From positions 1-64,000 of the forward strand of contig WLRQ01000008.1 in the NCBI GenBank assembly GCA_009697815.1: a stretch of DNA of 64,000 nucleotides, in the 5' to 3' direction. Under the pieces are notes generated by a model. It was not told the origin of the DNA. It saw only the letters and a list, made by a program, of their open reading frames with translations, and did no database searches. Position 1 is the first letter of the stretch. Each line of letters begins with the position of its first letter. Shown here piece after piece: positions 1-64,000 of this stretch. This DNA comes from Actinomycetota bacterium. GTDB lineage: Bacteria > Actinomycetota > Actinomycetes > S36-B12 > CAIYMF01. The position numbers were made by a program, and so were the translations under genes.

Positions 1-713
1 ACCTCGCGGGCCAGTGAGAATGCGTCGGCGACGAGGTCGCTACCCACAAGCGCGACGAATTTCGCCGACCATTTGTATAAGTCCATGGTCGCGTGCAAGC
101 ACCCCGACTGATCGAGATCGTGCTGTGATGCACGGGTGAGTGGTGTTTCATTCATCGGTGCCGCCTCGGGCGTGAAGAACCGGAACGCGTCGTAATGAGT
201 GCAGCGAAGTCCGTGTTCATTGACGACAGCCCGAATCTCTTGGGGCTCAAGGCGAAGAGGCCATACCTCGTGTCGAACCTCGGACTGCTCGAGTCCGTAG
301 ACCATCGCCCATTCGTGGAGTCCGAAGCAGCCGAGTCGGGCCGGACGCTCCGCGGTTCGGCGCAGTAGGCCCTCGACCCACGCGAGCCCGTCGCGACGAC
401 GTGCGAAGTGCAGTGGGTCGACGGTGATCACCTCGCGGCCCTCGATCACCAATGGCCTGTACGAAGGGTCATTCTCGAACTCATGTGCCCCGGCCAGGGC
501 AGTGCCGAGCCCGGGATGCCAGCGTCGCAGCTGTGCGGCACGTGTGGGGTAGTACTCGAAGAGGAAGTCGTCGACGGGGTGTCGGGCACCTCGCGACATC
601 CGCTCGCGCCTCCCTGCCGTCCACGCATCGACGCGGGCTGCGTGGTCCGCCGCACGAGGGCGCCATGCTGCATCCTCGAGTACGACGATTTCGGAGCGCG
701 CGGGTGAGGTCAC
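1..713 (-). CDS. 3-methyladenine DNA glycosylase-like protein (partial, runs off left edge)
   Basis: Reverse-strand reading from GTG at 713 gives VTSPARSEIVVLEDAAWRPRAADHAARVDAWTAGRERMSRGARHPVDDFLFEYYPTRAAQLRRWHPGLG..., typical of the actinobacterial family annotated under this name; no stop before the window edge. Missing from the ORF track because it is incomplete. Confidence 0.75.
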   Translation of the reverse strand, partial: MTSPARSEIVVLEDAAWRPRAADHAARVDAWTAGRRERMSRGARHPVDDFLFEYYPTRAAQLRRWHPGLGTALAGAHEFENDPSYRPLVIEGREVITVDPLHFARRRDGLAWVEGLLRRTAERPARLGCFGLHEWAMVYGLEQSEVRHEVWPLRLEPQEIRAVVNEHGLRCTHYDAFRFFTPEAAPMNETPLTRASQHDLDQSGCLHATMDLYKWSAKFVALVGSDLVADAFSLARE

Positions 714-731
714 GGGGTCATTCTCGGCCTG

Positions 732-779
732 GGCCGCACCGTACCGACCGCCCCCCGCTCGGTCGGTACGGTGCCGGCC
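732..779. other. Strong inverted repeat: GCACCGTACCGACCG-CCCCCCGCT-CGGTCGGTACGGTGC, extended by GGCC/GGCC with a one-base bulge
   Basis: Arms 736-750 and 760-774 are perfect 15-bp complements; intergenic between TetR stop (906) and glycosylase start (713). Confidence 0.85.
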
Positions 780-905
780 AGCGGAACTCGTGCTACCGGG
801 CCCGACGATTGTGCTGTGTCATGCCATCTTTTCGCTGGCATTTTCGAGAAATCGGTCACCGGGGGCACTTGCCGCGCGCATGGTCTTTCGGGGGCGCCGA
901 GGATG

Positions 906-1571
906 TCATCGGCTGTCGCGGCTCCCCGCTGTCGCACGTCTCCTTACCTTGATGAGTGTGGTGAGCGGAACCCCGACTTCGGCAGCGGCAGCCTCGAGCC
1001 AGAGGCCGGACATGCGCTCATCGGGTACGTCGGGATCGCGCAGCGCAACCTGTACTGCGAGCCCGTCCATCAGTGCCGCGAGGCGCACGACGCTCGCTTG
1101 CGGATCAGCACACGTGAATGCCCCCTCGGTGATGCCCGTGTCGATTACCTCGCGGAGGGTTTGGCGCCACCGTGCGTCCAAGGCGCGACGCAGGGCGCGG
1201 GCCTGGCCGTCGCGCAATGCGCGCACCCAGACCTCCATCCAGAGCGCCCAATTGCCCACTGCTGGCCCGGTATCGCACCCGAGTTCGCCAATGATGCGAA
1301 GGCGTTCCAGTGCCGTGGCCTTCGGCGGGAGGGTGTGTGCAAGATCGTCATAGAAGTCGTCCTCGATAGATCCGAGAGCCTCGGCCAGCGCGCCGTCGAG
1401 CGTCTTGAAGTGGTAGACGACCAGGGCGGGCGAGGTGCCGGCCACCGCGGCGATATCGGCGATGCGCGCCCCCGAGAACCCCTTCTCCTTGAGCACCTCG
1501 ACGGCTGCCGCGAGGATGCGTCGGCGACGCTCGGCGGGAGCCTTCGCTGCGAGGGAGGTTCGGGCCGTCAT
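906..1571 (-). CDS. TetR family transcriptional regulator
   Basis: N-terminal HTH: RRRRILAAAVEVLKEKGFSGARIADIAAVAGTSPALVVYHFKTLDGAL. Confidence 0.88.
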   Translation of the reverse strand: MTARTSLAAKAPAERRRRILAAAVEVLKEKGFSGARIADIAAVAGTSPALVVYHFKTLDGALAEALGSIEDDFYDDLAHTLPPKATALERLRIIGELGCDTGPAVGNWALWMEVWVRALRDGQARALRRALDARWRQTLREVIDTGITEGAFTCADPQASVVRLAALMDGLAVQVALRDPDVPDERMSGLWLEAAAAEVGVPLTTLIKVRRRATAGSRDSR

Positions 1572-1721
1572 GGGACTCCTCGACGGATGGCGCGTGGAGC
1601 TGGGAAGAGCCCGCGCGTTGATTGACTCGGGGGTGTGCCGACGTCAGAAGGTCGGACGGCGCAACCCTCCTATCCTGGCGCACGAGGTGACCGAGACGGC
1701 GAAGCCGGGCACGATGGGTCT

Positions 1722-1934
1722 ATGACGGAGTCGACGGAAGTTCCGAGTGCGGAGTCGACCGAGGGCACCTCTGGTGCGCCGGTGGCCCGCATGCGCCTCG
1801 ACATTGATCTTGTGCCGGAGCAGACGTCGGACGACACCGACGCCGGGTGGGGCCGCGACACCCTCCCGGAGCAGGATCCCGCGGCCCTCCTGCGCCGCTA
1901 CCTCGAGGACAAGCCGCCGCACCACGGTGACTGA
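1722..1934 (+). CDS. small acidic hypothetical protein
   Basis: ATG at 1722 inside ORF 1635..1934; MTESTEVPSAESTEG...LLRRYLEDKPPHHGD; sits in a gap between other genes. Confidence 0.5.
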   Translation: MTESTEVPSAESTEGTSGAPVARMRLDIDLVPEQTSDDTDAGWGRDTLPEQDPAALLRRYLEDKPPHHGD

Positions 1935-1989
1935 CAGGCGTCCCCTCTCGGGCCTCACGAGTCTGAAGCGTGCCGGAGGCTGGTAGAGA

Positions 1990-2688
1990 TCAGTGCGTGC
2001 GCAGGATCAGCGAGAGTCGCGATCCCACCGCGGCCCGGGCGAGATCGAGTGCTTGAGCCGGCGTCGTCGCGATGACGAGTACGGGGCTCATGCCGCCGGT
2101 CGAACCGCCTGAACCGAGCATGCCGCTTCCGCCGCTGGCGGTTGGCGGAGAGGCGATGACGAGCACCCTGACATGTGAAGCCACCACCATGGACGAGGAA
2201 TCGTCGGTGGTGTCGGACGTTCGGGCGGCTATGACATCGACGACGTCGCCAGCCTGCACGAGTGCGAGCGCGGCGTCGTCGGACAGGCGCATCGGAGTGG
2301 CGACGGTGTCGGGGCCGAACGCCTCAAGGAGAGCTGAGGACAGCACATGGCGGGCGCTGAGCGCTTCGCCGGCCCGCACGGGGAAACTCACGACATGTCC
2401 GATCGCCGCGTTCTCGAGGCGCAGGGAGTCACGTGGGACGGACTCCGCGGGTCGTGGCTCGACCGCGATATCGCCCGCGAGCAGAACCGAGCCGGGGACG
2501 AGGTCGTGGCGGGCGACCAAGACCGTGGTGGATTCCGCAGCTGGCGGCCGGAGCGCGGTGGTCATCGACCAGGCGACGGCTCCGAGGATTAGCGCTGCTG
2601 TGAGGCGACGGTGGCGGCGGATGCGGCGTTGCCATGAGGGGCCGCGCCCAGGCACCGATGTTCGGGCTGCGGGGGTGGGTGTGCGCAC
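1990..2688 (-). CDS. SAF-domain (CpaB/RcpC-like) membrane-anchored protein
   Basis: N-terminal TM helix, then TTVLVARHDLVPGSVLLAGDIAVEPRP...AGEALSARHVL, a SAF-type pattern. Confidence 0.75.
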   Translation of the reverse strand: MRTPTPAARTSVPGRGPSWQRRIRRHRRLTAALILGAVAWSMTTALRPPAAESTTVLVARHDLVPGSVLLAGDIAVEPRPAESVPRDSLRLENAAIGHVVSFPVRAGEALSARHVLSSALLEAFGPDTVATPMRLSDDAALALVQAGDVVDVIAARTSDTTDDSSSMVVASHVRVLVIASPPTASGGSGMLGSGGSTGGMSPVLVIATTPAQALDLARAAVGSRLSLILRTH

Positions 2689-2740
2689 CCGGAAACGCTA
2701 GGGAGAAGGAAGGGCCGGCTGCCTGGCCCGTCCACAGCCG

Positions 2741-3133
2741 TCAGGCGGGGGAGCCCGATGATCCCGAGCCCGAGCCCGAGCCCGAGCCCGATCCCGATCC
2801 CGATGTTCCCGAGCCCGAGCCCGATGATCCCGAGCTCGATCCGGTGCTCGAGGAGTCCGACGTGGTGGCCGTCGAGGCGGCTGCGCCTGACGATCCGCTC
2901 GAGCCACCTGAGTCACCGGACCCCGAGGTCGACGCCGGCACTGTGGATGAAGATCCCGAGCGGCTGTCGGTGCGGTAGAAGCCCGAGCCCTTGAAGACGA
3001 TCCCCACAGCGTTGTAGAGCTTGCGCAGCGGCCCTGAGCAAAGTGGGCACACGGTCAGGGTGTCGTCGGTGAACTTCTGCACGATCTCCAGCGGCTCGCC
3101 ACAGGCGGTGCACGAGTACTGGTAGGTGGGCAC
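2741..3133 (-). CDS. ruc: FmdB/Ruc-type zinc-ribbon protein with Ser/Gly-rich tail
   Basis: GTG start at 3133: VPTYQYSCTACGEPLEIVQKFTDDTLTVCPLCSGPLRKLYNAVGIVFKGSGFYRTDSRSGSS... Four Cys, Ser-rich tail, and position close to the 5-FCL gene as for Rv0991c. The ORF-track start (3289) is too long. Confidence 0.78.
   Translation of the reverse strand: MPTYQYSCTACGEPLEIVQKFTDDTLTVCPLCSGPLRKLYNAVGIVFKGSGFYRTDSRSGSSSTVPASTSGSGDSGGSSGSSGAAASTATTSDSSSTGSSSGSSGSGSGTSGSGSGSGSGSGSGSSGSPA
2751..2840. repeat. hexanucleotide-like repeat (CCCGAG/CCCGAT)n encoding the (GS)n tail of the 2741..3133 product
   Basis: Direct reading: cccgagcccgagcccgagcccgagcccgatcccgatcccgatgttcccgagcccgagcccgatgatcccgag. Confidence 0.85.
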
Positions 3134-3171
3134 AGGGTCTCCTCGGGGTAGAACGCAGGCGGCGGGGCTGA

Positions 3172-3198
3172 CTGGCACTCCGGAGCCTCGAGTGCCAA
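3172..3198. promoter_or_regulatory. CIRCE-like HrcA operator CTGGCACTC-N9-GAGTGCCAA
   Basis: Compare consensus TTAGCACTC-N9-GAGTGCTAA: spacer is exactly 9 nt and arms match 7/9 and 8/9; centred about 50 bp upstream of the 3133 start. Confidence 0.75.
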
Positions 3199-3322
3199 TG
3201 ATGCCAAACCCCTGCCCGCCCCGCCAAATGTCAGGTCTGCCGGGCGCGACCAGACGCGGGCCGTCGCCGTCGTGCAGCGGGACCGGCATCCCCTAGGGTC
3301 GGAATCTGACAAGGAGGTGGCG

Positions 3323-4234
3323 ATGACCGTTCAGGCCATCGGGCTGGGCAAGAGCTACGGCACCACTAGGGCGGTCGATCAGCTCTCGTTCACCCTTGAG
3401 CCCGGTGTCGTCACCGGTTTCCTCGGGCCCAACGGGGCGGGTAAGTCGACGACGATGCGCCTCATGCTCGGACTCGACCGCGGCGACGGCTCGACCCTCT
3501 GGGACGGCAAGCCGCTGCGCGACCGCGTGGACGTCACGCGGACCGTCGGCGCCCACCTCGACGCGAAGTTCTTCCACCCGTCACGCACTGCCCGCAACCA
3601 CCTGCGGCTGCTTGCGACAGAGGCCTCGATTCCCGCCAGTCGTGTCGATGAGGTCCTGCGGCTCGTGGGGCTCGACTCAGTGGCGCGTAAGCGGCCATCG
3701 GGGTTCTCCCTCGGCATGGGCCAGCGTCTCGGCCTCGCGGGCGCGATCCTGGCTGAGCCAGCGGTGCTGCTCCTCGACGAGCCGGCTAATGGCCTCGACC
3801 CCCAGTCAATCCAATGGCTGCGCGACTTCTTGCGGCGCTACGCCCAGCGCGGCAATGTCGTGTTCGTCTCGAGCCACCTCCTCTCAGAGATGTCGCTGAT
3901 GGCCGAGCACCTCGTCGTCATCGCGGCAGGACGGATGGTGGCGGATGAGTCGCTCGACACCTTTGTCGCGCGCAGCACCCGTAATGACGTCCTCGTCCGC
4001 TGCTCCGATCCTGTAGCGCTCGCTGTAGCGCTTGCAGCAGAAGGCATTACTGCTGTCCCCGAGGGAGCCGACGGGCTTTCGGTCGCGTCGAGTGACACCG
4101 ATCGCATAGGCGACATCGCCTTCCGAGCTGGGATTGGGTTGCGCGAGCTAGCTCGACGGACCGCGAGCCTTGAGGACGCGTTCCTTGAGTTGACCAGTGG
4201 CGACCAGCAGTTCCGCACGGGTGGTGCGTCGTGA
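3323..4234 (+). CDS. ABC transporter ATP-binding protein
   Basis: ATG at 3323 after AAGGAGGTGG; Walker A GPNGAGKST, signature-like FSLGMGQRLGLA, Walker B VLLLDEP. Confidence 0.93.
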   Translation: MTVQAIGLGKSYGTTRAVDQLSFTLEPGVVTGFLGPNGAGKSTTMRLMLGLDRGDGSTLWDGKPLRDRVDVTRTVGAHLDAKFFHPSRTARNHLRLLATEASIPASRVDEVLRLVGLDSVARKRPSGFSLGMGQRLGLAGAILAEPAVLLLDEPANGLDPQSIQWLRDFLRRYAQRGNVVFVSSHLLSEMSLMAEHLVVIAAGRMVADESLDTFVARSTRNDVLVRCSDPVALAVALAAEGITAVPEGADGLSVASSDTDRIGDIAFRAGIGLRELARRTASLEDAFLELTSGDQQFRTGGAS

Positions 4235-5004
4235 TTGCGTCCCTGCGCTACGAGTGGGTGCGCATCTCCACCGTTCGCTCAACGAAGATCTTTCTCGTAC
4301 TTGCGCTCGTGCTGAGTGCCGGGCTTGCCTACTTGATCGCGAGTCCCCAACACGCGAGCTTCGACGACCAAGGTTCGCCCGTGGGCCCCGAAACGGTCAA
4401 CTGGTTCGGGGCGTTCGGATTCCCGCTCACGTTGGTGGCGGTGCTCGCATCCGTCGTCGCCTCCCAGGCGATCGGCCAGGAGTACCGATTCGGCCTGATT
4501 CGGCTCACCCTTACCGCCTTCCCGCGACGACTCCGCACCCTCAGCGCCAAGTTGATCGTGGTGGTTCTGGCTGGCCTGGCCTTCGCTCTGGTGTCTTTCC
4601 TGGGAAGTGAGATCGGGGTGTCGCTTCGGGGCCACCCGGTGCCTCCGGAGGGCGTCGCCGCGCCGGACTCCTCCTATCTCGTGCGGGGCGCTGTCTTCGT
4701 GGTGCTCTGGGGGCTGTCGGCCTTCGCGATTGCGGGCGTCACGCGCCAGACAGCGGTGGGCATTGCCGTGCCGATCATCTCCGGGCTGATCGTCGAGAAC
4801 CTGCTGTTGTTCGTGCTCACGAACCGTGCGGATTGGCTCGTGAAGATCCTTCCGTGGAGTACTGCCGCTCGGTGGATGAGCCCTGACGATTCCTCCGATC
4901 CGCTCGGCCGCGCCGTGGCATGGCCCGCCCTGGGAGTGTTCGGGGTGTGGGTGCTTGTGTTCCTCGTCGCTCAGGTCGTGACCTTCCAGCGCCGCGACGC
5001 CTGA
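4231..5004 (+). CDS. ABC transporter permease
   Basis: Overlaps the ATPase gene by 4 nt; multi-TM protein. Confidence 0.85.
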   Translation: MIASLRYEWVRISTVRSTKIFLVLALVLSAGLAYLIASPQHASFDDQGSPVGPETVNWFGAFGFPLTLVAVLASVVASQAIGQEYRFGLIRLTLTAFPRRLRTLSAKLIVVVLAGLAFALVSFLGSEIGVSLRGHPVPPEGVAAPDSSYLVRGAVFVVLWGLSAFAIAGVTRQTAVGIAVPIISGLIVENLLLFVLTNRADWLVKILPWSTAARWMSPDDSSDPLGRAVAWPALGVFGVWVLVFLVAQVVTFQRRDA

Positions 5005-5020
5005 TCAGTAGTCTCCGCAC

Positions 5021-5476
5021 GTGACCGCCTCGCGCCCTGATGAGCTCATCGCGGTCGCCGTGGGCGGCGTCGTGGGTGCCCTGCTGCGCGCCAGCATCTC
5101 GGTGGCCGTCCCGCACACCAGTCCTGACTCATGGCCCTGGGCAACCTTTCTCACCAATCTTCTGGGGTGCCTGGTCCTGGGCGTGATCCTGGACTGGGCG
5201 GATAGCCGCCACGACAGATGGTCGCGCTCACACCCGCGTCGCGCTCGCCTGGCCCGCCCTCTCCTGGCCAGTGGGCTGCTAGGTGGGTTCACCACCTTCT
5301 CGACGTTCTCGCTGGAAGCCTTCGGCCTCATCGATTCGGGGGCTCTCGCCCTCGCGATCGGGTATGCCGTAGCCAGTGTCGTCATCGGTGTCGTGATGGT
5401 CGTGATCGGGCGACGGCTTGGCGCTCTGGCGTTCGGTGCGGCGCGGATCGATCTTCGTCAGGATGAGTTGCTGTGA
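5021..5476 (+). CDS. crcB: CrcB/Fluc fluoride channel subunit
   Basis: VGGVVGALLRASIS...WATFLTNLLGCLVLG...LLASGLLGGFTTFSTFSLE motifs. Confidence 0.9.
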   Translation: MTASRPDELIAVAVGGVVGALLRASISVAVPHTSPDSWPWATFLTNLLGCLVLGVILDWADSRHDRWSRSHPRRARLARPLLASGLLGGFTTFSTFSLEAFGLIDSGALALAIGYAVASVVIGVVMVVIGRRLGALAFGAARIDLRQDELL

Positions 5477-5862
5477 CGCCCCTCGTCATCATCTGCGTCG
5501 CGGTCGGCGCCGCGTTGGGCGCACCCGCGCGTTTCGCGATCGAGCGCTGGCTGGCAGGTGCGTGGCCTCGTGGCACGCTCGTTGTCAATGTCCTGGGATC
5601 AGCGGTTCTCGGGGCGCTGATGGGTGCGGTGTCCGCGGCTGGCATGACGACGTCAGCGACCGCACTCGTCGCGCTTGTCGGCACCGGATTCTGCGGTGCG
5701 CTCACGACCTTCGGCGGGTTCTCCGCGCAACTTGCAGATCTGGCCCTCGCGCCCCCGAGCGTCGTTCTTGCTCGCAGGTCCCTTCGCGCGCTGACCTACG
5801 GCCTGGTCTCGGTGGTGCTGTGCGTCGCGGTTGCGGCGCTGGGGTACATCGCGTTCCACTGA
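5473..5862 (+). CDS. crcB: CrcB/Fluc fluoride channel, second subunit
   Basis: GAALGAPARFAIERWL...GTLVVNVLGSAVLGAL...GTGFCGALTTFGGFS; 4-nt overlap with the upstream paralogue. Confidence 0.88.
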   Translation: MTPLVIICVAVGAALGAPARFAIERWLAGAWPRGTLVVNVLGSAVLGALMGAVSAAGMTTSATALVALVGTGFCGALTTFGGFSAQLADLALAPPSVVLARRSLRALTYGLVSVVLCVAVAALGYIAFH

Positions 5863-5875
5863 CGCGCACCGGTGA

Positions 5876-6553
5876 TCACGTGTTACGGAAACGAACGACG
5901 CGAGTCGGGGTGAGTACCGCGTCGACGGCTCGGTCGTGTGGCTCCGCCGGCACGCTCTCGAGGACCTCGTTGTCATGCACGACTGCCACGAGCAGCGGAT
6001 GACGAGCGGGGGAGATGGTGTCGAGACCGGCGAGCAAACGGTCGTAGTAGCCGCCGGCCTGTCCGAGCCGGTTCCCCGTGGAGTCGACAGCGAGGGCGGG
6101 GACGAGCACGACGGTGCACCCCAGCTCAACGAGGCCGTCGATACCTTCGGCCACGACCGGGCCATGCGGCTCGGGAATGCCTGGTGGGATCGTTCCGGGC
6201 GTCAGATGCCCATCGTCCCAAGCCCATGCCAGAGAACCGTTGGCGCGCGTGACCGGCAGGAGTACGCGCACTCCGGAGATCTCGAGGATGTCGCGCAAGC
6301 ACCCGGTGCCCGGTTCCGTGCCGAACGATGCGTACGCGGCCAGGCAGCCGGATGCGGGCGCCGCCACGAGCGCTGCGATCTCAGCGATGGCGCCCACGCG
6401 AATCGCAAGAGCCGACTCCACCTCGGATCGATCGAGGTCTGACAGGTTCCGACGCCGCGCGCGCACCTCCCGCCGCAGCTCTGCCTTGCCGATGACGGCG
6501 GCCGAGCCCTCGGAATCGCTCACGGGATCGTGCTCGCCACTCGGCATGGTCAC
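5876..6553 (-). CDS. 5-formyltetrahydrofolate cyclo-ligase
   Basis: KAELRREVRARRRNL...AYASFGTEPGTGCL...DSTGNRLGQAGGYYDRLL; GTG/ATG start near 6547-6553 avoids overlap with moeA. Confidence 0.88.
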   Translation of the reverse strand: MTMPSGEHDPVSDSEGSAAVIGKAELRREVRARRRNLSDLDRSEVESALAIRVGAIAEIAALVAAPASGCLAAYASFGTEPGTGCLRDILEISGVRVLLPVTRANGSLAWAWDDGHLTPGTIPPGIPEPHGPVVAEGIDGLVELGCTVVLVPALAVDSTGNRLGQAGGYYDRLLAGLDTISPARHPLLVAVVHDNEVLESVPAEPHDRAVDAVLTPTRVVRFRNT

Positions 6554-6589
6554 GGGCCCATGATTGCGCGAACGCCGTAAGGTCGCACT

Positions 6590-7807
6590 GTGCGCACCGT
6601 TGAGGAACACCTCCAGGCGGTACTCACCGGTGTTCTGCCGCTCTCCCCGCTCGAGGTCACACTCGTCGACGCCCGTGGATGCGTCCTTGCCGAGGATGTC
6701 GTGGCCCCGTGGCCCCTCCCACCTTTCGACACCGCCTCGATTGACGGATACGCGGTGAAGGCCGCGGATCTTCTCGCGGCGAGCGATGGCATACCGGCGG
6801 TACTCCCGGTCGTCGACGATGTGCCTGCGGGCTATCGGGCGAGCGTCGAACTGCTACCGGGAACTGCGATCAGGATCATGGCTGGCGCGCCCATGCCCGA
6901 GGGCGCCGAGGCCGTGGTGCCCTTCGCCTGGACGGATTCGGGTATGCCTGAGGTGCGCATTGTTCGCGCCATCGCACTCGGGACGAATGTGCGCAGTCGA
7001 GGTGCCGACGTCCCCCTCCATGAGGTGGTCGCGCGAGCAGGCTCGATCCTCGGGCCTCGCGAGATCGCACTGCTCGCCTCGGTGGGGCTCGGCAGCGTGT
7101 CCGTCCATCCTCAGCCGCGCGTTGTCGTGCTCTCCACCGGGAACGAGCTCGTCGAGCCAGGCGGCGGGCTCCTTCCCGGACTCGTCCCCGACTCCAACGG
7201 AGTCACGATCGCCGCGGCGGTCCAAGAGGCAGGGGCGATCGCCTATCGGGTCGGGCCGATCCCAGATGACCCCGCCCCCCTCATGTCGACGATCGAAGAC
7301 CAACTCGTACGTGCCGATCTCATCGTGACCACGGGTGGTGTGAGCGCCACTGCCTATGACACCGTCAAGGAGGTGCTCTCTCGGCTTGGCACGGTGGAGT
7401 TCACCACGGTGGCCATGCAGCCGGGAATGCCCCAGGGTCACGGCGTCCTGGGCCCGGATCAGACACCGATCTTCGTTCTACCTGGCAACCCGGTCTCGGC
7501 GTACGTCTCTTTCGAAATCTTCGTTCGCCCCGTGATCCGGCGCATGCTCGGGCATCAGCGGATCCACCGTCCCGTGGTTCGAGCGGTGCTCTCGGAAGCG
7601 CTGCCCTCGCCCGCCGGAAAACGTCAGTTCGCGCGTGGCGTCCTCTCGATCGAGGACGGACGTTACGTGGTGAGCCCTGCTGCCGGGCGGGGTTCCCACG
7701 TGCTCGGTGCCCTCGCCAATTCCAATGCTCTTGTTGTTGTCCCCGAGGGTGTCACCGAGGTCCTGCCCGGTGCCGCTGTCGCCGTCATCCGTCTCGACGA
7801 GGTGTAG
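6590..7807 (+). CDS. moeA: molybdopterin molybdenumtransferase MoeA
   Basis: PPFDTASIDGYAVKAADL...IMAGAPMPEGAEAVVPFAWT...LSTGNELVEPG...VFVLPGNPVSAYVSFEIFVRPVIRRMLG pattern. Confidence 0.94.
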   Translation: MRTVEEHLQAVLTGVLPLSPLEVTLVDARGCVLAEDVVAPWPLPPFDTASIDGYAVKAADLLAASDGIPAVLPVVDDVPAGYRASVELLPGTAIRIMAGAPMPEGAEAVVPFAWTDSGMPEVRIVRAIALGTNVRSRGADVPLHEVVARAGSILGPREIALLASVGLGSVSVHPQPRVVVLSTGNELVEPGGGLLPGLVPDSNGVTIAAAVQEAGAIAYRVGPIPDDPAPLMSTIEDQLVRADLIVTTGGVSATAYDTVKEVLSRLGTVEFTTVAMQPGMPQGHGVLGPDQTPIFVLPGNPVSAYVSFEIFVRPVIRRMLGHQRIHRPVVRAVLSEALPSPAGKRQFARGVLSIEDGRYVVSPAAGRGSHVLGALANSNALVVVPEGVTEVLPGAAVAVIRLDEV

Positions 7808-7812
7808 CACCC

Positions 7813-8298
7813 ATGACTGAGCCCCGCTTCACTCACCTCGACTCTTCGGGCGCGGCTCGGATGGTCGACGTCAGTGCCAAGGACATCTCGGTGCGCACTG
7901 CCATCGCGACCGGCCGGGTTCTCGTGTCCGCGGATGTCGTGACAGCCCTGCGGGGCAATGGCGTACCTAAGGGGGACGCGATAGCCGTGGCCCGCATCGC
8001 AGGCATCGCGGCGGCCAAGCGGACGGCCGATCTGATCCCCCTGTGCCACCCCATCGCCATCCATGGTGTGACGGTCGACCTTGAGGTCCACGACGACCAC
8101 GTGTCCATCGTCGCCACTGTGCGAACCGCCGACCGCACAGGCGTCGAGATGGAGGCGCTCACCTGCGTGAGCGTGGCCGCTCTCGCGCTCATCGACATGG
8201 TCAAGGCCGTTGACCCTGCGGCCACCATCACCGACGTTCGGGTCGAAGAGAAGCGCGGCGGCAAGACGGGCCTCTGGCAGCGGGAGGTGTCCCTGTGA
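7813..8298 (+). CDS. moaC: cyclic pyranopterin monophosphate synthase MoaC
   Basis: FTHLDSSGAARMVDVSAKDISVRTAIATGRV...TADLIPLCHPIAI...GVEMEALTCVSVAALALIDMVKAVDP. Confidence 0.95.
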   Translation: MTEPRFTHLDSSGAARMVDVSAKDISVRTAIATGRVLVSADVVTALRGNGVPKGDAIAVARIAGIAAAKRTADLIPLCHPIAIHGVTVDLEVHDDHVSIVATVRTADRTGVEMEALTCVSVAALALIDMVKAVDPAATITDVRVEEKRGGKTGLWQREVSL

Positions 8299-8783
8299 TG
8301 CGGGCACTCGTCGTCACTATCTCCACCCGCGCAGCGGCTGGTATCTATCCCGATCGCTCTGGCCCGATTCTGGTCGAGGGGCTCGAGCGCGCAGGTTTCG
8401 TGGTCGACGGGCCCGCGATCGTTCCCGACGGGCCCGAGATCGAGAGTGTCCTGCTGTCCGCGGTACATGAGGGCTATGACGTCGTGGTTACCACAGGGGG
8501 TACCGGGCTCTCGCCCACGGACGTCACCCCCGAACACACCGCGGCCATCGTCGCGCGGCCGATTCCTGGTGTAGCAGAGGCGATTCGGGCTGCTGGCTTT
8601 GCGGCGGGCGTGTCGACTGCCGCGCTCTCACGAGGTATCGCTGGAATCGCAAGATCCACCATCATCGTCAATCTTCCCGGGTCTCCTGGTGGGGTCCGCG
8701 ACGGATTGCGCGTCCTTGAGCCGCTTCTGCCGCACGCCGTCGAGCAAATGCGCGGCGGCGGTGACCACGGGGTGACCTCGTGA
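8295..8783 (+). CDS. MogA/MoaB family molybdenum cofactor protein
   Basis: VVTTGGTGLSPTDVTPEHT...GIAGIARSTIIVNLPGSPGGVRD. Confidence 0.93.
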   Translation: MMRALVVTISTRAAAGIYPDRSGPILVEGLERAGFVVDGPAIVPDGPEIESVLLSAVHEGYDVVVTTGGTGLSPTDVTPEHTAAIVARPIPGVAEAIRAAGFAAGVSTAALSRGIAGIARSTIIVNLPGSPGGVRDGLRVLEPLLPHAVEQMRGGGDHGVTS

Positions 8784-9382
8784 CAACGGGCTGGCCGGCA
8801 CTCCTGAGCGATGGCCGCGTGGGGCTGAGGCCCTTGCGTCTGCGCGATGCCCAGTCGTGGCGCGCGGTTCGGCTTCGCAACGCTGAGTGGCTGCGGCCAT
8901 GGGAGGCAACGAGCCCTAGCCCGTCGCTGGAGGCGGCACCCACTTACGCGGCGATGGTGCGGCGGCTGCGGGCGGAGGCTCGTGCGGGGCGCAGCATGCC
9001 GTTCGTCGTGACCCTTGACGACGAGTTGGTGGGGCAACTCACGGTCGGGGGTATTGCCTGGGGGTCATTGCGGGTGGCGAACATCGGCTACTGGGTCGAC
9101 CAGGCTGTGGCAGGCCGCGGCATCATGCCGACCGCTGTGGCCCTTGCCACTGATCACTGCTTCGCGATAGGTCTTCACCGCGTCGAGGTCAACATCCGTC
9201 CCCAGAACGTCGCCTCTCGCCGCGTTGTGGAGAAGCTGCGCTTCCGCACCGAGGGATTGCGGCCCGCCTACCTGCACATCGACGGCGCATGGCGCGACCA
9301 CCTCACGTTCGCGCTCAATGCGGAGGAAGTGCCACAAGGTGTTCTCGCGCGCTGGAAATCCGCGCGCGCATCGAGCCGATAG
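8780..9382 (+). CDS. RimJ-like GNAT N-acetyltransferase
   Basis: LRPLRLRDAQSWRAVRLRNAEWLRPWEAT...GYWVDQAVAGRGIMPTAVALATDHCF; 4-nt overlap with upstream gene. Confidence 0.88.
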   Translation: MTTGWPALLSDGRVGLRPLRLRDAQSWRAVRLRNAEWLRPWEATSPSPSLEAAPTYAAMVRRLRAEARAGRSMPFVVTLDDELVGQLTVGGIAWGSLRVANIGYWVDQAVAGRGIMPTAVALATDHCFAIGLHRVEVNIRPQNVASRRVVEKLRFRTEGLRPAYLHIDGAWRDHLTFALNAEEVPQGVLARWKSARASSR

Positions 9383-9544
9383 CGCCCACTTTCTCGCACC
9401 GGCACCCAGGTTGACCACGCCCGTCCTCGTGCGCTGTGGAAGCCCCGCAACGTGTGCTGATCATGCTGTGATGCGCGACACGCCAACGGCGCGTGAGAGT
9501 CGGTATGCGGGCCCCGCGGCCGTTGCGCGTCTAGCCTCAGATGC

Positions 9545-10570
9545 GTGCAGGGAGGAACCGGACTCATCTACGCGATCGTCGTAGGAATGTGGGCTCTCGT
9601 TCTCATCCCCATGTGGTTGCGGCGTCATGATGAGGCCCAGGAGTCCCGCTCCGCGGAGCGCTTCGCGCGAGCGATGAGCAGCCTGCGTCGCGGCCAGAGT
9701 GGATCATCCGGGAGGTCGAGCAGACGCGAGTTCGCGATGCCGGGCCGTGCGGCGGCCGACCAGGCGCCTCAGGTCATGGTCACGGGACCGCGCGCGACCT
9801 CGCCGACCCCCTCCATCTCCGCTGTGCGGAGGCGCAGGGTTCTGGTGTCTCTGGGCGCACTTCTCGCCGTCGTGGCTGCAGCAGTTCTGCTGAACATCGT
9901 TCCCCGGTGGACCTTGGGTGCGCCTGTCCTGCTCATGACTGTTTTCCTCGTTGTCGCCCGTCGCCAGGTCACTCTCGCGGCTGAGACCAGCCGTCGGAGA
10001 GACCGACGGGCAACCCTGTCGGACGCCGCACGCGCCGCCGATGCGAAGTACGGCCTCACCGAGAGCCGTGCTCGCCGGGGGGGCCGGGTTCTCGACCCCA
10101 TGTCGGCTTCGAGCGGCGCGGTTGCCGCCGACCGCCCACTTGCTCGCGATCTAGAAGCATCTGCCCGCGACAAGTCAGCCGGTGGCGGTGCTTGGCACGC
10201 GGTGTCGACAACCCTTCCCACCTACGTCACCGCCCCGCGAGCCACGAGCGTGCCGCGAAAGATCGATCTGCGTACACCCGGGTCCTGGAACGGTGCGGCG
10301 ATGGTCGAGCAGGCGCGTGTGACCCGCGCCGTCGAGGCAGCCGACGACGGAGCGATGCGGGTCGAGACCTTCGAAATCGCGGTGCCTCGCGACCCGGCCG
10401 TCCGCGCGGGTGTACTTGCCGAGCCGGGGCCCGCTGCCCGTCGTGTGAGCCGGAACGGCTCTGACGAAGACTCGGCTGCCCTAGCGCACGAGGACGAGGT
10501 TGCCGCCCTGCTCGACGACCCCCGCACGGGCGTCCACGGCCCGACGTGGCGCCGCGCAGCGAACGGCTGA
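9545..10570 (+). CDS. actinobacterial membrane protein of unknown function (Rv0996-like position)
   Basis: Two or three hydrophobic segments; conserved-looking start GLIYAIVVGMWALVLIPMWLRRHDEAQESR; syntenic with rimJ. Confidence 0.7.
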   Translation: MQGGTGLIYAIVVGMWALVLIPMWLRRHDEAQESRSAERFARAMSSLRRGQSGSSGRSSRREFAMPGRAAADQAPQVMVTGPRATSPTPSISAVRRRRVLVSLGALLAVVAAAVLLNIVPRWTLGAPVLLMTVFLVVARRQVTLAAETSRRRDRRATLSDAARAADAKYGLTESRARRGGRVLDPMSASSGAVAADRPLARDLEASARDKSAGGGAWHAVSTTLPTYVTAPRATSVPRKIDLRTPGSWNGAAMVEQARVTRAVEAADDGAMRVETFEIAVPRDPAVRAGVLAEPGPAARRVSRNGSDEDSAALAHEDEVAALLDDPRTGVHGPTWRRAANG

Positions 10571-10672
10571 GCGTTCCCTTGAAGGCGTCGATCACTCTGC
10601 GCTGGGCCTGAGCCGGGGCTGGGTCCGGTGTCGGGATGTGCACCTTCGCTTGCTACCCTGTCGACACCGCAA

Positions 10673-10747
<75 letters not shown>

Positions 10748-10823
10748 TTGACGTCCCTCGTGTGATTCCCTCGGGCCGGGTTGCTGTCAGAGGGGTAATC
10801 GCGGCCCGAGCTAGGGTGAGTCG

Positions 10824-11168
10824 ATGAGTGAGATCCTGCCCCCGTGTCCTGAGTGTTCCGGCGCCTTCACCTACGAGATGGGCGCACTCCTGGTGTGCCC
10901 GGAGTGTGCCCACGAATGGACCCCTGCGACCGCCGCTTCGGATGACGTTGCCGCCATCAGGGATTCCGTGGGCAATGTGCTCGCCGACGGCGACACGGTG
11001 ACTGTCGTCAAGGACTTGAAGGTCAAGGGGAGCGCCCTGGCCATCAAGGTGGGCACGAAGGTTCGCAATATCCGCCTGGTCAACGGGGTAGGCGACCATG
11101 ACATCGACTGCAAGGTGGATGGTTTCGGCCCGATGCAGCTCAAGTCGAGTGTGGTCAAGAAGGTCTGA
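10824..11168 (+). CDS. PhnA/YjdM family zinc-ribbon protein
   Basis: [32 protein letters not shown]...[49 protein letters not shown]. Confidence 0.93.
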
Positions 11169-12390
11169 CGTCGACCTTGATCGTGTGAAGTCCACTCGCG
11201 GCGCCAGGGAAGGTCGGGCGCTCCGCTGCGTCCTGCAGGGTTCCGTTGTCATCGATCATGCGCACCCGAAGCTCGTGCGTTCCGACCGCTGCGTCCCAAG
11301 ACCACGACCAGAGGCGCCAGCAGTCGGTGCCCATCGAATCGGCGAGAGTGACACGCTGCCAATCCCCACCGTCGACGCTGATCTCGACCGTGCCGACGGC
11401 GGCGTGCTGATGCCAGGCCCGCCCACCGACATCAACGCGGCCCGTCGCGACGGCCACTCCGTCGCGCGGCACGTCGATACGTGACGCAGCCTCGACTGTG
11501 CCATCTGCCGACCAGCCTCGGCCGAGCCAGAACGGCACGTCGTCAGCGAGAGTCGTGAGCCGGATCTGCGATAGCCATTTGGTGGCCGAGACGTATCCGT
11601 AGAGCCCGGGCACGACGAGCCGGGCAGGGAATCCGTGCTTCGCTGGCAGCGGTTCGCCGTTCATCGCGTAGGCGACCATGGCATCGCGCCCGTCGGCGAG
11701 CACAGCGAGCGGGAATCCTGCGGTAAACCCGTCGACGGAGACTCCGACGACGGCGTCCGCATCCGCGCGCACCCCGACCTGCTTGAGCAGATCGCTGAGC
11801 CGCACCCCCTGCCAGCGTGCAGTGCCGACGAGGTCGCCGCCGACGTCGTTGCTGACGCAGGCGAGCGTGATGTGACGTTCGATGCTCGGAAGCGCCAGAA
11901 GCTCGGCATAGGTCAGTGTGAGTGGGTGATCGACCCTGCCGTCAATGGTGAAAGCCCAGGTTCCTGTGTCGATGTCGGGAGCCGCCATGGAGGTGTCGAT
12001 CTGGAAGAAGTCGGCATTCGGCGTGACCGCCGGGGCGAGGCCTACGAGGTTCGGATGGATTCCCGCTGCGAGAGCAGGCGCTGGGCTGCTGGGCCGTCGA
12101 AATGACAGTGCCTCAGTCACAACCCCGACCGTCGATGACGTGCCTCGCCGGACGATCTCCACCACTGCCACGCCGGCCGCAGCGGCAGCGGCGACCCAAC
12201 CGACTGTGCGCAAGAGCGTGCGCCGGTTCATGGTTCGGCCAACGCTGACAACGGTCGACTCCTGCTCCAACCCGGCAGGGATCTCGATGACGGAATCGTT
12301 GGGCTCGTCGTCTGTCACTGATCTCCGATCCACACGCCCATCGCCCCCCGGTCGCACGATCATCGCGCGAACTGGCGAAGTGCGCAGCAC
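11155..12390 (-). CDS. sulfite-oxidase-like molybdopterin oxidoreductase (start uncertain)
   Basis: [19 protein letters not shown] twin-Arg-like segment; [39 protein letters not shown] and [29 protein letters not shown] motifs. ORF-track coordinates; GTG 12317 or ATG near 12232 are alternative starts. Confidence 0.85.
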
Positions 12391-12405
12391 GGAACCAGCG
12401 CGACC

Positions 12406-14037
12406 TCAGACCCAGGTGGGGAACCACATCCGGATGTGCCACTCGGTGTACGGCATCACCTGACCGGTCCAGATCGGGTAGAAGAACCAGGTGCAGGCTA
12501 GGGCGAGTAGCACAATCGAACCGGCTCCAACGGCGCCGAGCATTCGGCGGCGATGGGTGGCGTCGGCAGGACCGAGTATCGAGCCCAGCATGAGGGCGAG
12601 CACCAGGCAGAGGAAGGGTACGAACGCCACGGAGTAGAAGGTGAAAATCGTGCGGCCCTGGAAGCCCAGCCACGGGAGCCAGCCGGCGAGGACGGCGAGA
12701 ACCGCTGCTCCCGCGCGCCAGTCACGGCGGGCGAACCAGCGCCAGGACTGATGCACGATCGCGACCGAACCCGCCCACCAGATGATCGGGTTGCCGAGCG
12801 AGATCACCTCGGCTGCGCACTTGTTGACCGCGCACCCGTTCTTGCCGAGGGTGGGCGAGTCGAAGAAGAAGCTTGTGGGCCTGGCTTGAAGCAGCCAGCT
12901 CCATGCATTGCTCTGGTAGGAGTGGGGCGAGCTCAAATGCGTGTTGAAGTTGAGCATTTCTGCGTGGTAGTGCCAGAGCGATCGCAGTGATTCCGGGACC
13001 AGCCCCCAGATCCCCGAGGCCGGTACCTTGGCGGCCCAGTGTCGCGCGTAGCCACCGTCGGTCATGAACCAGCCAACCCAGGACGCGATGTAGATCAGGA
13101 TGGCGGTCCCCGCCATCGCGACGATCGCGAGGAGTCCTTCCGCGACCGCGCCCAGTACGGCCTTCCCGGATCGCACCCCGATGGTGCGCCGCATCCCGAT
13201 GTCCCACACCACGGTCATCAGACCGAATGCGACGAGGAACCACACACCCGACCACTTCGTCGCACACGCCAGCCCGAGTGCGAGGCCGGCTGCCCAGCGC
13301 CAGGGGCGCAGCCCGGTGAACGGTCCGATGCCGGCGCCGAGTGTGAACATGGCTGTGCGGTCGTCGCCGAAGCGACGCACCGCCTCAGCGAGGCGGCGTC
13401 GGGTTCGGTCGCGGTCGATCAGCACGCACCCGAACGCAACCACGACCCAGAACATCAGGATTCCGTCGAGCAGGGCCGTGCGGGCCAGCACGATTCCCAT
13501 GCCGTCGATCGCGAAGAGGAATCCGGCGATCGCCCCGATGAGGGTCGAGTGGGTGAGGCGCCGGCCGATGCGGACGATGAGAAGGACGGCGAGGGTGCCG
13601 AGCACCGCTGTCATGATGCGCCAACCAAATGGCGTCAGGCCGAAGGCATATTCGCCCAGTGCGATCGTCCACTTGCCGACTGGAGGGTGCACCACGAACG
13701 CGGGATTGTTGGTGAACACATCGAGTGTGCGCCAGTTGCCGTCGCTCGCGAGGATCTTCTCGCTCGCCTTGTCGACGAAGCCCTTCTCGTAGCCCCAGCG
13801 GAGCAGGGAAAAGGCGTCCTTCATGTAATAGGTCTCGTCGAAGGTCACCTTGTGAGGGCGCGTGAGGTCGACGAGGCGCAGGACGGCGCCGATGGCGGTG
13901 ATGCCGATCGCGACCCACCAGGAACTCGCACGGTCGCCGGGCATCGGCGGTGCTAGCCGATCAGCGAGCTCGGACATGCGATGCCCGGAGCCGCGCCCCG
14001 TGCTCGGGGGTCGCTGCATCGTCGGAGTCGCCGTCAC
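12406..14037 (-). CDS. protein O-mannosyltransferase / dolichyl-phosphate-mannose-type glycosyltransferase
   Basis: LVDLTRPHKVTFDETYYMKDAFSLLRWGYEKG...FVVHPPVGKWTIALGE; divergent from rsmI as in other actinobacteria. Start could also be 14019 or 13977. Confidence 0.9.
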   Translation of the reverse strand: MTATPTMQRPPSTGRGSGHRMSELADRLAPPMPGDRASSWWVAIGITAIGAVLRLVDLTRPHKVTFDETYYMKDAFSLLRWGYEKGFVDKASEKILASDGNWRTLDVFTNNPAFVVHPPVGKWTIALGEYAFGLTPFGWRIMTAVLGTLAVLLIVRIGRRLTHSTLIGAIAGFLFAIDGMGIVLARTALLDGILMFWVVVAFGCVLIDRDRTRRRLAEAVRRFGDDRTAMFTLGAGIGPFTGLRPWRWAAGLALGLACATKWSGVWFLVAFGLMTVVWDIGMRRTIGVRSGKAVLGAVAEGLLAIVAMAGTAILIYIASWVGWFMTDGGYARHWAAKVPASGIWGLVPESLRSLWHYHAEMLNFNTHLSSPHSYQSNAWSWLLQARPTSFFFDSPTLGKNGCAVNKCAAEVISLGNPIIWWAGSVAIVHQSWRWFARRDWRAGAAVLAVLAGWLPWLGFQGRTIFTFYSVAFVPFLCLVLALMLGSILGPADATHRRRMLGAVGAGSIVLLALACTWFFYPIWTGQVMPYTEWHIRMWFPTWV

Positions 14038-14071
14038 CCCGACAGCATAGATACGTGACAGGCTGACTCTT

Positions 14072-14959
14072 GTGAGAGACGGTGAGAGTCGCGGGGTGCT
14101 CGTCCTGGCGGGGACGCCCATCGGCGACCCGACGGATGCGTCGCCCCGGTTGCGGGCCGAGCTCGCGGGCGCTGACGTCGTCGCCGCCGAGGACACCAGG
14201 CGCGCGAGGCGTCTCGCCGACGCGCTCGGGATCACGATCACTGGCCGTGTCGTGTCCTACTACGACTCCGTTGAGCGCCAGCGTCTGCCGGAGTTGATTG
14301 CAGCCCTCGAATCGGGGGCTCGGGTCGTGCTGGTCACCGATGCGGGGATGCCGAGTGTGAGCGATCCGGGGTATCGCCTCGTCGCGGCAGCGGTCGACGC
14401 GGGCATCGCGGTCACGTCGGTGCCGGGCCCATCCGCAGTGGTGACGGCGTTGGCGTTGTCGGGGCTTCCCGTCGACCGTTTCGCCTTCGAGGGCTTCCTC
14501 CCGCGCAAGGGTGGTGAGCGACTCCGTGCGCTTGCCCCGCTCGCGGGTGATCCGCGCACACTCGTCTTCTTTGAGGCGCCACATCGCATCGCTGAGTCCC
14601 TCGCGGCCATGGCCGAGGTGTTCGGCGCTGACCGACCCGCTGCGGTATGCCGCGAGCTGACCAAGACCTACGAAGAGGTCCGGCGGGGCACACTTGCCGA
14701 ACTCGCCGTGTGGGCTGCCGAGGGTGTTCGCGGCGAGATCACGGTGGTGGTTCAGGGCGCCGAGCCGGGTGCGCAGCTTCCTCCGACACTTGAGGGCGCC
14801 GACCCGCGCAAGCTGGCGCTGGCCGCGGTGGCAGCCGCGTACGGTCTCGACCGCAAGGCGGTCTACGACGCGATCGTGGCGGCCAAGAAGGCCTCGCGCA
14901 CACCCGAGAGCGGCCTAGGTGCGGGAACGGCGATCAAGACTCCCCTGCCCCGCCCGTAG
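14072..14959 (+). CDS. rsmI: 16S rRNA 2'-O-ribose C1402 methyltransferase RsmI
   Basis: LAGTPIGDPTDASPRLRAELAGADVVAAEDTRRARRL...LVTDAGMPSVSDPGYRLV...SGLPVDRFAFEGFLPRKGGER. Confidence 0.94.
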   Translation: MRDGESRGVLVLAGTPIGDPTDASPRLRAELAGADVVAAEDTRRARRLADALGITITGRVVSYYDSVERQRLPELIAALESGARVVLVTDAGMPSVSDPGYRLVAAAVDAGIAVTSVPGPSAVVTALALSGLPVDRFAFEGFLPRKGGERLRALAPLAGDPRTLVFFEAPHRIAESLAAMAEVFGADRPAAVCRELTKTYEEVRRGTLAELAVWAAEGVRGEITVVVQGAEPGAQLPPTLEGADPRKLALAAVAAAYGLDRKAVYDAIVAAKKASRTPESGLGAGTAIKTPLPRP

Positions 14960-14968
14960 GATTGCCAC

Positions 14969-16567
14969 GTGCCCGAGTCCAAAGCCTTCTACGTCACGAC
15001 GCCGATCTACTACGTCAACGACGCACCCCACATCGGGCACGCCTACACCACGACGGCGGGTGATGTCCTTGCGCGATGGCACCGCCAGCGTGGGGAGCGC
15101 GTCTGGTTCCTCACCGGCACCGATGAGCACGGCCAGAAGGTCATGCGCACGGCCGAGGCCAACGGTATGCCGCCACAGGAGTGGGCCGATCGTCTCGTGG
15201 AGTCCGCGTGGCTCCCGGTGCTCGACACCATCGACGCATCGAATGACGACTTCATCCGAACTACGCAGGAGCGCCACACCACGCGCGTGCAGCGATTCCT
15301 CACCGATCTCAAGGACCGCGGTGAGATTTTCGAGGGTTCCTACGAGGGCCCCTATTGCGTCGGCTGCGAGGAGTTCAAGCTCGCCGGTGATCTCCTCGAT
15401 GGTGAGCGTGAGTTCAACGGCCAGAAGGTGTGTCCCACCCATGGGCGGCCCGTCGAGACGGTCAGCGAGACCAACTGGTTCTTCCGCCTCTCGGCCTATG
15501 CCGACAGGCTGCTTGCGCACTACGAGGCGAACCCGCTCGCCGTGCAGCCGCCGTCCGCCTACAACGAGGTTGTCTCGTTCCTGAGGTCCGGGCTCCAGGA
15601 CCTCTCGATCTCGCGCTCGACCTTCGACTGGGGCATCCCAGTTCCGTGGGACACCGCCCAAGTTGTCTACGTCTGGTTCGACGCACTGCTGAACTACGCG
15701 ACGGCCGTGGGTCTCGACGACGACCCCGGAACGCCTGGTGCCGAGCAGTTCGCCGCGACCTGGCCCGCCGACGTCCATCTCGTCGGCAAGGACATCCTGC
15801 GCTTCCACGCCATCATCTGGCCGGCGATGCTCATGGCCGCCGAGCTCCCGTTGCCCGGTCAGGTGTTCGCCCACGGTTGGCTGCTGGTCGGCGGCGAGAA
15901 GATGAGCAAGAGCAAACTCACCGGGATCGCCCCGAGCCAGATCGTCGATCACTTCGGCTCTGACGCGTTCCGCTACTACTTCCTTCGGGCGATCTCGTTC
16001 GGCGCCGACGGTTCGTTCTCCTGGGAGGACATGAGCGCGAGATACACCTCCGAGCTCGCAAACGGTCTGGGCAATCTCGCCTCACGCGCCGCCGCCATGA
16101 TCGCGAAGTACCGCGATGGTCTGCTTCCGGCACCTGGTTCGTATACCGAACCCGAACTCGCTCTCCAGGTGCTGCTCGGCGAGGTCGCGACCACCGCTGA
16201 CGACGCCATGCTCAGGCTCGAGTTCTCGACGTCGATCGCCGCGATGAAGTCCTTCGTGGACGCCGTGAACCTCTACGTCACTGAGCAAGCGCCGTGGGTG
16301 CTGGCCAAGGATGAGGCCAACGACGAGCGACTCTCGACAGTGCTCTACACAATCTGTGAGTCCTTGCGCGCCATGGCCGTTCTTTATCACGCGGTGATGC
16401 CCAAGGCCACGGAGTCCATGTGGGAGCAACTCGGCGCCGAGGCAGCGCTCGGGACACTGGGAAGCCAGGATGTTACCGACGTGGGGCGCTGGGGCCAACT
16501 GCCCGCGGGTGTCACGATCACCAAGGGCATGAACCTGTTCCCGCGTCTCGAGGAGACGGCCGACTGA
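14969..16567 (+). CDS. metG: methionyl-tRNA synthetase
   Basis: FYVTTPIYYVNDAPHIGHAYTTTAGDVLARWHRQRG...GTDEHGQK...KMSKSKLTG (KMSKS). Confidence 0.96.
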   Translation: MPESKAFYVTTPIYYVNDAPHIGHAYTTTAGDVLARWHRQRGERVWFLTGTDEHGQKVMRTAEANGMPPQEWADRLVESAWLPVLDTIDASNDDFIRTTQERHTTRVQRFLTDLKDRGEIFEGSYEGPYCVGCEEFKLAGDLLDGEREFNGQKVCPTHGRPVETVSETNWFFRLSAYADRLLAHYEANPLAVQPPSAYNEVVSFLRSGLQDLSISRSTFDWGIPVPWDTAQVVYVWFDALLNYATAVGLDDDPGTPGAEQFAATWPADVHLVGKDILRFHAIIWPAMLMAAELPLPGQVFAHGWLLVGGEKMSKSKLTGIAPSQIVDHFGSDAFRYYFLRAISFGADGSFSWEDMSARYTSELANGLGNLASRAAAMIAKYRDGLLPAPGSYTEPELALQVLLGEVATTADDAMLRLEFSTSIAAMKSFVDAVNLYVTEQAPWVLAKDEANDERLSTVLYTICESLRAMAVLYHAVMPKATESMWEQLGAEAALGTLGSQDVTDVGRWGQLPAGVTITKGMNLFPRLEETAD

Positions 16568-16583
16568 TGGTGCGCGACGCCTG

Positions 16584-17492
16584 ATGGCCACCATCGATGA
16601 GCCTGTCCGTGCTCGCGCCTCAACGCAGGAGTCCGGCCATTCGCGTGACCTAGAGCGGCCACCTCTCCCCGATCCGCTGCGCGTCCCTGTCGTAGACACC
16701 CACTGCCACCTCGACATCAACGACGGTGATGACGCCGGATCATGGCTCGGTGTCGACGAGGCGCTCGCGCGCGCGGCCACGGTGGGGGTCACCCGGATCG
16801 TTCAGGTGGGCTGCGATCTCGCGAGCGCGCGTTGGTCTGTTCAAGCAGCGTCCGCACATCCCCACATCGTGGCCACCGTGGCACTACATCCCAACGAGGC
16901 ACCGCGTATCGCCGCGAGCGAGGGCCTCGTCGCGCTCGAGGCCGCCTACCGTGAGATCGCTGAACTCGCGGCATTGCCTCAGGTCCGCGCGGTGGGCGAG
17001 ACCGGGCTCGATCACTTCCGAACTGGCGACGACGGCCGTGTCGTCCAGGAGGAGTCCTTCCGCCGACACATCTCGATCGCCAAGTCGCTCGGCAAGCCGG
17101 TTGTGATCCACGATCGCGACGCGCACGACGATGTGATCCGGGTTCTTGAGAGCGAAGGCCCGCCGGATGTCGTCGTATTCCACTGCTATTCGGGCGATGT
17201 GGAGATGGCGCGATACTGCGCGGATCGTGGTTGGTACCTCTCGTTTGCGGGAACCGTCACGTTCAAGAACGCGAAGTCGCTGCGCGAGGCGGTGGCAGTC
17301 GTGCCGCTCGAGCGCATCCTCGTCGAGACCGATGCCCCGTTCCTCACTCCGATGCCCTTCCGCGGGCGTCCCAACGCGTCCTACCTCGTACCGCACACCG
17401 TCCGGGTTCTCGCTGAGGCGGCTGCGGTTGACGAGGACCTCATGGCACAGGCCCTGTGGGACAACGCGCAACGTGTGTTCGGGCCGTGGTGA
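16584..17492 (+). CDS. tatD: TatD family hydrolase
   Basis: VVDTHCHLDIN...VGETGLDHFR...PVVIHDRDAHDDV...FHCYSGD...LVETDAPFLTPMPFRG. Confidence 0.93.
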   Translation: MATIDEPVRARASTQESGHSRDLERPPLPDPLRVPVVDTHCHLDINDGDDAGSWLGVDEALARAATVGVTRIVQVGCDLASARWSVQAASAHPHIVATVALHPNEAPRIAASEGLVALEAAYREIAELAALPQVRAVGETGLDHFRTGDDGRVVQEESFRRHISIAKSLGKPVVIHDRDAHDDVIRVLESEGPPDVVVFHCYSGDVEMARYCADRGWYLSFAGTVTFKNAKSLREAVAVVPLERILVETDAPFLTPMPFRGRPNASYLVPHTVRVLAEAAAVDEDLMAQALWDNAQRVFGPW

Positions 17493-17493
17493 C

Positions 17494-18348
17494 GTGGTGA
17501 TCGCCAAGGACGTCTCGGGCCCCATCCACCCGCAGAAGCACAAGGTCTCAGGCGTCTTCCACCGGGCGTCCGACACCTATGACGCCGTGGGGGTCGACTT
17601 CTTCGAGCCCCTGGCGGCAGCCCTGGTCGCTCGCGCGGACCTTCGCCCGGGTGAGTCCGTCCTCGACCTAGGCACCGGCCGCGGTGCGGCCCTCTTCGCA
17701 GCCGCCCGCATCGTTGGCCCCGAAGGAGAGGTCGTCGGAATCGACCTTGCTGAGGGGATGGTCGAGAGGACATCCGCCGATATCCATCTGCACGGGCTGA
17801 GCGGGCATGTGCACGTTCGGCATGGCGATGCGGATCACCCCCCTGCACGCGATGGCGGATGGGACACCGTCGTTGCGTCGTTCGTGCTCTTCTTCCTGCC
17901 CGACCCCGCCGAGGCGGCGGAGCGTATTCGCTCGGTGCTGCGCCCGTCTGGCCGGTTTGTCATGTCGAGTTTCGACACCCCGGATCAACGATGGAAGATC
18001 GTCGAGGAAGCCGTCCGACCCTTCTGGGTCGATGAGATCGAACCGGCTCACCCGGCGACACGTCCGTGGTTCGCCACCGTCGACAGCGTCACCGAACTGA
18101 TGGCAGGTGCGGGCTTCGTCGACATCGACACAGTGGTGATCGATCACGACAACATCTACTCCGACGTCGATCACTGGCTCGCCTGGACGTGGTCGGCGGG
18201 GGCGCGTGCCATCTGGGAGCGCGTGCGCGAGGGTGAGTTGTCCGAGGCGCTGGCAGCGGCACGCGAGGCAGTCTCGTCGCTGGCAGAGCCGGATGGCACT
18301 CTGGTGGAAAGCTTCCGTGTGCGCCTCAGCAGAGCCGTGAAGCCTTGA
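17494..18348 (+). CDS. class I SAM-dependent methyltransferase
   Basis: GTG at 17494/17497 inside ORF 17146..18348; [39 protein letters not shown]. Confidence 0.85.
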
Positions 18349-19277
18349 GAAGCAAAGAGAATGACGCGGCGACGGATAAGCCGTCGTCGCATGGCGTCAC
18401 GAGTGTTGCAGACGCATCCTCCGACGGCCTGCTAGGTGCGGCGGAGGTTCGCCTTCTCGCCGCTCGCCTCGGCGTCAACCCGAGCAAGCAGCGGGGACAG
18501 AACTTCGTCATCGACGGCAACACCGTCCGTCGAATCGTGCGCACCGCTGAGCTGCGTCCCGACGATGTCGTGATCGAGGTGGGGCCGGGTCTAGGAAGCC
18601 TCACGCTGGCGCTGCTGCCCCACGTAGCGCGCGTCGTCGCGGTGGAGATTGACACTGCTCTCGCGGGTGCGCTCGCAGGTACGGTGCGCACTCGTCGACC
18701 GGACCTCGTCGAGCGGCTCGAGGTCGTGCTCGCGGATGCACTTACTGTGCGAGAACTCCCGGGCCCTGCGCCTACGGCCCTCGTCGCCAACCTGCCGTAC
18801 AACATCTCGGTTCCGGTGCTCCTCCACCTCCTTGAGACCTTCCCGACGATCCGACGTGTGCTGGTGATGGTGCAGGCAGAGGTGGCCGACCGCCTCGCCT
18901 CACCGCCGGGCAACCGCACCTATGGAGTGCCGAGCGTGAAGGCCCGGTGGTACGGCGATGTCTCCCGGGCCGGATCGGTGGGGCGCACCGTCTTCTGGCC
19001 TGCGCCCAACGTCGACAGCGGACTCGTGGCCCTCACCCGGACCGCGCCCCCGGAGACGACGGCCTCGCGCGTTGAGGTGTTTGCAGTGATTGACGCCGCC
19101 TTCGCCCAGCGCCGCAAGACCCTGCGCGCCGCGCTCGCGGGCTGGGCGGGATCCCCCGCGCTTGCCGAGGAGGCGCTCCGGGCCGCCGGGATCGATCCCT
19201 CGACCCGCGGTGAGCAGCTCGACGTCGCGGCCTTCGCGCGGATCGCTGCGGCGCGAGTGACCCCCGCGGGCACATAG
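18345..19277 (+). CDS. rsmA: 16S rRNA dimethyladenosine transferase KsgA/RsmA
   Basis: [45 protein letters not shown]...[14 protein letters not shown]. Confidence 0.94.
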
Positions 19278-19287
19278 GCTCGTCGCT

Positions 19288-20211
19288 GTGCTTGCGTCCG
19301 TCACCGTCCGCGCCCCCGCGAAGGTCAACCTCTCGCTCGGCGTCGGTTCACTGCGCCCGGACGGATATCACGGGCTCGCCACGGTGTTCCATGCCGTCGG
19401 CCTCTACGACGACCTCGTCGCCACACCGATGCCCGAGGGGTCGGGTCTGCAGCTCCATGTCGAGGGCGAGGGCGCCAAGCTCGTCCCGCTCGACGACACC
19501 AACCTGGCCTCGCGCGCTGTCCATGCTCTGGTGCCGCACGGCGCCTCTCGGGATGTCTCGCTGACCATCCGCAAGGGCATCCCCGTGGCCGGGGGTATGG
19601 CCGGGGGCAGCGCCGACGCCGCCGCCACCCTCGTCGCACTCGATTCACTGTTCGATCTCGGGCTCTCGCGCGAGGATCTGATGGAGATCGGTGCGGGGCT
19701 CGGCAGCGATGTCCCCTTCTCCCTCCACGGTGGCACTGCGGTCGGGTCGGACCGCGGCACGGAGCTCACCACTGCGCTTGTGCGCGGCAGCTACCACTGG
19801 GTGATTGTGTTCGCCGAGGGCGGTCTTTCGACGCCGAACGTCTACCGCGAATGCGATCGCCTCCGCGGGGGCGATCAGGTCGCCGACCCCGTGGTGCCTG
19901 ATCAGGTGATGTCTGCTCTGCGTGCAGGCGATCCCGTGGCGCTCGGTCGTGCCCTGCACAACGACCTCCAGCCGGCGGCGCTCTCACTGCGCCCCCAACT
20001 TGCTCATGTTCTCCGTGCGGGCGAGGAATACGGCGCCCTTGGAGGCATGGTGTCCGGGAGCGGCCCCACCTGCGCCTTCCTCGCGCGCGATGACGAGCAC
20101 GCCCTCGACCTCGCGGTCGCATTCACAGCATCGGGCGTGTGCCGCACGGTGAAACGCGCGTCCGGCCCCGTCCAAGGCGCACGCGTCGTAGACCAAAGGA
20201 TCTCGCACTGA
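19288..20211 (+). CDS. ispE: 4-diphosphocytidyl-2-C-methyl-D-erythritol kinase
   Basis: RAPAKVNLSLGVGSLRPDGYHGLATVFHAVGLYDDL...KGIPVAGGMAGGSADAAATLVALD...GMVSGSGPTCAFL. Confidence 0.94.
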   Translation: MLASVTVRAPAKVNLSLGVGSLRPDGYHGLATVFHAVGLYDDLVATPMPEGSGLQLHVEGEGAKLVPLDDTNLASRAVHALVPHGASRDVSLTIRKGIPVAGGMAGGSADAAATLVALDSLFDLGLSREDLMEIGAGLGSDVPFSLHGGTAVGSDRGTELTTALVRGSYHWVIVFAEGGLSTPNVYRECDRLRGGDQVADPVVPDQVMSALRAGDPVALGRALHNDLQPAALSLRPQLAHVLRAGEEYGALGGMVSGSGPTCAFLARDDEHALDLAVAFTASGVCRTVKRASGPVQGARVVDQRISH

Positions 20212-22037
20212 TGGCACCGGTTACCTTCGTCGCACTAGAGAACGTCGGCAAGTCTCTCGGCACCCGAACTCTGCTCTCCGGCGTCACTGTCGGCGTCACC
20301 GAGGGATCGCGGATCGGAATCGTCGGCCGCAACGGCGGTGGCAAGACAACTCTCGTGCGCGTGCTCGTCGGTGCCGAGCCCGTTGACTCCGGGCGTGTGA
20401 TCCGACTCGGCGGCATCACCGTTGGGCTCCTGGCCCAGGCTGACGACCTCGACCCCGCCATGTCGCTGCGCGAGGTCGTCGTCGGCCATCGCCCCGATCA
20501 CGAGTGGGCAGGCGACGCTCGGGTGCGAGATGTCCTGGACGGTCTGCTCGGTGGGGTAGCGGCGGCGGCGTACCCCGAGGGTCTCGACACCCGGGTTGCG
20601 ACGATGTCCGGCGGTGAGCGACGGCGTGCTGCGCTGGCGCGGCTTCTCGTCGACGACTACGACCTCCTCGTGCTCGACGAACCCACCAACCATCTCGACG
20701 TCGAGGCCGTGTCCTGGCTCGCCGCACATCTCGCTCCGCGTCGTGGCGCGCTCGTCGCTGTCACCCACGACCGTTGGTTCCTCGACGCCCTCGCCACCGA
20801 GACGTGGGAGGTCATCGACGGCTCGGTGCACCGCTACGACGGCGGCTATGCGGCATTCATCCTCGCCAAGGCCGAACGGTCTCGCCAGGCGGCCTCGAGT
20901 GAGGAGCGCCGTCAGAACCTGCTACGCAAGGAGCTTGCGTGGTTGCGTCGTGGCGCGCCTGCTCGTACCACCAAGCCCAAGTTCCGTATTGACGCGGCCA
21001 ATGAGCTCATCGCGGACGAGCCGCCTCCGCGCGATCGACTCGCTCTCGAGAAGTTCGCCACGGCCCGGCTCGGCAAGCAGGTCTACGACCTCGAGGACGT
21101 CACCCTGGCGCCCGCACCGGGCGTCGATCCCGTCATCGTCGACCAGACCTGGCGGCTCGGCCCCGGCGACCGCATCGGCCTCCTCGGCCCTAACGGAGCC
21201 GGCAAGACCACCGTGCTTCGACTGCTCAACGCCGCCCACGACGGGGTGCTTGACACCGCTGCGGCCCCCGATCTCCGCGCCGGCACGATCAAGATCGGCC
21301 AGACGGTTTCGGTGGCCCACCTGTCCCAGACTCTCCTCGACTTCGATCCCGAGGATCGCGTGCTGGCCTCGCTGCAGCGCGAGAAGCAGTACATCGACGT
21401 CGGCAAGGGCCGAACCCTGACGGCCCAGCAGCTGCTCGAGAGCTTCGGCTTTACCGGCGACAAGCTCTTCACCCGCCTCGGGGACCTCTCCGGTGGCGAG
21501 CAGCGCCGGCTCCAGCTCATGAGGCTGTTGGTGGGTGGGCCCAATGTCCTTCTGCTCGACGAACCGACGAACGATCTCGACGTCGAGATGCTGACGGTTC
21601 TCGAAGATCTCCTCGACACCTGGCCGGGCACGCTTGTCGTGGTCAGTCACGACCGGTACTTCCTCGAGCGCACCACCGACATGCTCTACGCGCTGATCGG
21701 CGACGGCACCTTGCGCCATCTGCCCCGCGGGGTCGATGAGTACCTCGAGCGTCGCCACGCGATGCCGGGGCCGAGCTCTTCTGCACCGCGCAGCTCGGGC
21801 AGTTCGTCCGCGAAAGCCGGCGTGGGTGATGCGCGTGCCGCGCGCAAGGAGCTCACGAAGATCGAGAAGCGCACCCAGAAACTTGTCGCCGAGCAGGAGA
21901 GGCTTCATGCCGCCCTTGCCGACGCGGCCACCGACCACGAACTCGTCCTCGGTCTCGATGCGGAGCTGCGCGCGGTTCTCGCCGAGCGCGAGCAGCTCGA
22001 GGACCGCTGGCTCGAGCTCGCGGCCGATCTCGACTGA
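20211..22037 (+). CDS. ABC-F family ATPase (Uup-like)
   Basis: ATG at 20211 overlaps ispE stop (TGATG); two Walker A (GRNGGGKTT, GPNGAGKTT), two LSGGE/MSGGE signatures, DEPTNHLD and DEPTNDLD, C-terminal coiled coil. Confidence 0.93.
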   Translation: MAPVTFVALENVGKSLGTRTLLSGVTVGVTEGSRIGIVGRNGGGKTTLVRVLVGAEPVDSGRVIRLGGITVGLLAQADDLDPAMSLREVVVGHRPDHEWAGDARVRDVLDGLLGGVAAAAYPEGLDTRVATMSGGERRRAALARLLVDDYDLLVLDEPTNHLDVEAVSWLAAHLAPRRGALVAVTHDRWFLDALATETWEVIDGSVHRYDGGYAAFILAKAERSRQAASSEERRQNLLRKELAWLRRGAPARTTKPKFRIDAANELIADEPPPRDRLALEKFATARLGKQVYDLEDVTLAPAPGVDPVIVDQTWRLGPGDRIGLLGPNGAGKTTVLRLLNAAHDGVLDTAAAPDLRAGTIKIGQTVSVAHLSQTLLDFDPEDRVLASLQREKQYIDVGKGRTLTAQQLLESFGFTGDKLFTRLGDLSGGEQRRLQLMRLLVGGPNVLLLDEPTNDLDVEMLTVLEDLLDTWPGTLVVVSHDRYFLERTTDMLYALIGDGTLRHLPRGVDEYLERRHAMPGPSSSAPRSSGSSSAKAGVGDARAARKELTKIEKRTQKLVAEQERLHAALADAATDHELVLGLDAELRAVLAEREQLEDRWLELAADLD

Positions 22038-22053
22038 GCCGAGATGTCTGGGG

Positions 22054-22578
22054 CTAGGCGACCCCGCCGGCGTTGTCGAAGGGCGAGGTGAGGCGGCGCA
22101 GTAGCTCGGCCAGCCGTCCGCGATCGGTTGCCGGGAGAGCCGAGAGGATTGCTCGTTCCTGGGCCAGGAGGTCGGTGAGAGCGTCGTCCACTCGCGTCCG
22201 TCCCAGATCGGTGAGTACCACCTGCACGCTGCGCCCGTCGTGGGGGTCGGGCACTCGTTCGACGAGTTCCTTGGTCACCAGCCTGTCGATGCGGTTGGTC
22301 ATGGTGCCGCTCGTGACGAGCGTGACTTGGAGTAGTCGCCCTGGCGAGAGGGCGTAGGGGTGCCCAGCGCGCCGCAGCGCAGCCAGGACATCGAACTCGG
22401 AGGGCTCGAGATCGTGAGCGGCAAAGGCCTCCCGACGCGCGAGATCGAGGTGGCGGGCGAGCCTGCTGACGCGCGAGAGGACCTCGAGGGGGGCGACGTC
22501 GAGGTCGGGCCTCTCCCTGCGCCAGGCCTCGACGAGCGAGTCGACCTCGTCGCCGCTGCCTGCGCTCTCCTCGGTCAT
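22054..22578 (-). CDS. MarR family transcriptional regulator
   Basis: LEPSEFDVLAALRRAGHPYALSPGRLLQVTLVTSGTMTNRIDRLVTKELVERVPDPHDGRSVQVVLTDLG. Confidence 0.9.
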   Translation of the reverse strand: MTEESAGSGDEVDSLVEAWRRERPDLDVAPLEVLSRVSRLARHLDLARREAFAAHDLEPSEFDVLAALRRAGHPYALSPGRLLQVTLVTSGTMTNRIDRLVTKELVERVPDPHDGRSVQVVLTDLGRTRVDDALTDLLAQERAILSALPATDRGRLAELLRRLTSPFDNAGGVA

Positions 22579-22627
22579 GCTCCTGAGACTAGGGCACGTT
22601 CTCTCGTCGTCAAGATATCGACGTGGG

Positions 22628-23314
22628 TCAGGTCTTCGGGCGTTCTGTCACGAGTACCGGCTTCTTCTCCAGGCCGACGATGCCGTTCCATGCCAGGTTG
22701 ACCACGTGGGCGACGACCTCGTCCTTCTTGGGCTTGCGCACGTCGAGCCACCACTGCCCGGTCAACGCCACCATCCCCACGAGCATGTTCGCGTACATGG
22801 GCGCGAACTTCGACGGGAACCCCTTGCGGTCGAACTCCTTGGCGAGTCTTTCCTCGACCTGGCTCGCGACGTCGCGCAGGAGGCTCGCGAAGTTGCCCGT
22901 GTTCTGCGCCACCGGGGAGTCGCGCACGAGGACGCGGAACCCGTCGCTGCGCTCTTCGATGTAGTCAAAGAGGGCGCGGCCCGCCTGTTCGAGCAGAGCG
23001 CGGGGGTTGTCGGCCGTGAGGGAGTCGGACACCATCCCGAGCAGGATGTTCATTTCGCGGTCGACGATGACGGCGTAGAGACCGTCCTTGCTGCCAAAGT
23101 GCTCGTAGACCACGGGTTTGGAGACGCTCGCCTTGGCCGCGATCTCCTCGATGGTGACCGCCTCGAAGCCCTTCTCGGCGAAGAGCTTGCGGGCGACGTC
23201 GACGAGTTGCTCGCGCCGCTCACGGCCACTCATCCGCACCCGCTCGGTGCGCGGCCGCCTCGCCGCGGCGGGGTCGCTCTCGAGTGCTGGCGTATCGCCG
23301 GGATCGATGGTCAC
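22628..23314 (-). CDS. TetR family transcriptional regulator
   Basis: RREQLVDVARKLFAEKGFEAVTIEEIAAKASVSKPVVYEHFGSKDGLYAVIVDREM. Confidence 0.9.
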   Translation of the reverse strand: MTIDPGDTPALESDPAAARRPRTERVRMSGRERREQLVDVARKLFAEKGFEAVTIEEIAAKASVSKPVVYEHFGSKDGLYAVIVDREMNILLGMVSDSLTADNPRALLEQAGRALFDYIEERSDGFRVLVRDSPVAQNTGNFASLLRDVASQVEERLAKEFDRKGFPSKFAPMYANMLVGMVALTGQWWLDVRKPKKDEVVAHVVNLAWNGIVGLEKKPVLVTERPKT

Positions 23315-23366
23315 CTGATCATGATGATGCCTTGACCCGCTGATCCGGGTGCCCTACCCCGAGTGT

Positions 23367-23379
23367 CACGTGTCACGTG
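23367..23379. promoter_or_regulatory. CACGTG-T-CACGTG palindrome, candidate operator
   Basis: Direct reading; about 53 bp upstream of the TetR start at 23314, in the 72-bp gap after the desaturase gene. Confidence 0.45.
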
Positions 23380-23386
23380 CGCCCGA

Positions 23387-24421
23387 TCAGGGTGTCGAGG
23401 AGTCGCGCACGGCGGTGGTCGCGAGTGATGTGTGAGTCACAAGTCGAGCTTCGAGACGATCGGACTTGGGCCAGCGGACCTCGGTGGCCCACCCGCGCCA
23501 CTCGAAGAACTCGATGAGCCTCGCGCTCGTGTCGATCTGACCCTTCAGGACTCCGTGACGTGCGCAGGTGGGATCACTGTGGTGCAGGTTGTGCCAGGAC
23601 TCCCCGCCGGACAGGATCGCGAGCCAGGCCACATTGCCCGAACGGTCGCGGGTCTTGAAGGGGTGCTTGCCCCAGACGTGGCACACCGAGTTGATCGACC
23701 ATGTCGTGTGGTGGACCAGGGCGATGCGCACGAGGGACGCCCAGAAGTAGGCGGTCACGGCTCCCATCCATGACCACGTGAGCAGGCCGCCCAGGATCGC
23801 GGGCAGAAGCAGACTCACCGCGACCCACAGGGGGAACAGGCGCGAAACGCGTACGAGGTCCTTGTCCTTGAGCAGATCCGGCGCGTACTTCTCGATGGGG
23901 GTCTGCTCGAGATCGAAGAGCCAGCCGGTGTGGGCGTAGAAGAATCCCTTGAGCAGGCCTCGCGTGGATTCGCCATAACGCCAGGGGGAGTGCGGGTCCC
24001 CGTCGGCATCGCTGAATGCGTGGTGCTTGCGGTGGTCGGCCACCCAGCGTGCGACCGGGCCCTCGATAGCAAGGCTGCCCGCAATTGCGATCGCGATCTT
24101 CAGTGGTCGGTTGGGCGTGAAGGAGCCGTGGGTGAAAGCGCGGTGGTAGCCGATGGTGATGCCATGGGCTGAGATGGCGAAGAACACGATCGACAGCGCG
24201 ACGTCGACCCAGCCGATGCCCCAACCCCACGCGAACGGCACTGCCGCGAGGACTGCGAGCAGCGGGACGGAGACGAACAGGGCGACGAGAAGCCGCTCGG
24301 TACGGGTCTGGGTCTGGCCCCCGTGGAACATGGGCGCACTCGCATCCGCCCGAGCCGCCGCGTAGGCGTGGCCGGTAAGTGCTTGCTCTTCAGCGATGTC
24401 GGCCAGGTGCGCGTGGGTCAC
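23387..24421 (-). CDS. acyl-CoA (stearoyl-CoA Delta9-type) fatty acid desaturase
   Basis: His boxes HRAFTH, HRKHHA, HNLHH. GTG at 24421 preceded by GAAGGAA is preferred to the ORF-track start 24487, which lies over palindromes. Confidence 0.9.
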   Translation of the reverse strand: MTHAHLADIAEEQALTGHAYAAARADASAPMFHGGQTQTRTERLLVALFVSVPLLAVLAAVPFAWGWGIGWVDVALSIVFFAISAHGITIGYHRAFTHGSFTPNRPLKIAIAIAGSLAIEGPVARWVADHRKHHAFSDADGDPHSPWRYGESTRGLLKGFFYAHTGWLFDLEQTPIEKYAPDLLKDKDLVRVSRLFPLWVAVSLLLPAILGGLLTWSWMGAVTAYFWASLVRIALVHHTTWSINSVCHVWGKHPFKTRDRSGNVAWLAILSGGESWHNLHHSDPTCARHGVLKGQIDTSARLIEFFEWRGWATEVRWPKSDRLEARLVTHTSLATTAVRDSSTP

Positions 24422-24448
24422 GGGGTTCCTTCGGTCGGCGACGATCAG

Positions 24449-24480
24449 GCTACGATACCGTAACCTACGCGAGCGTAGCC
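24449..24480. promoter_or_regulatory. nested palindrome in desaturase upstream region
   Basis: GGCTACGATACCGTAACCTACGCGAGCGTAGCC: outer GGCTACG/CGTAGCC, inner CTACGC-GA-GCGTAG, plus TACG-N4-CGTA. Confidence 0.6.
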
Positions 24481-24520
24481 TTGTCAATCCGGCAGTTCGT
24501 ACTGCGGGACAAGTGGCGGA

Positions 24521-26005
24521 CTACGAGTCCGGCTCGACGACCGTGTCCGACGTGCCGCGCTCCCGCAATGCCGCTGCACGCGCTTCGAGATCGTGGAAGA
24601 AGTCGCTCTCGACGATCTCTCCTAGGTCGCGTTCGACCTTCTTGTGGTCGATCACGACGCTGAGCTTGGTTAGTTGCTCACGCAGTTTGCGCTCGCGGGC
24701 AACGACTTCGGCACCCATCCGCTGGAAGGCCCGCGCGAGCGTGCCTACCTCATCGCCCCGTGCAGCCGCGTGATCGAGGGACGTCGGTTCGAAGCGATTC
24801 TCCGACAGGGCTGTCGCCGCGTGTGTGAGGTCCTGGACCGGGCGGACGATCCGGCGGCTTGCCAGGAGACCGATCCCCAAGCCCAGCAGCAGCACCACCG
24901 TTTCGAGGATGATTTGACGTGTCGCCAGGCTGGTCCCTGCCTGGGTCAATTCGGCTGCGGGTACAACCGAGACCAGGATCCAGTCGGTGGCCGACACTTT
25001 CGAGACGTCGACCGACCATGGTTCGAGGTGGCCATCCCGGAGCGCGGCGTCGGCCTGCACGTGCGCGATCGGGCCCTGCGTCTTGGGAACTGCCGCGACG
25101 GCCGCTGAAGTGAGCGACTTACCCCAGGCGGTGTCGACCAAGGAGGTCAGCGATCTGTTCTCGGGCGCGACGAGCACCTTGCCGTCCCGATCGAGCACGA
25201 AGAAGAACCCCGTGTCGCTGAAGACGATCTTGGCTAGGGTCGAGCCCAGTGATTTCTTGTCGGCCTCGAGGCGAGCGGCGGCCTCGGTCGCGATGTCGTC
25301 GAGGTAGACCCCCGTGCCGATCACCCATTTCCAAGGTGCGAAGTAGTAGATGAAGCTGATCTTGTCGGCAGGGACCGTCGCGCCCGCTCTGGTGCCCACG
25401 TAGTCGACGTAGCCCTCGCCCGGCCCGAGCGCCACTTTCGCAAAGTCCTGGAAGAACAGCTTCCCGTTCTTGTCCTTGTAGTTCCAGCAGTCGCCCCGAA
25501 AAGTCGGGTTCGGCTCGACGATCGAGACCATGGCCGGGGTGAAGGCGAAGAAGTAGTTGTCGCTTCCGTAGCGGTAGTCATAGACCAACTTCTCGCCAGC
25601 GGCATGTGCGGCCGCGTCGCTGATCTCGCCTCGTTGGGTCGACAGGCGGAGCCGGTCGAGTCCGGCGACCAGCGCCATCGTGAGGTTCTTCAACTCGATC
25701 TTGCGAGTGGCAAGTGCCTCCACGCGGTAGCGCTCGACGTCTGCGTTCGCCTGATCGACCAGAAGCCGCGTGGACTCGTGGGCGTTGGCCGTGGTCTGTC
25801 GTGAGTTGGTGGTCTCGTTCTGGCCTACCGAGACCGCGGAAAAGATGGCGGTCGCAACGGCGCTCGATGCCAAGAGCACCCCAAGGAGCATGGCAAGTCG
25901 TGCGCTGAGTGAGGCGAAACGCAGGTTCGGTAGGAGCGGGCCGCGTCCCGACGCATCAGGTGCCGCGGGAGTCCCGGTCTGGGTCGGTGGTGTGGGTGTT
26001 GTCAT
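24521..26005 (-). CDS. membrane sensor: TM - tandem Cache-like domains - TM - HAMP - short coiled-coil tail, no kinase/MA/GGDEF output
   Basis: YFFAFTPAMVSIVEPNPTFRGDCWNYKDKNGKLFFQDFAKVA...GEGYVDYVGT...APWKWVIGTGVYLDDI (Cache), IVFSDTGFFFVLDRDGKVLVAPE (second), then TM, RRIVRPVQDLTHAATALSENRFEP HAMP, tail ending at 494 aa. Confidence 0.82.
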   Translation of the reverse strand: MTTPTPPTQTGTPAAPDASGRGPLLPNLRFASLSARLAMLLGVLLASSAVATAIFSAVSVGQNETTNSRQTTANAHESTRLLVDQANADVERYRVEALATRKIELKNLTMALVAGLDRLRLSTQRGEISDAAAHAAGEKLVYDYRYGSDNYFFAFTPAMVSIVEPNPTFRGDCWNYKDKNGKLFFQDFAKVALGPGEGYVDYVGTRAGATVPADKISFIYYFAPWKWVIGTGVYLDDIATEAAARLEADKKSLGSTLAKIVFSDTGFFFVLDRDGKVLVAPENRSLTSLVDTAWGKSLTSAAVAAVPKTQGPIAHVQADAALRDGHLEPWSVDVSKVSATDWILVSVVPAAELTQAGTSLATRQIILETVVLLLGLGIGLLASRRIVRPVQDLTHAATALSENRFEPTSLDHAAARGDEVGTLARAFQRMGAEVVARERKLREQLTKLSVVIDHKKVERDLGEIVESDFFHDLEARAAALRERGTSDTVVEPDS

Positions 26006-27186
26006 GAGCCAGTGAGCCTGCGTCGAATCTCATCTGCGACGAGGCGCTGCGCGCGGCTGGCCGTTGTCAGGGTGGGGGCGAACTGCATGAATCCGTGGAA
26101 GGTGCCCGCGAAATTCACGAGTTCGGACTCGTTGCCCGCTGCCCTCAGCATGTCGGCGTAGACCGTGCCGTCATCGCGGGTCGGGTCGACGTCTGCGGTG
26201 ATGATGAGCGAGGGGGGTGCGTCTGACAGGTCGGGATTGTGGATGGGTGACGAAGTCCACTCATGGTCCGGGGCGGCGTAGTGCGCGTAGAACCACGCCA
26301 TATCGGCTGCCGACACCACGGGGCCGTCGGGGAACTGTGTGTACGTCGGTAGTGCCATCGTGGTGTCCAGCGCGGGGTAGATCAGGACCATCAGCGAGAC
26401 CCGTGCCCACCCTTCACGGTGCGCGGTGAACGCGACGGCATTCGCGAGCGCACCACCGACGGAATCCCCCATCACGGCAAGTCGCCCGGTGTCCAGACCG
26501 AGCGAACGGTGGTGCTCGATCAGCCACCTCAACGACTCGACCATGTCGTCGTACGCGGCCGGGAAAGGATCTTCCGGTGCCAGTCGGTAGCCGACACTCG
26601 CCACGGCACAGCCGGAGAGTTCGGCCATCGAATGGCACAGCGAGTCATAGGACTCGATGGATCCTGTGACGTACCCGCCGCCGTGTGCGAAAAGGACCAG
26701 GGGCAGCGGGTCGGCGCCACCGCCCTCGGGGCGGTAGATCCGCACGGAGACGCCGTGGGTGATCAGGTGGTCCTCCGCGCCCTCAAGTTCTACTGCTTGG
26801 GCATGCGGGTCCTCCGAGATGAGGTCGGCAAGAACCCCTGTGATGTCCTGGCGAACGCGTCGACGCCCTGACACCAAACTCACCCAGGATCTGTCCTCGG
26901 GGGTGGTTTCCCTGCAGCGGACGAATCCCGCGCGCTGCAGTTCTTCCATCAGTTGTTCGACGACAGCGAGGTCGAGTCGCGTTGCGGCGGCGATCACCGT
27001 GGTGGGGCTCTTCCCGAAGCGGCTCAAGTGAGCGATGATCGCGACGCTCTCGTCGTCAAGGGCCCAGGTGCCCGAGAGCATGAGGCCATCGCGCCGGGCC
27101 CCGGCCACGGTAAGGCTCGACACGTTTGTCACTCCCGCGCGGCGAAGCCGTTCGATCAGGCCGACGGATTCGGGGTCGAGGGGCAC
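26002..27186 (-). CDS. HSL-type alpha/beta hydrolase with embedded winged-helix-like segment
   Basis: GTG near 27186 (PLDPESVGLIERLRRAG...); MarR/wHTH-like DDESVAIIAHLSRFGKSPTTVIAAATRLDLAVVEQLMEELQRAGFV; then HGGGYVTGS, GDSVGG, HGFMQF catalytic motifs. 4-nt ATGA overlap with the next gene. ORF-track start 28080 runs antisense over minD and is rejected. Confidence 0.8.
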   Translation of the reverse strand: MPLDPESVGLIERLRRAGVTNVSSLTVAGARRDGLMLSGTWALDDESVAIIAHLSRFGKSPTTVIAAATRLDLAVVEQLMEELQRAGFVRCRETTPEDRSWVSLVSGRRRVRQDITGVLADLISEDPHAQAVELEGAEDHLITHGVSVRIYRPEGGGADPLPLVLFAHGGGYVTGSIESYDSLCHSMAELSGCAVASVGYRLAPEDPFPAAYDDMVESLRWLIEHHRSLGLDTGRLAVMGDSVGGALANAVAFTAHREGWARVSLMVLIYPALDTTMALPTYTQFPDGPVVSAADMAWFYAHYAAPDHEWTSSPIHNPDLSDAPPSLIITADVDPTRDDGTVYADMLRAAGNESELVNFAGTFHGFMQFAPTLTTASRAQRLVADEIRRRLTGS

Positions 27187-27285
27187 CTCCGGATGATCGC
27201 ACAGGAACTGCCTGGTGTTGAGAGCGCTGACTGGCCCACTTGCGATGCTACGGTCGCAGCCAGTGCAGCGAGCGTGGGAGGAAGT

Positions 27286-28050
27286 ATGGCCAAGACCATC
27301 TCGGTGCACTCCTTCCGCGGAGGTACTGGCAAGAGCAACGTCGTTGCCAACCTCGGTGCCCAACTCGCGGCCTCCGGCGCCCGCGTCGCTGTGATCGACA
27401 CCGATATCCAGAGCCCCGGTGTCCACGTGCTGTTCGGCCTCGACAACACCGACGGACCCACGATCAACGATTTCCTCTGGGAACGGTCCACGATCGAGGA
27501 TGTCGCGATCGATGTTGGTCACCGGGTGACGGCACATCAGGAGTTGGCCGGCGCCGGCGCACTGTTCCTCGTCCGCGGCAGTGTGGTGGCCAGTGACATC
27601 GCCCGCGTTCTTCACGAGGGCTACGACGTGGGCCGACTCAAGGACGGCTTCCGGGATCTCACCACCGAACTCAACCTCGACTACCTGCTCATCGACACCC
27701 ACCCGGGTCTCAATGAGGAAACCCTCCTGTCGATCATGATCAGTGACGTCCTGCTGCTGATCATGCGTCCTGATCGCCAGGACTTCGAGGGAACTGCGGT
27801 CACGGTCGGGGTCGCCCGGCGCCTGAAGATCCCGGACCTCCTGCTGGTGCTCAACAAGGTCCCTATGGGCGTGGATCGCGACGACCTGCGCGCCCAGCTC
27901 GACGACAGTTACGGCGCGGAGACTGTTGCCCTGCTCCCGTTGTCGGAGGATGTCGCCATCAACGCCTCGGGCGACTTGTTCTCGCTGACGACGCCCGAGC
28001 ACGAGTGGTCGGCCCAGATCCGGGCCATCGCCCATCGCATGAGGTCCTAG
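27286..28050 (+). CDS. MinD/ParA-family ATPase
   Basis: ATG at 27286 after GGGAGGAAG; MAKTISVHSFRGGTGKSNVVANLGAQLAASGARVAVIDTDIQSPGVHVLFGL...DYLLIDTHPGLNEET. Confidence 0.9.
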   Translation: MAKTISVHSFRGGTGKSNVVANLGAQLAASGARVAVIDTDIQSPGVHVLFGLDNTDGPTINDFLWERSTIEDVAIDVGHRVTAHQELAGAGALFLVRGSVVASDIARVLHEGYDVGRLKDGFRDLTTELNLDYLLIDTHPGLNEETLLSIMISDVLLLIMRPDRQDFEGTAVTVGVARRLKIPDLLLVLNKVPMGVDRDDLRAQLDDSYGAETVALLPLSEDVAINASGDLFSLTTPEHEWSAQIRAIAHRMRS

Positions 28051-28099
28051 CCGAGACGTCAGGGCCGGTGGCTCGAGCATCTAGGCTGGTGCCGCACCT

Positions 28100-28176
28100 T
28101 CCCGGGTTGCTCTGCTGGCAGGGGCGACCGCACTTTGAATGCGGGTACGACGCAGGTTCGATTCCTGCCCCGGGAG
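28100..28176 (+). tRNA. tRNA-Gln(TTG)
   Basis: TCCCGGG/CCCGGGA acceptor, CCGCA-CTTTGAA-TGCGG anticodon arm, GCAGG-TTCGATT-CCTGC T arm; directly upstream of glmU. Slightly long at 77 nt. Confidence 0.82.
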
Positions 28177-28258
28177 CACCAGCCGCTGGCGTTCGGGCGA
28201 TGAGGGCGCGGTATCGTGATCGCGCCGTGCCCGCAGCCACCAGGAGGATTTCGCCCTC

Positions 28259-29806
28259 GTGAGCAGCCCACGCCCATCCGCCGTCATCGTCCTCGCCGCC
28301 GGCGAGGGCACCCGTATGAGGTCTGCCACCCCCAAGGTCCTTCACGAGATCGCCGGGCGCTCCCTTCTAGGGCACGTCGTCGAGGCTGTCGAAACCCTCG
28401 TGCCTGAGCATCTCGTGGTCGTCGTCGGGCACGGCCGGGACCTCGTGGTCGAACACCTGGCGGCCATCGCACCGCGTGCGCTCGCCGTCGACCAGCACCA
28501 GCAGCACGGCACGGGCCACGCAATGCGCGTCGCACTCGAGGGCCTGCTGGCCGCGGGAATCGACCTGCACGTCTCACTACCCTTGATCGTGGTCGCGGGC
28601 GACACCCCACTACTGACTGGCGAGACCCTTCAGCGACTTCTCCAGACGCACATCGACGAAGGTGCCAGTTCCACTGTCTTGACCGCTGTACTCGAGAACC
28701 CTGTGGGCTACGGCCGCGTCTTGCGCGATCCGATCAGCGGCCATGTCACCGGCATCGTCGAGCACAAGGACGCCGACCCTGCACAACGCGCGGTCCGCGA
28801 GATCAATAGCGGCGTCTATGCCTTTGATGTCACCGCGCTGCGCGACGCGCTCGGACAGCTCACGAAGGACAACTCGCAGGGTGAGGAGTACCTCACCGAT
28901 GTCCTCAGCTTGCACGTGCGGGCGGGCCTCCCGGTCGCGGCTGTTGCCGCCGCGGACGCCGAGGAGATCCTCGGCGTCAACGACCGCGCGCAGCTTGCCC
29001 ACGCTCGCTCACTAGTGCGTGATCGGATCAACCTGGGATGGCTCAGGTCAGGGGTCACCATCGTGGACCCGGCGACTACCTGGATCGATTCGCTCGTCGT
29101 GCTCGAACGCGACTGTGTGATCGAACGCAATACCGGCCTTCATGGGCTCACGACGGTCGCGACCGGCGCGATCATCGGGCCCGACACCTCCCTCACCGAC
29201 GTCGTCGTGTCCGAGGGCGCGAGTGTCATCCGCACGCAGGGCAGCGGCGCGGAGATCGGCCCGGGTGCCACGGTGGGGCCCTTCACCTACATCCGACCGG
29301 GTACCCGGCTTGCGGCCAAGGCCAAACTCGGCGCGTATGTCGAGGCCAAGAACGCCGTGGTCGGCGCCGGCTCGAAGGTGCCGCACCTGTCCTACGTCGG
29401 TGACGTCGAGATCGGCGAAGGCTCCAACATTGGGGCGGCCACGGTCATCGTCAACTACGACGGGATCGCCAAGCACCGCACGGTCATTGGCGATCACGTC
29501 CGTATCGGCAGTGATTCCATGCTCGTCGCCCCCGTGACCATCGGCGACGGTGCCTATACCGCCGCAGGGTCTGTGATCACAGACGACGTGCCACCAGGTG
29601 CCATGGCTGTTGCCCGCGCCCGGCAGCGCAATGTCGAGGGCTGGGTCGAACGCCGACGCGAGGGCAGTGCGGCTGCAAAGGCGGCGAAGGCGGCCCGCGT
29701 ATCGTCGGCTCCAGGTGCACCGTCCCCCGCCACGTCAAGCCCCCCCACGTCCGGTTCGGCGCCCGCCGATCCGGGTCAGACCCCGCACGAGGAGCCCTCC
29801 CAGTGA
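28259..29806 (+). CDS. glmU: bifunctional UDP-GlcNAc pyrophosphorylase / GlcN-1-P acetyltransferase
   Basis: [32 protein letters not shown]... plus hexapeptide-repeat C-terminus [48 protein letters not shown]. Confidence 0.96.
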
Positions 29807-30786
29807 CGCGCATTGTCCAGTCCAGTCAGAAGCGCCTCGTCCTGATCGCGGGAAGGTCGCACCCCGAGCTCGCGCAGCAGGTCGCGAAGGAGATGGGTGT
29901 CGAGCTCGTCGACCTGCAGGCCTATGACTTCGCCAACGGCGAGATCTTCGTGCGGTTCGAGGAGTCGGTGCGTGGCTGCGATGCCTTCGTCTTGCAGAGC
30001 CACACCGACCCCATCAACAAGTGGATCATGGAGCAGTTGCTCATGGTCGACGCCCTGAAGCGTGCCTCGGCCAAGCGGATCACCGTGGTCATGCCGTTTT
30101 ATGGTTACGCCCGTCAGGACAAGAAGCACCGCGGCCGTGAGCCGATCTCAGCGCGACTGATCGCTGACCTCTTCCAGGCTGCTGGTGCCGACCGTCTCAT
30201 GGCGATCGACCTCCACACCGCCCAGATCCAGGGCTTCTTCGACGGACCAGTCGACCACCTGTTCGCCCTGCCCCTGCTGGTGAAGTACGTCGCCGAGACC
30301 GTGGCTGATCGCGACCTGATCACGGTTGTCTCCCCCGATGCTGGCCGGGTCCGGGTCGCCGAGCGCTGGACTGACCTCCTCGAGGCGCCGCTCGCGATCA
30401 TCCATAAGCGCCGCGACCCCGATGTCCCCAACGAGGCCAAGGTGATGGAGGTCGTCGGTGACGTCGAGGGCCGCATCTGCGTGGTCATCGACGACATGAT
30501 CGACACCGGGGGCACGATCGTGAAGGCGGCCGAGACCCTCTTCGACAGTGGTGCCAAGGATGTCATCGTCGCGGCCACGCACGCGATCCTCTCCGGCCCT
30601 GCGGTCGAGCGCTTCAACGCAAGCCGTGTCCGTGAGGTGATCGTCACTGACACGCTGCCGATCCCCGATGATCGACGCTTCCCCAAGCTCACGGTCCTTC
30701 CGGTGGCCCCGCTCATCGCCAGGGCGATCCAAGAGGTCTTCACCGACGGCTCGGTGACGAGCATGTTCGAGGGCGACCGGGTCTGA
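29803..30786 (+). CDS. prs: ribose-phosphate pyrophosphokinase
   Basis: [50 protein letters not shown]...[21 protein letters not shown]...[12 protein letters not shown]. Confidence 0.96.
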
Positions 30787-30832
30787 GCGCTCGGCCGGAC
30801 GCCATTTGGGCGATCCGAGCGCCTCGGACTAG
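30787..30832 (+). terminator. hairpin after prs: GCGCTCGG-ccggaCGCCatttgGGCGat-CCGAGCGC
   Basis: 8-bp outer stem (30787-30794/30825-30832) plus inner CGGACGCC/GGCG(A)TCCG pairing, immediately 3' of the prs stop; no T-tract. Confidence 0.6.
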
Positions 30833-31074
30833 ACTCGGCAGGCTCCCCGGCGAGGGTGCGCTTTGATCGTCCCGATCGAGGCGTGTCGTGATCGACGCGG
30901 ACCGCGCGGTCTCTGCGCGCCCGCAGCACTTGCCGTGGCGCCGACCGCTCCGCCGAGAGGCGCAGCACCCCACACCACCCGGTGGCGTGTGCACCCCACA
31001 CGCCGCAACAGACACATCGCTGTCGCGCGAACTCACGCGTGCGACGCGGCGATCGACGTACGAGGAGTACTCCA

Positions 31075-31500
31075 GTGGCCCAAGTCAGCATCAAGGCCGA
31101 ACCGCGTTCGGACTTCGGCAAGGGCGCCGCGCGCCGCACCCGCCGCGAGGGTCGCGTTCCTGCGGTCATCTACGGACAGGGCACGCAGTTGCGCCATGTG
31201 TCCCTTCCCGATCACGAGCTCACGCTCGCGCTGCGTCACCCGGGTCTCGTGCTCGAGGTCGAGTTCGAGGGCACCAAGCAGCTCGTCGCACCCCGCGATG
31301 TTCAGCGCGACCCGGTTCGCAGGATCATCGAGCATGTTGACCTCGTCCTGATCACCGTGGCCGAGGCCGGCGCACGTGTCGAAGCCGGGCTCGTCGCCGA
31401 GGCCGCGGCTGAGGCCGCATCGCACGAGCGTCCCTCGAACGAGCAGATGGACGTCGATTTCGCCTCCGACCAGCCCGCTGCCCCCGCGGAAGACGCCTGA
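31075..31500 (+). CDS. rplY: 50S ribosomal protein L25-like (N-terminal domain plus acidic tail)
   Basis: GTG at 31075: VAQVSIKAEPRSDFGKGAARRTRREGRVPAVIYGQGTQLRHVSLPDHELTLALRHPGLVLEVEFEG...APRDVQRDPVRRIIEHVDL. Confidence 0.92.
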   Translation: MAQVSIKAEPRSDFGKGAARRTRREGRVPAVIYGQGTQLRHVSLPDHELTLALRHPGLVLEVEFEGTKQLVAPRDVQRDPVRRIIEHVDLVLITVAEAGARVEAGLVAEAAAEAASHERPSNEQMDVDFASDQPAAPAEDA

Positions 31501-31536
31501 ACCCTGACAAGGGTCACGCACCCGAGTCGGCACCAC

Positions 31537-31572
31537 GAGACGCTCCCACCCTGTCGGGGTGCGGGGCGTCTC
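31537..31572 (+). terminator. hairpin GAGACGC...GCGTCTC between rplY and pth
   Basis: 7-bp outer stem with inner CCCACCC/GGGGTGCGG pairing; no T-tract. Confidence 0.55.
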
Positions 31573-31597
31573 GCCGTTCGTGGGAGAGGATCGCATC

Positions 31598-32179
31598 GTG
31601 AGTACCGAGACCGCGCCCTGGCTCGTCGTCGGTCTGGGCAATCCGGGCCCGGACTACGCGGCCACCCGACACAACATCGGATTTCTCGTCGCCGAGGAGA
31701 TCGCGGATCGAGTGCGCGGGAAGTTCGCCACTCATAAGCGCGTTCGCGCGCTCGTGTCAGAGGAACGGATGCATGGCCACCGCGTCGTCCTGGCCAAGCC
31801 GCTGTCCTACATGAACGAATCCGGCGGTCCCGTCAAGGGATTGCTCGACTTCTACAAGGTCCCGCTCGAGCACCTCGTCGTGATCCACGACGAACTCGAC
31901 ATCGCCTTCGGCACCCTGCGCCTGAAGTTCGGGGGTGGCGACAACGGGCACAACGGGCTCAAGTCGATCCGCCAGTCCACGGGAACGGGAGACTTCTACC
32001 GGGTCCGAGCTGGAATCGGCCGGCCCCCGGGGCGTCAGGATGCCGCCGACTTCGTTCTCAAGCCTTTCGCCAGCGCCCAGCGCAAGGAGTTGCCGCTGCT
32101 GGTGTCCGATGCGGCCGATGCGATTGAGTCGCTGATCACCGAGGGACTCGAGCGAGCCCAGAATCGCTTCAACTCATGA
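31598..32179 (+). CDS. pth: peptidyl-tRNA hydrolase
   Basis: VVGLGNPGPDYAATRHNIGFLVAEEIA...LAKPLSYMNESGGPVKGLLDFYKV...GGGDNGHNGLKSI. Confidence 0.95.
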   Translation: MSTETAPWLVVGLGNPGPDYAATRHNIGFLVAEEIADRVRGKFATHKRVRALVSEERMHGHRVVLAKPLSYMNESGGPVKGLLDFYKVPLEHLVVIHDELDIAFGTLRLKFGGGDNGHNGLKSIRQSTGTGDFYRVRAGIGRPPGRQDAADFVLKPFASAQRKELPLLVSDAADAIESLITEGLERAQNRFNS

Positions 32180-32189
32180 GGGCAGCGAG

Positions 32190-32996
32190 ATGACAGGCCT
32201 CCCGTCCGTCCCCGCCACGGACGCCGAGTTGGCGCGACTCATCGCAGTCGAGGTGGGTTTGCTCGTCGTCTCGTTGCGCCCGACCTACGGCGATCTTTCC
32301 GACCCCGCCCGCTCGCGAAGACTCCGCGACGACGGTGATCGCGCCGCCCATGACCTCATCGTGGCCAGGCTGTCAGAGCACCGCCCGCACGACGCCGTGC
32401 TCTCAGAGGAGGGTCTCGACGACGCCCGGCGCCTCAGCGCCGAGCGGGTGTGGATCGTCGATCCGATTGACGGAACCTGGGAGTACGGCCAAGGCCGCGA
32501 GGACTTCGCCGTGCACGTCGCGCTCTGGCAGTCGGGAACACTCGTCGCAGGTGCTGTCGACCTACCCGCCCGCGGGCTCGTGCACACCACGGACCATCCC
32601 TCGATGGTGTTCGACGCGCTGCCGCAGGGTCGGCCCGTGCGCCTGGTCGTGAGCCGTTCTCGCCCGCCCGCGGACCTCGACGCCCTCGTGGCGGGTGTAT
32701 CCCGTCGACTGGGCCGCGAGATCGAGGTGGTCAGCGTCGGCAGCGCCGGTGCCAAGACCGCCGAGGTGATTGAAGGCCGCGTCGAGGCCTATGTGCACGA
32801 CGCCGGGCTCTCCGAGTGGGATGTCGCGGCACCAGCCGCAGTGGCGATCGCGTGTGGGCTTCGGGTCTGCCACCTCGACGGCTCAGAGATCCGCTACAAC
32901 CGGCGACCGCCGCTTGTGGGCGATCTCGTGATCGGCGTCCCGATGGTCGTCGAGGCCATCCTTGAGGCTCGTGCGGGGCTCCGCGCATCAGGCTAG
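32190..32996 (+). CDS. inositol monophosphatase family / CysQ-like phosphatase
   Basis: VLSEEGLDDARRLSAERVWIVDPIDGTWEYGQGREDFAVHVALW...EWDVAAPAAVAIACGLRVCHLDG. Confidence 0.88.
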   Translation: MTGLPSVPATDAELARLIAVEVGLLVVSLRPTYGDLSDPARSRRLRDDGDRAAHDLIVARLSEHRPHDAVLSEEGLDDARRLSAERVWIVDPIDGTWEYGQGREDFAVHVALWQSGTLVAGAVDLPARGLVHTTDHPSMVFDALPQGRPVRLVVSRSRPPADLDALVAGVSRRLGREIEVVSVGSAGAKTAEVIEGRVEAYVHDAGLSEWDVAAPAAVAIACGLRVCHLDGSEIRYNRRPPLVGDLVIGVPMVVEAILEARAGLRASG

Positions 32997-34543
32997 GTGA
33001 CGGTGAGAACGCCATTCGTGTAGGCGCCGATGGTGACACCGACGATGACGCCGCCGGTGCAATGGGTGACGTACGTCCCTGATGACACGACGGTGCCGTT
33101 GAGCCGGCTGAGGAATCCCGTGTCGGACGCTGCGTACACCGCGCACTGGGGCTCGGTCCTCCAGTCGGTGGCGAGCGTCGCGGGTGACGAGGTGTAGCCG
33201 GGATCGGTCACGGGTGTTGCGGACGAGATCGTCCTCGACCCGGCGGTGACCGCAACCGAGGACGTGATGGCAAGGACCCCATCGGTTGCCGCGCCGAGTT
33301 CAACACTTCCGAACGACCCGCCGGTGCAGTGTGTGACGTAGGTGCCAGCTGGTTGAGCGCCGGTCAATGGGGTGGTGAAGGTGTCGTCGAGTTCGTCATA
33401 GACGGCGCACGTTGGCTCGGGAGCCCAGTAGGTGGGGGTCGTCACCGGTGTCGTGCTGTAGCCCAGATTGGGGATCACGGCGCCCACGGCGATTGCCCGC
33501 GTGTCGGCCGTGACCTGAACGGCGGAAGCGATGGTCAGGACGCCGTCTGAGTGGCGATTCGGCACGTACAGCGCGGAGGTGCCGCCGGTGCAGTGAGTGA
33601 CGTAGGTACCGGCCGGTTGAACGCCGCTGAGGGCGGATGCGTGCGTCGTGTCCGCCGCTTCGTACACCGCGCATGTCGGCTCGACGGTCCAGTCCGCGGC
33701 GATGGTGCGTGGCACCGTCGAGTACCCCGGGGATGGAATGGTGGTGCCGTCAGGGATCACCGGCGATCCGGCGGTGATGGCCACTCGGGAGGTCATCGCG
33801 ACTTGGCCGCCGGGGCTGTACGGGATCGGGGTCGCGCGGAAGATCCAGGTAGGTGTTGGCCAGGTGCCCGCGTCCGGGACGTGGTCGAGCGTGCCACCGG
33901 CCTCGACGGTCACCGCGTACTGCCTACCGCTCGCGACGGAGTCACCCGGGTCGCCGGTCGGCACAGTGAAGGCGAACCCTGCCTCTGCGCACCTCATCGC
34001 GCTCGGGTGCGTGCCCGACGGGGTCAGCAGCGTGGATGTGACGTCGTCCCAGCTGGCTCCGAGATCATCAGACCTCCACACCTTGAGGGTGAGAGTGCAT
34101 CCGCCGTACGCGCCGATCATGTCGACCGCGTTGGTCAGGAATCCCTGGACGAAGATCCGCTGCACCGCACTCGTGAAGATGCTCTCGCGACCACCCATCG
34201 CGGGGCTGGTGGTCGTGGACGAACTGGCGTTGACGAAGACGAGGTCGCCGGGCTGGAGCACCGCTGCAAGCGGATCGGCCGGTTCGGCGGCATAGGTGGG
34301 CAGCTCCGCGTACCTCGTGAGCACCGACTGCGAGGAGGCCGCGCCGGCCAGTTCATGGGCCGTCGCGAGGTAATGACCGGTGCTCGAGGTGGTGGCCGTC
34401 GCGGAGACGAGGTAGTCGACCGCCTCACGCTGGGCCTGAAGAGTGGCCACGGGCTGGGAGAAGGTGTAGGCGCTGCTGCCCGCGATGGCCAGCACCGCTA
34501 ACGGAATGGCAAAGAACAACAAGAACTTGTTCTGGGCCTTCAT
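32993..34543 (-). CDS. signal-anchored extracytoplasmic protein with three C-terminal ~87-aa MBG-like repeats
   Basis: N-terminus MKAQNKFLLFFAIPLAVLAIAGSSAYTFS (export/TM signal); C-terminal half repeats V.VTA..R.I......P..GYST.P.T...DW..EP.CAVY...DT....L.G.QPAGTYVTHCTGG.......DGVLTI. Confidence 0.78.
   Translation of the reverse strand: MKAQNKFLLFFAIPLAVLAIAGSSAYTFSQPVATLQAQREAVDYLVSATATTSSTGHYLATAHELAGAASSQSVLTRYAELPTYAAEPADPLAAVLQPGDLVFVNASSSTTTSPAMGGRESIFTSAVQRIFVQGFLTNAVDMIGAYGGCTLTLKVWRSDDLGASWDDVTSTLLTPSGTHPSAMRCAEAGFAFTVPTGDPGDSVASGRQYAVTVEAGGTLDHVPDAGTWPTPTWIFRATPIPYSPGGQVAMTSRVAITAGSPVIPDGTTIPSPGYSTVPRTIAADWTVEPTCAVYEAADTTHASALSGVQPAGTYVTHCTGGTSALYVPNRHSDGVLTIASAVQVTADTRAIAVGAVIPNLGYSTTPVTTPTYWAPEPTCAVYDELDDTFTTPLTGAQPAGTYVTHCTGGSFGSVELGAATDGVLAITSSVAVTAGSRTISSATPVTDPGYTSSPATLATDWRTEPQCAVYAASDTGFLSRLNGTVVSSGTYVTHCTGGVIVGVTIGAYTNGVLTVT
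32996..33784 (-). repeat. three tandem protein-level repeats (approx. 33784-33527, 33520-33264, 33256-32996)
   Basis: Residues 254-338, 342-427 and 430-516 align, each with CAVY and THCTGG cysteines. Confidence 0.85.
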
Positions 34544-34817
34544 GGCAGTGGAAACCTCGTGGTGAGCGGGCGGTCGCGAGTGTCAAGGTCACCATGACAG
34601 ACGGACGACGTCCAGCGGGTGCACGCGCCCGATATCGGTTCTCACTCATTGTGCGATGGACATCTAGCGAACATGTGCGCGGGCAGGCTCAGGGCCGTCG
34701 GGTCGCGCCTCGCCCACCCGGGGACGTAGCCTCGGAGTTGGCAACCCGCCGACCCCGTCCTCTGTGAGGAGCGGGGCTCCTGTCGTGCTCACCCCGTGCG
34801 GCCCGCGAAAGGCATCC

Positions 34818-37800
34818 ATGTCCGCCACGCTGCTCGGGCTCCTCGAGGCACTCCTCGTCGAGCCGGCCATCGCCGAATCCGTCCGGCGGGCTCGGCTCAC
34901 GGGCACGGCTCAGGCCACCGAGGCCCTCGAGATCACCGCGCCGCCGTCGCTCTACCCGCTCGTGGTGGCCGCGTTGGGCGCCGCCGCGGCTGGTGGTCGA
35001 CCTGTGCTCGCCGTGACCGCGACGGCCAGGGAGGCCGAGGATCTCGCGGCCGCGCTCACCAGCCTGCTGCCCGAGAATTCGGTCGCGGAGTTTCCGGCCT
35101 GGGAGACGTTGCCACATGAGCGTTTGAGCCCGTCGAGCGACATCGTCGGGCGGCGCCTCGCAGTGCTGCGCCGTCTTGCGCACCCCAGTGAGTCCGACCC
35201 CGCGGCGGGGCCTGTCAGAGTGCTGGTCGCGCCGGTACGTGCTGTCCTGCAGCCCGTCGTGAGAGGGCTCGGAGATCTCGAGCCGGTGGCGGTGCAGATC
35301 GGTGAGGACATCGCCATGGATGACCTAGTACGCCGACTCGCGGCCGCCGCATACACGCGAACGGATCTCGTCGATAAGCGCGGGCAGTTCGCCGTGCGCG
35401 GGGGAATTCTCGATGTCTTCCCCCCCACCGAGGAGCACCCGGTACGTCTGGAGTTCTGGGGTGACACCGTCGAGGAGGTTCGTTACTTCAGGGTCGCCGA
35501 CCAGCGATCACTCGAGATCGCACCACACGGCCTCTGGGCCCCTCCGTGCCGTGAGCTGCTCCTCACGGACGAAGTGCGCGGGCGCGCGCGGGCACTGGCC
35601 GCCGACCACCCCGAGCTGGTCGAACTCCTCGACAAACTTGCCGACGGAACGGCGGTCGAAGGCATGGAGGCACTGGCCCCGGTGCTTGCCGACGGCATGG
35701 AGCTGCTCGTCGACTTGCTTCCCTCCGGCGCTCTCGTTCTGGTGTGTGATCCCGAGCGCGTTCGTACTCGGGCGCACGATCTCGTCGCGACCAGCGAGGA
35801 ATTCCTCGAAGCCTCATGGCACAACGCGGCGGCGGGAAACCTCACCCCGATCGATCTTCGGGCGGCGGCGTATCAATCCGTCGCGGATGTTCGGGATGTG
35901 GCGGTCGCACATGGGATCCCCTGGTGGGGGATCTCGCCCTTCGGAGGTGACCTCTCCGAGGAGGACGACCGCGCCCCCGCTGGGCTGATTCCCGCGCCAG
36001 TCGACCCTGATGCGGTCGACCGGATAACCGCTGGCGTGCGCCCAGCTGAGAGCTATCGCGGGGAGACCCCGCGCGCCTTCGCCGACGTCGGAACCTGGCT
36101 CGCGGACGGCTGGTCCGTCGTTCTCGTCACCGCAGGGCATGGAACCGCCGAGCGAATCGTGGAATCGGTGCGCTCAGAAGGACTTGCAGCCACGTTGCTC
36201 GACCGTCTCGACGAGGTGCCCGCCACCTCGGTCGTGTCGGTGGTCACCGGGGGGCTCGAGCACGGCTTCGTCGCACCGTCGTTACGACTCGCGGTCCTCA
36301 CTGAGACCGACCTCGTCGGCCAGAAGTCGACCACGCGAGACACCCGCAAGATGCCGACCCGTCGGCGCCAGACGATTGATCCCCTGCAGCTCAAGGCCGG
36401 TGACTTCGTCGTGCACGAACAGCACGGGGTTGGGCGCTATGTCGAGATGGTGCAGCGCACCGTCGCGGGTGCCACGCGTGAATACCTCGTGCTCGAGTAC
36501 GCACCGGCCAAGCGCGGACAACCGGGCGATCGCCTCTATGTCCCGACCGACCAACTCGACCAGGTCACGCGCTATGTCGGAGGCGAGGCTCCGAGCATGC
36601 ATCGACTCGGTGGCGCCGACTGGACGAAGACGAAGGCGCGCGCCCGCAAGGCCGTGCGTCAGATCGCGGGTGAGCTGATCAAGTTGTACGCCGCACGCAT
36701 GGCGAGCAAGGGCCACCAGTTCGGCGCTGACACCGTCTGGCAGCGCGAGCTCGAGGACGCCTTCCCCTACAACGAAACTCCGGATCAGCTCTCGTGTATC
36801 GACGAGGTCAAGGCCGATATGGAGAACCTGATTCCCATGGATCGCCTCATCTGTGGTGACGTCGGTTACGGCAAGACGGAGATTGCCGTCCGGGCTGCCT
36901 TCAAGGCGGTGCAGGACGGCAAGCAGGTCGCGATCCTGGTACCGACCACACTTCTCGTTCAGCAGCACATGTCGACGTTCTCCGAGCGCTATGCCGCATT
37001 CCCGGTGAAGGTGGCGGCGCTCTCGCGGTTCCAAACCGAGAAGCAGTCGCGCGAGGTTATCGCCGGGATCGCGGACGGATCGGTTGATGTCGTCATCGGC
37101 ACGCACCGACTCTTCAGTGCTGAGGTCCGGTTCAAGGACCTTGGCCTGGTCATCGTGGACGAGGAGCAGCGGTTCGGTGTCGAGCACAAGGAGTACCTGA
37201 AGGCGCTGCGGACCAACGTCGACTTCCTGACGATGTCGGCCACACCCATCCCGCGCACGCTGGAAATGGCCGTCACCGGGATTCGCGAGATGTCGACGAT
37301 CCAGACACCGCCGGAGGAACGTCATCCAGTGCTCACCTTCGTGGGGGCCTATGACGAACGGCAGGTCTCGGCCGCGATCCGTCGGGAGATGTTGCGTGAC
37401 GGCCAGGTGTTCTTCGTTCACAACAGGGTCGAGTCAATTGACCGCGTTGCCGCGAAGATCCGCGATCTCGTGCCCGAGGCGCGCGTACGGACCGCGCACG
37501 GACAGATGAACGAGCATGCGCTCGAGCAGGTGATCGTCGACTTCTGGGAGAAGGAATTCGACGTTCTCGTCTCGACGACGATCGTCGAGAGCGGCCTGGA
37601 CATCCCCAATGCCAACACCCTCATCCTCGATCGTGCCGATACGTTCGGTCTGTCTCAGTTGCACCAGTTGCGCGGCCGGGTCGGACGTGGCCGCGAGCGC
37701 GGTTATGCGTACTTCCTCTACCCGCCCGAGAAGCCGCTCACGGACACCGCCCATGACCGGCTCACCACGATTGCCGCGAACACCGATCTCGGCTCTGGCA

Positions 37801-38429
37801 TGGCCGTGGCGATGAAGGACCTCGAGATCCGCGGCGCGGGCAATCTCCTTGGTGGCGAGCAGAGCGGCCATATCGCCGATGTCGGGTTCGACCTCTACGT
37901 CAGGCTCGTGGGAGAGGCTGTCGCTGAGTACCGCCAGGGCGGGGCGGCTGAGGAGGTTCTCGACGTCAGGGTTGAGGTGCCTATCGACGCGCACATTCCG
38001 CATGCCTACGTGGCCGAGGAGCGGTTGCGTCTCGAGGCCTATAAGCGCCTCGCCGCCGCTGCCTCCGAGGATGACGTGGCGGCGGTAACCGAGGAGCTCA
38101 ACGACCGGTACGGCTCGATCCCCGAGCCCGTGTCGAACCTTTTGGCGGTCGCCCGCTTCCGCATGCATGCCATGCGGGCCGGTGTCACCGAGATCGTTGC
38201 CCAGGGCAATGCGATCCGGCTCACGCCGGTAGAGCTGCCGGATTCGCGCGCCATGCGCCTCGCGCGTCTCTACCCGGGATCGGTGATCAAGCCGGCCACC
38301 CGTACGATCCTGGTACCGCGTCCGATGACCGCCCGCGTGGGAGGGCAACCGGTTCGCGATACCGCCTTGCTCGATTGGCTGCGCGATCTCATCGACGCTG
38401 TCCTGCCCGAGTCGGTGAACGCCCGATGA
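34818..38429 (+). CDS. mfd: transcription-repair coupling factor
   Basis: GDFVVHEQHGVGRYVEM...LICGDVGYGKTEIAVRAAFKAV...VIVDEEQRFGVEHKE...TLILDRADTFGLSQLHQLRGRVGRG. Confidence 0.97.
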   Translation: MSATLLGLLEALLVEPAIAESVRRARLTGTAQATEALEITAPPSLYPLVVAALGAAAAGGRPVLAVTATAREAEDLAAALTSLLPENSVAEFPAWETLPHERLSPSSDIVGRRLAVLRRLAHPSESDPAAGPVRVLVAPVRAVLQPVVRGLGDLEPVAVQIGEDIAMDDLVRRLAAAAYTRTDLVDKRGQFAVRGGILDVFPPTEEHPVRLEFWGDTVEEVRYFRVADQRSLEIAPHGLWAPPCRELLLTDEVRGRARALAADHPELVELLDKLADGTAVEGMEALAPVLADGMELLVDLLPSGALVLVCDPERVRTRAHDLVATSEEFLEASWHNAAAGNLTPIDLRAAAYQSVADVRDVAVAHGIPWWGISPFGGDLSEEDDRAPAGLIPAPVDPDAVDRITAGVRPAESYRGETPRAFADVGTWLADGWSVVLVTAGHGTAERIVESVRSEGLAATLLDRLDEVPATSVVSVVTGGLEHGFVAPSLRLAVLTETDLVGQKSTTRDTRKMPTRRRQTIDPLQLKAGDFVVHEQHGVGRYVEMVQRTVAGATREYLVLEYAPAKRGQPGDRLYVPTDQLDQVTRYVGGEAPSMHRLGGADWTKTKARARKAVRQIAGELIKLYAARMASKGHQFGADTVWQRELEDAFPYNETPDQLSCIDEVKADMENLIPMDRLICGDVGYGKTEIAVRAAFKAVQDGKQVAILVPTTLLVQQHMSTFSERYAAFPVKVAALSRFQTEKQSREVIAGIADGSVDVVIGTHRLFSAEVRFKDLGLVIVDEEQRFGVEHKEYLKALRTNVDFLTMSATPIPRTLEMAVTGIREMSTIQTPPEERHPVLTFVGAYDERQVSAAIRREMLRDGQVFFVHNRVESIDRVAAKIRDLVPEARVRTAHGQMNEHALEQVIVDFWEKEFDVLVSTTIVESGLDIPNANTLILDRADTFGLSQLHQLRGRVGRGRERGYAYFLYPPEKPLTDTAHDRLTTIAANTDLGSGMAVAMKDLEIRGAGNLLGGEQSGHIADVGFDLYVRLVGEAVAEYRQGGAAEEVLDVRVEVPIDAHIPHAYVAEERLRLEAYKRLAAAASEDDVAAVTEELNDRYGSIPEPVSNLLAVARFRMHAMRAGVTEIVAQGNAIRLTPVELPDSRAMRLARLYPGSVIKPATRTILVPRPMTARVGGQPVRDTALLDWLRDLIDAVLPESVNAR

Positions 38430-39088
38430 CCTCGAAAGGGATCCACGTGAGATCTGCACGTCTGCGCCGCACCGCAGTTGTCGCCGCCGCCGTCGTCGCG
38501 ACGTTCGCCCTGGGCGCCTGCGGTGCCGACGCACCAGGTGCTGCGGCGGTCGTGGGAGGCCAGGAGGTCAAGCTCGCGCAAGTGGCCGATTCCGTCGCCG
38601 AGGTCCGCGCGCAGCTGCTCGCGGACCCGAAGGCCACGTTCAGCGAGGCCAAGGTGACAGCGACCAACGTCAATCGGCTCACCCGGCATCTTGTCGTGCA
38701 GGAGGCCGTGAGGCGATTGGGTGTCACCGTGACGCAGGCGGCCATCGACGACATCATCTCCAGCAGTGTCGACGGGCAGTTCGGCGGAAACCGCGCGAGG
38801 TTCGAGTTGGTGCTCGCCATCCAGCAGAGCGTCCCCGCCAGCGCGATCGAGGCATTCGCCGGTGACGTCGTGGCTCAGAACTTGCTCGCCGCGAAGCTGC
38901 TGCCGGACGGTACGCAAGAGGCTCAGGGAAACGGGCTGCGGGACTACTTCGTGAAGCTCAGCGGCTCACTCGAGGTGCGCGTGGCTGCTCGTTTCGGCGT
39001 CTGGGATCCCGCGAAGGACTCCCTCGGGCCCGTCTCCAATGAGCTCTCGGCACCCGGGGTCGTCCCGTCGTCGGCACCGTCGAACTGA
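38426..39088 (+). CDS. SurA-N-type lipoprotein without PPIase domain
   Basis: Lipobox FALGACGAD; AAVVGGQEVKLAQVADSVAEVRAQL...RLVVQEAVRRLGVTVTQAAIDDII; 4-nt overlap with mfd. Confidence 0.75.
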   Translation: MTSKGIHVRSARLRRTAVVAAAVVATFALGACGADAPGAAAVVGGQEVKLAQVADSVAEVRAQLLADPKATFSEAKVTATNVNRLTRHLVVQEAVRRLGVTVTQAAIDDIISSSVDGQFGGNRARFELVLAIQQSVPASAIEAFAGDVVAQNLLAAKLLPDGTQEAQGNGLRDYFVKLSGSLEVRVAARFGVWDPAKDSLGPVSNELSAPGVVPSSAPSN

Positions 39089-39093
39089 TAGCC

Positions 39094-40071
39094 ATGCCCG
39101 GTCGTCTCGTCCTTCTCGCGACGACGGGCCGGGTCGCCGCTGGGCTCGTGACGCTCGGCGCCTGGTCGTTGTTGCGATCGGCCGACCTCGTGGTCGTCAG
39201 TGGCCGTGACCACCCCCTGCTGCCGTCACTTGCTGAGGCGGCGATTGGCGTGCGCGTCATCGAACCAGTCGGCGACCCCGATTCCGCCCGACCCCTGGTC
39301 GAGCGATGGATGTCCGAGGTTGCAGGCGGCGTTGTCTGGGTCCTGGCCCCAGGGCAGGACGCGGCCTCGTTCTCCTCGCTTCCCTGCGAATCCCTCATCG
39401 CCTCATGGGATCTGCCGGGCGCGCACCTGCTCGACCTCGTCGCGGTCATGGACCGGCTCAGGTCGCCGGGAGGGTGTCCATGGGATGCCAAGCAGACTCA
39501 TGTCTCACTCGTCGAGTACCTCGTCGAGGAGGCCTACGAGATGGCTGAGGCGATCGAGACTGACGACGATGAAGCCCTCCGTGAAGAACTGGGCGACGTA
39601 CTGCTGCAGGTGGCATTCCATTCGCGCATTGCCCAGGAGCACGTGGATCCGTGGACGATCGACGATGTTGCCGACGGTGTTGTCGCCAAACTGATCTCGC
39701 GTCATCCTCATGTGTTCGGCGATTCCTCCGCCGACTCAGCCGAGCAGGTCGAGGCCGATTGGGCCTCACTGAAGGCCGCCGAGAAGGGTCGCGCATCGGT
39801 TACGGACGGAATCCCTCAAGCCTTGCCGGCGCTTGTCCTCGCCGCAAAGCTCCTCTCTCGGGCCAACCGGGTAGAGGTCGAGCCGGTGTCGTCGTCCACG
39901 GCCGCAGGGGTCGCCGACGCATTGAGCGCGGCGCAGGGCTCTTACGGTGATCTCCTCCTCGCGATCGTGGCGCAGGCCAGGGCCGACGGTGTCGACGCCG
40001 AGCAGTCACTGCGTCAGTCTCTGCGCGAGTATCGGGCTCGTGTCCGTGCCGCGGAAGGTGTCACAGGGTGA
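39094..40071 (+). CDS. mazG: MazG family NTP pyrophosphohydrolase
   Basis: LVAVMDRLRSPGGCPWDAKQTHVSLVEYLVEEAYEMAEAIETDDDEALREELGDVLLQVAFHSRIA. Confidence 0.93.
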   Translation: MPGRLVLLATTGRVAAGLVTLGAWSLLRSADLVVVSGRDHPLLPSLAEAAIGVRVIEPVGDPDSARPLVERWMSEVAGGVVWVLAPGQDAASFSSLPCESLIASWDLPGAHLLDLVAVMDRLRSPGGCPWDAKQTHVSLVEYLVEEAYEMAEAIETDDDEALREELGDVLLQVAFHSRIAQEHVDPWTIDDVADGVVAKLISRHPHVFGDSSADSAEQVEADWASLKAAEKGRASVTDGIPQALPALVLAAKLLSRANRVEVEPVSSSTAAGVADALSAAQGSYGDLLLAIVAQARADGVDAEQSLRQSLREYRARVRAAEGVTG

Positions 40072-41750
40072 CTATCGACGATGCTGAGGCCACCTTCGCG
40101 GCCCTCGCCGACCACATCATCGACGGGCTCCTCGCTCGCGATCCGGTCACTGCCACCTCGCTGGGCGATCACCGTTTCGACGACCGCCTGCCCGATCTCA
40201 GCGAGGACGGCCTCAGCGAGACGCTGCACACAATCGATCAGGCGCTCAGTGCCGTTGATCAGGTTGACGATCTCGCACTTGACGTGTCTGCCGCGGTCGA
40301 TCTGGAGATCCTCCGCGCCCGGTTGGCCGCAGAGCAGTTCGCGCTCGAGACGCTTGTTGAACACACCTGGAACCCGCTCGTGGCAAATCCCGGTACGGCG
40401 CTGCACCTCTTGCTCTCGCGCGACTTCGCGCCCGTCGAGGAGCGGCTCGCATCCCTTGCCGGACGGCTCGCCGGCATCCCGGAGGCGTTGGAGACGTCCC
40501 GGCTCCTCTTGCGTGACATGCCTCGGGTGCATGTCGAGACGGCCGTGGGTCAGTTCCGCGGAACGCTCGGCATGGTGAGGGCGGAGGTCGACGCCGCGCT
40601 CGTATCGGCGCCCGGGATGCGCCGCGTCGTCGAGCCGGTTCAGGCCGAGGCGCTCGGCGCCCTTGAAGCCCATGTGGGCTGGTTGCAGGACCGCCTCGAG
40701 TCCGACCTCGCCACTCGTGACCCTCGGCTCGGTGCGGAGAAGTACGCGGCGAAGCTCTGGTCGACGCTCGACGCGCAAGTCACGCCCGATGAACTCTTGC
40801 ACCGCGCGGAGACCGACCTGGTGCGGATCGAGGGTGAGATCGCACGCGTCGCGGCCGACTATCTCGGCGAGCCGGTGCCACCGCCCGACGATGCTGCCGT
40901 GCTCGTTCGCCGTGCCCTCGATGCCGTTGCAGCTGACGGCCACGTGAACAACGACACCGTGTTACCTATGTGCCGCAGCGCATTCGAGGCGACTACTGCG
41001 TTTGTGCGCCGCCACGACCTCGTGACCATTCACGACGATCCGGTCGAGATCGTGGTGATGCCCGAGATCCATCGCGGAGTGGCCGTCGCGTATTGCGATC
41101 CGCCCGGGCCGCTCGAAACCGCCATGTTGCCGACATTCTTCGCAATCTCTCCCACCCCGGCCGAGTGGGACGACGGACGGATCACGTCGTTCTTCCGTGA
41201 GTACAACGCGCACATGCTGCACAACCTCACCGTGCACGAGGCCATGCCCGGACACGTCCTGCAGCTCGCGCATGCGAAGCGAGGGGTGAAAGCCACGCGT
41301 GTGAGATCGGCGTTCTGGAGCGGCCCGTTCGTCGAGGGATGGGCCGTTTACGCGGAGCAGCTCATGGTCGAGCGCGGTTACGACGCCGGTCTCGGCCCGC
41401 GTGAGGCACTGGCGATTCACCTGCAGCAGTTGAAGATGCAGCTGCGGATGACGATCAACGCGATCCTCGACGTGCGGGTCCACAGCCGTGGGATGACCGA
41501 GGTCGAGGGAATGCGTCTGATGCAGGGGCGCGGCCACCAGGAAGAAGGCGAGGCCGTCGGGAAGTGGCGACGGGCTCTGCTCTCCTCGACCCAGCTCTCG
41601 ACGTACTACGTCGGCTATGTGGCCGTGATGGAAATCGTCGCAGATCTTCGGGCGGCGCATCCGACCTGGACCGACCGGCAGGTGCATGACGCCGTGCTCT
41701 CGCACGGATCACCGCCGCCGCGTCATCTGCGGACCCTTCTCGCGATCTGA
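40068..41750 (+). CDS. DUF885 family protein (putative metal-dependent hydrolase)
   Basis: VHEAMPGHVLQLAHAKRG...WSGPFVEGWAVYAEQLMVERG. Confidence 0.85.
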   Translation: MTIDDAEATFAALADHIIDGLLARDPVTATSLGDHRFDDRLPDLSEDGLSETLHTIDQALSAVDQVDDLALDVSAAVDLEILRARLAAEQFALETLVEHTWNPLVANPGTALHLLLSRDFAPVEERLASLAGRLAGIPEALETSRLLLRDMPRVHVETAVGQFRGTLGMVRAEVDAALVSAPGMRRVVEPVQAEALGALEAHVGWLQDRLESDLATRDPRLGAEKYAAKLWSTLDAQVTPDELLHRAETDLVRIEGEIARVAADYLGEPVPPPDDAAVLVRRALDAVAADGHVNNDTVLPMCRSAFEATTAFVRRHDLVTIHDDPVEIVVMPEIHRGVAVAYCDPPGPLETAMLPTFFAISPTPAEWDDGRITSFFREYNAHMLHNLTVHEAMPGHVLQLAHAKRGVKATRVRSAFWSGPFVEGWAVYAEQLMVERGYDAGLGPREALAIHLQQLKMQLRMTINAILDVRVHSRGMTEVEGMRLMQGRGHQEEGEAVGKWRRALLSSTQLSTYYVGYVAVMEIVADLRAAHPTWTDRQVHDAVLSHGSPPPRHLRTLLAI

Positions 41751-41858
41751 TCTTGCGAGGGGTCTGGATCTTGGGTATGCGGGGCGCCTATCCTGACGAT
41801 GCGGAGTGTGGCCGTTTTGTCGCCGACTCCCAGCCCCCCAACAGCCCAGGAGAACCCC

Positions 41859-42161
41859 ATGGCCTATGCGATCACTCACTTCTGGCCCGGTGCCACGCAG
41901 GAGCAATACGAGCGTGAGATCAGGGCGCTGCACCCTGCAGATGGAAGCCTGCCCCTCGGCCAGCTCTTTCACGCCGCGGGCACGACCGAGGGCGGCATCT
42001 TCATCATGGCCGTGCACGAGTCGCAGGAGAGCTGGGAGACCTTCCGGGACCAAGTCGTGATTCCGATGTCAGCCCAGGTGGTCGACGGCTTCCCCGCCCC
42101 GCCGGTGGAACGTGATGTTGAGCTCTTCCACGTCTTCCCGGACCACATTTTGGGCGACTAG
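41859..42161 (+). CDS. small hypothetical protein, probably dimeric alpha/beta-barrel-like
   Basis: ATG after CCCAGGAGAA; MAYAITHFWPGATQEQYEREIRALHPADG...IFIMAVHESQESWETFRDQVV. Confidence 0.75.
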   Translation: MAYAITHFWPGATQEQYEREIRALHPADGSLPLGQLFHAAGTTEGGIFIMAVHESQESWETFRDQVVIPMSAQVVDGFPAPPVERDVELFHVFPDHILGD

Positions 42162-42195
42162 CCATCGGCGCCTTCTGAGTGCGTAGGCTCAACGG

Positions 42196-42799
42196 ATGGC
42201 CCGCTACTTCGACGTTCACCCGGACAATCCGCAACCGCGCATGATCACGCAGGTCGCGGATCTTGTCAGGGAAGGCGGGTTGATCGCCTACCCCACCGAC
42301 ACCACGTTCGCGCTCGGATGTCAGATCGGCAACGCCAAGGGGCTCGAGCGGATCAACGAGATCCGTCGGCTTGATCCCAAGCATCACTTCACCTTGGTCT
42401 GCCGCGACTTCGCTCAGATGAGTCAGTTCGTGCAGGTCAGCAATTCGGCGTTCCGCTTAGTGAAGGCCTGCACCCCGGGGGCCTACACCTTCATCCTGCC
42501 CGCCACGAAGGAGGTGCCCCGCAGACTCCTGCACCCCAAGAAGCTCACGGTGGGGGTGCGCATCCCTCGCCACACGGTGCTGCAGGCGTTGCTCAGCGAG
42601 CTGGGTGAACCCATGCTCTCGAGCACCTTGTTGATGCCGGGTGACGAGGAGCCGATGACGGCTGGCTGGGAGATCAAGGAACGTCTCGACAACCTCGTCG
42701 ACGCTGTGGTCGATGCGGGCGACTGCGGCAGCGAGATGACGAGCGTGGTCGACTTGTCAGGCGCGGAGCCCGAGATCGTGCGCCGGGGCGCCGGCGACC

Positions 42800-42816
<17 letters not shown>
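42196..42816 (+). CDS. yciO: YciO family (YrdC/Sua5-like) protein
   Basis: Close in recalled sequence to E. coli YciO: YFDVHPDNPQPRMITQVADLVREGGLIAYPTDTTFALGCQIGNAKGLERINEIRRLDPKHHFTLVCRDFAQMS...GAYTFILPATKEVPRRLLHPKKLTVGVRIP. Confidence 0.87.
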
Positions 42817-45148
<2,332 letters not shown>

Positions 45149-45156
45149 TCGATCCG

Positions 45157-45693
45157 ATGTCGGGACCGTCGCAGCGCTCAGCGGAACGCGGGTCGGCGCG
45201 ACGCGCCCCTTCGTCGCGCACGGGCACGAAGCGCACCGGACGGGTTGCGTCGGCCGCAGCAGCAGTGCGCGAACGACCCAGCCTCACTGGTCGCGCCGTG
45301 ATTCTCGCGTCTGTGGTGGTGATCCTGGTCGTCACCCTTGCGGTTCCGGTCCGCGAGTTGGTACACCAGCGCGGCGAGATCAACGCTCTGCGGGCTGAGA
45401 ACGCCGCCGCTCAAGCCCGCGTCGATGACCTACTCATCCGACAGCAGCGGTTGAAGGATCCGGCGTATGTCGTGTCCTTGGTGCGCGAGCGGCTCCACTA
45501 CCTGCTGCCCGGCGAGATCGGCTATGTCGTGCTCGACCCCGCTGAGGCGCCTGCCCCGGCCACGGCCGCGAAGAAGGCAGCGTCCCTCTCGTGGTACGAG
45601 GGGCTCTGGGCCTCGGTGGGTGCTGTCGACCATGCCGTCGCACCGGCAGTGGTACCGGCCTACGTTCCGATGCGGCCGGACGCGCCTCGATGA
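45157..45693 (+). CDS. FtsB/DivIC septum formation initiator family protein
   Basis: Single TM then coiled coil: ELVHQRGEINALRAENAAAQARVDDLLIRQQRLKDPAYVVSLVRERLHYLLPGEIGYVVLDP; downstream of eno. Confidence 0.87.
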   Translation: MSGPSQRSAERGSARRAPSSRTGTKRTGRVASAAAAVRERPSLTGRAVILASVVVILVVTLAVPVRELVHQRGEINALRAENAAAQARVDDLLIRQQRLKDPAYVVSLVRERLHYLLPGEIGYVVLDPAEAPAPATAAKKAASLSWYEGLWASVGAVDHAVAPAVVPAYVPMRPDAPR

Positions 45694-46229
45694 CCCCGTC
45701 GACCGTCGTCTCCCCGGACGACCTCGCCGCGATCGGACGCCAGCTCGGTCGCGAACCACGAGGGGTTCGTGCCGTGGCGCACAGGTGCTCGTGCGGTGAT
45801 CCCGACGTCGTCGAGACCGAACCGCGCCTCCCCGATGGCTCCCCGTTCCCGACCCTCTACTACCTCACCTGCCCGAGGGCGGCGGGTCTCATCGGCACGC
45901 TCGAGGCCGAAGGTGTGATGCGCGAGATGCAAGAGCTTCTCGCCGGCGATGAGGACCTCACGGCTGCCTACCGAGGAGCCCACGAGGCATACCTCGAGGC
46001 CCGAGAGTCGATCGAACACGTAGAGGAGATCTCGGGGATCTCCGCGGGCGGAATGCCCATGCGCGTGAAGTGTTTGCACGTCCTGGTCGGCCATGCGCTC
46101 GCGGCCGGTCCAGGTGTCAACCCGTTCGGTGACGAGGCGCTGGCCATGCTCCCGAACTGGGGTGCATCGGGGCCGTGCACGAGAGCCAACGACGCTACAT
46201 CCGATGACACGAAGGCGGGGGAGTCGTGA
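45690..46229 (+). CDS. DUF501 family protein
   Basis: RCSCGDPDVVETEPRLPDGSPFPTLYYLTCPRAAGLIGTLEAEGVMREM...MPMRVKCLHVLVGHALAAGPGVNPFGDEAL. Confidence 0.88.
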   Translation: MTPSTVVSPDDLAAIGRQLGREPRGVRAVAHRCSCGDPDVVETEPRLPDGSPFPTLYYLTCPRAAGLIGTLEAEGVMREMQELLAGDEDLTAAYRGAHEAYLEARESIEHVEEISGISAGGMPMRVKCLHVLVGHALAAGPGVNPFGDEALAMLPNWGASGPCTRANDATSDDTKAGES

Positions 46230-47167
46230 CCATCCGCGTCGCTGCGATCGATTGCGGCACGAACTCGATCCGCCTTCTCATCGCCGAGGTTGATGTCGAG
46301 GCGGGCACGCTGGTCGACCTCGAGCGGGTGATGGAGGTGGTGCGACTCGGCCAAGGTGTCGACGCGACCGGACGACTCGCACCGGAGGCCCTCGAGCGCA
46401 CGTTCGCCGCGTGCGACCGCTACGCCGCTGTGATCGCACGGTATGACGTCGAGCGGATCCGCTTCGTGGCGACCTCCGCGTCCCGTGATGCGGAGAACCG
46501 CGATGATTTCGTTGCTGGAGTGCTTGCCCGAATAGGGGTGGAGCCCGAGGTAGTCACGGGCGATGAAGAGGCGCGGTTGTCCTTCACCGGAGCCACTCTC
46601 GGGCTCGTCGGGGCAGAGCCGCCCTATCTCGTCGTGGACATCGGAGGCGGTTCGACCGAGTTCGTGCTCGGAACCACCGAGCCCACAGCGGCGCGCAGTG
46701 TCGACGTCGGATGTGTACGTCTTACAGAACGTCACGTCACCAACGACCCGCCAGCGCGCTCCGAGATCGATGCGGTCATCGGTGACATCGACGCCGCAAT
46801 CGAGCGCGCGGCCGAGGTTGTGCCGATGCGTGATGCCCGCACGCTGGTCGGACTCGCGGGCTCGGTCACGACGGTGGCAGCCGTCGCACTCGGTCTCGCC
46901 GACTACGACGCCACCCGCACCCATGGCGCACGCCTGTCCGCGGCCACTGTGGCGGCCACGTCCGACCGGCTCCTTGCCATGGACCACGCGGCGCGCGCGG
47001 ACATCGCGGTGATCCATCCAGGCCGCGTCGACGTCATCAATGCGGGGGCGCTCGTCCTGCGCCGTATCCTCGAGCTCACCGGGCTCCCCGAAGTCCTCGT
47101 CTCCGAACACGACATCCTCGACGGCATCGCGTGGTCACTTGCCGTCCGTCCTCAGGAAGCCACATGA
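46226..47167 (+). CDS. Ppx/GppA exopolyphosphatase family protein
   Basis: AAIDCGTNSIRLLIAEVD...VTGDEEARLSFTGAT...LVVDIGGGSTEFVLG. Confidence 0.92.
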   Translation: MTIRVAAIDCGTNSIRLLIAEVDVEAGTLVDLERVMEVVRLGQGVDATGRLAPEALERTFAACDRYAAVIARYDVERIRFVATSASRDAENRDDFVAGVLARIGVEPEVVTGDEEARLSFTGATLGLVGAEPPYLVVDIGGGSTEFVLGTTEPTAARSVDVGCVRLTERHVTNDPPARSEIDAVIGDIDAAIERAAEVVPMRDARTLVGLAGSVTTVAAVALGLADYDATRTHGARLSAATVAATSDRLLAMDHAARADIAVIHPGRVDVINAGALVLRRILELTGLPEVLVSEHDILDGIAWSLAVRPQEAT

Positions 47168-47225
47168 CCCTCAGCCACATCCCCCTGGTGACCGTAATCG
47201 CGGCGATCGAAGGAGTGCTCCCGAT

Positions 47226-47744
47226 ATGACCGCCACCCTTGCCATCACCGTTCTCGGCCTCGACCGTCCGGGAATCATCGCCGAGGTCACCGGGCAACTC
47301 GCGGAGCTAGGCGGCAATCTTCAGGATTCGTCGATGACACTCCTCCGGGGACATTTCGCGTGGACCCTCTTGGTGGCCGTCGACGCCGGTCCGGCTGATG
47401 TCCAGGCCCGGTTGGCTCGCCTCACAGACGAGGGCTTGGTCGTGTCCGTGCTCGTCCTACCCGAGCAATCGCCGGGTGGGGTCGATGGCACTGAGTGGCT
47501 GCTGTCGGTGCACGGAGGCGACCGTCCGGGGATCGTGTCGGGACTCACCGCGCCGATCGCCGAGGCGGGTGGGAACATCACCGATCTCACGACGCGGCTC
47601 GGGGCTGGTCTCTACATTCTCGTGGCCGAGGTGTCACTCCCTGGCGACGTCGACGTCACGGCGCTCACCTCGAGGATCGCCGAGGTGTCGGCCCAACTCG
47701 GTGTGCGTGCAACATTGCACCCTGCCGAGACCGACGTCCTCTAG
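47226..47744 (+). CDS. tandem ACT-domain protein (GcvR-like)
   Basis: Two ACT units: GLDRPGIIAEVTGQLAELGGNLQDSSMTLLRGHFAWTLLV and GDRPGIVSGLTAPIAEAGGNITDLTTRLGAGLYILVAEV. Confidence 0.85.
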   Translation: MTATLAITVLGLDRPGIIAEVTGQLAELGGNLQDSSMTLLRGHFAWTLLVAVDAGPADVQARLARLTDEGLVVSVLVLPEQSPGGVDGTEWLLSVHGGDRPGIVSGLTAPIAEAGGNITDLTTRLGAGLYILVAEVSLPGDVDVTALTSRIAEVSAQLGVRATLHPAETDVL

Positions 47745-47750
47745 TACATC

Positions 47751-48299
47751 GTGGGTATCGTCGATGGGCGGATCGTCATGCCGCCCTTGCCCGCAGGCCG
47801 GGTGCTCGCGGTCGTCACCGCGCCCGCTGACGTGCTGTCGATCCCCTGCGTCGACGTCGATCCGACCGACCCAGCCGTGATGGCTCTCGCGGCGGATCTC
47901 ATTGCCACGCAGCGGGTTTCGCCGGGATGTGTGGGTCTGGCCGCCAACCAAGTGGGGATCGGCTGGCGGGTGTTCTCCCTTGATGTATCGGCGCATCCAA
48001 AGGCGCGGGTAACCCACGGCGAGTACGTCCTCGTGAACGCGCGCGTGGTGTCAGCCTCGCGTCAGGAGAAGTCTCGCGAGGGCTGCATGTCGGTTCCCGA
48101 CTTCACCGGCGACGTCAAGCGCGCCTCCCAGCTCGTCGTGAGCGGTTTCCTGCCCGGCTCGGGGGAGGAGGTCGTGCTCGAGACCGATGCCTTCGAGGCC
48201 AGGGCGCTGCAACATGAACTCGATCATCTCGATGGCCTCGTGTTCCTCGACAGGGTCGCGGGAGCGCATGCGATCTACCCGCGTAAGACTTACCTCTAG
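47751..48299 (+). CDS. def: peptide deformylase
   Basis: GCVGLAANQVG, EGCMSVP and HELDH motifs in order; GTG start. Confidence 0.88.
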   Translation: MGIVDGRIVMPPLPAGRVLAVVTAPADVLSIPCVDVDPTDPAVMALAADLIATQRVSPGCVGLAANQVGIGWRVFSLDVSAHPKARVTHGEYVLVNARVVSASRQEKSREGCMSVPDFTGDVKRASQLVVSGFLPGSGEEVVLETDAFEARALQHELDHLDGLVFLDRVAGAHAIYPRKTYL

Positions 48300-48329
48300 C
48301 ATCGACTAACGAGTCACATCAAACAGTTC

Positions 48330-48403
48330 GCCCCCGTAGCCCAACTGGCAGAGGCACGCTGCTTAAACCAGCGCAAGTGCAGGTTCGAACCCTGCCGGGG
48401 GCA
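48330..48403 (+). tRNA. tRNA with anticodon TAA (Leu by codon) but class I structure (5-nt variable loop)
   Basis: GCCCCCG/CGGGGGC acceptor; D stem GCC/GGC; CGCTG-CTTAAAC-CAGCG anticodon arm; variable CAAGT; GCAGG-TTCGAAC-CCTGC T arm; 74 nt. Confidence 0.88.
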
Positions 48404-48548
48404 CTCGGTGTTGCGGGCATCCCTCGTGGTGGCGCAATGCGCGTGGGCCGTGCGGCACGCGTCGTTATGCTGGTCACGTTGCGGACTTACTCGCACGCGG
48501 CATGCCGTTGTTGGTGCGACCTTGATCCCCCAGAAGGAGCTGTACGTC

Positions 48549-49583
48549 ATGGCGATGCTGGCATTCGGAAGTCCGCTGGAGCGCCGAGGTCTTGTCGCTG
48601 TGATGCGAATGGTGGCCACGGCTGTCGGCACCCGCCCTTTCGATGGTGACCGAGCCGACCTCGTGCGCATGTTCGCCGGGCTTGAGTCATGCTCGGGCTG
48701 CCATGGCTTCCCCGAGTCACTGGACTTCTCCGACCTCACCGGCGACATCGAGCCATGGGCTGATGGTGCCGACGGCATCGCCGAGATCATGAAGTGCCTG
48801 CCCGGGGACAAGCAGCGCCTTGAGGCAGTGCACGCCGGGCTCCTCGTCGCGCTCTACTCGATCGAACAGGACCCTGTCGGGCTTTCCGCCGCACGTTGGA
48901 TCAGCAAGGAACTCGGCGCCAGCGACTCCATGGTGCGCACTGCCACCCTGACGGCGGGCGTTCACTCGCACGCCGCCCAGGCTGACCTCTTCCGCCGATT
49001 CATGTCCGAACGTATAGGCGTCCCTGTCGACGAGGTGCGCAAATTCGCCTCCCGCAAGGACTTGGGTGCGATCACGGCTCCGGCGCTGAACGACCGTTAT
49101 CACCGCCTGCTCGAGCAGGCTCCCGACGGCTCGCTCGGGGGCGAGATGCGCCGGTTCTACAGCGACGCGCCCTTCGCGGTTCCAGGAACCCCTGGTGTGC
49201 CGTTGCCTGTGGAGTTCCTCGGCTCGCATGACGTTCACCATGTGCTGGCGGGCTACGACACGATGGCGCACGGCGAGGTCTACACCGCCGTCTTCAACGC
49301 GGGCAACGCTGCCGCGGGTATTGGCTGGCTCTCGGTGGTGCTTTTGCAGTGGCACCAGGGAATCAAGATAGGTGTGTTCAATCCTGCGCACGCCCACCTC
49401 GACCCCGCGATCGTGGCCGACGCCGCGCAGCGAGGAGCAGCCACTCACGTCGATGTCTACTCCTACGAGTGGGACTGGATGTCGCTGCTCGAACGTCCAC
49501 TCGACGAGGTTCGGGGCTCGCTAGGTATCCCCCCGGGCGGCACCGTGCTCGCCGGCGCTACGTGGAATCCGAAGTCGGAGTAG
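48549..49583 (+). CDS. Coq4-like family protein
   Basis: ATG at 48549 after AAGGAG; EFLGSHDVHHVLAGYDTMAHGEV resembles the Coq4 HDxxH metal motif; N-terminal TerB-like helical region. Confidence 0.68.
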   Translation: MAMLAFGSPLERRGLVAVMRMVATAVGTRPFDGDRADLVRMFAGLESCSGCHGFPESLDFSDLTGDIEPWADGADGIAEIMKCLPGDKQRLEAVHAGLLVALYSIEQDPVGLSAARWISKELGASDSMVRTATLTAGVHSHAAQADLFRRFMSERIGVPVDEVRKFASRKDLGAITAPALNDRYHRLLEQAPDGSLGGEMRRFYSDAPFAVPGTPGVPLPVEFLGSHDVHHVLAGYDTMAHGEVYTAVFNAGNAAAGIGWLSVVLLQWHQGIKIGVFNPAHAHLDPAIVADAAQRGAATHVDVYSYEWDWMSLLERPLDEVRGSLGIPPGGTVLAGATWNPKSE

Positions 49584-49654
49584 CACCGATGTGCCACCCC
49601 GCTCGATGTCGCCGCTGACCTGATCCCTAGTCCAGACTCGATCGGCTGGCGGAT

Positions 49655-49673
49655 CCGGGTTAGGGTTACCTAA
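49655..49673. promoter_or_regulatory. weak DtxR/IdeR-box-like sequence CCGGGTTAGGGTTACCTAA
   Basis: 14/19 match by eye to TTAGGTTAGGCTAACCTAA; could instead be part of an ordinary promoter. Confidence 0.3.
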
Positions 49674-49722
49674 GTGCCACATGCCACTGAGGTGTGATCC
49701 ACCCCCCCTGATGGAGGTCACG

Positions 49723-50589
49723 ATGCAGTCCCGTAACCCTGTGCTCCGACGCGCCACCGAGACGGCCACCGGCCGACCTGCCTCCAGCGGCGGGGCTGGA
49801 TTCGCCTATGACGAGGGCCGTGCTGCCTATTCGCAGGCCACGGGTGCGGCAGCAGTCGCGTCGACAGTCGACGCCGTCCCTTCCATCTACGACACCGCGG
49901 GCCCGGACACCGGCCGCCTCACCATCGACGACGTGGTTGTGAAGACCGCGATCACGTTCGTTGCAGTTCTGATCGGTGCGGTCATCGGGTGGTCCACTGC
50001 GGTCTCGATGCCCTGGTTGTGGATTGCCTCGATGTTCGTCGGCCTCGGTCTGGGCCTCGCGAACTCCTTCATGAAGAAGGTCAAGCCGCCTCTCGTGCTG
50101 GCTTACGCGTTGGTCGAGGGAGTGTTCCTGGGTGGGATCTCCTACGCCTACAACCAGATGGCCATCGCGAACAACTACTACGGGATCGTGCAGCAAGCGG
50201 TTCTGGGAACGCTCGTTGCCTTTGGCGTGATGCTGTTCCTGTACAAGACCGGGATCGTCAAGGTCAACGGCAGGTTCAAGGCCGTCATGATGGCCGCGTT
50301 GATCTCCTACCTGCTCATCGGGGTCGTCAGTTTCGTCGCGGCGATGTTTGGGGTCGGCTCCGGCTGGGGCTTCTACGGTGTCGGCGGCATCGGCATCCTG
50401 CTCTGCGTGGCGGGTGTGGGCCTGGCCTCGTTCACCCTCATGCTCGACTTCGAGGCGATCTCGCAGGCTGTGCAGCAGGGAGCCCCGGAGCGTGAGTCCT
50501 GGCGGCTGGCCTTCGGGCTGCTCGTCACCCTGATCTGGCTCTATCTCGAACTGCTTCGCCTCATCTCGATCATCTCCGGTCGCGACTGA
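49723..50589 (+). CDS. Bax inhibitor-1/YccA family membrane protein
   Basis: MTIDDVVVKTAITFVAVLIGAV-type start, seven TM, YALVEGVFLGGISYAYNQMA, FEAISQAVQQGAPERESWRLAFGLLVTLIWLYLELLRLI. Confidence 0.92.
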   Translation: MQSRNPVLRRATETATGRPASSGGAGFAYDEGRAAYSQATGAAAVASTVDAVPSIYDTAGPDTGRLTIDDVVVKTAITFVAVLIGAVIGWSTAVSMPWLWIASMFVGLGLGLANSFMKKVKPPLVLAYALVEGVFLGGISYAYNQMAIANNYYGIVQQAVLGTLVAFGVMLFLYKTGIVKVNGRFKAVMMAALISYLLIGVVSFVAAMFGVGSGWGFYGVGGIGILLCVAGVGLASFTLMLDFEAISQAVQQGAPERESWRLAFGLLVTLIWLYLELLRLISIISGRD

Positions 50590-50613
50590 CGGATCTGGCC
50601 TGCAGGGGCTCGC

Positions 50614-50841
50614 TCATCCGAACTTGCGGTGGGCGCGGGCCTTGTCGGCCTCGTGCACGATCGCCGTCGCAAATCCGTGCGAGAGGCTGTGCTCATCGCG
50701 TAGCCAGGTGACCTTCTCGTCGAACCGGGAGAATGCGGGGCCATCCTCGAGCGCTCGCATCCAGTGTTTGAGGTCGCGTCCGGTGGCCCCGGGCAGGCGC
50801 GCGAGGAGTTGTTGATGGGTCTGCTCGGAGTGACGAATCAT
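50614..50841 (-). CDS. DUF4287-like small protein
   Basis: LLARLPGATGRDLKHWMRALEDGPAFSRFDEKVTWLRDEHSLSHGFATAIVHEADKARAHRKFG. Confidence 0.75.
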   Translation of the reverse strand: MIRHSEQTHQQLLARLPGATGRDLKHWMRALEDGPAFSRFDEKVTWLRDEHSLSHGFATAIVHEADKARAHRKFG

Positions 50842-50922
50842 CGGCTTCTCCTCGGCGCGGGGGCTGGTGTCCGGGATCCACGTTAGCCCCGGGACGCCGG
50901 TCTGGGTGGGCCTTCGTGATGA

Positions 50923-51306
50923 ATGTCTGCCGTGACCCTAGGCTCGGCTTCCGTGGATGAGACTCGAAGCCCGGCCGGCCGGCTCGTCGTCGAGGTCGGG
51001 CGCACCGCGGACCGCCTGCGGTCGATGGGCGTGGCGCGGCTCGGGGCGGCGTTCGAGCCCGAGCCAACTCGGGCCGCGGCCGCGCGCGCGGTCGCCCAAA
51101 GGCTCGCCAATGCGGCCGCCGATCTCTTGGGTGATGGTCACCGGGCGGTTCCTGTCGTCGCCGTTTCGGCAGCGGGGGATCAGGTTGCCGTATGTGGCCG
51201 CGACCTGTTCGATGCGGCGAGCGTCAGCACCGTGCCATCGGGCGTGGTCGATGCGACGCTCACTGATGCATGCGAAGCGCTGCTGGACCTTCGCCGGAGG
51301 GTCTGA
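50923..51306 (+). CDS. hypothetical protein
   Basis: Uninterrupted 127-aa ORF in a gap; divergent from DUF4287 gene. Confidence 0.6.
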   Translation: MSAVTLGSASVDETRSPAGRLVVEVGRTADRLRSMGVARLGAAFEPEPTRAAAARAVAQRLANAAADLLGDGHRAVPVVAVSAAGDQVAVCGRDLFDAASVSTVPSGVVDATLTDACEALLDLRRRV

Positions 51307-51328
51307 CGTCCGCGTCACTGGGGTGGAC

Positions 51329-52201
51329 TTAGCTCGAGGGCAAGGCCGGAGTGTCGCGCTCGAGGCCAAGTGCCGCGAGAACCTCGGGTAGCAACTCGTC
51401 GGCGCAGGCCGCGTATCCGGTGACGGATGGGTGGAATCGGTCAGCGGAGAAGAACATGTCCGGCTCATCGTCGAAGCGGTGGCCTAGCAACTCTGCCAAC
51501 GCAACCGGGCGTCCGCCGTTGTCGCGCACCCCGATGTACTGCGCCGCCGCGAGTTCGCGAGACATCCTCCGCGCCATCTGGCGTAGAGGTGTGGCTATTG
51601 GCCTCACCGTGCCCAGGTCTGGGCAGGTGCCGACGACGACCTCGGTGCCTGAGTCGCGCAGGCGCCTCACGGTCGCCACGAGAAGGCGTACCGACTCCTG
51701 CGGCCGCACGAGGTGAGTGACGTCGTTGGCGCCGATCATGATCACCGCAACATGTGGACGCAGGGGGAGGATGCGGTCGACCTGGGCGGCGAGGTCGGCG
51801 CTGCGGGCGCCGATCACTGCCACGCTGGTCAGGGACACGGTTCGACCCGAGGCGGCCGCGAGACCTGCGGCGATCACCCCCCCGGGAGTCGTGTCGCGGT
51901 GGTCGGCCCCCAGGCCGGCGGCGCCGGAGTCCCCGAGGACGACCAGGCGAAGTGATGTGCCGTGTGGTGGCTGCCCGCCGGGCGGTGGATAGCGACCGTC
52001 CACATAGGGCGCGGCTGAACGTCGGGTGCCGATCGCGCGACGCGCAAGCCTGGCTTGAATCGCGAGGACGCCGATCGCAGCTCCGGCGAGGGCGGTGCCG
52101 ACGCCGAGAAGGCCACCACCGCCTTTGGCGGCCGCGATCACGATGCGACGAACCCGCTCGTCGCGGGCCGCGAGCGAGGCGACATCCGGAGTCATGGGCA
52201 C
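51329..52201 (-). CDS. SGNH/GDSL hydrolase
   Basis: LRLVVLGDSGAAGLGA...VAVIMIGANDVTHL...DRFHPSVTGYAACADEL; N-terminal hydrophobic segment. Confidence 0.9.
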   Translation of the reverse strand: MPMTPDVASLAARDERVRRIVIAAAKGGGGLLGVGTALAGAAIGVLAIQARLARRAIGTRRSAAPYVDGRYPPPGGQPPHGTSLRLVVLGDSGAAGLGADHRDTTPGGVIAAGLAAASGRTVSLTSVAVIGARSADLAAQVDRILPLRPHVAVIMIGANDVTHLVRPQESVRLLVATVRRLRDSGTEVVVGTCPDLGTVRPIATPLRQMARRMSRELAAAQYIGVRDNGGRPVALAELLGHRFDDEPDMFFSADRFHPSVTGYAACADELLPEVLAALGLERDTPALPSS

Positions 52202-52288
52202 ATGATCGCAAATGTCGCTGACAGCGGGGCAGTTCTTGGTCTTTCAGAGTGACCCGGTTCTCCCTCGACCAGACGTAGGCTCGAGGTC

Positions 52289-53662
52289 ATGCAGGTCCAT
52301 GACTCCGTACTTGACTTGATCGGAAACACCCCGTTGGTGCGCCTTGCTGCCATCACCGCCCACCTCGGCCCCGATGCTCCGACCGTGCTCGCGAAGGTCG
52401 AGTACCTCAATCCGGGCGGGTCGGTGAAGGATCGCATCGCCGTCCGCATGATCGATGCGGCTGAGGCCTCGGGAGCCTTGCGTCCGGGTGGGACGATAGT
52501 TGAGCCCACCAGCGGCAATACCGGAATCGGGCTCGCGCTCGTGGCCCAACAGCGGGGCTATTCCTGCGTATTCGTCTGCCCCGACAAGGTCAGCGCCGAC
52601 AAGCGGAATGTGTTGCGGGCCTATGGGGCAGAGGTTGTCGTATGCCCGACGGCAGTCGACCCGGACGATCCGCGCTCGTACTACTCGGTGTCGGACCGTC
52701 TCGTCCACGAGATCGACGGTGCGTGGAAGCCAGATCAGTACTCAAATCCGAACAATGCTCTGTCGCACTTCGAGAGCACCGGCCCCGAAGTCTGGGGGCA
52801 GACCGACGGCCGGATCACACATTTCGTGGCAGGTATAGGAACGGGGGGCACGATCAGTGGCACGGGGCGATTCCTCAAGAACGCCAGTGCGAATCGGGTG
52901 CGAGTGATCGGAGCCGACCCCGTCGGCTCGGTGTACTCCGGCGGCACGGGCCGCCCTTACCTCGTCGAGGGGGTCGGTGAGGACTTCTGGCCCGAAGCCT
53001 ACGACCGCGACGTGTGCGACGAGATCATCGCGGTGTCGGATCGCGATTCCTTCCTCCTCACGCGCCGACTCGCACGAGAAGAGGGGCTCCTCGTCGGGGG
53101 ATCATGCGGGATGGCCGTGCACGCGGCACTTGATGTCGCCGCTCGCGCGGCGAAGAGCGATGTCATCGTCGTGCTGCTTCCTGATGGTGGGCGCGGATAC
53201 TTGTCCAAGGTCTTCAATGACGATTGGATGGCCGACTTCGGGTTCCTGCAGACGGCGAGTGGCCGAACGGTCAGCGACGTACTCCGCTCGAAGTCGGCCC
53301 AACTGCCGCAGCTCGTACACACCCATCCGCAGGAGACGGTGCGAGAGGCCATCGACATCCTGCGCGAGTACGGCGTTTCGCAGATGCCTGTCGTCCGTGC
53401 CGAACCCCCGGTAAAGGCGGCTGAGGTGATCGGCTCGGTGCTTGAGCGTGATCTTCTCGACGCGCTATTCGCCGGGCGTGCCCAACTCGCCGATCCCGTG
53501 GAGCGGCACATGAGCGTGGGCCTGCCGATGATCGGCGGAGGTGAGCCCGTGTCGGCGGCCGTGGCTGCGCTCGAGTCTTCCGACGCCGCGATCGTCATCG
53601 AAGACGGTGTGCCGACGGGGGTGGTCACACGACAGGACCTACTCGGATATCTCGCAGGGTGA
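52289..53662 (+). CDS. cbs: cystathionine beta-synthase (PLP domain plus C-terminal CBS pair)
   Basis: DLIGNTPLVRL...LNPGGSVKDRIAVRMIDAAE...PTSGNTGIGLA...GIGTGGTISGTGRFLK; CBS-type C-terminus. Confidence 0.93.
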   Translation: MQVHDSVLDLIGNTPLVRLAAITAHLGPDAPTVLAKVEYLNPGGSVKDRIAVRMIDAAEASGALRPGGTIVEPTSGNTGIGLALVAQQRGYSCVFVCPDKVSADKRNVLRAYGAEVVVCPTAVDPDDPRSYYSVSDRLVHEIDGAWKPDQYSNPNNALSHFESTGPEVWGQTDGRITHFVAGIGTGGTISGTGRFLKNASANRVRVIGADPVGSVYSGGTGRPYLVEGVGEDFWPEAYDRDVCDEIIAVSDRDSFLLTRRLAREEGLLVGGSCGMAVHAALDVAARAAKSDVIVVLLPDGGRGYLSKVFNDDWMADFGFLQTASGRTVSDVLRSKSAQLPQLVHTHPQETVREAIDILREYGVSQMPVVRAEPPVKAAEVIGSVLERDLLDALFAGRAQLADPVERHMSVGLPMIGGGEPVSAAVAALESSDAAIVIEDGVPTGVVTRQDLLGYLAG

Positions 53663-53673
53663 TGTCGCGCAAG

Positions 53674-54765
53674 TCAGCTTCGAGGGCGCTTCTTGCCCGG
53701 ATCGTAAGGGCCCCAGGGCGAAACAGTTGCCGCTGACCCAGCTACCTCGACCACGAGCCCGTCGATCGCGAACTCCTTGCGCATGATCGCGCCGCCCATG
53801 TTCCCGTAGAGCGGCGAGTCGGTGCCGGTGCGCCAGGTTCCGACCTCCGCTCCGTCGAGCATCACGGGAGCGACATCCGGAGGCAGATCGCCGTCGAAGC
53901 GCAGCGCCTTGTAGGCGTTCGGCGGATCTGACGCCACCCTGAGCAGCGCGTCGCGCCCGACGAAGTCGCCACTGTCGAGGTGGACGAATCTTTCGAGCCC
54001 GAGGTCGTAGGGGCTCATGCGGCTCGGGTCGTAGTCGACGCAGTTGAGCATGAAGCCTGCTTCGACGCGAAGGCGATAGACCGCGTTGACCCCATACGGG
54101 GTAGCGCCGGCCTCCAGCAGTGCGTCGTAGACCGTGCCGATCTCGTCGGGGTGGGTGAAGAACTCGTAACCCAACTCGCCGGAGTAGCCGGTTCGAGCGA
54201 GTAGCCCGCGCGCACCACCCACGGTGATCTCCTCAGTGAAGAACCGGAAGTATCTCAGCCCCGAGATGTCGACGTCGGTGAGCGATTGAACGACATCGCG
54301 TGACTGCGGGCCCTGGATCGCGACATGTGGCATCTGTCGCGTGATGTTGGTGATCTCCACGTCAAAGCCTGAGAGGTGCTGGGTCCAGTACGGCGCGTAG
54401 CCCTCGCCGTTGGTCATCACCAGCAGGTGATCGGGCGCAACCTTGTAGATCGTTCCCTCGTCGATCATTGTGCCGTCGTCGTTCATGAACGGGCCATAGC
54501 GCACCTGCCCCACGGCCGCGCCCGTGATGTCGTTGCTATTGACGTGGTTCGCCGCTGCGACCGCGTCGGGGCCGCGGAATCGCCACTTGCTCAGTGCCGA
54601 GACGTCCCATACCCCAGCTCGTTCGCGGACGGCCTTGTACTCGGCTGGCCAGTCGCCGAAGCCCTGGTTCCAGAACCAGCCGCCGTCGTCCTTGAAGGTG
54701 CCGCCCATCGCCTCGAGCTTGCTGTGCAGTGCCGTGCGCGTGGACTCGCTCATGGGAGTGCTCAC
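53674..54765 (-). CDS. GcvT-family aminomethyltransferase-like protein
   Basis: EYKAVRERAGVWDVSALSKWRFRGPDAVAAANHVNSNDI...VRYGPFMNDDGTMIDEGTIYKV...GYSGELGYEFF. Confidence 0.85.
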   Translation of the reverse strand: MSTPMSESTRTALHSKLEAMGGTFKDDGGWFWNQGFGDWPAEYKAVRERAGVWDVSALSKWRFRGPDAVAAANHVNSNDITGAAVGQVRYGPFMNDDGTMIDEGTIYKVAPDHLLVMTNGEGYAPYWTQHLSGFDVEITNITRQMPHVAIQGPQSRDVVQSLTDVDISGLRYFRFFTEEITVGGARGLLARTGYSGELGYEFFTHPDEIGTVYDALLEAGATPYGVNAVYRLRVEAGFMLNCVDYDPSRMSPYDLGLERFVHLDSGDFVGRDALLRVASDPPNAYKALRFDGDLPPDVAPVMLDGAEVGTWRTGTDSPLYGNMGGAIMRKEFAIDGLVVEVAGSAATVSPWGPYDPGKKRPRS

Positions 54766-54960
54766 TCTCGGGGCCGGCGGTGCGGGGGCGGGGCGCTCGG
54801 TGGGCGCACTCGTCTCGGGTGGGCCGTGTGGCGACGCTAGCAGCGTGGCGCCGCGTTCGGGTGTGATCGCCGGCCCGAATTCGCGGGCAGGTGAGCGACA
54901 CGATCACGGTCGCGTTCTTGACTGCGCCGAGGTGTCACGATGGTTGCTTGAGCGTCATGC

Positions 54961-55767
54961 GTGATGAGCAGCGGGGATTCGGCGATGGCGCGTATGCGGC
55001 TACTTCTTGTGGTGGTCACGCTGCCGGGACTCGTCCTCTCGGCCTGCGCCGCAGGAGTTGCCAGCCCCGCCGAGGTGATCGGTTCGAGCGTTGCACCGGG
55101 CGGCTCCTCCGCGAGCGCGCAGGCGTCGAGTGGGTCCGCCTCGACGTCCCCGTCGCCCATTCGATCCTCGACGATCCCCGCGCCGACAGTTGCGGCCACG
55201 GGTGCGAGCGGCGTTGCGCTGGCCGCCGTGCTCGCCCTGCCGGTGAAGGGACGTGCACCCAAGACAGGGTATGCCCGGGCACAGTTCGGGGCGGCGTGGT
55301 TGGACGTCGACCACAACGGCTGCGACACCCGTGACGACATGCTGATCCGCGATCTCACCGCCAGGGTGATGTCGGGCTCGTGTCGGGTGATGTCGGGAAC
55401 CTTGGCCGACCCGTACACCGGTAAGACAATCTTGTTCGTCCGCGGGGGCGTGAGCGAGGTGGACATCGACCACATGGTCGCCCTCTCCGATGCGTGGCAG
55501 ACGGGCGCGGCCACGTGGCTAGTCACCAAGCGCGTGGCGTTGGCCAACGACCCACTCAATCTGCAACCCACGGATTCCAGTGCCAATCGCCAGAAGGGCG
55601 ATTCCGACGCTGCCAGTTGGCTCCCGCCGGCGGTGGCGTATCGATGCACCTATGTTGCGAGGCAGGCCGCGGTGAAGCGGAAGTACGGCCTGTGGGTCAC
55701 CGCAGCCGAACGATCGGCGATGCTGTTAGTTCTTGCGAGGTGTCCGGGCCAGAGGCTTCCGGCCTAG
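54961..55767 (+). CDS. secreted lipoprotein HNH endonuclease (DUF1524/GmrSD-type)
   Basis: Lipobox LVLSACAAG; VDIDHMVALSDAWQTGAATW...FANDPLNLQPT-type motif ALANDPLNLQPTDSSANRQKGDSDAASWLPP. Confidence 0.83.
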   Translation: MMSSGDSAMARMRLLLVVVTLPGLVLSACAAGVASPAEVIGSSVAPGGSSASAQASSGSASTSPSPIRSSTIPAPTVAATGASGVALAAVLALPVKGRAPKTGYARAQFGAAWLDVDHNGCDTRDDMLIRDLTARVMSGSCRVMSGTLADPYTGKTILFVRGGVSEVDIDHMVALSDAWQTGAATWLVTKRVALANDPLNLQPTDSSANRQKGDSDAASWLPPAVAYRCTYVARQAAVKRKYGLWVTAAERSAMLLVLARCPGQRLPA

Positions 55768-56810
55768 TTGGGCCAATTGCCAGCGTCGATCACGAAGGAG
55801 ATCACGTCCGGTTCCTGGGAGGTACCCCTGATGAGTTCGACCACGAGTTGAAGAGTCGGGACGTCGCCACCGCTCGCCGCGGGCGAGAGATCGGGCGCGG
55901 GCCCCGATCCGTCGGCGAGCCTCGCGGAGTACATCGTCGGCCCGTAGTCCGCGGTGCAGGCGACTCCTGGTGCGGTGGTGCCATCGGCTGAGATGTCCGC
56001 GGTGATCAGGCGGTGCCCTGGAGCCTCAGCGGGCTCCGGGCGGAATACCAGTGACCGCGGGACAATCGGGCACGAGGACGATCCCCAGAACCCCAGGTAC
56101 ACGCCGGCGCCAGAGGCATCTGCGGTCAGGAATGTCTGGGCGGCCCCTTGGCCTGGCTGGGGGAAATCCGTCGGGAAATGCGATCCCGCAGGCAGGGTGA
56201 TTCTGCGCACCCAGGGGCCGTTGCCCGTGGCCGGTGCCCACGGCTCCACGCGGGAGGAGAACTCGACCGCATAGCCGAACTCGTCGTCGGCTGCTGCGGC
56301 GATCGGATCCACCTGGATCCGCAGTGGCACCCCGCGACGGTCGTAGGTGACGGAGAGTTCGGCTGCGTCTGAGGCATCCGCGATGACCTGGTGCAGGGCC
56401 TCGACCGTGAGCGGGTAGCCCGCCAGCAGAGCGGGGTCGACCTCTGCGGGCGGCGACTTACGTGGCTGATCCTGACCGAAAGAGGCCTGCTTATCGGTGA
56501 CCTTGCCGCCCGACACCGTGGAGTCGACCACGACCTGGGGGCAGAAGCAGGATCGGACCAGCCGCAGGCGGTACTCGCCACGCGAGGAAGAAGTGGCGGC
56601 CCATGCCGCGCGGGCCTGGTCGAGTGAGAGGACGGCACTGCCCGGTGTGCTCGAGGACGCCGACGATGATGAACTAGGGGTGCTCGAGGTGGGCGAGCTG
56701 GATGTGGCGGGCGGCGAGGTGGACCCACACGCGGCCAGGACGACCGCCGAGATGGCCAAGATCAACGACAGGCTCGAGATCGCGCGTGGGCGAGCAGACG
56801 TTCGGACCAT
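55764..56810 (-). CDS. lipoprotein with DUF6174-like domain
   Basis: ATG at 56810 after AGGAGGAACC; lipobox AVVLAACGS; Ser/Thr linker; EYRLRLVRSCFCPQVVVDSTVSGGKVTDKQ. Confidence 0.78.
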   Translation of the reverse strand: MVRTSARPRAISSLSLILAISAVVLAACGSTSPPATSSSPTSSTPSSSSSASSSTPGSAVLSLDQARAAWAATSSSRGEYRLRLVRSCFCPQVVVDSTVSGGKVTDKQASFGQDQPRKSPPAEVDPALLAGYPLTVEALHQVIADASDAAELSVTYDRRGVPLRIQVDPIAAAADDEFGYAVEFSSRVEPWAPATGNGPWVRRITLPAGSHFPTDFPQPGQGAAQTFLTADASGAGVYLGFWGSSSCPIVPRSLVFRPEPAEAPGHRLITADISADGTTAPGVACTADYGPTMYSARLADGSGPAPDLSPAASGGDVPTLQLVVELIRGTSQEPDVISFVIDAGNWPN

Positions 56811-56966
56811 GGTTCCTCCTGGGCTCCATTGCCGGACACTGGATGGTTGCCAGTATGCGCCTGTGGATGCCCGTTGCGCCGCTGTGGGAATCACCTGCTT
56901 CCATCGCTCGATCACACTCCTTATGATCAAGGCAAAACCGTCCCTCCCAGCAAAGGAAATGCCCCC

Positions 56967-57632
56967 ATGGAGCATGTGCGCATCGCCACTTTCGACGTCC
57001 GCGAAGGTCTCGTAGCCCAGGTCGCGGAGCCTCTTCAGGGCCCGGGTGGACTCATCGAGATCTTCAGTGGGGAGCCCGGCTTCCGCACTTACGCGCTCAT
57101 CGAAGTTGACCCCGTCACCTGCATCTCGGTGTCCGTGTGGGAGAGCCACGAGGAGGCGGAGCACGCCACGAACCAGGCTGCGGAATGGGTGGCCACACAT
57201 ATGGGCCACCGGGTTCACCGCACCAACAATGTCGTGGGTGACGCCCTCTTCTGGGTCGGCGTGGCCAGCGAGGGTGATGCCAGCGCCCCCCTCAGCGCCG
57301 AAGACGCGAAGAAGATGAACCACGTGCGAATTGCCACCTACGAAGTGGTCGAAGGTGTCGCATCTCAGGTTGCCGAGGTAGTGCGGGCCCCGGGTGGCAT
57401 GGTCGACATCTGGAAGGCTGAGCCGGGATTCCGCGGCTACACCTTGATCGAGATCGACCCACTCACGTTGGTCTCTGTCTCCGTCTGGGAGACGCACGAC
57501 GAGGCCGAGCACGCCACGCGCCAGGCCGCCGAGTGGGTGGTCACTCACCTGGGCTCTCGCGTCCACCGTACGGCCAACGCCGTGGGCGATGCCGTGTTCT
57601 GGGTGGGCGCAGGCGGTTCTTCGGCAGCCTGA
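56967..57632 (+). CDS. tandem-duplicated ABM-like (dimeric alpha/beta barrel) protein
   Basis: Two ~105-aa halves: MEHVRIATFDVREGLVAQVAEPLQGPGGLIEIFSGEPGFRTYALIEVDP... and MNHVRIATYEVVEGVASQVAEVVRAPGGMVDIWKAEPGFRGYTLIEIDP.... Confidence 0.78.
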   Translation: MEHVRIATFDVREGLVAQVAEPLQGPGGLIEIFSGEPGFRTYALIEVDPVTCISVSVWESHEEAEHATNQAAEWVATHMGHRVHRTNNVVGDALFWVGVASEGDASAPLSAEDAKKMNHVRIATYEVVEGVASQVAEVVRAPGGMVDIWKAEPGFRGYTLIEIDPLTLVSVSVWETHDEAEHATRQAAEWVVTHLGSRVHRTANAVGDAVFWVGAGGSSAA

Positions 57633-57638
57633 TCTGGT

Positions 57639-57670
57639 GATGGGCCCGGGGGCTACTCCCTGGGCCCATC
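57639..57670 (+). terminator. hairpin GATGGGCCC-N14-GGGCCCATC
   Basis: 9-bp perfect stem plus partial inner pairing, 7 nt after the stop of 56967..57632; no T-tract. Confidence 0.62.
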
Positions 57671-57833
57671 GCTCAGGCGCTGCTGACCGCGCAGCAACCA
57701 GCCGCCACCGTGGGCGCGGGCTAGAGTTCTCTGCACGTTCACTTTGCCGCCACCCATCGCTGTTCGAGTGGGGTCGTGAGACGGTCCAGTGTGTCCCAGT
57801 GATCGTCAGGTCAGCGACGAGGTGTGGACACAT

Positions 57834-59546
57834 ATGCGCATGCACGCGTTCGACTCCGAGGAGATCACCGGATCCTCAGATGATGGCAGGGAGGGCGAAC
57901 GAGTGGCCCCCGCCCCGCGTCTGACGAGTCCCAGGCGAGTCAATATCCGCGCTGAGGTGGTGGCGGGCCTCTCGCTGGCTGCTGTGGGGATTCCCATTTC
58001 GATGGGGTACGCCTCCGTGGCCCAGATGCCGCTATCGACCGCTCTCTACACGATGATCGTGCCGGCAATTGCGTACGGGATTTTCGGAAGCTCCCGTCAC
58101 TTGGTGGTGTCGGCCGACAGCGCTACCGCGGCGATCCTGGCCGCAGGGCTGATTGGGCTCGCGCCGGCTGCCTCCGGGAACTACGTCGCACTTGCTGGTT
58201 TGGTTGCCGGGATGACGGGGTTGGCCCTATTGCTCGCGCGGATCTTCCACCTCGGCTTCATCGCGAACTTCCTCTCTCGCACCCTCCTGGCCGGGTTCCT
58301 CATGGGTGTGGCAGTCTCGATCGCCTTCCAGCAGCTGCCCAAGATGCTGGGGATCCCTGATGTGTCGGGCACGCCCCTCGCCGTGCTGTGGACCCTGTTG
58401 CAGCGTTGGCACGAGGTGTCGATCCCGACGCTCGTCGTCAGTGCCGCCTGCATTGTGGTTCTGCTGGTCGGGACGAGGCTGAAGTCGCTTCCCACTGAGT
58501 TCGTGGTGATTGTCATCGGGATCGCGGTGGCATCAGCACTCGGGCTGCAGCAGTGGAACATCCAGACCGTGGGGGATATCCAGGGGGGCCTCCCGGTCCT
58601 GTTGATGCCGACGGTTCCCTACGGCGCCTGGCCTCAATTGATCACCACCGCGCTGTCGCTGATGGTGGTGATCCTGGCTCAGAGCACTTCGCTCGCTCGT
58701 GCCTACGCAGCAAAGTACGACGAGCCATTTGATGCACATCACGATCTCGTAGGCCTGGGAGTCGCGAACTTGGCGAGCATGGCGTCGGGGTCGTTTGTCG
58801 TGAACGGAAGTGTCACCAAGACCGCGATCGCCGACCGCATGGGAAGCCGCACCAAGTGGGCGGTTGTCGTCTCGGCCGGAGTAGCCCTGGTAGTGGTCTT
58901 CACGCTGACTGGCGCACTTTCGCGCTTGCCGGCAGCGGTGCTGGCGGCGGTCGTCCTATGGATCGCACTCGGGCTCTTGCAGACATCGACCCTGCGGCTG
59001 CTGTTTCGTCAGCGCCGCGATGAGTGGGTCATCTCGATCGCGACGGCAGCAGCGGTCATCCTCTTTGGGGTTGAGTTCGGAGTGCTCTCGTCCGTGGGGC
59101 TCTGCCTGCTCAACCATGTCAGGCACGGCTACCACCCCAAGAACAAGCTCGTCACGTTCGGCGCTGATGGCCGTCTCTTGATCCATGGCCTGGCCGAGCG
59201 CCACCAGGCCGCGCCGGGTCTGTTCGTCTACCGGTTCCAGGCGGGTCTCTACTACGCGAACGTTGAGCAGATGCTTGACGATGTGCGCGAACTTTCCGGC
59301 CCCGATGTGCCGCGTTGTATCTGCATCGACTTCTCGGCCATCACCGACGTGGATTTCACTGCCGGCCAGGTGTTGCTCACGATGGTCGAACGCGCGACGG
59401 CGCTCGGTATTCACATTGCCTTCTCGCATGTCAGTGACGAGGTGGCCAATGAGCTTCGCGCGTCTGGTGTTGCCGAGTCCGACCTGATCGAATTCGATGC
59501 GCATGTCCATGCGCTCGTCCGCCGATATGAGGCTGAGGCTTCCTAG
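57834..59546 (+). CDS. SulP family anion transporter with C-terminal STAS domain
   Basis: NIRAEVVAGLSLAAVGIPISMGYASVAQMPLSTALYTMIVPAIAYGIFGSSRHLVVSADSATAAIL...; STAS FRFQAGLYYANVEQMLDDV...CIDFSAITDVDFTAGQVL. Confidence 0.93.
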   Translation: MRMHAFDSEEITGSSDDGREGERVAPAPRLTSPRRVNIRAEVVAGLSLAAVGIPISMGYASVAQMPLSTALYTMIVPAIAYGIFGSSRHLVVSADSATAAILAAGLIGLAPAASGNYVALAGLVAGMTGLALLLARIFHLGFIANFLSRTLLAGFLMGVAVSIAFQQLPKMLGIPDVSGTPLAVLWTLLQRWHEVSIPTLVVSAACIVVLLVGTRLKSLPTEFVVIVIGIAVASALGLQQWNIQTVGDIQGGLPVLLMPTVPYGAWPQLITTALSLMVVILAQSTSLARAYAAKYDEPFDAHHDLVGLGVANLASMASGSFVVNGSVTKTAIADRMGSRTKWAVVVSAGVALVVVFTLTGALSRLPAAVLAAVVLWIALGLLQTSTLRLLFRQRRDEWVISIATAAAVILFGVEFGVLSSVGLCLLNHVRHGYHPKNKLVTFGADGRLLIHGLAERHQAAPGLFVYRFQAGLYYANVEQMLDDVRELSGPDVPRCICIDFSAITDVDFTAGQVLLTMVERATALGIHIAFSHVSDEVANELRASGVAESDLIEFDAHVHALVRRYEAEAS

Positions 59547-59632
59547 CCGCATCGCGCCAACCCATTTCCACGGCGCGGGCGGCGTGGGTTACGCCCTGGC
59601 TTCGCCGGACCGCAGGACACTACTGTTGACGA

Positions 59633-60106
59633 GTGCAAGATTTTGAGTTGATCCAGCGAGGTGTCGGGATGTCGTCGCTGGATCCAGATGGCCTGGCAGC
59701 GCGGCTGCGCGATTCCGGGCTTCGCGTGACGGCCCCTCGTCTCGCGGTCTACGCCGCTGTGGCCGCCCACCCCCATGCCGATGCCGAGCAGGTCGCCACT
59801 GTCGTGCGTGCTCGTTTGGGCGCAATCTCAACCCAGGCCGTGTATGACGTATTGAAAGTGCTGACCCAGCAGGATCTCCTGCGTCGGATCGAGCCCGCCG
59901 GATCGCCAGCCCGCTATGAGACTCGCACCGGTGACAACCACCACCATGTGATCTGCCGTCTCTGCGGTGTCACTGGGGATGTCGACTGCGCCGTCAATGT
60001 CACCCCCTGCTTGGAGGCGTCGAATCCTCAAGGGTTCGTCATCGACGAGGCAGAGGTGACCTATTGGGGTCGTTGCCCTTCGTGCCAGGGCACCGCGACG
60101 CCCTGA
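59633..60106 (+). CDS. furA: Fur family regulator, FurA-like
   Basis: RDSGLRVTAPRLAVYAAVAAHPHADAEQVA...AISTQAVYDVLKVLTQQDLLRRIEPAGSPARYETRTGDNHHHVICRLCGVTGDVDCAVNVTPCLEA; close to recalled mycobacterial FurA. GTG 59633 or ATG 59669 start. Confidence 0.85.
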   Translation: MQDFELIQRGVGMSSLDPDGLAARLRDSGLRVTAPRLAVYAAVAAHPHADAEQVATVVRARLGAISTQAVYDVLKVLTQQDLLRRIEPAGSPARYETRTGDNHHHVICRLCGVTGDVDCAVNVTPCLEASNPQGFVIDEAEVTYWGRCPSCQGTATP

Positions 60107-60231
60107 TCTCCCCGAAGCCGTCCGCGGCACGGGCCCCTGCGCATGTCTGCAAGGGCGGGCCACGGCGTACCATTCGCCAACAGCGCCGGTCCATCCCGGA
60201 GTTCCACGCGATTCAGTGACGGAGGCTCGCA

Positions 60232-61752
60232 GTGATCGTCGGAGTCCTGAGCGAAGCAGTGCCGGGAGAGACCAGGGTGGCGGCAACTCCTGCCACCGTG
60301 GCTCAGTTGCTCGCCCTCGGGTACTCGGTGGTCGTCGAAGCTGGCGCTGGCGTGGCGTCGGGCTTTGTCGATGTGTCGTATGTCGAGGCTGGCGCTACCC
60401 TCGGGTCAGCCAGCACCGGCGACCTTGTGTTCGGCGTCAATACCCCGTCGGCTGAGCAATTGGACGGACTGCGCGAGGGAACCACGCTCGTGTGTCTGAT
60501 CGCCCCGGCGTTGAACCCTGATCTGCTGACGGACCTCGCGCGCCGGCGAATCACGGCGCTTGCGATGGACGCGGTGCCGCGCATCTCGCGCGCGCAGTCG
60601 CTCGACGTACTTTCCTCGATGGCCAATATCGCGGGCTACCGCGCGGTGATCGAGGCGGCGAACGTATTCGGCCGCTTCTTCACCGGCCAGATCACGGCCG
60701 CGGGCAAGGTCCCGCCGGCGAAGGTTCTCGTGGCAGGGGTCGGAGTCGCTGGCCTGGCTGCGATTGGCACTGCTGGGGGGATGGGCGCGATCGTCTACGC
60801 GACTGATCCGCGCCCTGAGGTTGCAGACCAAGTGTCCTCGTTGGGTGGCGAGTACTTGGCCGTTGCGGCACCTGACGTCGAGGTCTCCGCAACGGGCTAT
60901 GCGAAGGAGATGTCGGACGACTACAACGCCCGCGCCGCTGCCTTGTATGCCGCGCGAGTCCCCGAGGTCGACATCGTGATCACGACCGCGCTGATCCCCG
61001 GCCGTCCTGCGCCGCGACTGATCACTGCTGCGATGGTGGCCACCATGAAGTCGGGCAGTGTGATCGTCGATATGGCGGCGGCCAACGGCGGCAACGTCGA
61101 GGGCACGGTGGCCGGGCAGGTGGTCACGACCGCCAACGGTGTGACGATCATCGGCTACACCGACCTCGCCGGTCGGCTTGCGGCCCAAGCCTCACAGCTC
61201 TATGGCACCAACCTCGTGAACCTCATGAAGTTGGTGACACCAGGCAAGGACGGTGCGTTCGTTCTCGATTGGGACGACGTGGTGCAGCGCGGTATCACCG
61301 TCGCGCATGATGGCGAGGTGAGTTGGCCGCCGCCTGCGGTTCAGGTCTCGGCCGCCCCTGCGGCGGTTGCTGCCCCGCCGGTCATCAAGGCGCCGGCCAA
61401 GATCGTCTCGCCGGCTAGGCGCATGACGAGGGTCGGCATCGTGGCCGCGCTCCTGCTGGTGCTCGTGGCAGCCGCACCGGCAGCGCTACGAGGGCACCTC
61501 ACAGTGTTCGCGCTCGCGATCGTGATCGGGTACTACGTCATCGGCAGCGTTCACCACGCTCTTCACACGCCGCTGATGTCGGTGACCAATGCGATCTCCG
61601 GGATCATCGTCGTGGGTGCTCTTCTGCAGATTGGCCACGGCGATACCGTGATCACGACGCTGTCAGGTGTCGCGGTTCTCCTCGCAAGTATCAACGTCTT
61701 CGGCGGTTTCGCAGTGACCCGTCGCATGCTGTCCATGTTCTCCAGGAGCTGA
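60232..61752 (+). CDS. pntA: NAD(P) transhydrogenase alpha subunit (fused PntAA-PntAB)
   Basis: [37 protein letters not shown]...[24 protein letters not shown]-terminal TM segment [44 protein letters not shown]. Confidence 0.95.
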
Positions 61753-61757
61753 CCGCG

Positions 61758-63176
61758 ATGACCGTCGAATCCGCCGCGCAGGCGGCATATCTCGTTGCAG
61801 CGCTGCTCTTTATTCTGGCGCTTGCCGGGCTGTCCAAGCACGAGACCGCCAAGACGGGCAACGCCTACGGCATGGCTGGGATGGCGGTCGCCCTCGTGGC
61901 GACCGTCGCCCTTGCGATCACCCGCAACGTCTCCTCGCTCGGTCTGATCCTCATCGGCGTCGCGATGGTGATCGGGGCTGGCATCGGCCTGTGGCGCGCT
62001 CGGGTCGTTGAGATGACTGGCATGCCAGAGCTGATCGCGATTCTGCACTCGTTCGTCGGATTGGCCGCAGTGCTCGTGGGTTGGAACGGCTATCTGGCAA
62101 TCGAGGGTGGCGCGGATCCGGCCGAGGCAGCGGTACTGATCGCGCAGGGCACGCTGGGGATCCACCACGCCGAGGTGTTCATCGGCGTGTTCATCGGTGC
62201 GGTCACGTTTACCGGATCGATCGTGGCATTCCTCAAGCTCTCCGCCCGCATCAACTCCAAGCCACTCATGCTGCCGGGCAAGAACTTCCTCAACGTCGGT
62301 GCGCTCGTGGTGTTCCTGGCCTTGACGGTGTGGTTCTGCCTCTCGCCGCAGCTCTGGCTGCTCGTGGTGGTCACGGTTGTCGCGCTGCTCCTTGGCTGGC
62401 ACCTCGTCGCCTCCATCGGCGGCGGCGATATGCCGGTGGTGGTCTCGATGCTCAACAGCTACTCCGGGTGGGCAGCGGCCGCATCGGGCTTCCTGCTCGA
62501 GAACGATCTGCTCATCGTCACCGGCGCACTCGTGGGATCCTCTGGCGCCTACCTGTCCTACATCATGTGCCGGGCGATGAACCGGTCGTTCATCTCCGTC
62601 ATCGCCGGCGGTTTCGGGATCGAGGCCGGACCGGCCGATGACAAGGACTACGGCGATCACCGCGAGGTCAACGCCGACCAGGTCGCTGAACTTCTCACCG
62701 CGGCGAAGTCCGTCATCATCACCCCCGGATACGGCATGGCCGTCGCCCAGGCGCAGTACGGCGTCGCGGAGCTCACGCGCAAGCTCCGTGCAAACGGAAC
62801 AACCGTGCGTTTCGGTATCCACCCCGTGGCCGGACGCCTGCCCGGGCACATGAATGTGCTTCTCGCAGAAGCGAAGGTTCCCTACGACATCGTCCTGGAA
62901 ATGGACGAGATCAACGACGACTTCAGTGACACCGACGTCGTGCTCGTCATTGGCGCGAACGACACCGTGAACCCGGCTGCTGAGGACGACCCCACCAGCC
63001 CGATTGCCGGCATGCCTGTGCTCAAGGTATGGGACGCCGACAATGTCATCGTGTTCAAGCGGTCTATGGCCTCGGGCTACGCGGGCGTGCAGAACCCGCT
63101 GTTCTTCCGTGAGAACTCAGCGATGCTCTTCGGAGACGCCAAGGACCGCGTCGAGGACATCATCCGCGCACTGTAG
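61758..63176 (+). CDS. pntB: NAD(P) transhydrogenase beta subunit
   Basis: [34 protein letters not shown]...[25 protein letters not shown]...[11 protein letters not shown]...[27 protein letters not shown]. Confidence 0.96.
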
Positions 63177-63203
63177 GCACGGCGCAGATGATGCCTCGGG
63201 AGA

Positions 63204-63440
63204 TCAGCGCCAGAAGTTGTTCGCCGCGGCGATCGTTGAGAACTCGATGGCCACCGTCTGAGTCAGTGCGATGAGCATCGCCGGATCGTTGGCGTAGATG
63301 TCGCGCTGACGGGCGCGTTGATCGGCGTCTGGCTGCGAAGACTTGACGATCAGCCGCGCCATCTTCAGGGCAAGAGCTCTGCCCTCTTCGGGCGTCGAGG
63401 TCAACAGTGTGTTGTTGGGAACCAATTCGAAGTCGGCCAT
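63204..63440 (-). CDS. small hypothetical protein (78 aa)
   Basis: MADFELVPNNTLLTSTPEEGRALALKMARLIVKSSQPDADQRARQRDIYANDPAMLIALTQTVAIEFSTIAAANNFWR; convergent to pntB, protein-like composition. Confidence 0.6.
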   Translation of the reverse strand: MADFELVPNNTLLTSTPEEGRALALKMARLIVKSSQPDADQRARQRDIYANDPAMLIALTQTVAIEFSTIAAANNFWR

Positions 63441-63698
63441 GTGATCTCGTCCTTGTCATGTGGGATGTGAAAATGCTCTGAGCACTCGCACCTATTCGAG
63501 GGCAGATGGTACGTGCCCCTCAGGTTCTTGTCACGGGGTCGCTTCGGTGCCTCTGGTGTCGCCGGGGCTTGTGGTGTTCAGGGCATCACTGACATGAGGC
63601 GTTCTGACGTTTCTTCCGGGGCCGCGACCGTGTTCTTCGTCGTCATGATTCTGTTCGGCTGGTGCATGTCCTGCGCGGGACTCTTGCACTGTCGTGGC

Positions 63699-63749
63699 GC
63701 TATCGCGAGGAGCTATCGCGAGGAGCTATCGCGAGGAGCTATCGCGAGG
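63699..63749. repeat. 13-bp tandem repeat (AGCTATCGCGAGG)x~4
   Basis: gctatcgcgagg-agctatcgcgagg-agctatcgcgagg-agctatcgcgagg then agcggcgcg; exact copies. Confidence 0.92.
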
Positions 63750-64000
63750 AGCGGCGCGTAGTGGGCAACCGCGCCTGCCGAGGTTGGTATCGCACTGCGG
63801 TGTTTCTATTCGTGGGTGTGTGGGTTCACGTCGTGCGGAGCCTGTCGGCAGCCGGGGGGTCGCCTTGGGGATGACCGGGATCCGCTCCTGGCCACCTTCA
63901 CTCCTGGCGGGTTCGGGATGGTGTCCGGTGCTCGGATTCGGTTGTGCTGCAAGCGAATTCGGTGGGTGGGGGTCTTGACGTGAATCGCACATGTGTTCTA

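Follow-up and report, generated by a model that had tools for sequence, protein, structure and literature searches.

How does a membrane sensor pass on what it detects when it seems to carry no output domain? The question is raised by a locus in the window (the whole stretch of 64,000 nucleotides analysed here), in which genes for a Cache-HAMP sensor and a hydrolase stand divergent to a gene for a MinD-like ATPase. Its features are as follows.

24521..26005, minus strand: Cache-HAMP sensor, 494 aa, with TM1, Cache region, TM2, HAMP and terminal tail (ORF, Pfam, AlphaFold2)
25145..25819, minus strand: dCache_2-type sensor region, residues 63-287 (Pfam 1e-33, model)
24707..24862, minus strand: HAMP of the sensor, residues 382-433 (Pfam 1e-8)
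24563..24697, minus strand: conserved C-terminal tail module, residues 437-481, candidate ATPase-docking transmitter (alignment, whole-genome co-occurrence)
26002..27186, minus strand: HSL/Abhydrolase_3 hydrolase with an extra winged helix-turn-helix (wHTH) (Pfam, HGGG and GDSVG motifs, triad in L066)
26815..27069, minus strand: wHTH-like region of the hydrolase, residues 40-124 (hhalign)
27187..27285, no strand: 99-bp divergent intergenic region, presumed shared promoter region (flanking start coordinates)
27286..28050, plus strand: MinD-like ATPase, 254 aa (Pfam/NCBIfam, AlphaFold2, Foldseek)
27313..27339, plus strand: Walker A FRGGTGKSN of the ATPase, residues 10-18, with Arg at the signature-Lys position (sequence, aligned members)

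The open reading frames of sensor, hydrolase and ATPase are all open at these coordinates, which are those given by an earlier note on this DNA. Positions 26002-26005 are common to the hydrolase stop and the sensor start (tcat on the plus strand, ATGA on the minus strand), confirming the four-nucleotide overlap it had described, and its gap of about 100 bp to the divergent ATPase measures 99 bp from the hydrolase GTG start (27186) to the ATPase ATG (27286).

The sensor and its C-terminal tail

Besides the dCache_2 and HAMP matches listed above, Pfam recognises sCache_2 in the sensor; downstream of HAMP, neither Pfam nor NCBIfam finds an output domain, just as the earlier note had supposed. The AlphaFold2 model of the sensor has a pLDDT of 82, the tail being of low confidence in this monomer model (pLDDT 55-70), and the structures closest to the Cache region are 4k08 and 5g4y.

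The last ~45 residues nevertheless form a conserved module, RExxL..L.V.ID..K....EITESDxF..L...A..LR, which is the sole conserved block after HAMP when 21 sensors encoded at ATPase loci are aligned, some of them sharing only 18-20% identity with that of the window. A full output domain in sensor orthologues, which the earlier note had proposed to look for, is carried by none of them; the tail is their last element.

Tail alignments took in 21-25 proteins, and about 100 tail proteins were listed. Within the gene sets examined the module is C-terminal, usually with 3-40 residues left after it; the rare exceptions are L198, in which 306 residues follow the tail, and L065, whose non-terminal tail is apparently a frameshift artefact. 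It follows dCache/sCache-HAMP, 4HB-HAMP-GAF, dCache-HAMP-GAF, HAMP-GAF, sCache-HAMP-PAS and PAS-PAS arrangements, and likewise a response-regulator receiver, a redoxin and a cNMP-binding domain; in some other tail proteins an enzyme domain precedes it (CHASE2-Ser/Thr kinase-tail). Since it ends so many unrelated input domains, the tail behaves like a transmitter. Basic residues R3 and R47 are conserved in the 49-column tail, at the C-terminus of the protein rather than the N-terminus. A likeness of its end, AxxLR, to the DQAxxLR motif was considered and dropped, because DQAxxLR belongs to FlhG and has FlhF, rather than the ATPase, as its target (PMC12826062).

Distribution of the tail and the MinD-like ATPase

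What might such a transmitter address? The divergent gene encodes a protein that Pfam assigns to AAA_31/ParA/CbiA (1e-14) and that AlphaFold2 models with a pLDDT of 92.6. Foldseek places 1hyq (7e-17, TM 0.80), 4rz3 FlhG (6e-15) and 4v02 beside this model, which thus has the MinD/ParA fold, closest to MinD and FlhG, and ends in a helix (residues 240-253). By sequence profile the closest solved structure is likewise archaeal MinD 1hyq (E=1.5e-17), and that search of solved structures returned none from the ATPase family itself. The profile for MinD proper, TIGR01968, gives 43.6 bits and does not reach its cut-off of 212.9. The earlier description of a MinD/ParA-like ATPase with Walker A FRGGTGKSN is therefore upheld by Pfam, fold and residues 10-18.

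The catalytic Lys is kept, and Arg stands where ParA/MinD proteins carry the signature Lys (KGGxxK[S/T]). This R11 is invariant among 43 aligned members, and 65 of 66 members have HSFRGGTGKSN or HSYRGGTGKSN, although part of the constancy of SFRGGTGKSN arises because HSFRGG was one of two search patterns. A divergent member found by profile, which we read as Streptomyces-like, still has HRGGTGKSS. Exceptions at the signature Lys have precedent, with Arg in BcsQ and Ser in McdA (PMC9178275). A tRNA-His called by ARAGORN inside the ATPase gene was taken as a false positive.

Relatives of the ATPase on GTDB genome contigs come from Actinomycetota, Chloroflexi, cyanobacteria and one Bacillota among the best 80 of at least 573 matches, and plasmid records add members from Deinococcus and Rhizobium jaguaris. 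The window genome itself holds two tandem paralogues (65-66%) at C30, with a second HAMP-tail protein nearby; its third tail sensor stands alone at C34.

Whole genomes were searched with a tail profile and, independently, with an ATPase query, in both cases without regard to where the genes lie. Both were found in the same 26 of 99 genomes of relatives and neither in the other 73 (Fisher 2e-24); for cyanobacteria, both occurred in the same 29 of 194 genomes and neither in 165 (Fisher 4e-35). Across 397 genomes of the window's phylum, the ATPase was present in 9 and the tail in 9, with 8 in common and one discordant each way (Fisher 2e-13 without the window genome). All these Fisher values are too optimistic, because the genomes share ancestry and are not independent, although presence is patchy even inside one genus. 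Departures from the pattern are G451, whose ATPase is divergent and in which no credible tail was found; G282, a genome 93% complete, which has a receiver-tail protein and gave only weak matches to the ATPase; and G498, where the ATPase is present and the tail was not found.

Could this simply reflect islands on which two functionally uncoupled genes travel together? A patchy distribution even within the window's genus, where 4 of 11 genomes have both and 7 neither, would suit such hitch-hiking. Presence nonetheless still matches when the genes are apart: the tail is on a different contig from the ATPase, or a long way off, in 25 of 51 cyanobacterial cases and in 17 of 45 cases among the relatives, and 17 of the 18 genomes without a tail near the ATPase locus have one elsewhere. 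Nine cyanobacteria that carry both have no tail within 10 kb of the ATPase (the nearest, where both are on one contig, being 0.66-2.0 Mb away), so that linkage alone is insufficient and functional coupling is favoured over travel on one island. Plain linkage was accordingly rejected, and we regard hitch-hiking as very improbable.

Adjacency is also recurrent. A tail gene lies within three genes of the ATPase at 57 of 77 ATPase loci, and in R. jaguaris the two genes overlap by 4 nt; the conserved linkage with neighbours that the earlier note wished to see checked in related genomes is thus present for the tail. Its suggestion that the tail signals directly to the ATPase stands as a partnership, given near-perfect genome-wide co-occurrence and this adjacency, and extends to direct binding only by inference. 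Judged from sequences, the case for tail and ATPase as partners is strong. The same level of evidence establishes that the module exists, that it stands at the C-terminus, that it is joined to sensory domains of unrelated kinds and that it occurs together with the ATPase.

The hydrolase and other variable neighbours

The third gene is less constant. Pfam finds Abhydrolase_3 in the hydrolase (5e-62, residues 164-367), with HGGG at residues 168-171 and GDSVG at 240-244; fold profile, HGGG and GDSxG together place it in Abhydrolase_3/HSL. Full-length wHTH-hydrolase homologues were found in L066, G071 and G098 only, and beside the ATPase only in L066, the one other actinomycetotal species in which the triad recurs (ATPase, hydrolase and sensor 73, 55 and 55% identical). 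Nearly all ATPase loci lack the hydrolase, that of the tandem ATPases in the window genome among them. As a conserved third member it was rejected as a general rule; the triad is the wrong unit and the conserved pair is ATPase and tail, because the rest of the locus varies.

This lack of conservation at other ATPase loci could be taken to mean that the genes are ordinary neighbours, an unrelated lipase beside a degenerate chemoreceptor and an orphan ParA. That reading is already contradicted by the tail, which is conserved across phyla and tracks the ATPase, and by L066, which keeps the triad between flanking genes unrelated to those of the window; it is the least credible of the explanations considered.

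The wHTH offers another view of the hydrolase. It scores weakly alone in Pfam (MarR_2, E=0.1) and better in profile-profile comparison, where hhalign relates it to the wHTH of AAL-decarboxylase-like neighbours of the ATPase (prob 92-94, E 7e-7 to 1e-7) and to stand-alone wHTH proteins (63-90), and gives 15-16 for a third wHTH group; among five generic wHTH controls, one (L158) reached 70 and the others at most 16. Low E-values for the hydrolase from an iterated wHTH profile were discarded and replaced by this controlled hhalign comparison. Beside the ATPase sits a small family of stand-alone wHTH proteins, and a wHTH of that kind also terminates AAL-decarboxylase-like enzymes and ABC-cNMP proteins, the latter having apparently lost their Walker A and B motifs. 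These three groups are linked firmly in profile comparison (E 1e-14 to 4e-8), and the link of the hydrolase wHTH to them is less firm. A degenerate ATPase paralogue that lacks the P-loop Lys carries a fused wHTH in L111 (a Leptolyngbyaceae record). On profile evidence, the hydrolase wHTH is probably related to the wHTH modules beside the ATPase elsewhere, and it would have been inserted into an HSL frame. The most fitting view of the hydrolase is that of a wHTH-bearing partner specific to its lineage, plausibly one of several alternatives. Its proposed role as effector is correspondingly weakened by its rarity at ATPase loci, while the wHTH keeps it plausible as an alternative partner.

Other genes recur as well. 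A wHTH gene adjoins the ATPase at up to 29 of 77 loci, such counts being upper estimates because the iterated profile drifted (a generic wHTH entered in round one and a second in the next). MFS-like, GNAT-like, ABC-cNMP and HATPase-GNAT genes recur at part of the ATPase loci, mostly actinobacterial. In Nostocales, NHLM peptide-export loci contain the ATPase together with a Cache-HAMP-tail protein; Deinococcus and R. jaguaris have the pair next to SpoIIE phosphatase genes, and in Deinococcus annotated STAS genes are there as well. Gene calls in the fetched loci came from a simple caller, and their starts are approximate.

Recurrence of wHTH, ABC-cNMP, MFS-like and GNAT-like genes invites the thought that tail and ATPase share a pathway without contact, each touching a third component (a wHTH, a pseudo-ABC/cNMP protein or an export machine). 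Each candidate, however, is at only part of the loci, and the ATPase-tail pair is near-universal; the overlap of the two genes in R. jaguaris also speaks for a closer relation. We consider a go-between of this kind improbable.

A possible signalling class and its known counterparts

We think it rather probable that the locus in the window exemplifies a modular signalling system, in which a common ~45-residue tail serves as transmitter to a dedicated MinD-like ATPase. The Cache region would bind a ligand, and the signal would pass through HAMP to the tail. The tail may then bind the ATP-bound ATPase dimer at the membrane and alter its hydrolysis or recruitment, in the manner of the short basic peptides of MinE, ParB or PomX. 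Binding of this kind, and control of the dimer by the tail, are suggested by known ParA/MinD biology: there the activators are short basic peptides at the ends of unrelated domains (PMC7993993). Partners bearing a wHTH could read the state of the ATPase; at this locus that would be the hydrolase, and at others a stand-alone wHTH protein, a pseudo-ABC/cNMP protein or an AAL-decarboxylase-like enzyme. Export or partner-switch genes might do so at other loci. Counting against the mechanism, known activating peptides are N-terminal and the tail is C-terminal; the low confidence of the tail in the monomer model, the discordant genomes G451, G282 and G498, the rarity of the window hydrolase at the locus and the score of generic L158 near the hydrolase wHTH count against it too.

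The main rival to signalling is positioning. ParA/MinD ATPases are mainly known for positioning and division, and the ATPase could be a ParA-like positioner for which the tail is a cargo handle, spacing sensors on membrane, nucleoid or pole as in PpfA/TlpT or McdA/McdB. Most of these ATPases do act in positioning, PpfA has a chemoreceptor-type partner in TlpT (PMC7993993, PMC9178275), and a handle would be common to otherwise unrelated proteins, as the tail is. Soluble tail proteins (cNMP, receiver, redoxin) would be odd cargo, however, and the neighbours include regulatory and export genes (SpoIIE, STAS, wHTH, cyclases, NHLM transporters). Positioning seems unlikely, if less so than the other alternatives.

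No description of the ATPase-tail pairing was found in the open-access literature, and an earlier account elsewhere is possible; the signalling system is apparently undescribed. The balance is even on whether it constitutes an undescribed signal-transduction class. In such a class, membrane and soluble sensors alike would bear a dedicated C-terminal transmitter peptide, comparable in role to transmitter domains feeding kinases or cyclases, and one MinD-like ATPase would serve them all as receiver; its range would take in Actinomycetota, Chloroflexota, Cyanobacteriota, Deinococcota and at least one alphaproteobacterium. Should many sensors indeed share a MinD-like ATPase as their receiver, bacterial signalling would gain a new output class, one that would account for Cache-HAMP, GAF and PAS proteins seemingly without output. 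A 45-residue peptide and a 254-residue soluble ATPase would be a ready pair for testing, and the pair would offer a handle on regulation of the cyanobacterial peptide-export loci in which it occurs.

Parts of the locus resemble several known systems. Cache-HAMP receptors (MCPs, histidine kinases, cyclases and SpoIIE phosphatases) share the input half of the window sensor; unlike them, the sensor and its orthologues have no kinase, MA, GGDEF, cyclase or phosphatase output, only the tail. HSL-type lipases of the LipP1 family have the Abhydrolase_3 fold, HGGG and GDSxG of the hydrolase, which differs in its extra ~85-residue wHTH-like region before the catalytic core and scores 254 bits against a LipP1 cut-off of 350. 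NHLM/NHLP peptide-export loci of cyanobacteria (TIGR03796, TIGR03797, TIGR03896) hold the pair in Nostocales; their export genes are absent from the window, and the 2010 paper on NHLM transporters makes no mention of the ATPase (PMC2887384).

Among MinD-like proteins, BcsQ is tied to a secretion machine and likewise has Arg at the signature-Lys position (RGGVGTT, PMC9178275); the ATPase matches its profile weakly (35 bits, cut-off 158), and no tail-bearing sensors are known for BcsQ. Comparable as well are the ParA/MinD systems (MinD-MinE, Soj-Spo0J, PomZ-PomX, PpfA-TlpT, McdA-McdB), with which the ATPase shares the MinD/FlhG fold, the P-loop Lys and Asp38/Asp40, and whose partners, like the tail proteins, have a short terminal peptide with conserved basic residues grafted on unrelated domains (PMC7993993). 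The differences from those systems are an Arg in the ATPase where the signature Lys would stand, a peptide that lies at the C-terminus and is shared by sensors of many types, and neighbours that are regulatory and export genes.

The ATPase gene and its paralogues

Within the window's MinD-like ATPase gene, ARAGORN calls a tRNA-His (27353-27453) that is probably a false positive; a tRNA-Gln (28100-28177) follows the gene. Paralogues, some degenerate, lie side by side at other loci (L-numbers; coordinates local to each):

L111, 7491-8587: degenerate ATPase paralogue fused to the winged-helix module (wHTH), adjoining an intact ATPase
L123, 6950-7708: degenerate ATPase paralogue, likewise adjoining an intact ATPase
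L037, 8384-9996: tandem ATPase pair in the window's own genome (G000:C30)

Both degenerate copies are missing the P-loop Lys, and both tandem copies retain an intact Walker A. Five MAG records (L078, L093, L096, L098, and L103) are titled Bifidobacterium breve and look mislabelled; their ATPase loci are similar to those in other, unrelated-looking actinobacterial MAGs.

wHTH proteins at ATPase loci

Two further kinds of protein carry the wHTH:

L037, 13687-15933, and relatives: half-ABC transporter fused to a cNMP-binding domain and wHTH
L106, 8882-9886; L069, 5692-6702; L049, 14440-15441: alpha-acetolactate-decarboxylase-like enzymes near the ATPase, wHTH at the C-terminus

Because, among 10 aligned members, the Walker A positions of the half-ABC fusions are missing the P-loop Lys and the Walker B acidic residues are mostly absent, these proteins look like pseudo-ABC receptors. 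The decarboxylase-like cluster, of which three members were run against Pfam, is present at 9 of 80 ATPase loci.

Tail carriers and a Rhizobium plasmid locus

Two carriers are unusual for the conserved C-terminal sensor tail:

L179, 3732-4319: tail on a redoxin domain
L192, 376-2661: tail on a CHASE2-Ser/Thr kinase

At the Rhizobium jaguaris ATPase/tail locus (L186; pRCCGE525c, 358092-376847), the genes for a 145-aa tail protein and the ATPase share 4 nt, with a Cache-HAMP-SpoIIE protein nearby; judged by eye, the flanks look like putative STAS/anti-sigma and type VI secretion genes.
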